NCBI RefSeq assembly: GCF_001565895.1
Contig: NZ_LSNE01000006.1
Location: forward strand, 75,803 to 125,403
Length of the DNA: 49,601 bases
Direction of reading: 5' to 3'
DNA from: Paraglaciecola hydrolytica
Lineage (GTDB): Bacteria > Pseudomonadota > Gammaproteobacteria > Enterobacterales > Alteromonadaceae
The notes below the pieces were generated by a model. That model was not told the DNA's origin. It saw only the letters and a program-made list of their open reading frames with translations, and did not search any database. Position 1 is the stretch's first letter. Each line of letters begins with the position of its first letter. Both the position numbers and the translations under genes were made by a program. Positions 1-49,601 of this stretch are shown piece after piece.

Positions 1-11
1 ATATTCACTTA

Positions 12-506
12 ATGACAGCAGTTTTCTCAATGACTCAAGACGATCTTCCGGTGCCAGACATTCAATCCGCTCCTGAAAAAGGTTTACTCTTTGCTAAAAA
101 GAACAAGGTATCGGTGTGGGCTTCACAACATCCTTATGCCGATATTCCTGATGAGTATTTTGAAGAGATCTTTTTCAAAAATAATACCCGGGCCAAAAAT
201 CGCTGGTCAGAAAATTACCTTATCCGCTATTTTGTGCCGGATAATATGGAAACCAATGGTGCCCACGAAGGCACGATTGATATCCAAACGGCGGCGGGCC
301 AGTGTTCTTGTTCAAGCTCGTTTATGGTCAATCTGCTGAGTAAAGCGAAAAAAAATAACATGCAGCAAGTGAGCTGGGTTATTTTACTTTTTGAATACGA
401 ATACAGTGCTAAATTGAGTGGTGTCGCGCAAGATGAATACACCACTTTTCTGGGGGCCTTTAACTACGATGCCGACAGTGACAGTTTGTTGGGGGAAGCA
501 GAGTAA
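12..506 (+). CDS. Imm22-like (DUF4284) protein, possible immunity protein
   Basis: Cytosolic protein of 164 residues with no signal peptide or membrane segment. The motif KVSVWASQHPY near residue 32, followed by an acidic stretch, a central WSENYLIRYF segment and a late VILLFEYEY strand, resembles the Imm22 (DUF4284) family. Members of that family are found as immunity proteins of polymorphic toxin systems and as stand-alone proteins. The first ATG lies 12 bases from the window edge with no clear ribosome-binding site; a second ATG at 30 is an alternative start. No toxin gene is visible, but the upstream side is outside the window. The family call rests on motif memory and is moderate; a role in immunity is inference only. 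Confidence 0.5.
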   Translation: MTAVFSMTQDDLPVPDIQSAPEKGLLFAKKNKVSVWASQHPYADIPDEYFEEIFFKNNTRAKNRWSENYLIRYFVPDNMETNGAHEGTIDIQTAAGQCSCSSSFMVNLLSKAKKNNMQQVSWVILLFEYEYSAKLSGVAQDEYTTFLGAFNYDADSDSLLGEAE

Positions 507-508
507 CT

Positions 509-570
509 TATATCAATTCCATTAAATAAATTCTCACTGAGTGCACATTTATTTAGTGGAGTTGGTATTA
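509..570. repeat. Long imperfect palindrome, MITE/REP-like or bidirectional terminator
   Basis: The left arm at 511-531 and the right arm at 547-567 are near-perfect inverted copies, with only a few mismatches. The arms are rich in TTAAATAAAT-type sequence, and the 15-base centre (532-546) itself contains the small palindrome CACTGAGTG. The element lies between the convergent ends of the Imm22-like gene and the rubredoxin gene. Either a transcription terminator acting in both directions or a dispersed miniature repeat would fit. No second copy was noticed in this window. Confidence 0.5.
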
Positions 571-600
571 ATTAAGCTTGGGTATATCTTAGGCAAAATC

Positions 601-777
601 TTAATTAACTAACTCAAAATCAGATTTTGACGCCGAACAGTCTGGGCATGTCCAGTCGTCTGGGATATCTGCAAAACGAGTTCCTGCGGGTATGCCTTCA
701 TCCGGAAAACCAAGGGCTTCATCGTAAATTAAGCCACAAGTAATACAGCAATATTGGTGATAGCTTGGTTCTGGCAT
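601..777 (-). CDS. Rubredoxin (AlkG2-like)
   Basis: Small iron protein of 58 residues that would carry electrons from a rubredoxin reductase to the alkane hydroxylase. It has the two cysteine knuckles, CITCGLIYDE and CPDCSASKSDF, with the usual GIPAGTRFADIPDDWTC between them, so all four iron ligands are present. The second knuckle has no extra residue, which is typical of the AlkG2 type able to transfer electrons to AlkB. The ATG at 777 is preferred over the one at 798 because 798 would overlap the upstream rubredoxin and only the 777 site follows a GAGAAG-like ribosome-binding site. It is the last gene of the alkB-rubredoxin-rubredoxin operon. No rubredoxin reductase lies in the window. Confidence 0.9.
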   Translation of the reverse strand: MPEPSYHQYCCITCGLIYDEALGFPDEGIPAGTRFADIPDDWTCPDCSASKSDFELVN

Positions 778-787
778 GGTTTGCTTC

Positions 788-961
788 TCACTTATCATCG
801 GCTATTGCAATAAAATCGGGTTTTTCTGTGACAAAACAATCGGGACACGGAAAGTCCTCAGGGATCTTTGCCCACAAGGTGCCCGCAGGATAACCTTCGT
901 GGGCTGCACCTTTATTTTCGTCATAAATATAAGCGCAGTCAGGGCACTCAAATTTTGCCAT
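788..961 (-). CDS. Second rubredoxin (AlkG1-like), 57 residues
   Basis: A short gene read directly from the sequence. It starts with MAKFECPDCAYIYDE and contains the second knuckle CPDCFVTEKPDF, so both CxxC iron-binding pairs are present. The residue following the first pair is Ala rather than Gly. The second knuckle has one more residue before the DF than its neighbour, a feature of AlkG1-type rubredoxins, which usually cannot replace AlkG2 in alkane hydroxylation. The ATG follows GGAGAAC at good spacing. The gene begins 45 bases after alkB and ends 10 bases before the next rubredoxin start, so the three are surely co-transcribed. Its separate function is unknown. Confidence 0.88.
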   Translation of the reverse strand: MAKFECPDCAYIYDENKGAAHEGYPAGTLWAKIPEDFPCPDCFVTEKPDFIAIADDK

Positions 962-1006
962 CTTTGTTCTCCATTAATCCCAGTCAATTGCACTGCGCCC
1001 TGCCTT

Positions 1007-2212
1007 TTATTGCGCTATACGATGATAACGTCTGAATCTGTCGTCTTTTGCTTGTGGATCCATATTGACTTTATGCATATCACCTTGCGCCCAGTCGGCT
1101 ATTTTAGGATCCATGATGGAAAACCAGATGTTGGGAAATAAGGCTAAAATATACATCCATGGATAACCCGCATGTAGCTTGGGCACATTATTGTAATCAC
1201 GCAGCACTTGATAGGCGCGAGTAGGGTGGGCGTGATGATCCGAATGGCGTTGTAAATGCAAGAGGAAAAGGTTGGATACCTTATGATTACTGTTCCACGA
1301 GTGCTGCGGTTTGCAGCGTTCATAACGACCACTCGCCTCTTTTTGGCGTAACAAACCATAGTGCTCAATATAGTTTGCAGAGCTTAAAGCCCAATAACCG
1401 TACGCTGCCACAATTGCCAAAAATGGGATCATCAGGGGGCCAAAAAAGGCTATCAATAAAACATAGGCGGTGAGGGTAATTAATGCAGTTTGAATAATTT
1501 CATTGTGCACTGACCATGGAGATTTACCAAGGCGTTGTAACCGTGCTGCTTCCAGTGCTCGAGCGCGACGAAAAGCACCTGGTATTTCACGTTGCGCAAA
1601 TTTGTAGATGGATTCACCCATGCGTGATGACGCGGGATCCTCTGGCGTTGCTACGTCTTTATGATGGCCTTTGTTATGTTCAATCACAAAGTGGCCATAA
1701 CCACTTAAGGCAAGGGCTAGTTGTGCGGCCAATTGCTGAGCGTTGTCATTTACCTTATGACCCAACTCATGGCCAAGGTTTACCCCCGTTGCTGCCATAA
1801 TTCCCGCGCTTAAGGCCGCGCCTAAAAAACTAAACCACGACCACTCATAATGAGTAATTACATAGGCTAAAACGATGACGGATAGCCACAACAGTGGCAC
1901 CGCGATGAACAATATAATTTTGTAATAGGCCTGATTTTTAATCTCTTCAACCATGGCTTCACTGGGATTGGACTCATCATCACCAAAAACCTTGTCGAGC
2001 AGGGTAATACCGGCATAGATAAAAATAAAAGGTAACCACAACCATAAGCCCTGGTTGTTTGTTACGGCAAAATAGGCTGACAACAAAGGCAAAAGAAGCA
2101 CAACCAGTGAGAGTGCATAACAGTATTTTTTGCTGGTAAGCCAGGTTGAATTATCTGCTGGGCTATTAGCGCGGGCGGTGGCCAGCATATTGGGTTCAAA
2201 CTTATTTGCCAT
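1007..2212 (-). CDS. alkB: Alkane 1-monooxygenase AlkB
   Basis: Integral membrane di-iron enzyme that hydroxylates the terminal carbon of medium-chain n-alkanes, using electrons from rubredoxin. At 401 residues it has the usual length. All diagnostic histidine motifs are present: HELGHK at 148-153, EHNKGHHK at 178-185, NYIEHYGLLR at 280-289 and LQRHSDHHAHP at 320-330. Hydrophobic segments near 35-50, 58-72, 98-120, 128-145 and 245-275 fit the six-helix topology. The ATG at 2212 has only a weak AAAGAA-type ribosome-binding site. Two rubredoxin genes follow closely, and an AraC-type regulator gene lies upstream on the same strand. Identification is very secure; the chain-length range cannot be read from sequence alone. 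Confidence 0.97.
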   Translation of the reverse strand: MANKFEPNMLATARANSPADNSTWLTSKKYCYALSLVVLLLPLLSAYFAVTNNQGLWLWLPFIFIYAGITLLDKVFGDDESNPSEAMVEEIKNQAYYKIILFIAVPLLWLSVIVLAYVITHYEWSWFSFLGAALSAGIMAATGVNLGHELGHKVNDNAQQLAAQLALALSGYGHFVIEHNKGHHKDVATPEDPASSRMGESIYKFAQREIPGAFRRARALEAARLQRLGKSPWSVHNEIIQTALITLTAYVLLIAFFGPLMIPFLAIVAAYGYWALSSANYIEHYGLLRQKEASGRYERCKPQHSWNSNHKVSNLFLLHLQRHSDHHAHPTRAYQVLRDYNNVPKLHAGYPWMYILALFPNIWFSIMDPKIADWAQGDMHKVNMDPQAKDDRFRRYHRIAQ

Positions 2213-2259
2213 AATGTTTCTTTGCTCACCAACAGATTGTGGTTATTGAATGAGCGCAA

Positions 2260-2292
2260 ATCATATCCACTTTGCCATGCCAACAACATGGC
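2260..2292 (-). promoter_or_regulatory. Possible alkB promoter/operator
   Basis: In the 152-base gap upstream of alkB, the minus strand reads TTGTTG (2286-2281), 15 bases, then TATGAT (2265-2260), a reasonable but short-spaced sigma-70 promoter. Overlapping its -35 region is the dyad GCCATG-N7-CATGGC (2274-2292), a possible site for an activator such as the adjacent AraC-type protein. The assignment is suggestive only. Confidence 0.25.
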
Positions 2293-2364
2293 CTTTAGTG
2301 CCAAGCTTTGGTCAATTAGTGTCATGCTTAAAAAGAGTTTATAAGGTGTTATTTGTGTAGGAGA

Positions 2365-3360
2365 TTATTGTTGGTGCTGTTCGCGGTAAACACCTGGAGA
2401 GCATGTAAACCAGCGTTTGAAGGTACGGCTAAAATTGGATACATCTTCATATCCCAACTGTAAGGCAATAACCTCAATTTTTTGATTGGTTTGGATTAAT
2501 AAACGACAGGCGTCACGTTTTTTTAATGCTTCGATAATATTTTTGAACGACGTGTTTTCTTGCCGCAGTTTTCGAATGAGGGTGCTTTTTGAAAGCTTGA
2601 GTTTGTGGGCAGCTTCCTCAATCGTGAGTTGGTAGCAGCGAGAGCTCTCGACCAGATGAATAATCTTCTCCTCGTTTGTATGTTGTTGAGCTAATCGCAG
2701 TAGCTCAACTTCACATTGTTCTTGTGCCATGTTCACGGAATGCGGATCTCCTGCTAAACACTTAATCGCCAGCCACGCTACTGGCAGGCGTATTCTCGCT
2801 ACTGGCGCAGAAAATTGAATATTCGGCCCTAAAAATAGTGGGTATTTATCTCGCCAAGCCGGTGCTTCGTAGGGCAACTCAATTAAACACTCATTAACCA
2901 AATTGCCAATGGCAAAACGAATAAAGTTATGCAGCATCTTGATGACTCCTTCATACAAGACAACTTCTACCGGCGACCAATCACCCGAGGGAGTAATCGA
3001 AAGATAAATATAGTCACCTTGACTGCTGAGGCTAAAATCTACAATTTGTGAACGGGTGGGGTAAAACTTAACGACAAAATCGAGGCATTGCTTAAAATCT
3101 TGGGCATGAGAAAGTCCAAAACCCAAGTGCCCATGGCTAGATACCGAAATACTATCAGCCACTTCTAAACCTAAGCACCGCGGCATGCCTTGTTCAAGCA
3201 TAAGAGCAATAAGTGATTTGACGTCTGCTAAAGGAATGTAATGCTCAGGCGCATCCAGTTTGGAATGGGGGCGAACGTGCTGCAAGTTTACATTGTGCTC
3301 CTGCGCATAACGTAAAAAATGGTTCCAATAGGTCACTGAAATTAAGTGTTCCGAGGGCAT
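2365..3360 (-). CDS. AraC-family transcriptional regulator, likely of alkB
   Basis: DNA-binding activator of 331 residues. The N-terminal two thirds resembles the arabinose-binding-like effector domain found in OruR-type regulators. The C-terminal 100 residues form the paired helix-turn-helix AraC domain, seen in IEEAAHKLKLSKSTLIRKL and the signature ending LGYEDVSNFSRTFKRWFT. The frame is open to a TTG at 3399, but the ATG at 3360, preceded by GAGTG, matches the family start better. It lies on the same strand as and 152 bases upstream of alkB; AraC-type activators often neighbour alkB in marine gammaproteobacteria, so control of alkane oxidation is the likely role. The effector is not known. 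Confidence 0.88.
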   Translation of the reverse strand: MPSEHLISVTYWNHFLRYAQEHNVNLQHVRPHSKLDAPEHYIPLADVKSLIALMLEQGMPRCLGLEVADSISVSSHGHLGFGLSHAQDFKQCLDFVVKFYPTRSQIVDFSLSSQGDYIYLSITPSGDWSPVEVVLYEGVIKMLHNFIRFAIGNLVNECLIELPYEAPAWRDKYPLFLGPNIQFSAPVARIRLPVAWLAIKCLAGDPHSVNMAQEQCEVELLRLAQQHTNEEKIIHLVESSRCYQLTIEEAAHKLKLSKSTLIRKLRQENTSFKNIIEALKKRDACRLLIQTNQKIEVIALQLGYEDVSNFSRTFKRWFTCSPGVYREQHQQ

Positions 3361-3462
3361 CAAACACTCTACTCTTTGGTTTTTTATATGGATAGCCAAT
3401 CTTAATGGCCAGCTGTTTTATTAGCAATCACGCATCAATGGCAAGCGCGCTCTAGCGACAAC

Positions 3463-4866
3463 TCATGTTTCAGGTAATGACGAATTGACAGCGTTAAGCT
3501 GTATAATTTTAATATTCAAAAACGCAAATATCAGCGCGATAAGCGGATTCATGAGGTTAAAAAAACAATAAGGTAAATACGCGACAGTTGTCACAGCAAG
3601 AGTGCCGGCCATATACACACCGCAGGCGTTCCAGGGGATCAAAGGCGAAGAGAGTGTGCCGGCATCTTCTAGGGTGCGCGACAAATTAACATTGGCGAGT
3701 TGGCGTTTGTTGTATTCTGACTTCCACATATGCCCAGGTAAGACCAAAGACATATACTGATCGCCAGTCACAATATTCACACCTAAACAAGTGGCCATGG
3801 TGGAGGCAATAAGCGAGCCGGTAGAGTGCACAGCCTTGAGCATAAGGCGCATCAGAACAGCGATGTAACCAATTTTTTCTAGCACACCTGTCATCATCAT
3901 CGAGGCAATCACTAACCACACCATGGATACCATAGAGGCCATGCCGCCCCGTGATAACAAGAGGTCAACGTCGGCATTTTGAGTGCTGATGTTAAAACCA
4001 TCAAATAGCACTAACCAAAACGCTTTGATGACATGACTCACTTTGCTATCACCGGCAAAGGTAAGCAAAGCGTCGTATTGAAATATCAGACTAAATACAC
4101 AAGCCAACAGCGATACCCCCATGATAGCGACAAAAGCCGGCACTCTTTTAAGCGCTAGCCACAACAGTAAGGCCATAGGGATTAAATTGATGGGCGAAAT
4201 TACAAAATGTTGATCTAAGGTTTGCACAAAAGCCACTATGCCAGCTTGGCTGCCAGCGCTGATGGGGGCGTTTAAGCCAATGATTAAAAAGCCCATTACG
4301 GCGAGTATAAAACTGGGGATAGAAACCCAGGCCATATGGCGGATATGCTCAAATAATTCACTACCGGCAATCGCTGGCGCTAAGTTGGTGGTTTCGGACA
4401 GTGGCGACATTTTATCGCCAAAATACGCACCCGAAATAATCGCCCCTGCAGTGATTTCGGGTGATAGATTAAAGCCATAAGATACACCAATTAAGGCCAC
4501 GCCAATGGTGGCTGCGGTAGTCCACGAGCTGCCGATGCAGGTTGCCACCAAAGCACAAATTAAGCAGGTTAGGGGGTAAAAATAAGTGGGTGATAAGATG
4601 TTAAGACCATAATACAGCAGACTAGGTACAGCACCGGACAACATAAAACTGCCAATTAAGGCACCGATAGATAAAAATATCAGGATGGGACCAACGATTT
4701 TAGTTGATGAGTGGATAATGCTTTGTTCTATCTGAGCCCAGCTCAGGCCATTTTTAAGGCCCACTAAAGCGGCAAGAAAACCAATCATCATCATGGCAAC
4801 TTGGGTGGCCCCCATCAGCGCATCACTGCCAAATATGCCTATCACAACACCCATTAAACTGAGCAA
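3463..4866 (-). CDS. NhaC-family Na+/H+ antiporter
   Basis: Integral membrane antiporter of at least 467 residues with about 11-12 hydrophobic segments. Motifs typical of NhaC are visible, including a GSSWTTAATIGVALIG segment near 110 and the GAYFGDKMSPLSETTNLAP loop near 145. The only canonical start giving this frame is TTG at 4866, which lacks a ribosome-binding site. The reading frame continues upstream for 30 codons to a stop at 4959, and that stretch encodes a hydrophobic run (FDAILVSVILLSLMG) that aligns with the normal NhaC N-terminus. A good AAGGGGAAG ribosome-binding site stands just before an in-frame ATC at 4938, so translation may begin there. It is downstream of the FAD oxidoreductase gene on the same strand. 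The transported solute is not proven. Confidence 0.85.
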   Translation of the reverse strand: MLSLMGVVIGIFGSDALMGATQVAMMMIGFLAALVGLKNGLSWAQIEQSIIHSSTKIVGPILIFLSIGALIGSFMLSGAVPSLLYYGLNILSPTYFYPLTCLICALVATCIGSSWTTAATIGVALIGVSYGFNLSPEITAGAIISGAYFGDKMSPLSETTNLAPAIAGSELFEHIRHMAWVSIPSFILAVMGFLIIGLNAPISAGSQAGIVAFVQTLDQHFVISPINLIPMALLLWLALKRVPAFVAIMGVSLLACVFSLIFQYDALLTFAGDSKVSHVIKAFWLVLFDGFNISTQNADVDLLLSRGGMASMVSMVWLVIASMMMTGVLEKIGYIAVLMRLMLKAVHSTGSLIASTMATCLGVNIVTGDQYMSLVLPGHMWKSEYNKRQLANVNLSRTLEDAGTLSSPLIPWNACGVYMAGTLAVTTVAYLPYCFFNLMNPLIALIFAFLNIKIIQLNAVNSSLPET

Positions 4867-4963
4867 AATTACGCTGACCAGTATGGCATCAAAACGGCTT
4901 AGGGGCTGACTGGCGGTGCTGGCATTAACTGGCTCGATACGCTTCCCCTTTACTTTTTATAGC

Positions 4964-6535
4964 TTAGTTATCCTTGATGATTTCTCGCGCTGCATTATGC
5001 CCCGGAGCGCCGGTTACACCGCCACCGGGATGGGTGCCAGCACCACACATATACAATCCTTTGATGGGCGACCGATAGTTGCCATGGCCTAACATGGGCC
5101 GTGTACTAAACATCTGATCCAAGCTGATATTGCCATGCATAATGTCACCTTTAGTAAGCCCGAATACCCGTTCGAGATCAAGGGGGCTTAATACCTGGCG
5201 GCCAAGCACAGACTGTTTAAAGCCTGGTGCAAATTTATCAACCGTGTCGATGATTAAGTCGGCTGCGGTTTCGCGGTGAAGATCCCAGTCGGTATCGGCA
5301 TCAAACTGCTGGCAGAATAAACTGGCGACATGCTGACCGACTGGCGCTAAGGTGTCGTCAAGGGTAGAAGGAATAAGCATTTCGACAATAGGCGCTTTAG
5401 ACCAACCGTGCTCTCGTGAATCTCGATAACTTTGATCAAGGTAGGCACAAGTGGCACCCACAATAATACCGCCGGTGAGATGCGCTTGTGTGGCACGCTC
5501 TTGTGTGGCTAAACAAGTAAATTTAGGCAGTTCACTTAAAGCGACATTCATCCGAAAAGTGCCTGAGCCATTTTTATAATGTTTGATACGCCGGGCAAAA
5601 TCCTGTGGCAGATCGCTATTATCGACTAAGTGATTAAACAACAGACTGGGGTTAAGATTAGAGGCGATGATCTTGGCTTCAAGGGTTTCGCCATTTTCCA
5701 GCTGTACACCATAAGCGCGGTTATCTTTAACTAATACTTTTTTGACCGCCGCATTGGTTTGGATTTCAACTCCTTTAGCCTCAGCCGATCTGGCCATGGC
5801 TTGAGTAATTGCGCCCATACCGCCAATGGCATGACCCCACACACCTTTTTCACCATTCACTTCACCAAAGGCATGGTGCATTAATACATAGGCCGAGCCC
5901 GGGGTGCGAGTATCTGCGTAGTTACCGACAATACCATCAAAGGCAAAGGCACCTTTGACGTAGGGATTTTCGAAATACAGGTCTAAAAAGTCCGAGACAC
6001 TTTTGGTAAAAATATCTAATACAATGCGCTCATCTTCGATGCTTAGTTTGCGTAGGCGATTGCCAAATTTAGCGGCTTTGAAGAGGTCTTTTATACCACC
6101 ACCCACGTTAGGTGGAGTCTCAAGTAAAAAATCACGAATAAGTTCCGCTACCATGCCCGTGTCGCGAAAGTAGCGTGCTAAATTATTTGCATCACTTTGT
6201 GAAAAACGCGCGATCTCGGCTTTTAGATTATCCGAACCCACGACAAATGCTAAAAAATCATCGTTATCGTGGGGCCATAAATTGTTGACCTTGCGATGCA
6301 CAATGTTCAAACCATAGTCATGGAGTTTTAAGTCTTTGATGACTTTAGGGTTAAGTAAACTGACGGTGTAAGAGGCTACTGAATTACGAAAGCCGGGGTG
6401 AAATTCTTCGGTAACCGCTGCGCCACCCACCACATTACGACGCTCTAGTACCCGTACTTTTTTACCTGCCATGGCAAGATAATTGGCACAGACTAAACCA
6501 TTGTGCCCGCCGCCGATGATGATCGCGTCTAACAT
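4964..6535 (-). CDS. PYROXD2/phytoene-dehydrogenase-like FAD oxidoreductase
   Basis: Flavoprotein of 523 residues in the COG1233 group (phytoene desaturase/PYROXD2-like). The N-terminus carries the dinucleotide-binding fold DAIIIGGGHNGLVCANYLA with the ERRNVVGGAA follow-up motif. The C-terminus has the FAD-closing motif GLYMCGAGTHPGGGVTGAPG. No signal peptide is present. The ATG at 6535 follows a strong AGGAG ribosome-binding site; the in-frame TTG just before it is less likely. The gene is divergent from the Rieske oxygenase, sharing a short control region with a perfect palindrome, which suggests that the two act on the same compound. Carotenoid synthesis is unlikely since no other crt gene is present. 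The substrate is unknown. Confidence 0.85.
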   Translation of the reverse strand: MLDAIIIGGGHNGLVCANYLAMAGKKVRVLERRNVVGGAAVTEEFHPGFRNSVASYTVSLLNPKVIKDLKLHDYGLNIVHRKVNNLWPHDNDDFLAFVVGSDNLKAEIARFSQSDANNLARYFRDTGMVAELIRDFLLETPPNVGGGIKDLFKAAKFGNRLRKLSIEDERIVLDIFTKSVSDFLDLYFENPYVKGAFAFDGIVGNYADTRTPGSAYVLMHHAFGEVNGEKGVWGHAIGGMGAITQAMARSAEAKGVEIQTNAAVKKVLVKDNRAYGVQLENGETLEAKIIASNLNPSLLFNHLVDNSDLPQDFARRIKHYKNGSGTFRMNVALSELPKFTCLATQERATQAHLTGGIIVGATCAYLDQSYRDSREHGWSKAPIVEMLIPSTLDDTLAPVGQHVASLFCQQFDADTDWDLHRETAADLIIDTVDKFAPGFKQSVLGRQVLSPLDLERVFGLTKGDIMHGNISLDQMFSTRPMLGHGNYRSPIKGLYMCGAGTHPGGGVTGAPGHNAAREIIKDN

Positions 6536-6563
6536 CAATACTCCTACTTAACCCAGGTGAAGA

Positions 6564-6597
6564 TTGACAGTATTGAACAGCCGTTCAATACTGTCAA
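6564..6597. promoter_or_regulatory. Perfect 15-bp-arm palindrome, BetI/TetR-type operator
   Basis: The left arm TTGACAGTATTGAAC (6564-6578) and right arm GTTCAATACTGTCAA (6583-6597) are exact reverse complements separated by AGCC. The site sits between the divergent FAD oxidoreductase (start 6535) and Rieske oxygenase (start 6629) genes. The core ATTGAAC-GTTCAAT resembles known BetI operators, and a BetI-like TetR gene is at 9161-9787. Binding by that protein is inference. Confidence 0.75.
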
Positions 6598-6628
6598 CAC
6601 TCCATCTTTAGCTGGAAAATCTGAACAC

Positions 6629-7834
6629 ATGGCGCGTTTAACCTCCGATAAAATAAGGCAATTAATCAAAGCGCAGCAGGCTGGATATTCCCTTGCACAA
6701 GTCTTTTATAAAGACCCTGATATTTATCAGGCAGAGATCAATCAGATATTTTTACAACATTGGCTGTATGCCGGGCATGTATCACAAATCCCCAAAACTG
6801 GCGACTATTTTACCTTTGAGTTTGATACTGAGTCGCTGATCGTTGTGCGTACAACCAGTGGCGAAGTTAAAGCCCACATGAATGTTTGTCGTCATCGAGG
6901 TTCGCGCATTTGCCTTGAACAAACGGGTTCACAAAAACATCTGACTTGTCCCTATCATGCGTGGAACTACAACCTCGACGGTGAATTGATAGCAGCGCGT
7001 AATATGCCTGCCGATTTTGACATGTCTGAAAATGGTCTGCATAAAGTTAATGTTGCCCTGCTTGGGGGACTGATTTTTGTGTGTTTAAGTGATAATCCGC
7101 CAAGCCTAGACCACCTTAAAAATGATCTTACAGAGGTAAAGGCGTTGTTTGGTTTTGAGCGTATGAAGCTGGCAGAAAAGAAGTCTTATCGCATACCTGC
7201 CAATTGGAAATTGGCGGTTGAAAATTATCAAGAATGTTATCATTGCGCCCCTTCGCACCCAGAGTTTGCCCAGGTTCATGCCATGGCAAAACCGCCCAAG
7301 GTATTTAAAACTGCCAAGGCTGAGTTTGCCAATGCCAATCATGGCAATCCCAAGTTTAAGCAACTTAATCACTATTTTGACTTAGCCGCAGTTGGGCAAG
7401 AAGGTTATCAATACGACCGTAACCCTTTGGTACGTGGTGCGCTAAGTGGCAGCTTAGGCGGCAAAGCTGTTGCGCCCTTACTTGGCGAAGTAAGCGACTA
7501 TGATGGCGGAGCATCGGAGCTGATGATTGGCCCCTTGAGTTACTTTTTGATTTATGACGATCACATGCTTTGTTATCGCTTTTTACCCGTCTCGATAGAC
7601 GAATGTATCTGCGAAGTATCTTGGCTGGTGAATGATTCTGCAATTGATGGCCAGGATTATCAACTCGCCCAACTCACTTGGTTATGGGACATCACTACGC
7701 AAGCAGATAAAAAGATCATCATGAATAATCAAAAAGGTGTGGATTCACGATTTTATCAAGCTGGGCGTTTGTCGGACATGGAGTATTTTCAGCAAAGCTT
7801 TTTGAATTGGTATTTACTCACCCTAAGTAAATAA
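6629..7834 (+). CDS. Rieske oxygenase alpha subunit, GbcA-like
   Basis: Oxygenase subunit of 401 residues. The Rieske [2Fe-2S] cluster is held by CRH (near residue 81) and CPYH about 18 residues later. The catalytic domain has the mononuclear iron motif ENYQECYHCAPSHPEF (two His four apart), and the C-terminal pattern LVNDSAIDGQDY followed by QKGVDSRFYQAG resembles GbcA, the glycine betaine demethylating monooxygenase. The frame is open back to a GTG at 6557, but that start would place the operator palindrome inside the gene; the ATG at 6629 gives the normal family N-terminus. A matching reductase (GbcB-like) is not in the window. The real substrate may be a betaine or another quaternary amine. 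Confidence 0.88.
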   Translation: MARLTSDKIRQLIKAQQAGYSLAQVFYKDPDIYQAEINQIFLQHWLYAGHVSQIPKTGDYFTFEFDTESLIVVRTTSGEVKAHMNVCRHRGSRICLEQTGSQKHLTCPYHAWNYNLDGELIAARNMPADFDMSENGLHKVNVALLGGLIFVCLSDNPPSLDHLKNDLTEVKALFGFERMKLAEKKSYRIPANWKLAVENYQECYHCAPSHPEFAQVHAMAKPPKVFKTAKAEFANANHGNPKFKQLNHYFDLAAVGQEGYQYDRNPLVRGALSGSLGGKAVAPLLGEVSDYDGGASELMIGPLSYFLIYDDHMLCYRFLPVSIDECICEVSWLVNDSAIDGQDYQLAQLTWLWDITTQADKKIIMNNQKGVDSRFYQAGRLSDMEYFQQSFLNWYLLTLSK

Positions 7835-8082
7835 AGCCCTGCGTAGTTCGCTAAGCAGCAAATAATTGGTATTGGAATATTCTCAATCTTCATCGGGTTT
7901 AAGACTGGCCGGTAAATCCAGTATGAGTTCAAGGGCATCTTTGCTGCTTTGTGGGGGATGTTCTCAAAAGCCTGGGATTAGCCGCGATAATGCGTAGGAT
8001 CCAAACAGCAGGTCGTTTTTTATGTACAGGTGGTGAGCGCTTTTAGTCCCATAAAACTCAATGTGGCATAAAAAACGGTGTG

Positions 8083-8841
8083 TTATTGGCGCAGTGTTAT
8101 CGGCATTTGCTCAAGGAAATGATATTTTTCATAGATAGGACGTAGCTGATCTTTTTCTATCAATCGGGTCATACCTTGATCAAAGATATCTTTTAATTTT
8201 TGCCCTCGTGCATTGTCACTAAATATCATGAATAGATTTAAATGATTAATATCCACAAGCTGATATTCAGCAGCCTTGGCGTCTTGTCCGAGAGATTCTA
8301 ACCAAGCTTGATGTAATGCTTTGGTATCGACAAAATAATCTGCCCGCCCAGACACTAATAATTTATAAGAGGTTTCACGATCAAGTACGGAAAAGCCTTT
8401 AATATAGGCTCTATCTGCTGTAAGGACCAATTCATCTTCATAGGGGCTAGCCCATACGGCGACATAGTTTTGTAGTGAGCTTAGGCCGGTATAAGTCATG
8501 TTCTTTTTATTAAACAAAATACTAATGGGGGCGGCCAAAATAGCATCGCGAGGAGTGAGGTAACCATCAACAGCAGTGGTTGCGCCGCTCATGTCGGCTG
8601 TGCCGTTTTTTACTTCCAGAAGTGCACGTTTCCAAGGCATATAGATTATGTCTACCTGATGCTCCGCAAACACCGCTTTTACAATGTCATTGTATAAGCC
8701 ACTGCCGTCTTTGTTGGTATAATTTTGCCATGATTCCGTCACCCAACGAATGGTATCTGCATTCGCCACACGTGTACTCAACAAACACACACTTAAACAC
8801 AAAGTGAGAACAGTGAGCTTCATCGCCTGATAGTTATTCAT
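8083..8841 (-). CDS. Periplasmic solute-binding-like protein (SBP_bac_3 type)
   Basis: Exported protein of 252 residues. It begins with a signal peptide ending near RVANA-DT, followed by a type-II periplasmic binding fold: TESWQNYTNKDGSGLYNDIV at the start of the mature part, the ADMSGATT loop, and a C-terminal IYEKYHF end. An alternative ATG at 8823 follows an AGG and gives a more compact signal peptide. No ABC transporter permease or ATPase gene is adjacent, so it may act as a sensor-type or stray binding protein. The ligand cannot be predicted; amino acids or small organic acids are usual in the family. Confidence 0.75.
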   Translation of the reverse strand: MNNYQAMKLTVLTLCLSVCLLSTRVANADTIRWVTESWQNYTNKDGSGLYNDIVKAVFAEHQVDIIYMPWKRALLEVKNGTADMSGATTAVDGYLTPRDAILAAPISILFNKKNMTYTGLSSLQNYVAVWASPYEDELVLTADRAYIKGFSVLDRETSYKLLVSGRADYFVDTKALHQAWLESLGQDAKAAEYQLVDINHLNLFMIFSDNARGQKLKDIFDQGMTRLIEKDQLRPIYEKYHFLEQMPITLRQ

Positions 8842-9160
8842 CGTTGAATAATCTGTGAGTGATTTTTACATTAATCAATTAAGTATCTACTTGGCGCCAT
8901 CTATTCCCTCATTGGCTTTTTAAATATAACAATCCTGTTTAAATCTATGCGTCACGATAAACGTCATTTTATGTAATTACTAGTCTTGTTTATCCCATGC
9001 TATTTGTCTGGTGGGGATATATTTTTGCCAAAATTTGAGGTGAAATTTTTAGCTATGCATTTGTTTTTTAATATTTTTCGGTTTCTATCTGGTTGAAATT
9101 ATTCTCTCTTTTATTCTTAACGATTTACGTGTTTCTCGCCGCTGTTTTTTACTCCTAACG
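8842..9160. other. AT-rich intergenic region, no gene seen
   Basis: About 320 bases between the solute-binding protein gene and the TetR gene, both on the minus strand. It is AT-rich with several T-runs and would hold the promoter of the solute-binding gene. No open reading frame, convincing hairpin or repeat was found. Confidence 0.5.
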
Positions 9161-9787
9161 CTAATGATTACACGCCCCATCTACCCATTGCTCACACAAT
9201 AAGATGGCTTCAGTGGCATTAAATTCACTTGAATTAAACGAATCGCTGGATAAACACCATTCTAACCACAAACCATCGATGATGGCGGTGAGGCCAATGG
9301 CTGCTAGTCGGGGACAGGGTTTGACTGGCTGTAGATTATTTAACGCCATAAAACTCTGCTCTAAAAATACTCTGAATGCTTGATTAGAAATATCATGGGC
9401 AATTTTGATTTGCGGAGCTCTGTCAATCATGCTCCAGAATACCACCCAGGCACGTAAGATTTTGCGTTGTAGCACGGCATCACCAAAGGTTTCGTGGATA
9501 AAAAACGATAGTTGTTGCCGTGGGAGTTCAGTTTTGTGGGATTTTTTAATGGCTTGATCCATTAAGGTATAAGCCAAATCGAGATAGGCGGCTGCCAGTA
9601 GGTCGTTGAGTGTGCCAAAGTGATAATTGATGAGGCCAACAGCTGTGCCTGCTCGCTCACAAATTTTACGTACCGAGCAACCATCAATGCCTTCTTGCAT
9701 TAATGAATCTAGGGTCGCTTGAATAAGCTTAGCTTGTGCTTTGTTATACACAGGGCGTTGGGTGTTTGAATGATTTTCTGCTGTCAT
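9161..9787 (-). CDS. BetI-like TetR-family repressor
   Basis: Repressor of 208 residues. The N-terminal helix-turn-helix includes CSVRKICERAGTAVGLINYH at about 37-56. The C-terminal ligand domain has ILRAWVVFWSMIDRAPQI and a late IGLTAIIDGLWLEWCLSS, both hallmarks of BetI, the choline-sensing repressor. It starts at ATG 9787 with a weak AGG upstream. BetI recognises dyads with a TTGAAC-GTTCAA core, and just such a palindrome lies at 6564-6597 between the Rieske and FAD oxidoreductase genes, so control of that pair is a reasonable inference. No betA or betB gene is close by. Confidence 0.82.
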   Translation of the reverse strand: MTAENHSNTQRPVYNKAQAKLIQATLDSLMQEGIDGCSVRKICERAGTAVGLINYHFGTLNDLLAAAYLDLAYTLMDQAIKKSHKTELPRQQLSFFIHETFGDAVLQRKILRAWVVFWSMIDRAPQIKIAHDISNQAFRVFLEQSFMALNNLQPVKPCPRLAAIGLTAIIDGLWLEWCLSSDSFNSSEFNATEAILLCEQWVDGACNH

Positions 9788-9917
9788 AGGGCAAGCCTAA
9801 AGTAGCTGTTGATAAATGTCATCTCAAACTCCTTCTTTTGCCACTGCAGTAAATCGGGTAAATGATGGTCAACAGAAATTGTCACCAACATTCCCCGCTT
9901 TACGATTGCCATTAGAC

Positions 9918-10460
9918 TTATTTTACTAAGGGGCTAGCCCACTCAACAATATCTTTACTTAAATCCTTTAGGCACTTTTTAGTTGCACTACAAATAGAGT
10001 AGTTAACACCCAAGTCTAATATATTGCTCGAAGGTGTTAATTCATTCAATACAGCGATGGCACAGGTATGTTTAGCGGTTTGTAGATCTTCTCCTCTGAG
10101 AATGGCCGCCGTCACCTGCACTTTAGGTAAGTTATCTTCAGTTTTAGTACCGAAGCTGAAATCTTTACCCAGCGCAAGTTGTTCAATATCAATGAGTAAT
10201 ACTGGAATAGTGCCATTGTTGACTTTTTCGGTGGTGTTAACCGGCTCCATCGTTAGACCTGATTTCGCACTATCTTTAACCAACAATTCAACTAAGTTTT
10301 TATCAATCTCACAAGGTAGTTCGGCCTGAGCATAGTTATAACCTGGCACATTAAAACCAAAGTTCTGATTGACATAAACTAGCGAGTTTTGTTCGCTGGC
10401 AATTAAAACGGGGGTAAATGCACTTAAGCATATTAGGGTCAGAGGCAATAGTTTATTCAT
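9918..10460 (-). CDS. Secreted protein of unknown function
   Basis: Exported protein of 180 residues that I do not recognise. It starts with a clear signal peptide (MNKLLPLTLICLSAFTPVLIA, cut near ASE). The mature part contains four cysteines (PCEID, HTCAI, YSICSA and KKCLKD) that could form two disulfides. The ATG at 10460 follows TGGAA; an in-frame TTG at 10472 is less likely. The gene is divergent from a CadC/ToxR-like membrane regulator, which may control it. Confidence 0.7.
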   Translation of the reverse strand: MNKLLPLTLICLSAFTPVLIASEQNSLVYVNQNFGFNVPGYNYAQAELPCEIDKNLVELLVKDSAKSGLTMEPVNTTEKVNNGTIPVLLIDIEQLALGKDFSFGTKTEDNLPKVQVTAAILRGEDLQTAKHTCAIAVLNELTPSSNILDLGVNYSICSATKKCLKDLSKDIVEWASPLVK

Positions 10461-10552
10461 AATATATTCCAATAGGTTGATGTTTGGGTTGATACTGTTG
10501 GATATTTTATAGCAGCTTTACAAAATCGTACTGAACACCACCTGACTAATGA

Positions 10553-10572
10553 CTTACCTTTGCCTTACCTTT
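10553..10572. promoter_or_regulatory. Direct repeat CTTACCTTT, possible ToxR/CadC-type site
   Basis: Two identical 9-base copies of CTTACCTTT at 10553-10561 and 10564-10572 are offset by 11 bases, one helical turn. They lie in the shared upstream region of the secreted protein gene and the CadC/ToxR-like regulator. Winged-helix regulators of this type often bind direct repeats, so autoregulation or control of the divergent gene is possible. Confidence 0.25.
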
Positions 10573-10710
10573 AAAAACCTATTTAAAAACAAGTATTTAT
10601 GTAAGAGTTAAATGTTGTGTAAAGTTGTAATCTTAGTCTGTTTTACGGCAAAATAATGCCTACCCATCGAGTGTATATATTACACATTTGAACTTGAGTT
10701 GATAATTTTG

Positions 10711-12126
10711 ATGACCTCAGAAAATAGCGACAACATTATGTTAGGTGATATTCAAATCTCGCCGCAACACAATACGATGACAAAAGGGGAGTTAGTCTGT
10801 CGCTTACAACCTAAGGTCATGGCGTTGTTGTGTTATTTGCATCAACATAATGACAGGGTGGTGGCTAATGATGAATTGCTTGAGCAAGTATGGGAAGGCA
10901 GGGTAGTTACCCATAATTCTATTCAAAAAAGTATTAATGCGTTACGTGCCGCTTTTGCTGAATTGGATACCAGCACTGAATATGTGGTGCATTTTTCTAA
11001 GCGTGGTTACCAGTTAGTTATTGCTCAGCATATTCAACAAGCAGGGCAAACACACTTTGTTGCTAAGTTTTGGGGTAAACCGCTGATTTTTCTTAGTTTG
11101 GTCGCCCTAACGATAAGCGCTTTGTTTCTGACTTTTGTTGTTCCTTCGCTGTTTCCGCCTAAAGCCACCATTGCCTCGCTACATTCTAGCCAGTTTAGCC
11201 AAGTTAAACCTTATGTATCGAATACCGGGCGCGAACGTATTATTGAGCCTTTTACCAGCAGCGACCGTGTGGCATTTATTCGCGACGAGCCAGACATAAA
11301 AGGAGACATGCAGAGTCGCCTTTATATCCAAGGAGCCAGTGGCCAAGAATGGCAAATGTCGGTGGCACGAGGTGATTTTGTTGATCTTGCATGGTCGGCC
11401 AGTGGTCGCAATTTGGTGGCGGTAGATGCCCATACATCGACAGAAGAGCTGCAAAATACTAGTGATGCACCGTATTATACTTTTCACATTTTCACTTTAG
11501 ATTTTAAGGGTGAAAAACTAATTGAAAAAAACTTGTTAAGCCATTGGTTGGGCAAGGTGAGCAGTGTGTCGTGGTGGGATGAAGGCACTTTAGAGTTTGT
11601 CGCAGCACAGGGGGCGGCGACTAAATTTGCGCGTTATCGTTACAATATCGCCAATCAAAACCTGATTGAGCTGGAGTCACAACAAGAGCGTGGTCAACTG
11701 CTCGCAACACAACTTTTAGATAAATCATTGGCAGAGTTGCGCCAATTGGATTCAGGCATGCAAATTCAGTTATTTAATTCACAACAAAGCTTAGTCGCGC
11801 AAAGTGTTTTCCCTTTGCCGGTTGTGTCGATGAGTTGGCTGGTGGATGGCAGTGGATTACTCATCTTGTTTGATAATGGAAATTTATCCGTCCTTGAAGT
11901 TAGCGGACGTTTATTTCAGCTTAACTATGCGCCAAAACTAGGTGGTCGCATAACAAGAGCAAGATCAACTGACAATAACAAAAGCTTAGTATTAACAGTG
12001 GATGCTTCGTTGCTTGTACCACAAACAGTGTCCTTTAAAACACAAACCAATTTGCATGGTGACGTGTCTGCAATAAGCTTTTTGGCAAAGAGTGGTGGTT
12101 TTATTTACACAGCTACGACTAATTAG
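10711..12126 (+). CDS. CadC/ToxR-like membrane-anchored transcriptional regulator
   Basis: One-component regulator of 471 residues. The N-terminal 100 residues form an OmpR-type winged helix (LQPKVMALLCYLHQHNDRVV, ELLEQVWEGRVVTHNSIQKS, HFSKRGYQL). A single membrane helix follows at about 124-146. The periplasmic part of about 320 residues has repeated strand-rich patterns such as VDLAWSASGRNLVAVD, suggesting a TolB-like beta-propeller sensor. The ATG at 10711 is chosen; an in-frame TTG lies at 10699 and neither has a strong ribosome-binding site. It is divergent from the secreted protein gene at 9918-10460, its most likely target. The signal sensed is unknown. Confidence 0.85.
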   Translation: MTSENSDNIMLGDIQISPQHNTMTKGELVCRLQPKVMALLCYLHQHNDRVVANDELLEQVWEGRVVTHNSIQKSINALRAAFAELDTSTEYVVHFSKRGYQLVIAQHIQQAGQTHFVAKFWGKPLIFLSLVALTISALFLTFVVPSLFPPKATIASLHSSQFSQVKPYVSNTGRERIIEPFTSSDRVAFIRDEPDIKGDMQSRLYIQGASGQEWQMSVARGDFVDLAWSASGRNLVAVDAHTSTEELQNTSDAPYYTFHIFTLDFKGEKLIEKNLLSHWLGKVSSVSWWDEGTLEFVAAQGAATKFARYRYNIANQNLIELESQQERGQLLATQLLDKSLAELRQLDSGMQIQLFNSQQSLVAQSVFPLPVVSMSWLVDGSGLLILFDNGNLSVLEVSGRLFQLNYAPKLGGRITRARSTDNNKSLVLTVDASLLVPQTVSFKTQTNLHGDVSAISFLAKSGGFIYTATTN

Positions 12127-12309
12127 TCGCGCCCCAGTTATTGCCAAAGTAACAGCTCTTTCTGACTAAGAAATTTGACCATAAAATTAAAAAGAGTAAG
12201 TTAACATTCTATTAACCTTATGTGTTGATGACATGCTCATCTTAGCAAGTTGAATTAATGTAGCCATGCCCTATCGTATAAAGTGCAGGCTGATTTTTAA
12301 GCGATTATT

Positions 12310-13095
12310 TTGAACTGGACATTTGGAACTGAATATTTGGAAAGTAGAATTAATTACCTTTGTTATTTTGCGGTGCTAGCGCTAAATTTTGCAGGTTTTT
12401 TTAGTCATGCTGCTAAATTTGAAAATATTGTTATAGCCACTCATATTGAACCCCCACTTGTTGATCTAATCGATGGGAAATTTGTCGGTCAAAATGTTGA
12501 TGTTGCGCTTGCTCTAGCACATTCGTTAAATATGCAAGTCAGTTTTATTCAATGTCCATTTGCAAGGTGCCTAGCCATAACTCAAGAAGGCAATGCAGAT
12601 ATGATGGTATCTATTCGTAAAACGCCGGAAAGGGAAGAATATCTTCATTTTTTGAGTAGACCATTTTCTAGTAACAATCTGCCAGTGCGTTTTTATCAAC
12701 TTAAAACTAATCGCCATGTTATTAATGCTTATGAAGACATTAGCTCGTTAGATATTGGGGTGCTGCGTGGTGCAACGTATTTCGAACGTTTTGATCACGA
12801 TTTGGCTTTACATAAAATCCCCTTAACTAATCACAATCAGTTGATTGAAATGTTATTAAAAGGGCGAATTGACACTTTTCTTGGCAGAGAAGTATCAATA
12901 CAGGCGCTCACAGATAAAACCACGTATGAACAACAGATGAAAATGGCACCTTATATCTACATTAAAAGATTTGATGCTTATATTGCAGTATCTAAACGAT
13001 CTCCTTTAGCACCGCGAGTGAATGAATTATCTAAGGCCTTGTCTGAATTGTTAGATAGTGGAGAGTTAGATAAATTATTGATTAAGCAGGATTAA
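12310..13095 (+). CDS. Periplasmic solute-binding-like protein (SBP_bac_3 type)
   Basis: Exported protein of up to 261 residues with the bacterial type-II periplasmic binding fold: IEPPLVDLIDGKFVGQNVDV, then FARCLAITQEGNADMM, then IRKTPEREEYLHF. A hydrophobic signal segment ends near SHAAK. There is no ATG near the start. The frame can open at TTG 12310 or at TTG 12340; the latter follows GGAAC and would give a normal signal peptide. No transporter genes adjoin it. It belongs to the same broad family as the protein at 8083-8841 but differs greatly in sequence. The ligand is unknown. Confidence 0.7.
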   Translation: MNWTFGTEYLESRINYLCYFAVLALNFAGFFSHAAKFENIVIATHIEPPLVDLIDGKFVGQNVDVALALAHSLNMQVSFIQCPFARCLAITQEGNADMMVSIRKTPEREEYLHFLSRPFSSNNLPVRFYQLKTNRHVINAYEDISSLDIGVLRGATYFERFDHDLALHKIPLTNHNQLIEMLLKGRIDTFLGREVSIQALTDKTTYEQQMKMAPYIYIKRFDAYIAVSKRSPLAPRVNELSKALSELLDSGELDKLLIKQD

Positions 13096-13426
13096 ATGTA
13101 TTTTTGATATACAGCTTATCGTGTGTCAGATATATGAGGGCTAGTCTATGTCACTCGAGTTGTCAGTGACCGGACGTTAAGGTTTGGTTTTAAGGTAACT
13201 GGGTGGTGTCATTAACAGGGTCGAGGTCATGCCACAATTATTGCTCTAATTGTTGCTCTGTTTTACCTTAAATATCATGACTCATTTTTTATCTCCACTG
13301 TTTAAGCTCAGTCACCTTCTTAGTTTTGTACTGTCGAGCAATTCGCTACACTTAGCGTACAGCTTCATATTAGACTGGCCATAATATTGTTCAACACACT
13401 GCTAACCAAACACTAAGGAAAGATGC
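13096..13426. other. Intergenic region, no gene seen
   Basis: About 330 bases between the solute-binding protein gene and the glutathione transferase gene. It holds short stop-rich frames only. A TAATAT-like -10 box near 13382 could serve the glutathione transferase gene. No hairpin with a T-run was found. Confidence 0.4.
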
Positions 13427-14041
13427 ATGAAACTTTATGTCGATTCAAATTATTTATCACCTTATGCCATGTCGGTGTTTGTTGGCTTAAGAGAAAAAGG
13501 CCTTAGTTTTGACACCATTTTGATTAACCTTGATAAAGCCGAAAATTATGCCCCCCAATATACAGGATTTTCAACCTCTCTTAGGGTGCCGGCAATAAAC
13601 GATAAAGGGTTTAGTTTGTGTGAGTCGTCGGCGATATGTGAGTATCTTGAAGATTGTTACTCTGGAGTGGCGCTCTATCCACAAAACCCTGCTGACAAAG
13701 CAAAAGCGCGGGAAATTCAAGCTTGGTTGCGCAGTGATTTAATGCCCATTCGCGAAGAGCGTACAACAGATTATGTATTTCGTAAGCCTAGGGTATTGGC
13801 ATTGTCTGCTAAGGCAAAAGTGGCAGCTGATAAATTGTTTCTCGCCGCAGAACAACTAATTCCACTTGGTTCTAACTCTCTTTTTACACAATGGTCTATC
13901 GCTGATACCGATTTAGCCTTGATGTTAAATCGCCTGATCTTTGCTGGTGATCCTGTGCCTGCAAGATTAGTCGAGTTTGCTACGTTTCAGTGGCAGCGCC
14001 CAAGTGTGCAAGAGTGGGTTAAGCTCGCCAGTAAATATTGA
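13427..14041 (+). CDS. yfcF: Glutathione S-transferase, YfcF-like
   Basis: Cytosolic enzyme of 204 residues that would conjugate or reduce substrates with glutathione. It has the N-terminal thioredoxin-like domain (MKLYVDSNYLSPYAMSVFVG, with RVPAINDKGFSLCESSAICE supplying the glutathione-binding Glu-Ser pair) and the helical C-terminal domain with SIADTDLALMLNRL. Length and wording fit YfcF. The ATG follows AAGGAAA. It stands alone with no operon partner. The physiological substrate is not known. Confidence 0.85.
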   Translation: MKLYVDSNYLSPYAMSVFVGLREKGLSFDTILINLDKAENYAPQYTGFSTSLRVPAINDKGFSLCESSAICEYLEDCYSGVALYPQNPADKAKAREIQAWLRSDLMPIREERTTDYVFRKPRVLALSAKAKVAADKLFLAAEQLIPLGSNSLFTQWSIADTDLALMLNRLIFAGDPVPARLVEFATFQWQRPSVQEWVKLASKY

Positions 14042-14164
14042 GGCATTAATCTTTAAAGCCATGGATTCGCAATATTCACTGTATTTTGGAGTAAGGTGCA
14101 CAGTTAAAAAATAGCCTTACGATAGGTATCGACTTGCCCCAAATTACTCTAGTATCTTTTTACA

Positions 14165-17100
14165 TTGAGCAATCAAAAATTAAGTTTATTAATGCAAAGT
14201 AATGACAACGCAATAACAGAATTTAAGCTGGCCAACCAAAAATTGTTTTGGTTACCTTTTGGTATCTTAGTCGTCGGACTTATTGTTGCCACCATTCTAG
14301 ATAATCGCAAAGCGGCGGAAAACCAGCAGCATATCCATACTATGTTGAATACAAGGCTGGCACAGATTTCTGACGCGGTAATTGAATCGGTAACCCTTTA
14401 TCAGTATGGTTTAAGAGGCTTGCGCGGCGCAGTTGTGACGGCCGGCATTAATCAATTTAACTACGCCAATATGCAGGCCTATAGCGCCTCGCGCGACATC
14501 GATGTTGAGTTTCCTGGTGCTCGAGGATTTGGCATCATCCGTTATCTGTTGCCAGAGCAAGTGAGTGATTTTGTTGAGCAAGCTCGGCAAGATAGACCAG
14601 ATCAAAAATTTAATATTCGCCAGTTAACAAAGCACAGTGAAAGCCAGTTTATTATTCAATACATCGAACCAGAAAACAAAAACTCTGAAGCACTGGGTTT
14701 GGATATAGGTTCTGAATCTATGCGTCGTCGCGCTGCCTTAGATGCCGCGAGATTCAACGAGGTTAGATTAACGGGGCCTATTACCCTAGTGCAAGAAAGT
14801 AAGTTGGTAAGGCATGGTTTTTTAATTTTACTGCCAATTTATAGCACTGATCCTAGCCTATTGAGCCCTGAGCAAAGACTTGAAAAAATAACGGCCTGGA
14901 GTTATGCGCCCTTACTGGTTGATGAAGTATTAGACACCATTAACGAACTACAAAACGATGTACTGTTAAGTATTAAAGATATTGACGAGGATAGGTCCAC
15001 GACGTTCTATCAATATGGTCAAAACGATACAAACGTAACCACCTACAAAACCCAAACAACTGGAGTGCTGTATGGTCGTCATTGGGAGTTGGAGTTAACG
15101 GCGAAACCCGCATTTATCGACGCCTTATCTTTACCCAATAACCATCAGGTTTTTTTCATTACTTTAGGGTTAACGACTTTTTTTATGTTAGTTGTTTTTA
15201 GCATTCAACTGACTATGGCTAGACGGATGCAGGCATCCGCACACAAAATGGAATTGTCTCATGTTAAAGAGAGCGCCCTTAAACAAGCCAATATGAAACT
15301 TGAACGTGAGGTGTCGAAGAGAATAAAAGAAATATCACAGGTGAGTGCCTTACAACGCAATATTCTGGAAGGGGCTGGTTACGCCATCATTGCGACTGAC
15401 GAACAAGGTCTTGTCAGCGTTTTTAACCCTGCATCTGAGAAATTGCTAGGATATTCTGCTGCAGAAATTATTAATAAACAAACTCCCGCCCTATTTCATG
15501 TCATCGATGAAGTAGTTGCTAGAGCGCAAGTTCTTTCTGCAGAACTTGGTCATAATATTGAACCTGGATTTGAAGTTTTTGTAGCTAAAGCGCGCTTAGG
15601 TGAGCCTGATATCAATCGTTGGACTTATGTGCATAAAAATGGCAAACATATTCCGGTGCGTTTAAATGTCAGTGGTTTATTAGATGATGATAATAAACTT
15701 TTTGGTTTTTTAGGTATTGCTTTTGATCAGACCGAACTATTAGAGCATGAGCGCGCATTGGCTCAAGCCAATATTTTACAGCGTAGTATTCTTGAAAGTG
15801 CTGGTTACGCCATCATAGCTACAGATGAAGTAGGTATAGTGACGACATTTAATCCAGCTGCCGAGCAACTTCTTGGTTATTCTGCCGAAGAATTAATGGG
15901 TAAAATGATCCCGGCAAAATTTCATGTTAAGGAAGAAATCATTGCCAGAGCAGACCAATTGTCGAGAGAATTAGGCTACCAAATAGAACTTGGATTTGAA
16001 GTGATAGTGGCAAAAGCCCGCTTTGGTAAACCCGATATTATCCACCTAACTTATGTGCATAAGAGTGGCCGCCATATCCCCGTACTTTTAAACGTCAGCA
16101 GCTTGTTGGACGTTCAACAAAACTTAGTGGGTTTTTTAGGTATTGCCTACGATCAGACGGAGCAGTTGAAACATGAAAGTGTCTTGGCTCAAGCGAGGGA
16201 TCAAGCTGAGCAAGCCAACGCCGCTAAATCGATGTTTTTAGCTAATATGAGCCATGAAATCCGCACCCCACTTAATGGTATTTATGGCACCTTACAAATA
16301 CTCGAAAAAGAAGTGAAATCAAAGCAGAGCCGAGAACTGCTGGATAAAGCGATTTATTCCACTAAGAACTTAAATGTCATCATTAACGATATTCTTGATT
16401 TTTCTAAAATAGAAGCCAACAAATTAACTTTAGAAAAGGCGGTATTTAATCTCGCTGAGTTACTTGAACATTTACGTTCAGATTTGTCGGTGATGGCGAG
16501 TCGTAAAAATATCACTTTTGATTTACTCAATCAGGTTGAGCACAATTACTGGCAAGGCGATCCTACTAGGGTACGGCAGATCCTGCTTAATATAGCCTCG
16601 AATGCCGTTAAGTTTACTGAGGTTGGCAGTGTAAGTTTTACCGTTAGTCATCAGACGTCACAAGGACTGCTCGTTTTTGTCATCAAGGATAGCGGCATTG
16701 GGATGGATAAAGAGCAGCAACGTCGTTTGTTTCAACGTTTTGAGCAAGCCGATAGCTCTACCACGCGGAAATTTGGCGGCACGGGTTTGGGTTTGTCTAT
16801 TACTTATTCCTTGGTATCACTAATGGAAGGGCGCATTTCAGTAGAAAGTGAGATGGGCGAGGGTAGCACCTTCATCGTCAATTTACCCTTGCAACAGGCG
16901 GAAGCGCCGCTTGCTAAACGCACTGAATTTAGCGCTGAAGAGATTAATCTGAGCGGAAAAGTCATCCTTATTGCCGAAGACAATGAAATAAATCAGGTGA
17001 TTGTGGGTGCCATGCTCGAACCAACTCAAGCGTCAGTGAAGTTTGTGTGGAACGGGCAAGAAGCTATTGATGCGTTACAGTCCACTATACCAGATTTAAT

Positions 17101-17314
17101 TCTGATGGATATTCAGATGCCGGTGATGGATGGGATTGAAGCGTGCCGCAAAATTAAACGTTCTCATCCTCATATCCCGATTGTTGCTTTAACGGCTAAT
17201 GCGATGAAAGAAGACATCGAATTATATCAACGTGAAGGTTTTGACGGACATTTGTCTAAGCCAGTTGAAATGACCATATTGTTCGAAAAGTTGCAGCAAA
17301 TCTTATTAAGCTAG
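14165..17314 (+). CDS. CHASE-PAS-PAS hybrid sensor histidine kinase
   Basis: Membrane sensor kinase of 1049 residues. Membrane helices at about 27-46 and 329-352 flank a periplasmic CHASE-type domain. Two PAS domains of about 142 residues each (near 400-540 and 542-682) are strongly alike and look like a tandem duplication. HisKA follows with FLANMSHEIRTPLNG (phospho-accepting His near 697), then the ATPase domain with NIASNAVKFT and GTGLGLSITYS near 873, and a receiver domain (932-1049) with the acceptor Asp in LILMDIQMPVMDG near 981. The start is unsure: TTG at 14165 or ATG at 14195, neither with a good ribosome-binding site. No separate response regulator adjoins, so the output partner is unknown. 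Confidence 0.92.
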   Translation: MSNQKLSLLMQSNDNAITEFKLANQKLFWLPFGILVVGLIVATILDNRKAAENQQHIHTMLNTRLAQISDAVIESVTLYQYGLRGLRGAVVTAGINQFNYANMQAYSASRDIDVEFPGARGFGIIRYLLPEQVSDFVEQARQDRPDQKFNIRQLTKHSESQFIIQYIEPENKNSEALGLDIGSESMRRRAALDAARFNEVRLTGPITLVQESKLVRHGFLILLPIYSTDPSLLSPEQRLEKITAWSYAPLLVDEVLDTINELQNDVLLSIKDIDEDRSTTFYQYGQNDTNVTTYKTQTTGVLYGRHWELELTAKPAFIDALSLPNNHQVFFITLGLTTFFMLVVFSIQLTMARRMQASAHKMELSHVKESALKQANMKLEREVSKRIKEISQVSALQRNILEGAGYAIIATDEQGLVSVFNPASEKLLGYSAAEIINKQTPALFHVIDEVVARAQVLSAELGHNIEPGFEVFVAKARLGEPDINRWTYVHKNGKHIPVRLNVSGLLDDDNKLFGFLGIAFDQTELLEHERALAQANILQRSILESAGYAIIATDEVGIVTTFNPAAEQLLGYSAEELMGKMIPAKFHVKEEIIARADQLSRELGYQIELGFEVIVAKARFGKPDIIHLTYVHKSGRHIPVLLNVSSLLDVQQNLVGFLGIAYDQTEQLKHESVLAQARDQAEQANAAKSMFLANMSHEIRTPLNGIYGTLQILEKEVKSKQSRELLDKAIYSTKNLNVIINDILDFSKIEANKLTLEKAVFNLAELLEHLRSDLSVMASRKNITFDLLNQVEHNYWQGDPTRVRQILLNIASNAVKFTEVGSVSFTVSHQTSQGLLVFVIKDSGIGMDKEQQRRLFQRFEQADSSTTRKFGGTGLGLSITYSLVSLMEGRISVESEMGEGSTFIVNLPLQQAEAPLAKRTEFSAEEINLSGKVILIAEDNEINQVIVGAMLEPTQASVKFVWNGQEAIDALQSTIPDLILMDIQMPVMDGIEACRKIKRSHPHIPIVALTANAMKEDIELYQREGFDGHLSKPVEMTILFEKLQQILLS

Positions 17315-17327
17315 GACTGGGTTGCCT

Positions 17328-17353
17328 GTGGTTTGGGTTTATATCCAAACCAC
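17328..17353 (+). terminator. 9-bp-stem hairpin after the hybrid kinase
   Basis: GTGGTTTGG (17328-17336) pairs exactly with CCAAACCAC (17345-17353) over an 8-base loop, 14 bases after the kinase stop. No T-run follows, so it is a weak terminator at best. A second GTGGTTTG about 20 bases on could pair with the same right arm as an alternative hairpin. Confidence 0.35.
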
Positions 17354-17438
17354 CTGAATCCTGTATCTTCACGTGGTTTGAGTTTAACTATGCTATCATG
17401 CGCGCCCTTCGAACAACGTTATCTTCTCAGGTAGTACT

Positions 17439-18116
17439 ATGATCCCTTGGACGCATTTAGGCAGCGCACAAATCCCCAATAATGGCGGTGAATTAAAATT
17501 CTCCCAACGCGGTGATGAGTTTTCTATACGGTTGTCGGGTATTCGAGGTGAGTTGATGAATAGCCGTGTATATAATTCAGAAAAAGTCTTGTCTGAGTTA
17601 GGTTGTGCTCATGTGAAGTCAGTAGATAATGCGCAAGTATTAGTCGGTGGTTTGGGCATGGGGTATACCTTAGCTGCGGCACTTAAAGCGGTTAATAGCA
17701 CCTCAACGGTGACAGTGGCTGAACTCCTTCCTGAAGTCGTGACCTGGAATCAAGGTGACTTAGGAAAATGTGCCGGCAACCCATTACAAGATAGTCGTAC
17801 TAAAGTGCATGTTGGTGATGTTGCGGTATTGCTGAGTACTCAGGAGCCTACCTTTGATGCCATTTTATTGGATGTGGATAATGGCCCAGAAGGTTTAACC
17901 AAGTCAGACAATAATTGGATTTATTCCGAAGCGGGACTTAAGAGCATTTATCACACCCTTAAACCGCAAGGCATGTTGGCCATTTGGTCGGCTGGCCCAG
18001 ATTATTTATTTGAAGTACGTTTGAAAAAAGTCGGTTATAAAGTCGATACACGTATTGTGCGCGCTAGGCCAGGCAAGGGTAGTAAACACACTATTTTTCT
18101 GGCTAAAAAATCTTAG
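17439..18116 (+). CDS. Spermidine-synthase-like protein (SAM-dependent transferase fold)
   Basis: Cytosolic protein of 225 residues in the spermidine/spermine synthase superfamily. It shows the Rossmann glycine loop QVLVGGLGMGYTLAAAL near 68-84, the acidic VAELLPEVVTWN strand end and the DAILLDVDNGPEG motif near 145. It is shorter than true spermidine synthase (about 285), lacking much of the N-terminal beta domain, so polyamine synthesis is uncertain and a methyltransferase role is possible. The ATG follows CAGGTAG. It converges on the NIPSNAP gene with a hairpin over its stop codon. Confidence 0.78.
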   Translation: MIPWTHLGSAQIPNNGGELKFSQRGDEFSIRLSGIRGELMNSRVYNSEKVLSELGCAHVKSVDNAQVLVGGLGMGYTLAAALKAVNSTSTVTVAELLPEVVTWNQGDLGKCAGNPLQDSRTKVHVGDVAVLLSTQEPTFDAILLDVDNGPEGLTKSDNNWIYSEAGLKSIYHTLKPQGMLAIWSAGPDYLFEVRLKKVGYKVDTRIVRARPGKGSKHTIFLAKKS

Positions 18117-18120
18117 CCAG
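18099..18120. terminator. Hairpin across the stop of the spermidine-synthase-like gene
   Basis: CTGGCTAA (18099-18106) pairs exactly with TTAGCCAG (18113-18120) over a 6-base loop, followed by ATTTGTT. The site is between convergent genes and may stop transcription on the plus strand. The U-tract is poor. Confidence 0.4.
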
Positions 18121-18156
18121 ATTTGTTAATCTAACTATGTGTATTGTGCAAGGCGA

Positions 18157-18573
18157 TTAAAGTGGGGGGGAATAATCGGTTGCTTGCATAAACACCACAT
18201 CAATACTTTTCACCAGTTTCCCGTCTTTAATCGAAGCTTGATAAGCTTCTACCCACTGTGGATCCTTAATAAAAGTCTGCCATTTTTGTTTGGCATCTTC
18301 TTCGCTATCATGTTCGATGATATAGATTAGCGTATTACTTGCGTTTGGCTCTTGAGTGGGAGTCCAGTAAGCAATCACTTTCATGCCTAAGCGAGTAAAA
18401 ATAGCGTGAGTATGCTCGCGAAAGCGAGTTTGCAGCGCGGGTAACTTACCTTCATTAGTATGATAGGTGCGCAGTTCATAAACTTTATTCTTAATTTCAT
18501 CGGCCTGAACATTAGATAGTAAAGTTAAGCTTAAACACAGCAGCGAAGTTTTTATTAGTTGGCGCATGGGCAT
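18157..18573 (-). CDS. Exported NIPSNAP-family protein
   Basis: Protein of 138 residues with a signal peptide ending at NVQADE and a NIPSNAP (dimeric ferredoxin-like alpha/beta barrel) domain: VYELRTYHTNEGKLPALQTRF, the IAYWTPT strand, LIYIIEHDSEEDAKQKWQTF, and a C-terminal VVFMQATDYSP. The ATG at 18573 follows AGGAAAC at correct spacing. The export signal is notable because many bacterial NIPSNAP proteins are cytosolic. The biochemical role of the family is poorly known. It lies 19 bases before the stop of the next minus-strand gene upstream and is probably co-transcribed with it. Confidence 0.85.
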   Translation of the reverse strand: MPMRQLIKTSLLCLSLTLLSNVQADEIKNKVYELRTYHTNEGKLPALQTRFREHTHAIFTRLGMKVIAYWTPTQEPNASNTLIYIIEHDSEEDAKQKWQTFIKDPQWVEAYQASIKDGKLVKSIDVVFMQATDYSPPL

Positions 18574-18591
18574 TGTAGTTTCCTGTGATAA

Positions 18592-20619
18592 TTAATTGTT
18601 TAATAAACTCAGATTGATTTTAGCCACTTGGTGACCTTGGGCTGTCGCTTGGCGGTAGAGGATTTTAGCCTTGGTGAGATCTTGGCTTACACCCTGACCG
18701 TTTTCATACAGTTTACCTAAATTATTTTGTGCATCTGCATCGCCTTGTTCGGCTGCTTTTTGATACCAATAGGCGGCTTGTTGATAATCCCGTCGCGTCA
18801 CGTGGCCCTGAGCATAAAGATAAGCCAGGTTGTACTGTGCAAGACTCACACCTTGTTCGGCAGCTTGTTGATACCAATAGAGGGCCTGGGCATTATCCTG
18901 CTTGATGCCTAAAGCTTTAGAATAGCGATAAGCCAGTTCAAACTGCGCTTGAGCATGACCTTGCTCGGCAGCTTGTTGATACCACTTTGTGGCAAGCCGT
19001 TGATCTTGTTTTATGCCCTGCGCTAGGGCGTAAATCTGGCCAAGTTGATATTGGGCTAAAGCATCGTTCATTTGAGCCGCTTGCTCGTAATAATAACGGG
19101 CTTCACGATAGTTTTTTTGTTGGTAATAATTATCCTCAGCGAGCTTGAGCAGTTCAGTGAGTTTTTGAGTTTGCTGAGAATCTTTAAATAACAGAGTGAG
19201 TTTTTGTAAGGCACGCTGCCTAAAATCACCTGCGGGTTGTTGGTCAAGATAGTCTTGATAGGCCTCAACCGTTGCCAGCTTTATGGCGGTTTGCCAAGCT
19301 GTTTCATCATCGATTTTTACTTTAAGGGCCGCACTGGCTTGGATTAGGTATTGTCCATCTGGCCAGCGATTAAGGTAAATCTGATAGCTTTGCAAAGTAT
19401 TGATTTTACTGGCTTGCTGCCAGTCGTTGTCGTCTTGTTGCTGTTTGAGAACTTGCTCGGCGACTTGTTTTTGTTCTGGCGTTTGCTCTGGTTCTAATTC
19501 TGACTCTGACTCAGGCTGGTGGTTGTTCGAGTCGGGTGACACAGCGCCATTAAAGTCATCGTAAAAACGCCAATAAATGCCAGCCATTAAGATTAAACAT
19601 AAAACAACTAACCACAATAATGAGCTATTACGGCCTTGTGTGGGTTCGCTTTGTTGCGGTTTTTTTCGATAAAACAGATAAAAAACCATTAGCAGAAAAA
19701 TTACAGTAAAGGCTATATAGCGGTTTAAATAGGGCATGCCACTGCGACTTAAAACAAACAATCCCTGACTTTGCTCATAGGTGATCTCGACCTGCATGCC
19801 TTGTTCATCTAAAAAATGCGCCAACATACTGCCAAGCTCAGCGCTGGATAATTCACTAATATATTGATAGTCGCGGCTGGCGATATGGTGTAACCATTGT
19901 TGTTGGGGGGCGTATTCTCGCACCAGTGTGCTGGCCACATGAGTATCTAGTGCCTGTAAATAGTCGGCCGTATGTTGCAGTTCTTGCTGAGTAAAATTAA
20001 GCAACTGGACATCGTAGTGTTGACGGCGTGGCAGGGCTTGGAGTTTTTCGCTTAATACCGCGCCAAGTTCCTGACTTAAAAAGTGCAGTGTTTGATTGAG
20101 CCAAGCATTTTTACATTCGGCAATGCAATTTTGCTTAATATCATCGACTCGTTTAGTCACTTCAAACGCATCAAGTTGCATACCACTGGCTAAATCAAGC
20201 ACTCGGCCTGCCAAACTAAATTGCCAGATGGCCTCATTGTTTTGACGCAGTTTAAAGGCCTTAAATTGATAACGCAGCGCAAGATTGATGGTTTTACCGG
20301 CCCGTTGCACCGCTTGGCGCAGGTTTTGTGGATCTATAGAAACACAATTATTGAGTTTACAATCTGTTAGACCAAGCTCTTGCACACTATGTATATCAAA
20401 GTCTGCGGCACTTAATATCAAGGTTAAACCTTGAGTAATGCTGTGGTTGATATCGGGATAGAGGCTGAATTCGCTGGGCAACTCGCTGGTTTTATCGGCC
20501 AGGATCACGATTTGCCAACGCTCTGCACCAAAGCTTGTTGGTAAACCTAGCAATAACAAACTTACACACAGGCTAAAGCTTGTTAATGTTTTGCATAAAC
20601 AATGTGTCATTTTAGACAT
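18592..20619 (-). CDS. Sel1-repeat envelope protein with two membrane helices
   Basis: Protein of 675 residues. A signal peptide ends near SFGAE, then a region of about 280 residues is followed by two hydrophobic helices (about 301-317 and 335-350), an acidic/glutamine-rich linker, and four Sel1-like repeats (about 520-675) with the pattern ALYWYQQAAEQG. The N-terminal region up to the first membrane helix is related to the whole of the neighbouring 301-residue protein: both share an ILADKTS/ILVMAEDVS start, an aromatic-rich strand pair, a Cys-x3-Cys element and an ELGAVLSEKL/DLGAVLAEKL helix. The ATG at 20619 follows AAGGG; earlier in-frame ATG at 20655 would overlap the upstream gene. Sel1 repeats usually mediate protein contacts. 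Function unknown. Confidence 0.75.
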   Translation of the reverse strand: MSKMTHCLCKTLTSFSLCVSLLLLGLPTSFGAERWQIVILADKTSELPSEFSLYPDINHSITQGLTLILSAADFDIHSVQELGLTDCKLNNCVSIDPQNLRQAVQRAGKTINLALRYQFKAFKLRQNNEAIWQFSLAGRVLDLASGMQLDAFEVTKRVDDIKQNCIAECKNAWLNQTLHFLSQELGAVLSEKLQALPRRQHYDVQLLNFTQQELQHTADYLQALDTHVASTLVREYAPQQQWLHHIASRDYQYISELSSAELGSMLAHFLDEQGMQVEITYEQSQGLFVLSRSGMPYLNRYIAFTVIFLLMVFYLFYRKKPQQSEPTQGRNSSLLWLVVLCLILMAGIYWRFYDDFNGAVSPDSNNHQPESESELEPEQTPEQKQVAEQVLKQQQDDNDWQQASKINTLQSYQIYLNRWPDGQYLIQASAALKVKIDDETAWQTAIKLATVEAYQDYLDQQPAGDFRQRALQKLTLLFKDSQQTQKLTELLKLAEDNYYQQKNYREARYYYEQAAQMNDALAQYQLGQIYALAQGIKQDQRLATKWYQQAAEQGHAQAQFELAYRYSKALGIKQDNAQALYWYQQAAEQGVSLAQYNLAYLYAQGHVTRRDYQQAAYWYQKAAEQGDADAQNNLGKLYENGQGVSQDLTKAKILYRQATAQGHQVAKINLSLLNN

Positions 20620-20644
20620 AATGCCCTTAGGAAATAAATAAAGC

Positions 20645-21550
20645 TTACCATCCATAGTTATCAGTTTGCTGTGGCTCTCTAGCTCTGAAAGTTATGCGTT
20701 TTATCGTAAAGTTATTACCTGCAAAGTTGACGAGGGCGCGTTTATTTAGCTCTTCTAGCATCTTTTTTAAGTTGCGGTTTAACTTAGCTGTGCTGCTGCT
20801 TGAGCGATATAACAGCTCGCTACGAGTATAATGTTGTTCGGTAGGCCGTAACGAATCATAGCCAGAAAAAATCACTAAGTATTCTTCAATCTCCAGCATA
20901 TCGGCGGCACTGAAACCATCGAAAGTTAGATAGTAGTCACTTAACATTGGATTGTTAGTTGAGTGTTGTGACTGAGTATTTTCCTGCTTGGTATGTGTCA
21001 TCCACGCGAGTTTTTCAGCTAATACCGCACCCAAATCATTGGCCATAACACTGGCTTTATCGTTAAGAGTAGCTGCGAGACATTCACGACTACATTGCGC
21101 TGGCGCATTCCATGGTTTGCCACTATCGAGGTTAAATTCACCTAAAAATTTGCCACTCAGGGCATTTAACATCCGTCCATCAATGCGCGCCGAAATTTTA
21201 GTGCCGGTATCGAGTTGCAAGGAGCTAGCATAGATACGAAATACCAGCACAACATCGATGGGCGGGCGTTTAATCGAACGAGCTAGATCCAGCAGTTCGT
21301 TATCACTGCGCTGTTTATCATCAAAATTATCCAGCGTAATAATGCTTCTGTCATAGACATTAAAACCTCTGTCGTGCATTTGATTTTGCAAAGCACTCAC
21401 TACACTTTTACTCACTCGGCTACTGTGAGGCACTGTGCCTTCACTGACATCTTCTGCCATCACCAGAATATTCGGTTTATCCGCAGAATGGGCAGTAACT
21501 ATGTGGCTAAGGCTTAGTAGCAATACCAGAGTCTTAATGATTAGGTGCAT
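20645..21550 (-). CDS. Exported protein, paralogue of the adjacent Sel1 protein N-terminus
   Basis: Protein of 301 residues with a signal peptide ending near TAHSAD. The mature part begins KPNILVMAEDVSEG and contains IDVVLVFRIYASSLQLDTG, CSRECLAATLNDKASVM and DLGAVLAEKLAW, followed by a C-terminal domain of about 90 residues ending in a KRITF strand. It matches the N-terminal region of the next gene in order and length. The ATG follows AAGGAA. I do not recognise a named family; the strand pattern faintly recalls CsgG/LpoB-type periplasmic folds, but this is weak. It is likely in an operon with the Sel1 protein and the NIPSNAP protein. Confidence 0.7.
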   Translation of the reverse strand: MHLIIKTLVLLLSLSHIVTAHSADKPNILVMAEDVSEGTVPHSSRVSKSVVSALQNQMHDRGFNVYDRSIITLDNFDDKQRSDNELLDLARSIKRPPIDVVLVFRIYASSLQLDTGTKISARIDGRMLNALSGKFLGEFNLDSGKPWNAPAQCSRECLAATLNDKASVMANDLGAVLAEKLAWMTHTKQENTQSQHSTNNPMLSDYYLTFDGFSAADMLEIEEYLVIFSGYDSLRPTEQHYTRSELLYRSSSSTAKLNRNLKKMLEELNKRALVNFAGNNFTIKRITFRAREPQQTDNYGW

Positions 21551-21734
21551 GGAATTTCCTTGCTTCTTTGGGGATCAAAGGCTTCTATCATGACTATGCA
21601 AACATTTGGGCATTTATTGGCACATGTTGGATTAGTTATTGTATTAAGCAGATGGCTTGCCAGATTGACAAAAAAGGATGGAGATTACAAATAAATCAAT
21701 AAGGTATGTCGTTGTAAAAACGAGCTGGAAGAAG

Positions 21735-21763
21735 TGGATCATCTGTTTAATGCAGATGATCCA
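21735..21763. terminator. Perfect 11-bp-stem hairpin downstream of the GMC gene
   Basis: TGGATCATCTG (21735-21745) pairs exactly with CAGATGATCCA (21753-21763) across a 7-base loop. It lies 55 bases beyond the stop of the GMC oxidoreductase gene (read on the minus strand). The T-rich run on the minus strand comes only about 15 bases later, so it is either an imperfect terminator or an operator-like dyad. Confidence 0.45.
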
Positions 21764-21817
21764 AGTCAAAACAAAAGGTTGAAGCAGAGCTAGCTAATTA
21801 CCTTGTTGAGTGACAGC

Positions 21818-23545
21818 CTATAATCTGCCTGCCGCTTGTTCTTTTAGCGCGTAATCCACAGCTCTTGCGGTAAATGCCATAAAACTTAAGCTTGGGTTTT
21901 GTGGTGCCGTGGAGCAAAAGCTGGCACCGTCGGTAACAAACAGGTTAGGAATATTATGACTTTGGTTAAAACTATTAAGCACTGAGGTTTTAGGATCGCG
22001 CCCCATACGTGCAGTGCCTACTTCATGAATCGCCAATCCGGGTGGTTTATCGCTAGTTTTAGCGCTGATATTGGTCACACCTACCGCCTCTAACATGACA
22101 GTCATTTGCTCTTTGGCGTCTTCCATCATCAGTTTTTCATTTTCTGAATACTCACAATGAATGTCGAGTTGTGGCATGCCCCATTTGTCTTTGAGGGTGG
22201 GATGTAAAGCCACGTGGTTTTCAAAACGCGGTAACATTTCACCCATGGCATACAGACCAAACTTCCACTTACCTGCTTGCTTAAGTTTGTTTTTAAAATC
22301 CACCCCTATGCCATCTTGATATTGGCTACTTTGCCAGTTTTCACGATAAGCACTGCCACCCAACATGTAACCTCTTAAAAATTTACGTTTAGCATCGGGT
22401 TGATAATAAAAGTTGGGGACTAAAATACCGGTTGGGCGGCGACCTCTATCAATTTCGTCTTCAAAACCTTCCACATCACCACCGGCATTGGCATTGTAAT
22501 TGTGATCCATCAAATAATGGCCCAGTACACCACTGCTGTTGGCTAAACCCTTAGGTTGAGTTTTAGTTGCGCTATTTAAGAGAATTTGTGTTGAGCCAAG
22601 AGTTGAAGCACATAAAAACACCACTTTGGCAAAATATTCACGTTGGCTTAAGTCATTGTTATCAATCACTCGTACACCAACCACCCGATTTTTTTGCTCA
22701 TCATAGATCAAGCTATGCACCACACTATCAGGCGCAATATGTAATAAACCGGTTTTTGCAGCCGCGGGTAGGGTAGAGCTTTGAGTCGAGAAGTAGGCGC
22801 CAAAAGAGCAACCAGCCTGACATTCATTACGCGCCTGACATTGCACTCGTCCTTGGGAATAATGTAATTCTGTGGGTTTAGTTAAATGGGCAGCACGGCC
22901 CATGATCAGATTACGCTTGGGAAACAAGGCTTCTAATTTAGCCTTAATCGCCTTTTCAGGTGAATTCATTTCAAAGGGCGGTAAAAAATCACTGTTAGGC
23001 AGCTGTGGCAAATTGTCCGCGTTGCCACTTATGCCGGCATGTTTTTCAACATAAGAATACCAATCAGCAATATCTTGATAGCGCACGGGCCAATCATTGC
23101 CATAACCATCAAGTGAATTGGCTGCAAAATCATAATCACTAAAACGATAAGATTGACGATGCCACAGTAAGGATTTGCCACCCAATTGGTTAGCGCGGAT
23201 CCAACTAAAGGGTTTATCTTTTGGGGTGTTGTAAGGCAGATCACGATCATTGCCAAAAAAGTGTTTAGTGGCGTCTTTAAAGGCATAACATTGTTGCTGG
23301 ATTTTATACTGTTGCTCAAGCAAGAGGTTATCAACACGAGTGCGGTATTCTTGCTGCCACGGCGCTTTGTTTTCACCGATATAGTCTTTTCGATGCTCAA
23401 CAATGCGACCGCGTTCGATCATGAGAGTTTTTTGGCCTTTTTCGCACAGCTCTTTGGCCGCCCAGCCGCCTGCAACCCCTGAACCCACGACGATGGCGTC
23501 GTAAATTTCTTGGCTTTCTTTTATATACATCTGTTCATTTTGCAT
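21818..23545 (-). CDS. GMC-family oxidoreductase, gluconate 2-dehydrogenase large-subunit-like
   Basis: Flavoprotein of 575 residues that would oxidise a sugar or alcohol and pass electrons to a membrane carrier. The FAD-binding loop AIVVGSGVAGGWAAKELC is at about 15-33, the family motif NQLGGKSLLWHRQSYR follows, and the C-terminal part has HEVGTARMGRDPKTS with the catalytic His and the FVTDGASFCSTAPQNPSLS closing motif. The ATG at 23545 follows GAAGAAA; a longer open frame to 23614 lacks support. The gene directly follows a gluconate 2-dehydrogenase subunit-3-like gene, its normal partner. The cytochrome c subunit of classical enzymes is absent here. No signal peptide is present; export with the Tat partner is likely from family knowledge. 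Confidence 0.9.
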   Translation of the reverse strand: MQNEQMYIKESQEIYDAIVVGSGVAGGWAAKELCEKGQKTLMIERGRIVEHRKDYIGENKAPWQQEYRTRVDNLLLEQQYKIQQQCYAFKDATKHFFGNDRDLPYNTPKDKPFSWIRANQLGGKSLLWHRQSYRFSDYDFAANSLDGYGNDWPVRYQDIADWYSYVEKHAGISGNADNLPQLPNSDFLPPFEMNSPEKAIKAKLEALFPKRNLIMGRAAHLTKPTELHYSQGRVQCQARNECQAGCSFGAYFSTQSSTLPAAAKTGLLHIAPDSVVHSLIYDEQKNRVVGVRVIDNNDLSQREYFAKVVFLCASTLGSTQILLNSATKTQPKGLANSSGVLGHYLMDHNYNANAGGDVEGFEDEIDRGRRPTGILVPNFYYQPDAKRKFLRGYMLGGSAYRENWQSSQYQDGIGVDFKNKLKQAGKWKFGLYAMGEMLPRFENHVALHPTLKDKWGMPQLDIHCEYSENEKLMMEDAKEQMTVMLEAVGVTNISAKTSDKPPGLAIHEVGTARMGRDPKTSVLNSFNQSHNIPNLFVTDGASFCSTAPQNPSLSFMAFTARAVDYALKEQAAGRL

Positions 23546-23586
23546 GTTTGATTTCTTCACTTTTATAAATTTCAGACAAGTTTGAT

Positions 23587-24222
23587 TTAGTAATACAAAC
23601 CCATCGAGCCCCAATCCGCATCGCTCTTTTTATAAGGTATTGAGCCCTTATAACCGCCAGGCACTGCCAAGTATCTTAATTCTTGCGAGGCGCCTACTTC
23701 AGAGGTGTAATAACCAAAACAGATGAGGCTTTTAAGAAATTTAAAATCACCGCGATATTGTTGTTTAAAACTCTGGCCACCCATTTCTATTTGGGTGAGT
23801 AGCTCAACTTGTTGCGTAGCAGTTAAGGCTGCAAATTGATGCTGATATTGTGCATTGGATTCTTTGTCTATATTGCTCAGCAGAGTCACAACCTTTTGTT
23901 GCTCTGCCGTTGTATGACAATGAAATAATTGATTATCGATAAAGCCATGCACATCCACTTCGGCTGCACCCAGCGTTTCGGTTTTAGGTATGACCTGAGC
24001 ACAAATTGCTTTTAACTGAATTAACTGAGCTTGCGACAATAATTTGCCTGCTTTACTGGTGCTATCTTGTTGTGGTGTATAGGCCATCGCCACTGAAATC
24101 GCATTGCCGCCTAATAACGAAGTAGCAGTACCAACCCCAACCAGTAGGCCAATTTTGTTGAGAAAGTCTCGACGGGATTTATTGTGAGTTTGAGGAGATT
24201 TATCCCCTTGATTATGCGACAT
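23587..24222 (-). CDS. Gluconate 2-dehydrogenase subunit 3-like protein, Tat-exported
   Basis: Protein of 211 residues with a twin-arginine signal (SRRDFLNKIGLLVGVG) near residues 16-31 and a cleavage region near SVAMAYT. The mature domain matches the small gamma subunit of gluconate 2-dehydrogenase: LIQLKAICAQVIPKTETLGA and a conserved LRYLAVPGGYKGSIPY end. It would escort the GMC flavoprotein through the Tat pathway. The ATG at 24222 follows GAGTG; the upstream GTG at 24231 is less likely. The next gene, the GMC oxidoreductase, starts 42 bases after its stop, so the two are co-transcribed. Confidence 0.85.
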   Translation of the reverse strand: MSHNQGDKSPQTHNKSRRDFLNKIGLLVGVGTATSLLGGNAISVAMAYTPQQDSTSKAGKLLSQAQLIQLKAICAQVIPKTETLGAAEVDVHGFIDNQLFHCHTTAEQQKVVTLLSNIDKESNAQYQHQFAALTATQQVELLTQIEMGGQSFKQQYRGDFKFLKSLICFGYYTSEVGASQELRYLAVPGGYKGSIPYKKSDADWGSMGLYY

Positions 24223-24231
24223 ATTATTCAC

Positions 24232-24593
24232 TCTACGATTTACTTAACTATTAACTAACTACTAAAAATAGGGCATCGAAAACTAATAAACATAAAACGC
24301 TTTCATCGATGACACTACAACCTGGCAATCATTTTTTTTAGACTCGGTTTAGCCAAAACCTCTATTTTCAAGGGGATTAGGCCTTGGTCAGTTTTATTGT
24401 TTTTAATTACTACCCATTAGTTACCACGATACGCAATTTTACTTTTAAGTAAAGCGCGCCTGTATTGGCTGTATTGACCTAACATGGTCAGGGTAGGGAC
24501 TGTCTGGATGCCGGTGTTGTTTAGCTCCTCTGGTTTTGCAGCATTGCTAATACGTTCTTCCAATAGCAAAAATAATTTGAGATGAACCATAAA
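24232..24593. other. Intergenic region, no clear gene
   Basis: This 362-base stretch holds the promoter side of the dehydrogenase operon. A minus-strand frame of 67 codons (24417-24620) is open, but it has no recognisable motif, lacks a convincing ribosome-binding site and is not called. A run of eight T lies near 24340. Confidence 0.4.
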
Positions 24594-24768
24594 ATGCAAT
24601 ATCGAAAAAAGATCCGCCATCTTGCCTATCTGTTTAGCCTGCTAGCCTTTGCACCTTGTGTATTCGCGGCTCCTAAATCTGCAAACGTGAGCTTTGTATA
24701 GGATACAAAATCAAAGTATTGAAGGCAGCTGCCGCTTAGAGTTTCAGGTAATAGATGAGAGACTTTAG
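24594..24768 (+). pseudogene. Decayed small exported-protein gene (signal peptide plus frameshift)
   Basis: The plus strand opens with an ATG at 24594 and encodes a textbook signal peptide (MQYRKKIRHLAYLFSLLAFA, then PCVFA) but stops after 35 codons at 24699. In the +1 frame the sequence continues with RIQNQSIEGSCRLEFQVIDE up to a stop at 24766. The IEG-x-x-x-LEF pattern faintly resembles the TonB C-terminal domain. This looks like a gene remnant broken by a frameshift and truncated. The TonB link is a guess. Confidence 0.35.
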
Positions 24769-24875
24769 GACTTTTTTATGATGTCTGATACTTACCACTG
24801 GTTGTTTAAAAAGAAATAATTAAATCAGAGACGATTAATTATCCTTTTTACCAAAAAAAATAATCCATGTGAGGT

Positions 24876-26477
24876 TTAGAATTGGTAGTTAAAACCTAGT
24901 GTTATGCGTTTATCTGTAATGTCTCCAACTTCAGATTGGCGGTCGAGATATCGAAATGCTAGATCTAATTTAGCGTTTTCACTTAGGGCTCTATTAGCTG
25001 AAAAATTGGCCGATATTGTATCAATATAATCTATTGATTCATTGGCTTCTTTGCGTAAAAAGTTAAATCCGATCCCTAAATTTGTTCTTTTACTTAACTG
25101 ATAATTACTCGACAGGCTGGCACTTTTAGCTATTTGCGATCTGTCTGTTTCTAGATAGTCGGTTTCACGATAACTTAAGCCAAGTGAGATTTTTAATTTT
25201 CGTTTGCTATAACCTAAAGCATAACGTGCGGATTTTGACAGAATGACTTCATTCGTAATATCGACAGATATATCGTTATAACTTCTAAACTCTTCGCCGG
25301 GTTGTAATACATAGTCCAAGCCCTCAGGCTGAAAACAATCTATTAAATCAGTGGAGCCTATAATACAAACAAAAATACCTAGGGATTCTGTTTCAAAATT
25401 CAAACGTGAAAAAGTAGTAACATCTTCAGAGTAAGATAAGCTGCTTTTGAAATTTTTTAAGTTATGTTTGGCATTGAGTGAATAAGCGTCACCATAGAAA
25501 CGTTTACCGTAATTTAAACTTATTGATGTTCTTTGACTGAAAGCCCAATTTAAATCTACACCAACATAATTTGTTGTATTATTTTCTTCTTTGAGGCGGT
25601 TATATGTAATTTGAACTCTTCGATTGTCTGAATTCGAAAGCTCAATACCCGCTCCGTAACTCTGAGTGTCTATATCACTTCGTCCTAGACCATCAACGCG
25701 GTCAAGATCATAATTAGTTTGGTTGCCGAGGACGACAAGATTGAATTGTTTGAAGAGATTAAAATGAATATTACCGTTGAGACTATCTGATTTAAAGTTG
25801 CTATAGCCTGTTCTTGTGGTATCAGTATATTGACCGCTAAAATCAAAAGTCACTAAACGCAGCTCTTTTCCGCTGCGTAAACGCGAAAAAAAACTGACAT
25901 TCTCTGAATCAAGACCATTAAAATTCTCGTCAATGGATTTATCTGTTGATAAATTTGAGTATGTTGAAGACATGTCAAGGCCAATATATGAGGCGTTTGG
26001 GGTAAAATAATCTAAGCTGGCACCATATTGTTGTACTTGGCTTAAATCACCAGCAGATAATATTTTATCGCTGAAATCATTTTGTGATTGGCTGCTGGCT
26101 CTGTAATTCTGAGCGCCAAAAATACTGAGTCTTAATGCATTTTCGATTAAATTAATGCTGGAATTGAGTTTAACATCAGTATAGTTTTTATCTGCGCCTT
26201 CTTCATCATAACTTTGTTCAACTATTGTGTGGGCAATATTCACGGCAAAATCAATTTTTTTACTGTCGTAAATGCCAGTAAGATTGGGTTCAAGTACTAA
26301 AGCTTCTGTTTGCTCTTTTGGCAGTTCATCTCGTTGAGTTTGGTAAAAATAGGCAGTTGATTTCACCCCAGATTTTAAATTCAAATCACCTGCCGAGGAA
26401 AAAAAGGTTGTGAATCCCAAACCAACAAAATAAAAAAATTTAGACTTTCTATTTGAAACTGCGTCTTTACACCACAC
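24876..26477 (-). CDS. Outer-membrane beta-barrel protein of the XrtA exopolysaccharide system (TIGR03016-like)
   Basis: Protein of 533 residues. After a short hydrophobic N-terminal segment (FFYFVGLGFTTFFSSAG) come many alternating beta strands and a terminal aromatic residue in ITLGFNYQF, the outer-membrane barrel insertion signal. Its position directly after the Wza, Wzz and CpsD genes matches the PEP-CTERM system-associated barrel of the TIGR03016 type, thought to help polysaccharide leave the outer membrane. It starts with GTG at 26477, overlapping the previous stop by one base, with GGGGAG at good spacing. It is last in the export operon. Confidence 0.82.
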   Translation of the reverse strand: MWCKDAVSNRKSKFFYFVGLGFTTFFSSAGDLNLKSGVKSTAYFYQTQRDELPKEQTEALVLEPNLTGIYDSKKIDFAVNIAHTIVEQSYDEEGADKNYTDVKLNSSINLIENALRLSIFGAQNYRASSQSQNDFSDKILSAGDLSQVQQYGASLDYFTPNASYIGLDMSSTYSNLSTDKSIDENFNGLDSENVSFFSRLRSGKELRLVTFDFSGQYTDTTRTGYSNFKSDSLNGNIHFNLFKQFNLVVLGNQTNYDLDRVDGLGRSDIDTQSYGAGIELSNSDNRRVQITYNRLKEENNTTNYVGVDLNWAFSQRTSISLNYGKRFYGDAYSLNAKHNLKNFKSSLSYSEDVTTFSRLNFETESLGIFVCIIGSTDLIDCFQPEGLDYVLQPGEEFRSYNDISVDITNEVILSKSARYALGYSKRKLKISLGLSYRETDYLETDRSQIAKSASLSSNYQLSKRTNLGIGFNFLRKEANESIDYIDTISANFSANRALSENAKLDLAFRYLDRQSEVGDITDKRITLGFNYQF

Positions 26478-27385
26478 TAATTAGCTCCCCTATAGTAATA
26501 TCCATAACCTACATCACTTGATACGGATTGGGATTTGTTTACTACAAAGCCAATGGCCATTTCAGGGTTCAATTGTTTAACTGCTTTATCTAAATCGGTA
26601 AGTTTTGTTTTATTTTCTTCTGTAACGACAATGGCCTGTCCAGCTAAATTAGCTAAAATTGCTGTTTCGTTAATACCCAATAGTGGGGGAGTATCTACTA
26701 TTACAACACGGTCTGTGTATCGATTAGCAAATTCTTCTACGGCTTGGTACATTTTTTCACTTGCCAGCAACTCGGTAGAAAGATGATGTGATTTACCTGC
26801 TGGTATTATTCGTAAATTGCTAATATTGGTCTGATAAATAACATCAGCTATATCGGTTTTCTCGCCAAGAAGATATTCCATCAACCCTTGTTTATCGCTA
26901 AGTTCTAATGTTCTCATTACATTAGGTCGCAGTACATCGGCATCAACTAGCAGTACAGTTTTGTCTTGCTCCAAGGCAATACTCAAGGCTAAATTAATGG
27001 CGGTAAATGTTTTACCTTCACCTGGTCTAGAACTGGTAACCATAATTATGTTTGGGTTAGTCAGCGATTTTGATAGTGCTCCAAAAGCATTGTCTAGTAT
27101 TTTTCGTTTTATCGCTCGATATTCTTCATTTATTAACTGTCTGCTTGAGTTACTGGAAACAAAGCCTTTTTCGTTCAACTTACTGAGGTCTATTTTGACA
27201 AATCTCGCATCAGATTGTTCTGTTTCAATCACTATAGGTTTATGTCTTACATCTGTTTTTTTCTGTACTTCTTCACTAGCAGATAGTTCGAGCGACCTTT
27301 CTATTGAATTAGTATTAGTTGATTCCGTACTTTCATTTTGAGTGTTCGATTGTTTTTTTAACAAAGCCTTTTCTATTGTATTCAC
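26477..27385 (-). CDS. CpsD/CapB-like tyrosine autokinase, XrtA-associated
   Basis: Cytosolic ATPase/kinase of 302 residues regulating polysaccharide chain length with the Wzz-like partner. It has the Walker A motif SSRPGEGKT (118-126), Walker A-prime VLLVDAD (144-150) and Walker B VIVDTPP (228-234). The C-terminus has a tyrosine cluster (GYGYYYRGAN) likely to be phosphorylated. The N-terminal 75 residues are polar and probably disordered. It begins with GTG at 27385 after GAGGG and overlaps the chain-length gene stop in a GTGA arrangement, showing translational coupling. Confidence 0.9.
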   Translation of the reverse strand: MNTIEKALLKKQSNTQNESTESTNTNSIERSLELSASEEVQKKTDVRHKPIVIETEQSDARFVKIDLSKLNEKGFVSSNSSRQLINEEYRAIKRKILDNAFGALSKSLTNPNIIMVTSSRPGEGKTFTAINLALSIALEQDKTVLLVDADVLRPNVMRTLELSDKQGLMEYLLGEKTDIADVIYQTNISNLRIIPAGKSHHLSTELLASEKMYQAVEEFANRYTDRVVIVDTPPLLGINETAILANLAGQAIVVTEENKTKLTDLDKAVKQLNPEMAIGFVVNKSQSVSSDVGYGYYYRGAN

Positions 27386-28965
27386 GAAAAAACCCTCGCA
27401 TATAGATTAATTTGTAAAATTTCCGCGCTAATTAACGAGCAATAAATAGTTAAAATGAGTCCACAGGACACGGAAAATACTATTAATCGTTTTCTGTCTG
27501 TTTTTTTAATTTCTGCTAGATTTAAATGACTAACAAAACCAAGTACAGGATAGGAAGTTAGCGAGGTTAATTGACTTCCTCTAATTAATATGGGGTTAAT
27601 CTGACTAATTAAAAAAGCAACTCCGACACCGGATAATAATCCTAATACAAGTACTAAAGTGTAGCCAACAGCTCGTTTAGATCCGCTTGGTTTTATTGGC
27701 GCTAAAGGAGGGTCTATTACCCTAAATTTAACATCTTCAGAAGAAACATCCGCTTTTTTGGCCAGTTCTGCCGAATCTTTTCTTGAAAGTAATTCTTCAT
27801 ATTTGTTTTTGGTAATGCCGTAGTCTCGGTTTAGAGCAGTAAATTCGGCTTCAATCTGTGGGACTAAGTCAATTTTTTGCTTTAATGCCTCTATCTTGGT
27901 TTCATAATTTGTTTGGCGAACTTTTAAAGAAGAAATAAGGCTATTTAATCGACTTGCTTCAAGTTTTAGTTCGCTGGAAATAGAACCAATTAGTTCTGAA
28001 CCTGAGCCATTTTTTTCGCTATTAGCAAAATATTCTTCAATCTCTTTTGTTCTTTGCTCTTTTAGTGAGTTTAACAAACTTGTGGTTTCAATAACATCGG
28101 GATGCAATTCAGTATATTTGAGCATTAACTCGTCTAATTTGCTTTCTAAGCTCTCAATGCGTGAATCAAAACGAGTGGTCAGTGAGTCTTCTGGATTACC
28201 TTGGCGAACCGAGTAGTTGTCAGATTTAGAGCCGTTCCCTGCTATCTGTTCGGTCAAAGTATTCATTTGTTGTTCGGTTTCTTTAATGGTTAATTTGGTT
28301 TGTTCTAAAGCAGATTCTAACTCACTATAATTTTGGTAAAATGATCCTTTATTTGGCAGTAAATCTGAGTATTTACGCTTAAAATCTGCGACACGCTGTT
28401 CTGCTGCAGACAATCTAGTTTCATATTCATCAATTTGTTCTTCTAAAAATTGACTGGCAGAATCTGAATCTTTGCGAGTATTCCCATGAGTTCCTTCAAC
28501 AAACAAATCTAGTGTTTCTTGCACTACCGTTTTTGCCATTTGAGGGTCGCGATTAGCATAGGAAATAGTATATAAGTTATCTCTGCCTGTAGATTTCAAC
28601 TTTATACCGTTGCTTAAAGAATCGATGAGATTTTCATATTGAGCAGCATTGGTTGCTTTGATATCTAAATCTGATTCTCTAGCAATGATCTCGAGGTTTG
28701 GGCGACTTAGCAGGGTTTTCACCATCATCATTATTTCAGCTTGTGGGTTTTCGCGAATGGCAAGCCCTTGCAATAAAGGTTGCAAAACAGATCTAGTGTC
28801 AACGTAAACCCTTGCTTCTGACTCATAGACATCGGGGGTAGAGGCAACATAAATAAACCCTATTGGGCATATTAACCACGAACTAATGATGACGTAACGT
28901 TTTTTTATCCACACTCCTTTTAGGTAGTCGAGAATAAGTTCTATTGTGTTTTGTATGTCCTGCAT
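27382..28965 (-). CDS. Wzz/GumC-like polysaccharide chain-length determinant, XrtA-associated
   Basis: Inner-membrane protein of 527 residues that sets exopolysaccharide length. The N-terminal Wzz domain contains a membrane helix at about 24-42 and the family stretch VYESEARVYVDTRSVLQPLL. A long coiled coil (about 170-390) follows, then KFRVIDPPLAPIKPSGSKR, the Pro/Gly-rich motif before the second membrane helix (about 427-447). Another hydrophobic helix at the extreme C-terminus (about 496-515) gives a likely third membrane pass. No kinase domain is fused; the separate kinase gene follows with overlap. Start ATG 28965, 25 bases after the Wza-like gene. Confidence 0.9.
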   Translation of the reverse strand: MQDIQNTIELILDYLKGVWIKKRYVIISSWLICPIGFIYVASTPDVYESEARVYVDTRSVLQPLLQGLAIRENPQAEIMMMVKTLLSRPNLEIIARESDLDIKATNAAQYENLIDSLSNGIKLKSTGRDNLYTISYANRDPQMAKTVVQETLDLFVEGTHGNTRKDSDSASQFLEEQIDEYETRLSAAEQRVADFKRKYSDLLPNKGSFYQNYSELESALEQTKLTIKETEQQMNTLTEQIAGNGSKSDNYSVRQGNPEDSLTTRFDSRIESLESKLDELMLKYTELHPDVIETTSLLNSLKEQRTKEIEEYFANSEKNGSGSELIGSISSELKLEASRLNSLISSLKVRQTNYETKIEALKQKIDLVPQIEAEFTALNRDYGITKNKYEELLSRKDSAELAKKADVSSEDVKFRVIDPPLAPIKPSGSKRAVGYTLVLVLGLLSGVGVAFLISQINPILIRGSQLTSLTSYPVLGFVSHLNLAEIKKTDRKRLIVFSVSCGLILTIYCSLISAEILQINLYARVFS

Positions 28966-28990
28966 TCAAATATCCGTTTTATTGTTGTGT

Positions 28991-29626
28991 TTAAAACCAA
29001 GCTTCTGGAATGATAATGATGTCGCCTGGGAGAATATCCACGTTTTCTTTTATAACTCCCTCTTTTATTAAATCATCTATTTTTAAGTCGAATGTTTGCT
29101 GAACACCTGAAATAGTTCTAATTAATTTAGCTCTGTTGCCTGAAGCGAAGTTGGTTAACCCACCCACTTGAATCATCAAGTCAAGTAATGTCATTTTCTC
29201 TACATAGTTTATCGCTCTGGGGTTTGTTGCTTCCCCGATTACTCTAACTTGTTCACTTAATGGGCCATTAAAACCGTTTACACTTACGGTCACTCTTGGA
29301 TTATTAATATATTTTGATAATTGTTCTTCTACTTCCCTAGCTAACATAGTTGGGGTTTTGCCCGAAACGGGAACATCTTCGACTAAGGATGTAGTTACCT
29401 TTCCGTCAGGTCTTACAATGAAAGATCCTGAAATGTCTGGGTTCCTCCACACAAATATTGATACAGTATCACCGGGGCCTATTAGATATTGATAATCATC
29501 TACAGATGTAGTTAAAGATGGGTAAGTTGAAGCCGAAGGTAGTTTAGCTTTATTTCCAGCACAGCCCCCAACAGTAAAAATCATTAAAAATATTAAATTG
29601 AACAATGCTATTTTGTTAGTCTTCAT
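28991..29626 (-). CDS. Wza-like polysaccharide export lipoprotein, XrtA-associated
   Basis: Periplasmic/outer-membrane lipoprotein of 211 residues. The lipobox VGGC sits at residues 19-22 after a hydrophobic leader. The Poly_export domain follows (YLIGPGDTVSIFVWRNPDIS and a GKTPTMLAREVEEQL helix), then a SLBB-type domain ending GDIIIIPEAWF. The length fits the short PEP-CTERM/XrtA Wza variant (TIGR03027). It is first in the minus-strand export operon and divergent from the priming sugar transferase, with a shared 174-base control region. Confidence 0.9.
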   Translation of the reverse strand: MKTNKIALFNLIFLMIFTVGGCAGNKAKLPSASTYPSLTTSVDDYQYLIGPGDTVSIFVWRNPDISGSFIVRPDGKVTTSLVEDVPVSGKTPTMLAREVEEQLSKYINNPRVTVSVNGFNGPLSEQVRVIGEATNPRAINYVEKMTLLDLMIQVGGLTNFASGNRAKLIRTISGVQQTFDLKIDDLIKEGVIKENVDILPGDIIIIPEAWF

Positions 29627-29656
29627 GTAAATTACGACCCCGTAAGTTTGATCTAA

Positions 29657-29675
29657 TTGTTAGACAATGTAACAA
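29657..29675. promoter_or_regulatory. TTGTTA-N7-TAACAA dyad in the divergent exopolysaccharide control region
   Basis: The palindrome lies 30 bases from the Wza-like start and about 125 bases before the sugar transferase gene. Its spacer reads GACAATG, so ACAA and TTGT repeats overlap it. A TATAAT box lies at 29697-29702 on the plus strand, but its matching -35 (AAGATT) is poor. A regulator binding here could control both operons. Confidence 0.35.
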
Positions 29676-29800
29676 GATTTAGACTTGCTCCACAACTATA
29701 ATATATTGTTATTATATAAAAAATGAATAAGGGAATCGTGTTCAATGTATGTAATTGAACTAAAGCAGTACGCCATACTAAAGTTCATGAGGGAGAAGTA

Positions 29801-31213
29801 ATGAGTTTAGGCAATCGTAAAGACGTTCGTCGCTCAAATTTAATTATGGTGCTTGAAGCTGTTTTTATTGGCTATATAGGCTATCTAACTTTCGAACTTA
29901 TCACGCAATTTTTTGGCAATTTAACAACAAGTTTAACTGACTTATTAACATCCATTGGCGTTTTCACTTTCCTTGTAGTGTTGTCTGCTTTATCTGTTGG
30001 TTTGTATGAAACTAAATTAAGAGAAACATTTCGAGGAATTATTCGACGTATTTTTGTAAGTGTTGCGCTTGGCTACTTTGTGATGGAAATACTCAGTAGT
30101 ACTGTGATGACCCATATAAAAATACATCAGTATTTTCTACCTATCTTTGCTGGTTCAACCATTATCGCATTGGTTATTCTGCGTTATTTTGTCAATCGTT
30201 TGGGCATTCTTGGCCTTGGGCAAACCAAAATAGTGGTTATCGGTGCAGGTGAACGAGCATCTATAATTGAAAAACGTATGCGTAGAGAAGTAGATCGAGT
30301 AGGTTTTGAATTACTCGGTTTTATACCTATTCCGGGAGATAACCGCGAGGAAGGTATTCAAAATGAAAAACTCATTCACGTGAAAATCGATGAAAATTTC
30401 CGCAATTTTGTGTCGGATAACGATATCGATGAGGTGGTTATCGCTTGTGATCAACGTCGTGGCACTTTACCCGTTGAAATATTATTTGATTGTCGCCTCA
30501 GGGGAATTGAGGTAACCGACTTATTGGACTTTATGGAGCGTGAAACGGGCCAAATCGTGGTCAATTTAATGTATCCTAGTTGGGTTATCTATTCTAATGG
30601 ATTTAATTCTCAAAACTATTTACGCGATGCTCTCGACTACGCAGTAAATTGTATATTAGCAACGATAGTCCTAGCCCTTGCTTGGCCCTTTATGTTGCTC
30701 ACGGCCATTATTATCTTTTTTGAAGATGTCAGGAATTCTAAAGCATCAATATTTTACAAACAGGAAAGGGTTGGTCTTAATGGCAAATTATTTAAGATCA
30801 TTAAATTCAGAAGTATGCGGCCTGATGCAGAAAAAGATGGTGCTAAATGGGCAACGACTAATGATTCACGAGTGACAAAAATTGGCCAATTTATCCGTAA
30901 ATATCGTATTGATGAGCTGCCCCAGTTGCTGAATATTTTTCGCGGAGAGATGTCGTTTATTGGTCCAAGACCTGAACGTCCACAATTTGTGGAGCAACTG
31001 ATAAGAGAAATACCTTATTATAATCAGCGACATAATGTTAAACCAGGTTTAGCAGGCTGGGCTCAGCTTAATTATCCTTATGGTGCGAGTGTTGAAGATT
31101 CAATGGAAAAGTTGAAGTTTGATCTTTATTACGTCAAACACCAAAGTTTAATGCTCGACATCTTAATATTGATCCGCACAGTAGAAGTTGTGTTATTTGG
31201 TAAAGGAAGATAA
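29801..31213 (+). CDS. XrtA-associated sugar transferase (polyprenyl glycosylphosphotransferase)
   Basis: Membrane enzyme of 470 residues that starts each repeat unit by moving a sugar phosphate to undecaprenyl phosphate. Several N-terminal membrane helices precede a Rossmann-like domain (TKIVVIGAGERASIIEKRM). The C-terminal catalytic domain (about 275-465) has the conserved YKQERVGLNGKLFKIIKFRS, SFIGPRPERPQFVE and KPGLAGWAQLNYPYG motifs. The overall form matches the TIGR03013 family of PEP-CTERM/XrtA loci. The ATG follows GGGAGAAG. It heads an operon with the deacetylase, exosortase and FkbM genes. Confidence 0.92.
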   Translation: MSLGNRKDVRRSNLIMVLEAVFIGYIGYLTFELITQFFGNLTTSLTDLLTSIGVFTFLVVLSALSVGLYETKLRETFRGIIRRIFVSVALGYFVMEILSSTVMTHIKIHQYFLPIFAGSTIIALVILRYFVNRLGILGLGQTKIVVIGAGERASIIEKRMRREVDRVGFELLGFIPIPGDNREEGIQNEKLIHVKIDENFRNFVSDNDIDEVVIACDQRRGTLPVEILFDCRLRGIEVTDLLDFMERETGQIVVNLMYPSWVIYSNGFNSQNYLRDALDYAVNCILATIVLALAWPFMLLTAIIIFFEDVRNSKASIFYKQERVGLNGKLFKIIKFRSMRPDAEKDGAKWATTNDSRVTKIGQFIRKYRIDELPQLLNIFRGEMSFIGPRPERPQFVEQLIREIPYYNQRHNVKPGLAGWAQLNYPYGASVEDSMEKLKFDLYYVKHQSLMLDILILIRTVEVVLFGKGR

Positions 31214-31216
31214 AAG

Positions 31217-32059
31217 ATGCGCGATACTGTATTAAATGCCATGACAGTGGATGTAGAGGATTTTTTTCACGTATCTGCTTTTGAGTCTATTATCAAACCA
31301 GAGCAATGGCAGGATTATCAACCGCGAGTTGATACTAATACCAAACGCTTACTGGATCTATTTGCTAAACATAATATTAAGTCGACCTTTTTTGTGCTGG
31401 GTTGGGTGGCTGAACGTTATCCGGAACTCATCAAAGAGATACATAATCAAGGCCACGAGATTGCAAGTCACGGTTATGAACATCGTCGAGCGACAGAGCA
31501 AACTCGCGCAGAGTTTCATGCCGATGTATTGCGTTCTAAAACACATCTTGAAGACCTGCTGGGTGAAAAATTGACAGGATATAGAGCACCCAGTTTTTCT
31601 ATCGGTTACAATAATGAATGGGCGTTTGAGGTATTGGCAGAGTTGGGATTTGCTTATAGTTCGAGTACTTATCCAGTTAAACATGACCTGTATGGCACGC
31701 CAGATTGGCCTAGATTTGCCTATCAACGTAAAGAAGGCATTATTGAAATACCCATTCCTACTCATCGTTTTCTGGGCAGACAAACTCCCATAGGTGGTGG
31801 TGGCTATTTTAGATTGTACCCTTATGCCTTTACTAAATACTTAGTAAAAAGTTATTTGGAAAAAGAACAACAACCTTATTCTTTTTATTTCCACCCTTGG
31901 GAAATAGATGCTGAACAACCCCGCCTTACACAAGCTCCGTTGAAATCCAGATTCAGACATTACATTAATCTAGATAAAACCTATGGCAAGCTTGAGAATC
32001 TTATTCAGGATTTTTCGTGGGGGACCATGAAGGACGTTTATAATATTGCTGCAAAGTAG
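31217..32059 (+). CDS. XrtA-associated polysaccharide deacetylase
   Basis: NodB-type deacetylase of 280 residues that would remove acetyl groups from amino sugars of the exopolysaccharide. The metal and catalytic motifs are visible: TVDVEDFFHV near 10-19, the histidines in QGHEIASHGYEHR (78-90), and YRAPSFSIG near 123. The family variant with VEDFFHV is that of PEP-CTERM/XrtA loci (TIGR03006). No signal peptide is present, as is usual in this variant. It starts 3 bases after the sugar transferase stop and ends in a one-base overlap with the exosortase gene. Confidence 0.92.
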   Translation: MRDTVLNAMTVDVEDFFHVSAFESIIKPEQWQDYQPRVDTNTKRLLDLFAKHNIKSTFFVLGWVAERYPELIKEIHNQGHEIASHGYEHRRATEQTRAEFHADVLRSKTHLEDLLGEKLTGYRAPSFSIGYNNEWAFEVLAELGFAYSSSTYPVKHDLYGTPDWPRFAYQRKEGIIEIPIPTHRFLGRQTPIGGGGYFRLYPYAFTKYLVKSYLEKEQQPYSFYFHPWEIDAEQPRLTQAPLKSRFRHYINLDKTYGKLENLIQDFSWGTMKDVYNIAAK

Positions 32060-33591
32060 TGGAGTCTGAAGTGCAACATAAAACGGATTTTCAGTTCAAT
32101 TTAAAATCTCAGCCACAGCAAGTGGTTTATCTTTTGGCCTTGGTGTTTATCGCATGGATAGCGGTGTTTTGGCAGGGCATTATTACTGCTATTGATATCT
32201 GGCTTATTTCCGACATATTCAATCACTGCTTATTTGTATTACCCGGCGCGTTTTATCTTATCTATTTAAAAAGATCAGAATTGTCTTTTGGTTTAGTCAA
32301 ACCTGCATGGTGGGGATTATTATTCTGTGCAGGCAGCGCCTTACTTTATCTCATTGGCATAGCTGGTGATGTGCAATTGTTTATGCACATTGCAGCCTTC
32401 ACTTTTTTGCCTTTTGCTATTTGGACTTGTGTTGGAAGTACCATAGCTAAAAGAATATTGTTTCCATTGTTTTTTATGCTGTTCTGCATCCCTTTTGGTG
32501 AAGAGTTTGTACCCACCTTACAAAGGATTGCCGCCGATCTTTCAGTAATGATGTTGAATTGGACCACAATACCTGTATTTAGAAGTGGCCTGTATATTGA
32601 GATCCCCCAAGGTCGTTTTTTGGTGGCAGAAGCTTGCTCAGGTATCAGTTTTTTTATTGCATCAGTAGTGATTGGTGCGTTGTATTCCTATCTCAACATA
32701 TATTCAACCAAACGTCGTATCGCTTTTGTCACACTTTCTATCGTAGTACCTATCATTGCTAATGCGGTAAGGGTTTTTGGTATTATCGTTATCGCCCATT
32801 TAAGTAATATGGAACACGCTGTAGGTGCTGATCATCTTATTTATGGTTGGTTCTTTTTTGCTTTTGTGATTATTTTACTGCTGGCGATTGGTGAATTGGT
32901 ACGTGAAAAACAAGCCCCAGTAACGCAAAATAAAACCACTGTTCCTACTTCGTCATTTGGCTCATCGACGCAAAAGGGCACAGTGAATGTGGCTTTGGGT
33001 TTTGTTGTCTTTTATGCCGTGGTATTTGGTTGGTTGCAGCATATTTATGCGCAACAGAACCCAATGGAAAATCCACCGGCTTTGAAAACCTCAGCTTTGC
33101 AAGGTTTGATGATTAATCAACAAACCTCTCAATGGCAGCCTAAGTTTAATGATGCTTTTGAGTCTTTCTCCGCGACCATCGAACTTGAACAACAGCCACT
33201 TGATGTTTTTATTGCTTGGTATCCTAAGGGGCATGGTGAGTTAATTAGCTCCTTGCACCGTTTTTATCAGGAAAAAGATTGGACCTTAGAATCGAGTAGC
33301 CGATATACGCTCAATTCAGAGCTCGAATTGCCCTTAAGTATTATCGTTAGTGGCAGAGGTTATAGGGCGTTGACTTACTGGTATGTCATTGATGGCATGG
33401 TTTTTACTGATAGAAAACTGGCAAAGTTGTATGAAATATATCGCTTAATGTTGGGTAAACATCAAGGTGGTCTTGTTGTCGCTGTTTCTGAAGAAATAGA
33501 GTTGGTGAGTAAAACTCAAGATCTTGAGGCATTTAAACAAAAAGTGCAGAAAACCTATACTTTATTGAACTCAAATTCGCAGTACCCATGA
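32059..33591 (+). CDS. xrtA: Exosortase A (XrtA/EpsH) with C-terminal EpsI domain
   Basis: Membrane transpeptidase-like enzyme of 510 residues, predicted to cleave and anchor PEP-CTERM proteins. The catalytic residues are in place: Cys193 in VAEACSGISF, Arg238 in NAVRVFG and His259 in GADHLIYGW. About eight membrane helices make up the exosortase core. The last 170 residues (LQGLMINQQTSQWQPKFNDA, VFIAWYPKG) are the EpsI-type domain normally fused in exosortase A. The gene starts with GTG at 32059, overlapping the previous stop, or with GTG at 32071, which follows GGAG. No PEP-CTERM substrate is found in the window. Confidence 0.93.
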   Translation: MESEVQHKTDFQFNLKSQPQQVVYLLALVFIAWIAVFWQGIITAIDIWLISDIFNHCLFVLPGAFYLIYLKRSELSFGLVKPAWWGLLFCAGSALLYLIGIAGDVQLFMHIAAFTFLPFAIWTCVGSTIAKRILFPLFFMLFCIPFGEEFVPTLQRIAADLSVMMLNWTTIPVFRSGLYIEIPQGRFLVAEACSGISFFIASVVIGALYSYLNIYSTKRRIAFVTLSIVVPIIANAVRVFGIIVIAHLSNMEHAVGADHLIYGWFFFAFVIILLLAIGELVREKQAPVTQNKTTVPTSSFGSSTQKGTVNVALGFVVFYAVVFGWLQHIYAQQNPMENPPALKTSALQGLMINQQTSQWQPKFNDAFESFSATIELEQQPLDVFIAWYPKGHGELISSLHRFYQEKDWTLESSSRYTLNSELELPLSIIVSGRGYRALTYWYVIDGMVFTDRKLAKLYEIYRLMLGKHQGGLVVAVSEEIELVSKTQDLEAFKQKVQKTYTLLNSNSQYP

Positions 33592-34478
33592 GCCCAGACA
33601 GTTTACACACAAGGCGCTTTGTGCGTGTTATTAATTGGGTCTTGGCTCAATTGCAACAACATGAACTGCGTGGCAAACATCGTTTGTACCAATGGTTATC
33701 GAAACACCACTCAACTAAAGTTATTAGTCATACCTTGGGTGGCAGAGAGTTTGTTGTGCCGGTAGATGAATGGTGTTTTTGGTTAGAATATGGACCACAA
33801 AACTATTATCTGGATGAGTTTATCCCTTTTTTCAATGCTATCAATCAGGTGGAAAAACCTTTCACCTTTTTTGATCTTGGCGCGGATATAGGCACTGTCA
33901 GCGCCTTAGCTAAACAATATTGTCCCAAACTACATAACATCTATGCCTTTGAACCTAATCCGAATTCATTTGAATTGTTGTCGCATAATCTAGGGCAGCT
34001 CGGAAGTAACTATGTATGTGAAAATGCGGCAGTATCTAATATTAATGGCCAGGTTGCATTTCACTCTTCGTCAGCTTCGACTATAGACCACGAAGGTTCT
34101 ATTGATATTAATACGCCGGGCAATACTCAAGTTTATAGTTTGGATCATTGGTTAGCCAGTACAGCAGATTCTAAGGTACTACCTTATGTCGTACTTAAAA
34201 TTGATGTCGAAGGACAAGAATTACAGGTGGTACAAGGGGCCGCTAAGCTTATCGAACAGGCAGAAGTAGTTTTAGTATTATTGGAAATTCACCCTGATGT
34301 ACTGAAACAAACTAAGATCACAGCAGAGCAGCTTTTTGTCGAACTTGAAAAATTAAGAGCTTTTAAGTGGTTTGTACCTAAATTAAATAATCAAATTATC
34401 GACCGTAGTCGTGACTTTTTCGCGCAGTTTCCCTTGCAACAATTTGATATCATTGGCTGTTCCAAGCCTACTGCTTAA
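33588..34478 (+). CDS. FkbM-family methyltransferase
   Basis: Cytosolic enzyme of 296 residues that would O-methylate a sugar. The S-adenosylmethionine site is seen in FFDLGADIGTVSALA (about 94-108) and YAFEPNPNSFELL, with the FkbM-typical VVLKIDVEGQELQVVQGA near 203-220. Its ATG overlaps the exosortase stop by four bases, so it belongs to the same operon. It ends 11 bases inside the convergent beta-helix gene. The sugar target is unknown. Confidence 0.87.
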   Translation: MSPDSLHTRRFVRVINWVLAQLQQHELRGKHRLYQWLSKHHSTKVISHTLGGREFVVPVDEWCFWLEYGPQNYYLDEFIPFFNAINQVEKPFTFFDLGADIGTVSALAKQYCPKLHNIYAFEPNPNSFELLSHNLGQLGSNYVCENAAVSNINGQVAFHSSSASTIDHEGSIDINTPGNTQVYSLDHWLASTADSKVLPYVVLKIDVEGQELQVVQGAAKLIEQAEVVLVLLEIHPDVLKQTKITAEQLFVELEKLRAFKWFVPKLNNQIIDRSRDFFAQFPLQQFDIIGCSKPTA

Positions 34479-35574
34479 TATCGAAACCAAATTGCTGTTG
34501 CTCATGCATCGTGAGTATACGGCTGATATCACTGCTATGTATGTTGTCTTTTAAAGTCGCTTGGCCACCATTTCTTTGGGCTATTTTTTTGTTGCTTAGA
34601 TTATTTTCAATTTTGATGTTAGTGCTCTCTGCGAAGCGATATTCGATACTATTTGGGTAGCTATGAGCAAGGTAAATTCGATTATTAATCACCTGGGTTC
34701 CTTGGCTTTCTTCCAGAATGATCCCTGTGTCGGCATTGGGGTGGCCATGGTGATTATGTACAATTAAATTATTTTCAATAAGACCACCAAAATTAGGACG
34801 TTTAGGCATGCCAAAACCTATACCTCGGTCACAGTTGTAAATAATGTTATTTGTTACTGTGATGTTTTGTGTGTTGTTCCAAAAATGAATCGCATGTTCG
34901 GCAATTTTATTTTCTGGACTGGCAATGCCGCTAAAATAATTGTTTCGAACAATCCAATCTTGGCCTCCATGGGCGTCAATTCCACCAATATAATATTGAG
35001 GTCCAATGCCTGCCGTGTATACAAATTGGCAGTTTTCGACTAAACCACCATCGCTGGCAATTCCTGTATTGCGGTTATAACTCACTTTTACTAGCTGTTC
35101 GTACCCATCTTTAATGATGCAATTGCGCAATATTGGAAAATCAGCATTGGCTTCACCAGCAATCTGAATAATATGATTAGGGCTTTGTTCTAGGGTTATG
35201 CCATCTAAGGTGAAGTAGGGAGCGGCCACCCTGATGATGTTATCTACTCCTTTGGTTTTACGCATACCTTTACCAATAATCTGAGTGGTCTTGGGATCTT
35301 TATTGGCTGATATAAGTGAAATATGCGGTTTTAGTATTTGTAATGTTTGGCCTGTTTCATAACGACCATTTTGTAAGGTGATTTCCACGTGCCCACTTTT
35401 ATTAGCACGTTTAATGGCGGCTAATAATTCAGCCGCAGTACTGACACTTATCTTTTGTTGGGAAGCTAAGGGAAAATTTTGAGCATATGCAATGGAACCA
35501 CAAATACGGATAAAGCTAAGGCATACTATAGCTAATTTTGTACTGCCTTTAATGCCCGAAGACAGTCTATTCAT
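34468..35574 (-). CDS. Exported right-handed beta-helix protein, possible lyase or epimerase
   Basis: Protein of 368 residues with a signal peptide ending near IAYAQN and a long right-handed parallel beta-helix (about 60-345) rich in Asn ladders such as VRNNYF, ITVTNNIIYN, IENNLIVHN and VINNRIY. This fold is used by polysaccharide lyases and epimerases. The segment ISVSTAAELLAAIKRANKSG before the helix resembles the start of PL6-type alginate lyase-like proteins. Catalytic residues could not be assigned. The ATG overlaps the acetyltransferase gene end by 8 bases. It may trim or edit the exopolysaccharide in the periplasm. Confidence 0.8.
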   Translation of the reverse strand: MNRLSSGIKGSTKLAIVCLSFIRICGSIAYAQNFPLASQQKISVSTAAELLAAIKRANKSGHVEITLQNGRYETGQTLQILKPHISLISANKDPKTTQIIGKGMRKTKGVDNIIRVAAPYFTLDGITLEQSPNHIIQIAGEANADFPILRNCIIKDGYEQLVKVSYNRNTGIASDGGLVENCQFVYTAGIGPQYYIGGIDAHGGQDWIVRNNYFSGIASPENKIAEHAIHFWNNTQNITVTNNIIYNCDRGIGFGMPKRPNFGGLIENNLIVHNHHGHPNADTGIILEESQGTQVINNRIYLAHSYPNSIEYRFAESTNIKIENNLSNKKIAQRNGGQATLKDNIHSSDISRILTMHEQQQFGFDIKQ

Positions 35575-36151
35575 TACGCATCTTAATTATTTTTGCGGGA
35601 TTGCCGGCCACTATAGCAAAATCGGGAACATCATTGATCACCACGGCCCCTGCGGCGACCACACATTTTTTACCGATATTGGCCATAATCAATGCGCCAT
35701 TACCAATCCAAGAATCTTCGCCGATAGTAACTTTATTAAAAACGCCACCTTGATCTTTGAGCGCGGTATTTAAGTCTGAAAAATTATGTTGACCTTTACC
35801 ACTCATAATATGTACGCCACTACCTAACAAACAGTTTGCTTCAATCTTACATAAACCAATATTACATTGCGGGCCAATATAGGCTCCATCACTGAGCTCA
35901 GTGCCTTGTTGAGAAAATAAGCTAGCAAAGGAGATGACAGTGTCTTTGCCACAGGAGTCCATGGCAAATTGGTAAAAGGCTAAACGGTAATAATTACCCA
36001 TTTGTCCGGGCAGCAAACTAAGACATTGTGAGGCCCCTGCAAACACATTGTCGCGGTTAAATACTAAGGTAAGTAGCCAATACAACACGAAAAAGGGCAG
36101 AGCCAAGAGTGAAAAAAACAGACGTAATAATAGTTTGAGTTTATTGGTCAC
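35567..36151 (-). CDS. Left-handed beta-helix (hexapeptide) acetyltransferase
   Basis: Protein of 194 residues. A hydrophobic N-terminal segment (LFFSLLALPFFVLYWLLTLVF) probably anchors it to the membrane. The hexapeptide-repeat domain covers about 70-185, with KVTIGEDSWIGNGALIMANI and VVAAGAVVINDVPDFAIVAG and the terminal GNPAKIIK seen in sugar O-acetyltransferases. It would acetylate a sugar of the repeat unit. It starts with GTG at 36151 in a GTGA overlap with the glycosyltransferase gene. Confidence 0.87.
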   Translation of the reverse strand: MTNKLKLLLRLFFSLLALPFFVLYWLLTLVFNRDNVFAGASQCLSLLPGQMGNYYRLAFYQFAMDSCGKDTVISFASLFSQQGTELSDGAYIGPQCNIGLCKIEANCLLGSGVHIMSGKGQHNFSDLNTALKDQGGVFNKVTIGEDSWIGNGALIMANIGKKCVVAAGAVVINDVPDFAIVAGNPAKIIKMRNE

Positions 36152-37362
36152 GTTTTTAATTCCTCAGCGACGAGACTTTTTAAAGGGGCGAGTACACTGT
36201 TCCATGCATAATGAGCTTGAATTATTGCCAATGCATTTTCACTTATATTGGTATATTTAGAGTGATCGTCCATCAACATGGTTAAACAATTGATGTAGTC
36301 GCTCGCTGAGTTGGCAAGTAAAATATCTTGTTGATCACTGCATTTCACCCCTTCTGCACCCATAGACGTGGCAATGACCGGTAAGCCGCTGGCAAAGGCT
36401 TGCAATACCTTGTTTTGTACACCGCGAGCTAGTCTGAATGGCGCAACAAAAATATTAGCGTTGTCGAAGTAGGGTTTTATATCGTCAACAAAACCGGTTA
36501 TTTCAATACCATTTTGACCGTTTAGTTTTTTGATTTTGTCCACGGGATCCATGCCCGCAATGCAAAATGTTGCTTGCGGCCATTTTTTAATAACACTTGG
36601 CCATACATGGTCTACAAACCACATTACCGCATCAATGTTGGGAGCGTAATCCATGACTCCTGCAAATAATAAGCGCGGAGATTGCATATCTCGTGGGGCG
36701 GACGGAGGGAAAAAGCTAGTGGTATCGAGGCCATTTTCAACGGCATGGATGTCAAAAGCTGGGCCATGGATCTGCTGAAATAAATCTACCTCTGCCTGAG
36801 TAATTAATAAACAATGGTCAAATGAGCTTGCGATTTTCTTTTCGAAACGGGCGATGAGTTTTGTTTCTCGTTGATATATATACTTAAGCGGCCATGACGT
36901 TTGTTTGGCATATTGCGCCCATTTATCTGAGTCAACATCCATAAAATCCATCAATAACTGCGGCTTTTTCGCAAGTTTACTGATGACCTTTGAATTAAAT
37001 ACGTATTCGGCCACACTTGAAGCACTGCAATAAATGACATCAATATTGTTATCAACAAGCTGTTTATCGATTTTTTTTTGTAAATCTTGGTGATAAAAAT
37101 TAGCAACACTCAGGGCTTTGCCACTGAACAAACCACTTAATAAACGTAAGAACTTGGGACCAAGTTTACTGTAGCTAATTTGCTGGCAATAACGCTCAGC
37201 TAGAGTGGTAAAAAAAGGTAACTCACTATCATCCTCGTAAGGTGTTGCCAAAAAAATCTTGTGCCCTTGTTCATTTAGATATTTTAAATGATGAAAAGTC
37301 CGGATTTTTTCACCTTTGTTAGGTGGAAAAGGGCAACGTTGCGAAATAATCAATATATTCAT
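36148..37362 (-). CDS. Glycosyltransferase of the XrtA exopolysaccharide system (TIGR03087-like)
   Basis: GT-B fold glycosyltransferase of 404 residues. It begins MNILIISQRCPFPPNKGEKI, the pattern of the PEP-CTERM/XrtA system sugar transferases. The C-terminal nucleotide-sugar domain has LLFAGVMDYAPNIDAVMWF, a VAPFRLARGVQNKVLQAFA motif and GLPVIATSMGAEGV. The ATG at 37362 gives the family N-terminus, though no strong ribosome-binding site precedes it; the frame extends to 37431. It heads a three-gene minus operon with the acetyltransferase and beta-helix genes and is divergent from the next glycosyltransferase. Confidence 0.87.
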   Translation of the reverse strand: MNILIISQRCPFPPNKGEKIRTFHHLKYLNEQGHKIFLATPYEDDSELPFFTTLAERYCQQISYSKLGPKFLRLLSGLFSGKALSVANFYHQDLQKKIDKQLVDNNIDVIYCSASSVAEYVFNSKVISKLAKKPQLLMDFMDVDSDKWAQYAKQTSWPLKYIYQRETKLIARFEKKIASSFDHCLLITQAEVDLFQQIHGPAFDIHAVENGLDTTSFFPPSAPRDMQSPRLLFAGVMDYAPNIDAVMWFVDHVWPSVIKKWPQATFCIAGMDPVDKIKKLNGQNGIEITGFVDDIKPYFDNANIFVAPFRLARGVQNKVLQAFASGLPVIATSMGAEGVKCSDQQDILLANSASDYINCLTMLMDDHSKYTNISENALAIIQAHYAWNSVLAPLKSLVAEELKT

Positions 37363-37677
37363 GGAGTGTGTTGTTAAATCCTTTAAGGCTGCAGTAGCGA
37401 GATAGTACATACAGTTAAACAAATTATGCATTGTTTGGCAGTTTGTTAGGTTTTTATAATACTATTTTTTTACGCTGTTTATCTTAATAATTCTCAGGGC
37501 TTTTGTTCGCTGTTAGTGTGATTAAATTATCAATATAAAATATTTTCGAGTCTATCGGCAGCATGGTACAAGTGTTATGCTGCGATTATATAAATCGTAC
37601 ATAAATTGTATATAAATTAGTTTGTTAGAATCATAAACTTGCTGTGTAAAGTTGGTTCTCTGAAGGATAATAATGTT
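37363..37677. promoter_or_regulatory. Divergent promoter region of the two glycosyltransferase operons
   Basis: This 315-base AT-rich gap separates oppositely oriented glycosyltransferase genes. It contains the dyad GCAGCAT-N12-ATGCTGC (37558-37583) and several AT-rich stretches that could serve as -10 boxes. No reading frame of note is present. Confidence 0.35.
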
Positions 37678-38823
37678 TTGAAAACTTTATTAATAACAGA
37701 AAATTTTCCGCCTAAATCAGGAGGTAGTGGCCGCTGGTTTTGGGAACTCTATTCACGGTTACCCCATACTGAATATTCGGTAGTAGCAGGGCTTTGGCAA
37801 GATACTGAATCCTTTGATGCAAATGCTAATTTAAGCATATCCCGTTACAACTTGAGCTCTACAGAGTGGGGTTTTGCCAGTATTAAAGGGGTCTTATTTT
37901 ATATAAAAACCTTTTGGCATATTCGCAAGCTAATAAAACAACAAAACATTACTAACTTGCATTGTGGGCGCGTATTGCCTGAAGGTGTGATGGCTTGGCT
38001 TATCAATTTAATGACAGGTATTCCCTACTCTTGTTACGTGCACGGTGAAGATTTAGAAACGGCAGCCAGTAGTCGCGAACAACAATTTATTTGTAAACTG
38101 GTTATTAAGCGCGCGACTCAGATCATTTGTAACAGCCAGAATAGCGCAAATTTAGTGGCTAAATTTGGTGAAGCCGCGCGACTTAAGGCTGTGGTATTGC
38201 ACCCTGGAGTGGATAGTAGTCGCTTTGTACCGGCAGAGCCTAATGCACAAACCCGCACCAATCTTGGCTGGCTGGACAAAAAAGTGGTGTTAACCGTTGG
38301 CAGATTGCAAGCGAGGAAAGGTCAGGACATGATGATCCGCGCTTTGCCTGCCATAAAAAAGGAAATTCCTAATATTCTCTATGCGGTAGTCGGCGACGGT
38401 GACTGTTTGCACATGTTGCAAAATCTAGCCTCTGAGCTTGGAGTAGAGGATAACGTACAATTTTTGCGGGAAATCACCGATCAGCAAATGATCCAGTGTT
38501 ATCAGCAATGCGACTTATTTATTTTACCTAATCGCACTATAGGCCAAGATATTGAAGGTTTTGGCATGGTTCTGGTTGAAGCTCAATCATGTGGCAAACC
38601 CGTTATTGCAGGAGATTCTGGTGGTACTCGGGAAACGCTTGTTGAAGGTGAAACGGGTTTAATTATCGACGCGACTAAACCTGAAAGTATCGCCAGTGCA
38701 GTTGCGAATATATTTACAGATGAGCAAAATTTAAAAAAAATGGGCAGTAAAGGTAGAGAGCATGTTGTCCATCGCCTCGACTGGAAAGCCTTGGCACAAA
38801 GTGCAAAAGAGTTATTCGTTTAA
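37678..38823 (+). CDS. GT4-family glycosyltransferase
   Basis: GT-B fold enzyme of 381 residues that adds a sugar to the growing repeat unit. The N-terminus LKTLLITENFPPKSGGSGR is a family signature. The C-terminal domain has VVLTVGRLQARKGQDMMIRA and the EGFGMVLVEAQSCGKPVIAG motif with the two glutamates seven apart. The start is taken as TTG at 37678 after AAGGA, because the frame upstream to 37639 has no support. It is followed by a transglutaminase-like gene 109 bases on. The donor sugar is unknown. Confidence 0.87.
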   Translation: MKTLLITENFPPKSGGSGRWFWELYSRLPHTEYSVVAGLWQDTESFDANANLSISRYNLSSTEWGFASIKGVLFYIKTFWHIRKLIKQQNITNLHCGRVLPEGVMAWLINLMTGIPYSCYVHGEDLETAASSREQQFICKLVIKRATQIICNSQNSANLVAKFGEAARLKAVVLHPGVDSSRFVPAEPNAQTRTNLGWLDKKVVLTVGRLQARKGQDMMIRALPAIKKEIPNILYAVVGDGDCLHMLQNLASELGVEDNVQFLREITDQQMIQCYQQCDLFILPNRTIGQDIEGFGMVLVEAQSCGKPVIAGDSGGTRETLVEGETGLIIDATKPESIASAVANIFTDEQNLKKMGSKGREHVVHRLDWKALAQSAKELFV

Positions 38824-38932
38824 GCAGGATATTGTAAGTGCCAGTAATGTCAGATTCTAATTGAATTTAACTAGTGTGGAATATAATCGACATTTACTTC
38901 TTAACTAAGTGTTTGATATTGTGGGTAAAGGT

Positions 38933-39757
38933 ATGTTGTTTGAGCGTTTAAAACTCAGTTTTTGTTTTATTATTCTTTTAGTAGGATGTTTTCTACTAAT
39001 GGTTAATTTATATGGTTTAAACAGAGACATTCGGGTCGATGATTTTAGCAATCAATATTTGAGGTTCCCCAATGACCAACCTGCTAACTTTAACGATACT
39101 TTGCTCGAATTGATAAGACATCAAAACGAAACTGATATTCAATATTCAACAAGAGTCACCCATGTTGTGGCTAGAGGGATATCCCATGTTGAGTGGTTTG
39201 ATTTTCCTCCACAACAGTTCAATCAGCTTATCCCTATCTGGGAAAATTATTTTTTATACTTTATGGGGGTATTTTCAGGTATTCCTGAATACGAGAGATA
39301 TCACTATGCAAACTACCATAGAAGTTTAAAACGAGGGATTGGCCTTTGTGGTGATGCCTCTATGGTTGTCTCACAGTTGTTAGATGATCAGAATATCAAT
39401 AATAAAATCCTGACCTTTCCAGGGCATGTGGTTGTCGTCGCTACCTTTGAAAATGGCCGCCAGTTTATTTTAGATGCTGATTTTGGAGTTGTTGTCCCCT
39501 TTTCTGTAGCTGAACTATCCTCTCAGAGTGCTGAAATTGCTCAGCTCTACTTGGATGCAGGTTATTCTCATAGTGATTACCAATTTTTTAATAATATGTA
39601 CCAACAAGCTCCAAGGGAATGGAATGGCGTGCAACATTTCATCACTAAGAAATATTATTTTGAAATATTTGCTTATTGGTTAAAGTGGCCTCTGCCAATA
39701 ATAATGATGCTTTTTTCATTAGTTTGTTTAACCAAAATGAAACGAACCAAGAGTTAA
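38933..39757 (+). CDS. Membrane-anchored transglutaminase-like protein
   Basis: Protein of 274 residues with an N-terminal membrane helix (about 9-28), an extracytoplasmic domain, and a second helix near the C-terminus (about 249-268). The central part has the order and spacing of a transglutaminase/papain-like triad: Cys139 in RGIGLCGDASMVV, His165 in FPGHVVVVA and Asp181 or Asp183 in FILDADFGVV. The ATG at 38933 is chosen over GTG at 38909. It sits between a glycosyltransferase and the VanZ-acyltransferase-PHP fusion gene, 76 bases before the latter. The catalytic assignment is motif-based, and the substrate, protein or polysaccharide linkage, is unknown. Confidence 0.7.
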   Translation: MLFERLKLSFCFIILLVGCFLLMVNLYGLNRDIRVDDFSNQYLRFPNDQPANFNDTLLELIRHQNETDIQYSTRVTHVVARGISHVEWFDFPPQQFNQLIPIWENYFLYFMGVFSGIPEYERYHYANYHRSLKRGIGLCGDASMVVSQLLDDQNINNKILTFPGHVVVVATFENGRQFILDADFGVVVPFSVAELSSQSAEIAQLYLDAGYSHSDYQFFNNMYQQAPREWNGVQHFITKKYYFEIFAYWLKWPLPIIMMLFSLVCLTKMKRTKS

Positions 39758-39833
39758 GCCAATTACTTGTCAGGTAATGCAGGTCATGAGATATATAACC
39801 TAATGAATACAAACTCTTAGTAGTACAGACTGG

Positions 39834-42800
39834 ATGCGCAGTTTACTTTATCTCATTATATTTGCGATCATTTATGGATCTTACTATCCATTTAATTTTC
39901 AATTTGCTGATACATCCGAAGTAAGGATCTTAACGTTAATCAATTTTAGCTTTTGGAAAAGCTCCGTCAGCGACCTTATAGCTAATACAGTTCTGTTTAT
40001 TCCTTTTGGGTTTGTCATAAGTAAAGCGTTTCACAGCCAAATTACCATTAAATATGCAAGCCAATATCTGTTGTTTGGGTTTGTTCTCGCCTTCCTGATT
40101 CAAGTTGGTCAAGTATGGACTCCTGAGCGTATCCCGTGGGGGGGAGATGCTATTTGGAATGTAATCGGTTGTTTGTTTGGTATTTTTTTGGCTAAAGTTT
40201 TTAGCTTAAGTCACCTTCACTTCAGTCATACATTATCGCCCTATTTATCGATATGTTTATACCTAGGCCTGGCCTTAGTATTCATAAAACTTGCACCGTA
40301 CTCACCTTCATTAGACTTTGGTGTATTAAAAACCAATCTGAAAAATATTATTGCTCATCCACACATCGATTGGTATTGGACATATGAATCGGTGGTGACA
40401 TGGCTTATTGCCTTTTATTTACTTTCTCAGGCACAACTAAAATGGCTAACTACGGATAAGTTTGTGCTTTTGGTAGTAACCGTACTGAGTGTTAAGTTTT
40501 TAATTATTAACAATAATATTAATATTTCTCAAATTGTTGGAGCATCTATTGCTTTGGTGAGCTGGGGCAGTCTGAAGGCTTTAATCAATAAACAACTGTT
40601 ATTGGTGGCATTCGGCTTTGTCATTGTCTTAAATGGTCTACATCCATTTGAGTTAAAACCCCTTCCCTCGGATTTTCATTGGCTACCTTTTACTGGCTCA
40701 CTCAATGGCAATATTTTATTGAACATTATCGCCATGAGTAAAAAAACAGTTTTCTACATCAGCGCTGTTTGGTTAATGTTTTTGGTGACTAAAAAGCTAC
40801 GCTTCTCGACTATTACAGTCGCCTTAGTCGTTTTTATTGGTGAATATTCTCAACGTTTTGTTACCGATTCAGTTGCTGAAATTACCGATGCTATTCTGGT
40901 CTTTTTTGGTGGCTATATTTTGTCAGTTTTTTTAATAAAATCTGACTCTGATACACCAAATAACACTCAGAGCAACCCTAATTATAATCGTGATTTTAAC
41001 TCTACTCTTGCGCCAGAAAATGTAAATGTCGGTATAAAACAGCGTGATATTAGTGGCCTTGATGGGCTTAGGGCCTGCGCTGCACTGGCGGTCTTTGTTG
41101 TGCACTTTCAACAATTTACTAGTATCGGCGGGACATTAGGGCCTGTTGATTTTGAACGATGGATGGTCAACGGCAATACTGGCGTCGCCTTGTTTTTTGC
41201 CTTGAGTGGTTTTTTATTATCAATGCCTTTTTGGCAAGCCAATAAGGAGCATACATTACCCAATATAAAACATTACTTTATAAAGCGTGCTCTGCGAATT
41301 ATCCCATTATTTTATGTATGTTTTATTTTGTTGATGGCTTTAAAAGGATTTAAAGGAGCTGAAGTCAATTTCAACAATATAGTGAGTCATTTATTTTTTC
41401 TACATAATTTAAAAGACGACCAAGTAATGAGCTTTAACCCGCCATTTTGGACCTTAGCGGTTGAAATGCAGTTTTATCTACTCTTACCACTATTTTTCAT
41501 CTTCATTAAAAAACTTGATCGTAAAAGTGGAACCTTACTATTCATCTTTCTTGTCCCTGTCATTTACATACTTTATAGCTTGTTAATGAGCTGGCTAAGT
41601 GAGTGGCATGATTGGCCAATCAGAATTCCGCTTATTTGGCCTTTTGGAATTGAATTAGAGTCGGTTAACGGCGCGGCATTAAAATATTCAACCATGGCGC
41701 ATTTGCCACACTTTTTGATCGGTGTGGTGGCGGCAAGTTTATTTCTTACCTATCGTAATTCAGAGAAACCAAAGCCAATATTATGCGAAGTACTTTTTTG
41801 GTTGGCGTCTATTAGCGTAGCAATTATTTTATCAACGTCTTTAGACGAGTTATTTCAGCTTAATTACGGGCGCTATAATTTTCCGGTGGTTCCACTTTTA
41901 TTGGGCGTGATATTAGTTACTGCACCCAATTCATTTTTTGCAAAACGACTGCTAGATTTAGCCCTGTTAAAGTGGGTGGGCATCATTTCATATGGTGTTT
42001 ATTTATTTCATTATCCCTTACTCAAAGCAACCAAGAGTTTCTTTGACTTGGCTGGTTTGAATGTCTCAAACCATGCGGTGCTTTATGGCTTATCATCTCT
42101 GATATTGACATTGTTATTTGCACATTTGTCATTTAAATACTTTGAAAGCCCAGTAATGCAGCAATTTACTAAGGAAAGATCTGTGATGTCAGATAAGCCA
42201 ATTCAAAAACCAACGTTGCAAACTGGTGATACTAAAAAAATGCAATTCAGCATCTATAAATTGGGAGTGTTTGCTGTTTTCATGATTGGGATTGTTGGAC
42301 TTTTTTATGTGGTGATGTCTCAGAAAACCACTAAACCGAATCTCATTCCGTGGGCAAGCAATAATGCAAATATCATTTTTGATCATCATACCCACACAAA
42401 ATACTCTGATGGTAGCCTGACATTGGATGAGTTAACTGAATTGGCTTCTATCAGTGGTTGCGACGCATTAGCAATAACTGATCATACCGATAGTCAACGT
42501 TCGTTCAGTCCGGAAAAAATTGAAAAAATTGAAAAGTTACGAAAGCAATACCCTAACTTATTAATCCTAAATGGGGTTGAATTAGGTATGCCAGATTATG
42601 AACAAAGAGAGCACGTTAATATCATCACCACACCTGAATATGAAACGACCTTGTTACCTGAAGTATTTAAAAGATTAAAAGAAAGCAACAAATTGCCAAA
42701 ATCAAGCCGCGACAGGTTTGTTTTGGATAACATTTTCAAAAATGCTGAAGAAACTAATCATTCAATCGCTATCTATAATCACCCCAGTCGAAAAGACCAA

Positions 42801-43523
42801 ACTGAAGATGAAAATTTATCTGACATCAAAAACTGGAATACAAACAGACAAAATATTGAGGGCATCTCAGGCGCTCCTGGTCATCAAAAATCTAAAGATA
42901 TAGGCAGTTATAGAGAGCACTTTAAAACTATTGATAGATGGGATCCTGCGGTAGCTGAGGTAGGTTCAACCTTAGACCAGTTATTAGATGAAGGACTGGA
43001 CGTGTGGGGCGCCATTGCATCATCTGATTATCATAATGAAAAGATGGATTACCCACCTTGTGGCTTCTCCAGAATGCATGTGTCAACCCCAGCAAAAACT
43101 TACGACGGGCTAATGACAGCATTAAAAAACGGCACGTTTTGGGCAAGTCATGGCAAGTTTTTATCAGAGTTTAAATTAGTTGCTGAAATATCTGAAAAAC
43201 AGCTTAGACTTTCGCCGGGAGAAGCGGCAAGTATTGACGCAGGCACAATCGCCTTGATTCAAGTCGAGTTGCAACGAGAAAAAGACTACCTTGGTTTACC
43301 TTTGGATGTTGAATTGGTTACTAATTGTGTAAGTGGAGAACCAGAATTACTGGGAGCTATTAGAGTTCCAGCATTTTCCAATACGGCTGAGGCATTTTTA
43401 CCAATTAACAACAGTGGTAAAGACGCCCAAAGTTGTTATTTACGTAGTAGAGTACAAGTGGAAGCGTCTGAGGGATTAACTTATATGGCATATAGCAACC
43501 ATATTCGGTTTTTACTTAATTGA
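39834..43523 (+). CDS. VanZ-VanZ-acyltransferase 3-PHP hydrolase fusion protein
   Basis: Very large membrane protein of 1229 residues. Residues 1-120 form a VanZ-like domain (DLIANTVLFIPFGFVISK, then VGQVWTPERIPWGGDAIWNV). Residues 255-365 are a second VanZ-like unit (LHPFELKPLPSDFHWLPF, then EYSQRFVTDSVAEITDAIL). Residues 403-775 are an acyltransferase-3 domain (ISGLDGLRACAALAVFVVHF, ALFFALSGFLL, FIKRALRIIPLFYV, NPPFWTLAVEMQFYLLLP). After another membrane helix (about 808-828), residues 846-1110 are a PHP/CehA-type metallohydrolase (FDHHTHTKYSDGSLTLDEL, AITDHTDS, GVELG, IYNHPSR, ASSDYHNE), with a beta-rich end. The ATG at 39834 has a weak site. Acylating and cleaving a polysaccharide or lipid intermediate is inference. 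Confidence 0.9.
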   Translation: MRSLLYLIIFAIIYGSYYPFNFQFADTSEVRILTLINFSFWKSSVSDLIANTVLFIPFGFVISKAFHSQITIKYASQYLLFGFVLAFLIQVGQVWTPERIPWGGDAIWNVIGCLFGIFLAKVFSLSHLHFSHTLSPYLSICLYLGLALVFIKLAPYSPSLDFGVLKTNLKNIIAHPHIDWYWTYESVVTWLIAFYLLSQAQLKWLTTDKFVLLVVTVLSVKFLIINNNINISQIVGASIALVSWGSLKALINKQLLLVAFGFVIVLNGLHPFELKPLPSDFHWLPFTGSLNGNILLNIIAMSKKTVFYISAVWLMFLVTKKLRFSTITVALVVFIGEYSQRFVTDSVAEITDAILVFFGGYILSVFLIKSDSDTPNNTQSNPNYNRDFNSTLAPENVNVGIKQRDISGLDGLRACAALAVFVVHFQQFTSIGGTLGPVDFERWMVNGNTGVALFFALSGFLLSMPFWQANKEHTLPNIKHYFIKRALRIIPLFYVCFILLMALKGFKGAEVNFNNIVSHLFFLHNLKDDQVMSFNPPFWTLAVEMQFYLLLPLFFIFIKKLDRKSGTLLFIFLVPVIYILYSLLMSWLSEWHDWPIRIPLIWPFGIELESVNGAALKYSTMAHLPHFLIGVVAASLFLTYRNSEKPKPILCEVLFWLASISVAIILSTSLDELFQLNYGRYNFPVVPLLLGVILVTAPNSFFAKRLLDLALLKWVGIISYGVYLFHYPLLKATKSFFDLAGLNVSNHAVLYGLSSLILTLLFAHLSFKYFESPVMQQFTKERSVMSDKPIQKPTLQTGDTKKMQFSIYKLGVFAVFMIGIVGLFYVVMSQKTTKPNLIPWASNNANIIFDHHTHTKYSDGSLTLDELTELASISGCDALAITDHTDSQRSFSPEKIEKIEKLRKQYPNLLILNGVELGMPDYEQREHVNIITTPEYETTLLPEVFKRLKESNKLPKSSRDRFVLDNIFKNAEETNHSIAIYNHPSRKDQTEDENLSDIKNWNTNRQNIEGISGAPGHQKSKDIGSYREHFKTIDRWDPAVAEVGSTLDQLLDEGLDVWGAIASSDYHNEKMDYPPCGFSRMHVSTPAKTYDGLMTALKNGTFWASHGKFLSEFKLVAEISEKQLRLSPGEAASIDAGTIALIQVELQREKDYLGLPLDVELVTNCVSGEPELLGAIRVPAFSNTAEAFLPINNSGKDAQSCYLRSRVQVEASEGLTYMAYSNHIRFLLN

Positions 43524-43640
43524 GTTTAATCTGATGGGTCTATAAAAAATATACTCTTAGACCGTTTAGCCTATAAGTTTATAAAGTAGACGTTCTTTTA
43601 TTATGGACAAAAATTTTATATTACAATGGAGTTTTGAATA

Positions 43641-44846
43641 TTGAAAACTATAAAAAAAATACTCAAAAAGATGCCTTTTATTAAAGACAATAATAGTGGT
43701 AATGAACTAGGTAGTATTAGACCTACTGATAAGCCTGTTTTTAATACCTTTAACGGTAACGAAATAATTTATAATATATTCTTGCCGACAGTAAAAAAGG
43801 AATATATTTTTGGTGGAATTTATACTGCTCTTTTGTTTTTAAAAGAATTACAAGTTAACCACTGCAAAGTAAAAATAACGGCATTTGACAAGTTTTTATC
43901 TGACGAAGAAAAATTAGAAACAAGTCATTATTTAGCAAAAAAATTGAATATGTCAATTTCGTACTTGGAAATTTTAACGATAGCCGAATATAAAAAAAGT
44001 TCCCCTTCTTTAGGTGAAATATTTATTGGTACAATTTGGTATACAACCATTGTTATTCGCCAACTAATAGACAATAACGATTTTATCCATAAGTCTTATA
44101 TTTATTTTATTCAGGACTTTGAACCTGGTTTTTCACAGTGGTCAGATGATTATGCAGATGCAATAACTAGTTATAAAAAAGGACGTTATATACCAGTATT
44201 TAACTCTACGTTTTTAAAAGATTATTTTGCTGAGCAAGGCTTGATCAATTTTGATACTCATTTTGTTCTTAAACCACAAATACAAACTCAACAGTTAACT
44301 TTACCAACAAAAGTGAACGCTACGCCTAAATTGTTTTTTTACGCTCGACCTAAGCGTCCTAGAAATCTGTTCAAGACAGGAATGCAAGGGCTTATCGATT
44401 GGTTGCACGAAGAGAACCCGGACATTGAAATTTATACCGCAGGCCAGCCTCACGATGACCTTATTTTTGGACGTTGGACCATAAAGAGTCTTGGTAAAAT
44501 GGACGAAAGTGTATATTGGAAAACCTTAAGTCAATATGATATTGGATTGAGCTTAATGCTTTCGCCACACCCTAGTTACCCGCCATTAGAAATGGCTTTG
44601 AGTGGTGTCATGACCGTAACTAATCGATATGCGAATAAGGATTTGGCTGAATTGTCGAATAATTTTGTTTCCTGTGATCTTGATTCTTCTAGTGTCAAAC
44701 AGGCGCTAAAAGAAGCTTATGGAAAATGTAAGCAGCTTGATGAGCGCATAGCAAATGCGAAATTTGATCATGACCCTATGGCTCATTCAATGGAGAAAGT
44801 CGCGCAGGAAATAGTTGAATTGTATGCAGTTAAAAATATAGGATGA
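43641..44846 (+). CDS. WsaF-like glycosyltransferase
   Basis: Glycosyltransferase of 401 residues resembling WsaF, the rhamnosyltransferase of Geobacillus S-layer glycan synthesis. The pattern YFIQDFEPGFSQWSDDYA near 155, the LFFYARPKRPRNLF start of the C-terminal Rossmann domain, and the donor-site motif MLSPHPSYPPLEMALSGVMT near 310 are diagnostic. It starts with TTG at 43641 after TGGAG. It follows the VanZ fusion gene by 117 bases and may be in the same transcript. The rhamnose specificity is inferred. Confidence 0.82.
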   Translation: MKTIKKILKKMPFIKDNNSGNELGSIRPTDKPVFNTFNGNEIIYNIFLPTVKKEYIFGGIYTALLFLKELQVNHCKVKITAFDKFLSDEEKLETSHYLAKKLNMSISYLEILTIAEYKKSSPSLGEIFIGTIWYTTIVIRQLIDNNDFIHKSYIYFIQDFEPGFSQWSDDYADAITSYKKGRYIPVFNSTFLKDYFAEQGLINFDTHFVLKPQIQTQQLTLPTKVNATPKLFFYARPKRPRNLFKTGMQGLIDWLHEENPDIEIYTAGQPHDDLIFGRWTIKSLGKMDESVYWKTLSQYDIGLSLMLSPHPSYPPLEMALSGVMTVTNRYANKDLAELSNNFVSCDLDSSSVKQALKEAYGKCKQLDERIANAKFDHDPMAHSMEKVAQEIVELYAVKNIG

Positions 44847-44953
44847 ATGTTAGCTATAATTAATTTGAGATCTGGATAAGCGAGCATTAAATTATTAGCA
44901 TTGAACTGAACTGAACAGAACTAATTCTAGGGCTGTTCAGTTGTATTAGTCTC

Positions 44954-46132
44954 GACTTAATCTGACATTTCTTCTTGAAAAAGAGAGAGTTACCCGTTTT
45001 GATAAAGGTGTCGAATCTTTAAATCAAAACAAACTAAGGTAACTCTCATGTTGCATACTAACAATCCAATCATTAAACACAAAGCAGGCTTAATAAATTT
45101 AGCTGAAGAGCTGGGTAACGTATCCAGAGCCTGTAAAGTAATGGGCGTATCGCGAGATACATTTTATCGTTATCAAGAGTTAGTAGAAGACGGTGGAATT
45201 GATGCGTTAATTAACCAAAGTCGTCGTTCACCTAATTTAAAAAATAGAGTTGATGAAGTGACCGAGCAATCTGTTATTGATTCAGCAATTGAATATCCCG
45301 CCTACGGCCAACATCGCACTAGTAATGAATTACGTAAGAAAGGTGTGTTTGTATCAGGTAGTGGCGTTCGCTCAGTATGGTTGCGTCACAATTTGGAAAA
45401 CTTTAAGAAAAGGCTCAAAGCGCTAGAGGAGAAGGTGACCAATGATGGCATTATCCTCAGCGACGCACAGGTAGCAGCTCTGGAGAAGAAACAACACGAT
45501 GACGAAGCTTGTGGCGAGATAGAAACGCATCATCCTGGCTACCTCGGCTCTCAAGACACGTTCTACGTGGGTAATCTCAAAGGTGTGGGGCGTATCTATC
45601 AGCAAACCTTCGTTGATACCTACAGCAAGATCGCGTTCGCTAAACTCTACACGACCAAAACACCAATTACAGCGGCGGACATATTGAATGACAAAGTATT
45701 ACCTTACTTCGAGCATCATGACCTCCCTATGCTGCGTATATTGACCGATAGGGGTACAGAATATTGTGGTCGAGTCGATCACCATGATTACCAGTTATAT
45801 CTCGCTATCAATGATATTGACCACACCAAAACGAAGGCCATGTCGCCACAAACAAATGGGATATGTGAACGGTTCCATAAGACGATCCTAAACGAGTTTT
45901 ATCAAATCACATTTAGGAAAAAGCTCTATTCGACGATGGAGGAATTACAAAAAGATCTGGACGACTGGATGGATTCCTATAACAATCATCGGACTCATCA
46001 GGGGAAAGTGTGCTGCGGACGAACTCCGTATGAAACATTGCTGGATGGGAAAACGGTTTGGGCAGAAAAGAATTTAGCTCAAATCTAAACTGACAGCACC
46101 ATTTGAAAAATGGGTAACTGTCAGATCAAGTC
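44954..46132 (+). mobile_element. IS481-family insertion sequence, about 1.18 kb
   Basis: The transposase gene is bounded by inverted repeats. The left end GACTTAATCTGACA (44954-44967) and the right end, which reads TGTCAGATCAAGTC at 46119-46132, match at 13 of 14 positions. Inside the right end lies a smaller CTGACAG...CTGTCAG dyad. No clear target duplication was found. The nested outer repeat at 44901-46155 makes the exact ends uncertain. Confidence 0.65.
45048..46088 (+). CDS. IS481-family transposase
   Basis: DDE transposase of 346 residues. The N-terminal helix-turn-helix has ELGNVSRACKVMGVSRDTFY and the integrase core shows QTFVDTYSKIAFAKLY (first Asp), ILTDRGTEYCG (second Asp) and TNGICERFHKTILNEFY (Glu). 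The gene has an intact frame with no stop or frameshift, ends in QI, and sits inside terminal inverted repeats. The ATG follows AAGGTAACTC. It may therefore still be active. It does not interrupt a recognisable gene, since both neighbours are complete. Confidence 0.93.
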   Translation: MLHTNNPIIKHKAGLINLAEELGNVSRACKVMGVSRDTFYRYQELVEDGGIDALINQSRRSPNLKNRVDEVTEQSVIDSAIEYPAYGQHRTSNELRKKGVFVSGSGVRSVWLRHNLENFKKRLKALEEKVTNDGIILSDAQVAALEKKQHDDEACGEIETHHPGYLGSQDTFYVGNLKGVGRIYQQTFVDTYSKIAFAKLYTTKTPITAADILNDKVLPYFEHHDLPMLRILTDRGTEYCGRVDHHDYQLYLAINDIDHTKTKAMSPQTNGICERFHKTILNEFYQITFRKKLYSTMEELQKDLDDWMDSYNNHRTHQGKVCCGRTPYETLLDGKTVWAEKNLAQI

Positions 46133-46265
46133 TGAGCTACTACAGTTCAGTTCAACGACGGCTTGAACTTTTTCAAGCAGCAAGCGATTAACCGCCTAAC
46201 AGATTAAGCATAAAACCGTGGGTAGTGCGTAAGATATGTGTTCTGCTCAACTCCAGCCTGACGGT

Positions 46266-47126
46266 TTATACATAAAGTTTTTTATAATTTTGTTCTACGT
46301 TGTATTTAATCATTAGTTTTTCAACATAATTCAAACTGTTTTGAATTCGAGTAGAACCGATTTTATTTTTCAAAATACTTGGATCGATTTCTATCCCTAA
46401 ATAAGTATTTATTGTGTCTAATACGGATAATTTATTCCCAACCAGATCTTCATATTTTATCAATACACCATCTACTTCTTGGTAAACATCAACAAAATCA
46501 TTAACCAACATATTCCAGTGCCGACTAAACGATAATGGGTTATAAACTCTTTGAATTGGCCAGCGTGCAAACCAAGATGTTCTAATTGCTTTGAATGAGC
46601 TATATGACTGATAAGGGTCTCTGACTAAAAAGACAAATTTTGCATTGGGATATAACCATTTTAAATATCGAGCTTCTTTCTTCCCCCAACGAACCTCTTT
46701 CACTCCCCAACGCATATTTTTTTCTTTAGTAGATAAATTAAATAAGGTGTCGAAAAAACTACGATGTGACTTTTTTAATGTTTCAAGACGGGGATATAAA
46801 TTTGCTACCCATTTGTCTGATAGGTAATTTACATCTTCTTCGTTTAGGTATGATGTTTTTGGTGGCCAATAGTCTGAAAAATGAATTAAAGACTCTGACA
46901 TACTCTCAACGATATTGGATTTATCAAAAGGTTCACCCCACATTAAAATATCTTCTGAAGAGAGAACCAAGCGCTGTAGCAAAGTAGAGCCTGAACGCCA
47001 ACCTGCGGAAAAAATAAAAATAGGTACAATAGGATCTGAAAGTGCTTTTTCCGGATTGATATTTTTTAAATAACTTAAATCGCTATTTTTTTTAAACCAC
47101 TTTTGTTCTTGTCGATAACGAAGCAT
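46266..47126 (-). CDS. Sulfotransferase-family protein
   Basis: Enzyme of 286 residues that would transfer sulfate from PAPS to a polysaccharide or other acceptor. The 5-prime phosphosulfate loop is seen in FSAGWRSGSTLLQRLV (about 39-54), and the 3-prime phosphate-binding motif in FVFLVRDPYQSYSSF (about 161-175). The C-terminal part has the IKYEDLVGNK acceptor-side motif near 225. The ATG at 47126 has only a distant GGAA. It is on the opposite strand to its neighbours. Sulfated exopolysaccharides are common in marine bacteria, so a role in this locus is likely but not proven. Confidence 0.87.
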   Translation of the reverse strand: MLRYRQEQKWFKKNSDLSYLKNINPEKALSDPIVPIFIFSAGWRSGSTLLQRLVLSSEDILMWGEPFDKSNIVESMSESLIHFSDYWPPKTSYLNEEDVNYLSDKWVANLYPRLETLKKSHRSFFDTLFNLSTKEKNMRWGVKEVRWGKKEARYLKWLYPNAKFVFLVRDPYQSYSSFKAIRTSWFARWPIQRVYNPLSFSRHWNMLVNDFVDVYQEVDGVLIKYEDLVGNKLSVLDTINTYLGIEIDPSILKNKIGSTRIQNSLNYVEKLMIKYNVEQNYKKLYV

Positions 47127-47535
47127 TGAACGTCAAGTTCCAACAAAAATCTCTTTTTATATTTCATGACAATCTATTTTGCATCTCAATAATTTATTTA
47201 GACCATTAATACTAGGTGTTAAGATGTATGTATTGAAAATTCTATTATAAGCTAAGTGAAACTAAAATGAAAAATGATCTAATTAGTGATTTTAGTTAGT
47301 AATAGTTACCTATAAACTAACTACATTGGCCACATATGCATTAGACTAAAAATAATACATATCTTAGTCGTTCATGACACATGATATATTTAGCTAATTA
47401 TGGGGAGCATAATTTCATACGCATTACTTGACCATGACATATCAGCAGTGGTTAATATAGCGAACCTCGAATATTGAAAAGTATTTAGTGCCGTATGTAT
47501 ACAATATTTTATTAATTTTTTTAAAAGGGTGGAAA
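47127..47535. other. AT-rich intergenic region, likely divergent promoters
   Basis: About 410 AT-rich bases separate the sulfotransferase gene from the GT2 gene. It carries many in-frame stops and weak TATATT-type boxes. No open frame of note, repeat or insertion end was seen. Confidence 0.4.
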
Positions 47536-48438
47536 ATGACAATCAAAGTCCTGGCGATAGTCGTGACCTATAATGGGAAAGATTGGATTGATTATTGTGT
47601 TGGCAGTTTGCTAGCATCGAAGCCAGTACCAGACATTATTTGTATCGACAATAATTCTACAGATGGAACGCAGCAATATTTAATGGAGCGTTATCCAGAC
47701 GTAGGGCTAATAAAGTCAACTGAAAACTTAGGGTTTGGTAAAGGCAATAATTTAGGCTTGCAAAAATGTTTAGACGAAGGTTATGACTATGCTTTTTTAT
47801 TAAACCAAGACGCCCGAGTTGAGCCAGATACCATTCAAAAATTGGTTGTTGCCCACAGGCAGAATACTGAATATGGCGTTTTAAGCCCAATTCATCGTGC
47901 TTATGATAATAACATCTTAGACGGTAACTTTACGATATACCTAGGTTCATCCAATACTCCAAAGTATGTTTCAGATGTTATTTTAGGTAATAAATTGAAG
48001 GATATTTATGACACAAGTTTTGTTAATGCAGCACTATGGTTAGTTTCAAAACAGTGTTTATTGACGGTTGGTATTTTTGATCCGGTTTTCACTCATTACT
48101 GTGAAGACCAAGACTTTTTAGATCGTGTACGTGGTTCAGGCCTTAAGGTCGGAATCGTTCCTGTTGCGCTCGCTAATCATGCTCGCAATCAAGTCGGTGG
48201 CGGTCCAGCTGAAGTTAAAACAAAAAACTTAAGTTCAGTTATTAATAGAGATTATGTCGACTTGCTTTTACGATTTAAACGATGTCGAGATAAAAAAACT
48301 ACAAAGATCCTATTTTTTTTAAGGGAGATGTTATTCACAATATTTTACAATACCTTAATGTTTGACGGACAGAAGTTAAAGAAGAATATAATAATTTACT
48401 TTAGATTATTTAAAGCCGTTCGAAAAAATGACGTGTGA
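47536..48438 (+). CDS. GT2-family glycosyltransferase
   Basis: GT-A fold enzyme of 300 residues. It opens with IKVLAIVVTYNGKDWIDYCV, has the nucleotide-sugar site IDNNSTDGTQQYL and a variant DXD motif in LLNQDARVEPDTI, and the acceptor-side YCEDQDFLDRVRGSGLKVGI. The pattern resembles rhamnosyltransferase-type GT2 enzymes. The ATG at 47536 follows GGGTGG; the open frame back to 47488 is less likely. The next gene is convergent. Donor sugar unknown. Confidence 0.88.
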   Translation: MTIKVLAIVVTYNGKDWIDYCVGSLLASKPVPDIICIDNNSTDGTQQYLMERYPDVGLIKSTENLGFGKGNNLGLQKCLDEGYDYAFLLNQDARVEPDTIQKLVVAHRQNTEYGVLSPIHRAYDNNILDGNFTIYLGSSNTPKYVSDVILGNKLKDIYDTSFVNAALWLVSKQCLLTVGIFDPVFTHYCEDQDFLDRVRGSGLKVGIVPVALANHARNQVGGGPAEVKTKNLSSVINRDYVDLLLRFKRCRDKKTTKILFFLREMLFTIFYNTLMFDGQKLKKNIIIYFRLFKAVRKNDV

Positions 48439-48490
48439 TAATTTTTATATTGTTGTTAAACACTGAAAGAAATGCCAATCGTTATAAGCT

Positions 48491-49459
48491 CTATGAATTA
48501 GGAAATAGTGAAGTCAATACCTGTTGCCATGAGTTTGCTAAAACATGGTCACCTGCAACAAGCTCAGCCGTATCCGCAATTATTTCGGACGGCACATATG
48601 AGTAGCTATTTAGCGTAAATTGAAGTTTATTTAATTCCATTAATTGAATGCCATTAAAGCTTTGTTTAACATAATTTGAAAACTCACTTTCTTTCATTAT
48701 GATATTGCTACCAAAGGATATGGCATGATAAAAAGAACCACTAACAATCATTGCATCATCGCAATGCGGGAATATAATATATTTAGCTCTTTGGATTAGC
48801 TTTTCTAGCTCATCAATAGATAAAAATTTGTTGATGTATTCCCAACTCAGTTGTTTTTCTTGAGCGATTTATATCAATGACTTATTTAGATTTTCATCAT
48901 CGCATTTGCCTGCTATTACAATTTTTTTATTACTGGGCCAAGCAGATAATAATTGTTCAATTCCTTTGTATTTTTTAATTGTACCAAAGTATATGTATTC
49001 AACATCTTTTTCTACACATATACTTGTTTTACTCACTGAATATAATGGGTGAGGTATTACTGTACTTTTAAATTGTTTAACAGGCCTATGAGTGACGATT
49101 CGATGGGATAATTTATTAAGTAAAATACTTATCCAGCGGAAAAATTTTTCACTTTTAATGTTATGAGGGCAAAAGTTATGGCGAACCCAAATAATACGGC
49201 GAAATTTAAGTTTTACGGTAAGTAGGATTATTAAAGATTTAACAAATTCAATGGTAGGAGTAGCAGAATAAGAAACCCTATCTTCAAACCAATTTAAAAT
49301 AATCACATTTTTTCGAGGTGAAAACAGCTGTCGTGCTATATCTGAGAGTAACAAATCTGTAAATTCAACCTGATACCCTGCTTTTTTCCACACTCTTTCA
49401 TTAGATTCGATATATCTATTTAGTTCGTTCTTATTTGGGTAACACCATATTGTATTCAT
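48491..49459 (-). pseudogene. Glycosyltransferase gene broken by one in-frame stop
   Basis: Two fragments in the same frame are separated only by a TAA at 48869-48871. The first starts at ATG 49459 after ACGGAG and holds an N-terminal half rich in GT-B type features (NVIILNWFEDR, IIWVRHNFCPHN, VIPHPLYS) and the start of a nucleotide-sugar domain (VEYIYFGTIKKYKGIEQL). The second, after the stop, continues with RAKYIIFPHCDD and SFYHAISFGSNIIM, typical of the donor-binding end, and stops at 48491. Reading through gives 322 residues, a normal size. Thus it is a recent nonsense pseudogene, a sequencing error, or a case of readthrough. Confidence 0.75.
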
Positions 49460-49601
49460 AATAAACTCCGTTGCATTATGAAGGACGCCATTTTTCACCC
49501 TTGATGCATTTATAACAATTATAAGCGGATTTTAACATTTTGATTTTTATTGAACGAAAAAATAATCGAATAGAAAACTTATGTCTTATTTGCTGATATT
49601 G

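Follow-up and report, generated by a model that had tools for sequence, protein, structure and literature searches.

The window analysed here, 49,601 nucleotides of Paraglaciecola hydrolytica DNA, carries on its + strand (39834–43523) a single open frame of 1229 codons, whose product joins a VanZ array, an acyltransferase-3 (AT3) domain, an extra membrane helix, a PHP metallohydrolase domain and a C-terminal beta-sandwich. The best reading of this protein and its relatives is that the common theme is a Lipocone unit plus a periplasmic hydrolase-like domain, with AT3 as one of several interchangeable membrane modules. Pfam places VanZ, Acyl_transf_3 and PHP over their cut-offs in the 1229-aa protein, and of 48 database rows, among them the window protein, 29 combine all three domains. 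With a profile comparison for the second VanZ, this bears out the order originally predicted for the one frame: VanZ, VanZ, AT3 and PHP.

The frame is real and not an assembly artefact. Relatives of the same length are found on many contigs and in several genomes, which rules out a misassembly or frameshift. One concern raised at the outset was that homologues might always be split at about residue 780. At least seven family genomes have a fused or split protein (at most two candidates per genome were scored), and one of these seven, G179, has the split form. There, VanZ-AT3 (821 aa) and PHP (440 aa) are two genes with a 4-base overlap, cut near residue 790.

The region ahead of AT3 is made up of VanZ-like units. 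Unit 1 (residues 4–125; 39843–40208, +) is matched by the VanZ family (PF04892) at residues 6–123, with 42.5 bits against a cut-off of 30.1. Pfam misses the second VanZ module, predicted at residues 255–365 of the window protein; support for it comes from hhalign, which aligns residues 1–126 with 253–369 (probability 94.9, E 4.4e-8), and we place this last unit at residues 253–369 (40590–40940, +). The stretch between them (residues 133–250; 40230–40583, +) has four hydrophobic segments and, judging by its position and helices, probably represents a third VanZ unit that has degenerated. Compared alone, the middle stretch gave hhalign probabilities of 0.8% against unit 1 and 1.2% against the last unit, and it lacks a Pfam VanZ match in both the window protein and L004. 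Three VanZ stretches are seen by Pfam in relatives L094, L099 and L096, and three unit matches by profile comparison in L094, L099 and L106.

Unit 1 keeps an invariant polar core: N51, Q90, Q93, R99, D105 and N109 show no variation across the 28 full-length rows, one of which is the window protein. By our own helix assignment, N51 corresponds to the H2 Asn of VanZ-1. The H3 motif, ExxQ, reads Q90xxQ93 in unit 1 (Glu to Gln) and E337xxQ340 in the last unit, which also keeps D352 and has lost the H4 Asn. The H4 motif DxDDxxxN is incomplete in unit 1, with D105 and N109 the only positions present. We know of no VanZ protein with a demonstrated reaction.

The AT3 domain (residues 407–763; 41052–42122, +) scores 124.7 bits against PF01757 (cut-off 31), has ten hydrophobic segments, and its model matches HGSNAT. 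Passages of PMC9833829 give the AT3 catalytic motifs as R-X10-H in TMH1 and RXXR at TMH3; the corresponding R413-X10-H424 and R485xxR488 are invariant in 28 of 28 rows. Ten transmembrane helices and the TmAT fold, by which AT3 membership is judged, are both found in the window protein.

Between AT3 and PHP, hydropathy reveals an extra membrane helix at residues 810–828 (42261–42317, +). A hydrophobic stretch precedes PHP in all 34 parsed PHP rows (lowest value 1.49), whereas the seven other tails, which have no PHP, all show a weaker one (highest 1.32). Since two of these seven (1.31 and 1.32) exceed our loose limit of 1.2, the contrast is a matter of degree. The side of the membrane on which PHP lies had been left open by the original prediction; given this helix, PHP should be periplasmic, like the SGNH domain of OafA-type proteins.

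The PHP domain itself (residues 843–1108; 42360–43157, +) is recognized by Pfam (PF02811 at residues 850–932, 35.7 bits versus a cut-off of 26.4), and its fold is recovered in the predicted structure of the window protein. We take the PHP metal-ligand set to be HxH, D, H, E, H, H and DxH, and all nine putative ligands are present: H852, H854, D859, H884, E916, H927, H983, D1065 and H1067. The full set remains in 63 of the 66 non-soluble rows, in which some genes are represented twice, and in 8 of 10 rows of the YfiM-PHP class described below (seven of its eight distinct genes). P0006, P0051 and a soluble protein of G032 have lost ligands. C876 and C1076 are kept in every row having those positions, a pattern that would fit a periplasmic disulphide. 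The NCBIfam CehA/McbA metallohydrolase model (NF038032) matches residues 849–1163 with 60.8 bits, under its cut-off of 80. CehA-type PHP enzymes hydrolyse ester-like bonds. The model shows the remaining residues, 1109–1229 (43158–43520, +), as a beta-sandwich, with C1165 and C1201.

As predicted, the gene lies in an XrtA locus. An XrtA exosortase with an EpsI region is encoded at 32059–33591 (+; TIGR03109, 308.7 bits), and a profile match identifies the XrtA-system glycosyltransferase TIGR03087 at 36148–37431 (−); PHP-bearing genes are found beside or near a TIGR03087 gene in several loci. Upstream on the same strand are a GT4-type glycosyltransferase (37639–38823, +; no family over its cut-off) and, immediately before the fusion gene, orf282 (38909–39757, +), whose product is membrane-anchored and, by eye, transglutaminase-like. 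A counterpart of orf282 is also immediately upstream in L001 and L030. Downstream lies a WsaF-like glycosyltransferase (43641–44846, +).

Whether such proteins always lie in XrtA loci was a check suggested at the outset, and they do not: XrtA is on the same contig, less than 33 kb away, in six of the seven family genomes with the fused or split protein, and the seventh, G065, has the fusion with XrtA on another contig. XrtA is frequent in the family anyway (204 of 295 genomes). In the class sample, 30 of the 36 genomes matching the VanZ array have an exosortase, whereas among the 333 remaining genomes 86 do (P = 1.6e-11 in a Fisher test, kinship uncorrected). Thirteen of the 36 matches span the whole array, and 11 of these 13 genomes have an exosortase (P = 2.5e-5), as do 19 of the 23 with partial matches. 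At most five or six candidates per genome were scored in the class and other genome searches, and hence these counts are lower bounds. Array and exosortase are within 40 kb of each other in 9 of 30 pairs, about 1 Mb apart in two, and on different contigs in 14. Plasmid records gave no match.

A polymerase/ligase-like gene lies at C6:132545, about 7 kb beyond the window end and 13.2 kb past the end of the fusion gene, with Wzy_C over its cut-off and a TIGR03097 match below cut-off. Among 32 chosen genomes, TIGR03097 matches at E 1e-10 in 30 and over cut-off in eight, while the fusion-bearing G065 and G032 show no match. We considered whether the VanZ fusion replaces this polymerase/ligase-like gene; with TIGR03097 matches in 30 of 32 genomes and one near the window, that idea finds no support. 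Because such a gene is found 13.2 kb downstream, a need for VanZ in release is not indicated.

What might the protein do? The best reading is tailoring or release of a lipid-linked exopolysaccharide by an inner-membrane machine. More specifically, we propose, tentatively and at a little under an even chance, an inner-membrane enzyme of the XrtA-type exopolysaccharide pathway that works on lipid-linked or nascent glycan from the periplasmic side of the membrane, with Lipocone and periplasmic domain as the core couple. With acyl-CoA as donor, the AT3 domain would pass an acyl group through the membrane for attachment to the glycan; a VanZ unit might work at the end where the glycan is bound to its polyprenyl-phosphate carrier, by cleavage or transfer at the phosphoester; and PHP, in the periplasm, could act on the product by hydrolysing an ester or a phosphoester. 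Weighing against the proposal are the partial H4 motif and the H3 Gln of VanZ unit 1, the frequency of XrtA in the family, the fusion away from XrtA in G065, the wide spacing of most array–exosortase pairs and the loss of PHP ligands in a few proteins. The original prediction spoke of a coupled modify-and-cleave step. Of this, a likely role on a lipid-linked or surface glycan stands, while the logic of pairing AT3 with PHP is supported in part: the relatives do not bear it out as a conserved couple.

AT3 is not a constant partner: its place is taken in relatives by a module that we call X, or by nothing. PHP occurs with X instead of AT3 in the P0032 type and in L030, and without any middle module in P0044 (from its sequence) and P0043 (from length and Pfam). 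Conversely, VanZ-AT3 is found without PHP in P0048, P0060–P0062 and P0064–P0066, P0063 being a fragment. One of two tails of such PHP-less proteins has a below-cut-off match to the ribbon–helix–helix family RHH_4 (E 0.012), too weak to build on. A second class of PHP protein in XrtA loci, about 840 aa long, lacks AT3 and carries PHP joined to a YfiM-like Lipocone. The YfiM-like domain aligns with E. coli YfiM at an hhalign probability of 95.5 (E 1.5e-8; 54 columns, 46% identity); against Pfam DUF2279 its best score is 17.8 bits versus a cut-off of 28.6, with sub-cut-off matches in five of eight sequences and none in three. This domain has no direct profile similarity to the VanZ array, and it occurs without PHP in L099 (orf 5). 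That a Lipocone is joined to PHP in two ways, through a VanZ array and through a YfiM/DUF2279-like domain, supports Lipocone plus periplasmic domain as the core couple. AT3 and PHP, by contrast, are not a conserved couple: PHP occurs with X, without a middle module, with a YfiM-like domain or alone, and VanZ-AT3 exists without it.

These distributions bear on an alternative in which PHP replaces SGNH in an AT3-SGNH-like acyltransferase, receiving or editing the acyl group delivered by AT3, which would make the protein an enzyme of regulated acylation and deacylation with VanZ as a scaffold. The activity of CehA-type PHP enzymes on ester-like bonds would suit such a role. So would the layout, which is that of OafA, OafB and OatA in the passages of PMC9558356 and PMC9833829 that describe them. 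However, PHP is present where AT3 is not (the X types, P0044, by annotation also P0043, the YfiM-PHP proteins and a lone gene), and VanZ-AT3 is present where PHP is not, which makes this alternative unlikely in our view.

The C-terminal domain varies as well. VanZ-array relatives end in a heparinase II/III-like domain (P0068, and by BLAST to P0068 also L087–L091, L095 and L098) or a beta-helix domain (L033, L092, L097) where the window protein has PHP, and in L094 (G230) the array gene adjoins a gene for a beta-helix relative. This shared position would fit a PHP domain that is the counterpart of the heparinase II/III-like and beta-helix domains, a depolymerase or esterase directed at the polysaccharide chain or at the groups decorating it. 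On the other hand, structures matched by the PHP region include phosphoesterases, nucleases and polymerase domains, and L087 has a lone PHP gene beside a VanZ-heparinase protein; as the two stand side by side there, PHP and heparinase are not plain alternatives. We consider such a role likewise unlikely. Quite improbable is mere co-expression of independent exopolysaccharide-tailoring activities with no shared substrate, for although the parts occur in changing combinations and at times, as in G179, on separate genes, AT3 and X are swapped, and the VanZ and PHP halves diverge very unequally between types (X rows P0045 and P0047 excluded from pair counts), Lipocone and PHP are joined in two forms with similar placement in XrtA loci.

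Trees were built from 44 of 59 rows, leaving out 15 near-copies. In the PHP tree, X as one clade gave P = 0.115 with 44 rows, and removing four rows that were long or odd is enough for X to form one clade; in the VanZ tree, grouping the window group with X gave P = 0.0386 with 44 rows and 0.226 with 40. On these values we do not treat disagreement between the trees as demonstrating that modules were exchanged, and we claim no more than unequal divergence. Module X does not resemble a Wzy-like polymerase in hhalign (X from A8 against L093, itself a sub-threshold Wzy_C match; probability 0.3%), and a Foldseek search with a weak VanZ-X-PHP model (mean pLDDT 71.6) listed mainly PHP and beta-sandwich matches, with nothing tied to X, a result that gives no ground for calling its fold new.

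To our knowledge, little is understood about the final stages of exosortase-linked exopolysaccharide pathways. Tying VanZ and other Lipocone units to defined periplasmic domains gives them a concrete substrate space, and the system offers a genetic handle, with one gene, separable domains and natural split versions. PHP is also added to the short list of domains attached to AT3 acylases. Extending the preferred reading, exosortase loci could encode a dedicated machine, built from modules, whose Lipocone and periplasmic parts work one after the other on exopolysaccharide linked to polyprenyl phosphate. The Lipocone (a VanZ array or YfiM-like) would cleave or transfer the glycan at the lipid phosphate, the freed end or chain would be completed by a periplasmic PHP, heparinase-like or beta-helix domain, and modification by AT3 or X would take place en route. 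We regard this generalization as speculative and rather unlikely; if it holds, a specific reaction could be assigned to VanZ, and PHP would count as a carbohydrate-active domain.

The original prediction knew of no described protein with this order, and we likewise found no description of it, or of the mix-and-match family, often near exopolysaccharide synthesis and export genes, to which it belongs, among the matches listed from open-licence PMC literature. PMC1569441 has no match for VanZ, acyltransferase or PHP, and neither VanZ nor PHP comes up in passages and term counts of PMC9558356, PMC12423673 and PMC9833829. AT3-SGNH proteins (OafA, OafB, OatA) are described in parts of PMC9558356 and PMC9833829 as a ten-helix AT3, an eleventh helix and a periplasmic hydrolase-type domain. 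The window protein resembles them in its R-X10-H and RXXR motifs and in the extra helix, seen by hydropathy, that leads into a hydrolase-type domain; it differs in having PHP and a beta-sandwich, with no SGNH in Pfam, and a VanZ array before AT3. The nearest known PHP proteins are the CehA/McbA-like hydrolases and PDB 3e38 (BVU_3505); the window domain departs from them in falling under the NF038032 cut-off and in being membrane-tethered. Proteins annotated as 'PHP domain-containing protein' in XrtA loci have a related PHP (30–39% identity) and may adjoin TIGR03087 (L036, L037). Unlike the window protein, these YfiM-PHP proteins have one N-terminal anchor and a YfiM-like Lipocone, without the VanZ-AT3 half. 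In PMC12419801 (Burroughs, Nicastro and Aravind 2025), on the Lipocone superfamily, the main text has zero matches for exosortase, PEP-CTERM, heparinase, OafA and AT3; PHP is mentioned once, as a separate gene beside YfiM-1, and its acyltransferase passages do not concern AT3. Other passages of that paper describe VanZ-1 proteins with an inactive second copy, soluble and membrane fusions and links to exopolysaccharide genes, and propose for the superfamily cleavage or transfer at the phosphoester of a polyprenyl-phosphate carrier. The window protein is like the VanZ-1 proteins of those passages: its VanZ is duplicated, the later copy is degenerate, and the array is joined to other modules.

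The original prediction of a four-part fusion (VanZ, VanZ, acyltransferase 3 [AT3] and PHP metallohydrolase) applies to a 1229-residue protein encoded at 39834..43523 (+), and this architecture recurs elsewhere. Precomputed Pfam assignments place VanZ, AT3 and PHP together in 29 of 48 database rows, the window's own protein counted, with the others showing VanZ and PHP without AT3 (16), AT3 and PHP only (2), or VanZ and AT3 without PHP (1). Six of 295 sampled genomes of the family encode the fusion in one frame (G000, the window's own, and G053, G065, G088, G116 and G140), and one (G179) encodes it as two overlapping genes. G226, from the same genus as the window, has instead the type in which AT3's place is taken by X, a membrane module without a family name. 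Six locus-derived X regions align, with invariant patterns PxNxxEL, ESxxDxxG and TDNxxEL; Pfam searches with X of P0032, P0042, L033, L094 and L099 gave no family above cut-off. One chain, P0006, holds both AT3 and X when its sequence is read by eye.

Across 28 full-length rows, including that of the window, 193 positions are invariant; in AT3 these include R413/H424 and R485/R488, and in VanZ unit 1 they include N51, Q90, Q93, D105 and N109. Nine PHP positions, putative metal ligands according to the set known for this family, are complete in 63 of 66 rows from fused, split or lone proteins (some genes are represented by two rows) and incomplete in P0006, P0051 and P0058, the last being fragmentary there.

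The fusion gene sits within an exosortase (XrtA)/PEP-CTERM exopolysaccharide locus, along with genes for an EpsB-type transferase, deacetylase, XrtA, chain-length, export and kinase functions, TIGR03087 and other glycosyltransferases. In six of seven genomes XrtA shares a contig with the fusion, at distances of 2.7-6.9 kb (five genomes) and 32.7 kb (G053); G065 has the two on separate contigs. XrtA is common family-wide (204/295 genomes at E 1e-40; 147 above cut-off). A beta-helix protein of the locus (34468-35574, -) has relatives in L001 (a Paraglaciecola relative), L031, L037 and L038, and an IS481-family transposase gene (45048-46088, +) lies downstream of the fusion, within the locus. Given a sulfotransferase-family gene close by (46266-47126, -), the polymer may be sulphated.

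Directly upstream of the fusion is orf282 (38909-39757, +), in which hydrophobic segments at both termini flank a region with Cys147, His173 and Asp189. Judged by eye, this central region looks transglutaminase-like; its match to DUF553 (transglutaminase-like) is under cut-off (E 0.013). Relatives occur in L001, L030 and L037 (47% in L037), and because the window, L001 and L030 (an X type) all have orf282 as neighbour gene, the arrangement fits replacement in place. Compared with X types, the window group is 28-34% identical in VanZ and 50-69% in PHP (78 pairs), versus 33-46% and 38-52%, respectively, against other AT3 types (210 pairs), X rows P0045 and P0047 being left out. P0009 is an AT3 type, yet its PHP is nearer the X types (59% to P0032). 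These unequal identities mean that either the membrane and PHP halves were exchanged or their rates of evolution differ widely, and trees do not decide between the two.

The VanZ array has other partners as well. In 7 of 20 scanned regions (L087-L091, L095, L098), it is joined to a region resembling the heparinase II/III part of P0068; these fusions and P0068 come from families of the class other than the window's. In L087, a stand-alone PHP gene immediately precedes the array-heparinase gene. The order array-X-beta-helix is seen in two scanned regions (L092, L097) and in L033, a locus outside these 20. Array and X form one gene in L099 and L094; the next gene encodes a YfiM-like protein in L099 and a beta-helix relative in L094. 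Stand-alone arrays of ~390-500 aa occur in L100-L106. Arrays in L093 and L096 have long partners, the one match to a named family being sub-threshold: Wzy_C (O-antigen ligase), in the later part of a 1131-aa VanZ-array protein (L093:6677-10069, -; 25.5 bits versus a cut-off of 31.7).

With the array alone as query, matches were found in 19 of 295 family genomes, 12 spanning the array and 7 partial and weak. All 19 have XrtA, compared to 185 of the 276 others (Fisher P = 0.0012). Of 369 genomes sampled across the class, 36 match (13 over the full array), and exosortase is present in 30 of these 36 (spanning matches, 11/13; partial ones, 19/23) versus 86 of 333 others (P = 1.6e-11, uncorrected for kinship of species). 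Array and exosortase share a contig in 16 of the 30 class genomes, with separations of ≤40 kb in nine and ~1 Mb in two; in the other 14 they lie on different contigs, and assemblies are often fragmented.

The AT3-PHP interval contains a hydrophobic stretch in all 34 parsed PHP rows (lowest mean hydropathy 1.49); in P0006 and P0059 this interval is long, with at least two helices or regions. The corresponding means are ≤1.32 in seven VanZ-AT3 proteins with other tails; this comparison covered proteins fitting the AT3 pattern, and the PHP pattern missed P0030. Since two of these tails (1.31, 1.32) would exceed a loose limit of 1.2, the contrast is one of degree. AT3 topology is given as N-in/C-in in PMC9833829, and hence the extra helix would place PHP on the periplasmic side. 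The invariant cysteines C876 and C1076 are compatible with this location, though no proof of it. Beyond the parts, motifs, context and modularity that these comparisons establish, the reactions proposed for VanZ and PHP are hypothetical, as is the idea that the two domains act one after the other on a single lipid-linked glycan.

A related PHP forms the C-terminal half of a second, soluble class, found as open frames of 836-882 codons in nine family genomes. Ligands are complete in 8 of its 10 rows (7/8 distinct genes), both exceptions being one G032 gene. Among protein-database matches, 29 of 46 carry PHP (817-857 aa); P0106-P0109, P0111 and P0112 (only the last with the source name Botrimarina) are partial matches to the YfiM-like/PHP profile, with a matrixin domain (PF00413). 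The YfiM-like half is also found by itself, including in the window's own genome, where a relative without PHP (G000:C3:991922-993202) is a 430-codon frame with one stop within the matched stretch. The class lies ≤27 kb from XrtA on the same contig in seven of nine genomes (exceptions, G189 and G065), and TIGR03087 adjoins its gene in L036 and L037, as it adjoins the fusion in L027 and L028. Its N-terminal half matches E. coli YfiM over 54 columns (46% identity, probability 95.5, E 1.5e-8), and five of eight sequences have sub-cut-off matches to DUF2279. YfiM/DUF2279 is described as a family of Lipocone (PMC12419801), the superfamily that includes VanZ. Thus, within one type of locus, PHP has become linked to a Lipocone by two distinct arrangements.
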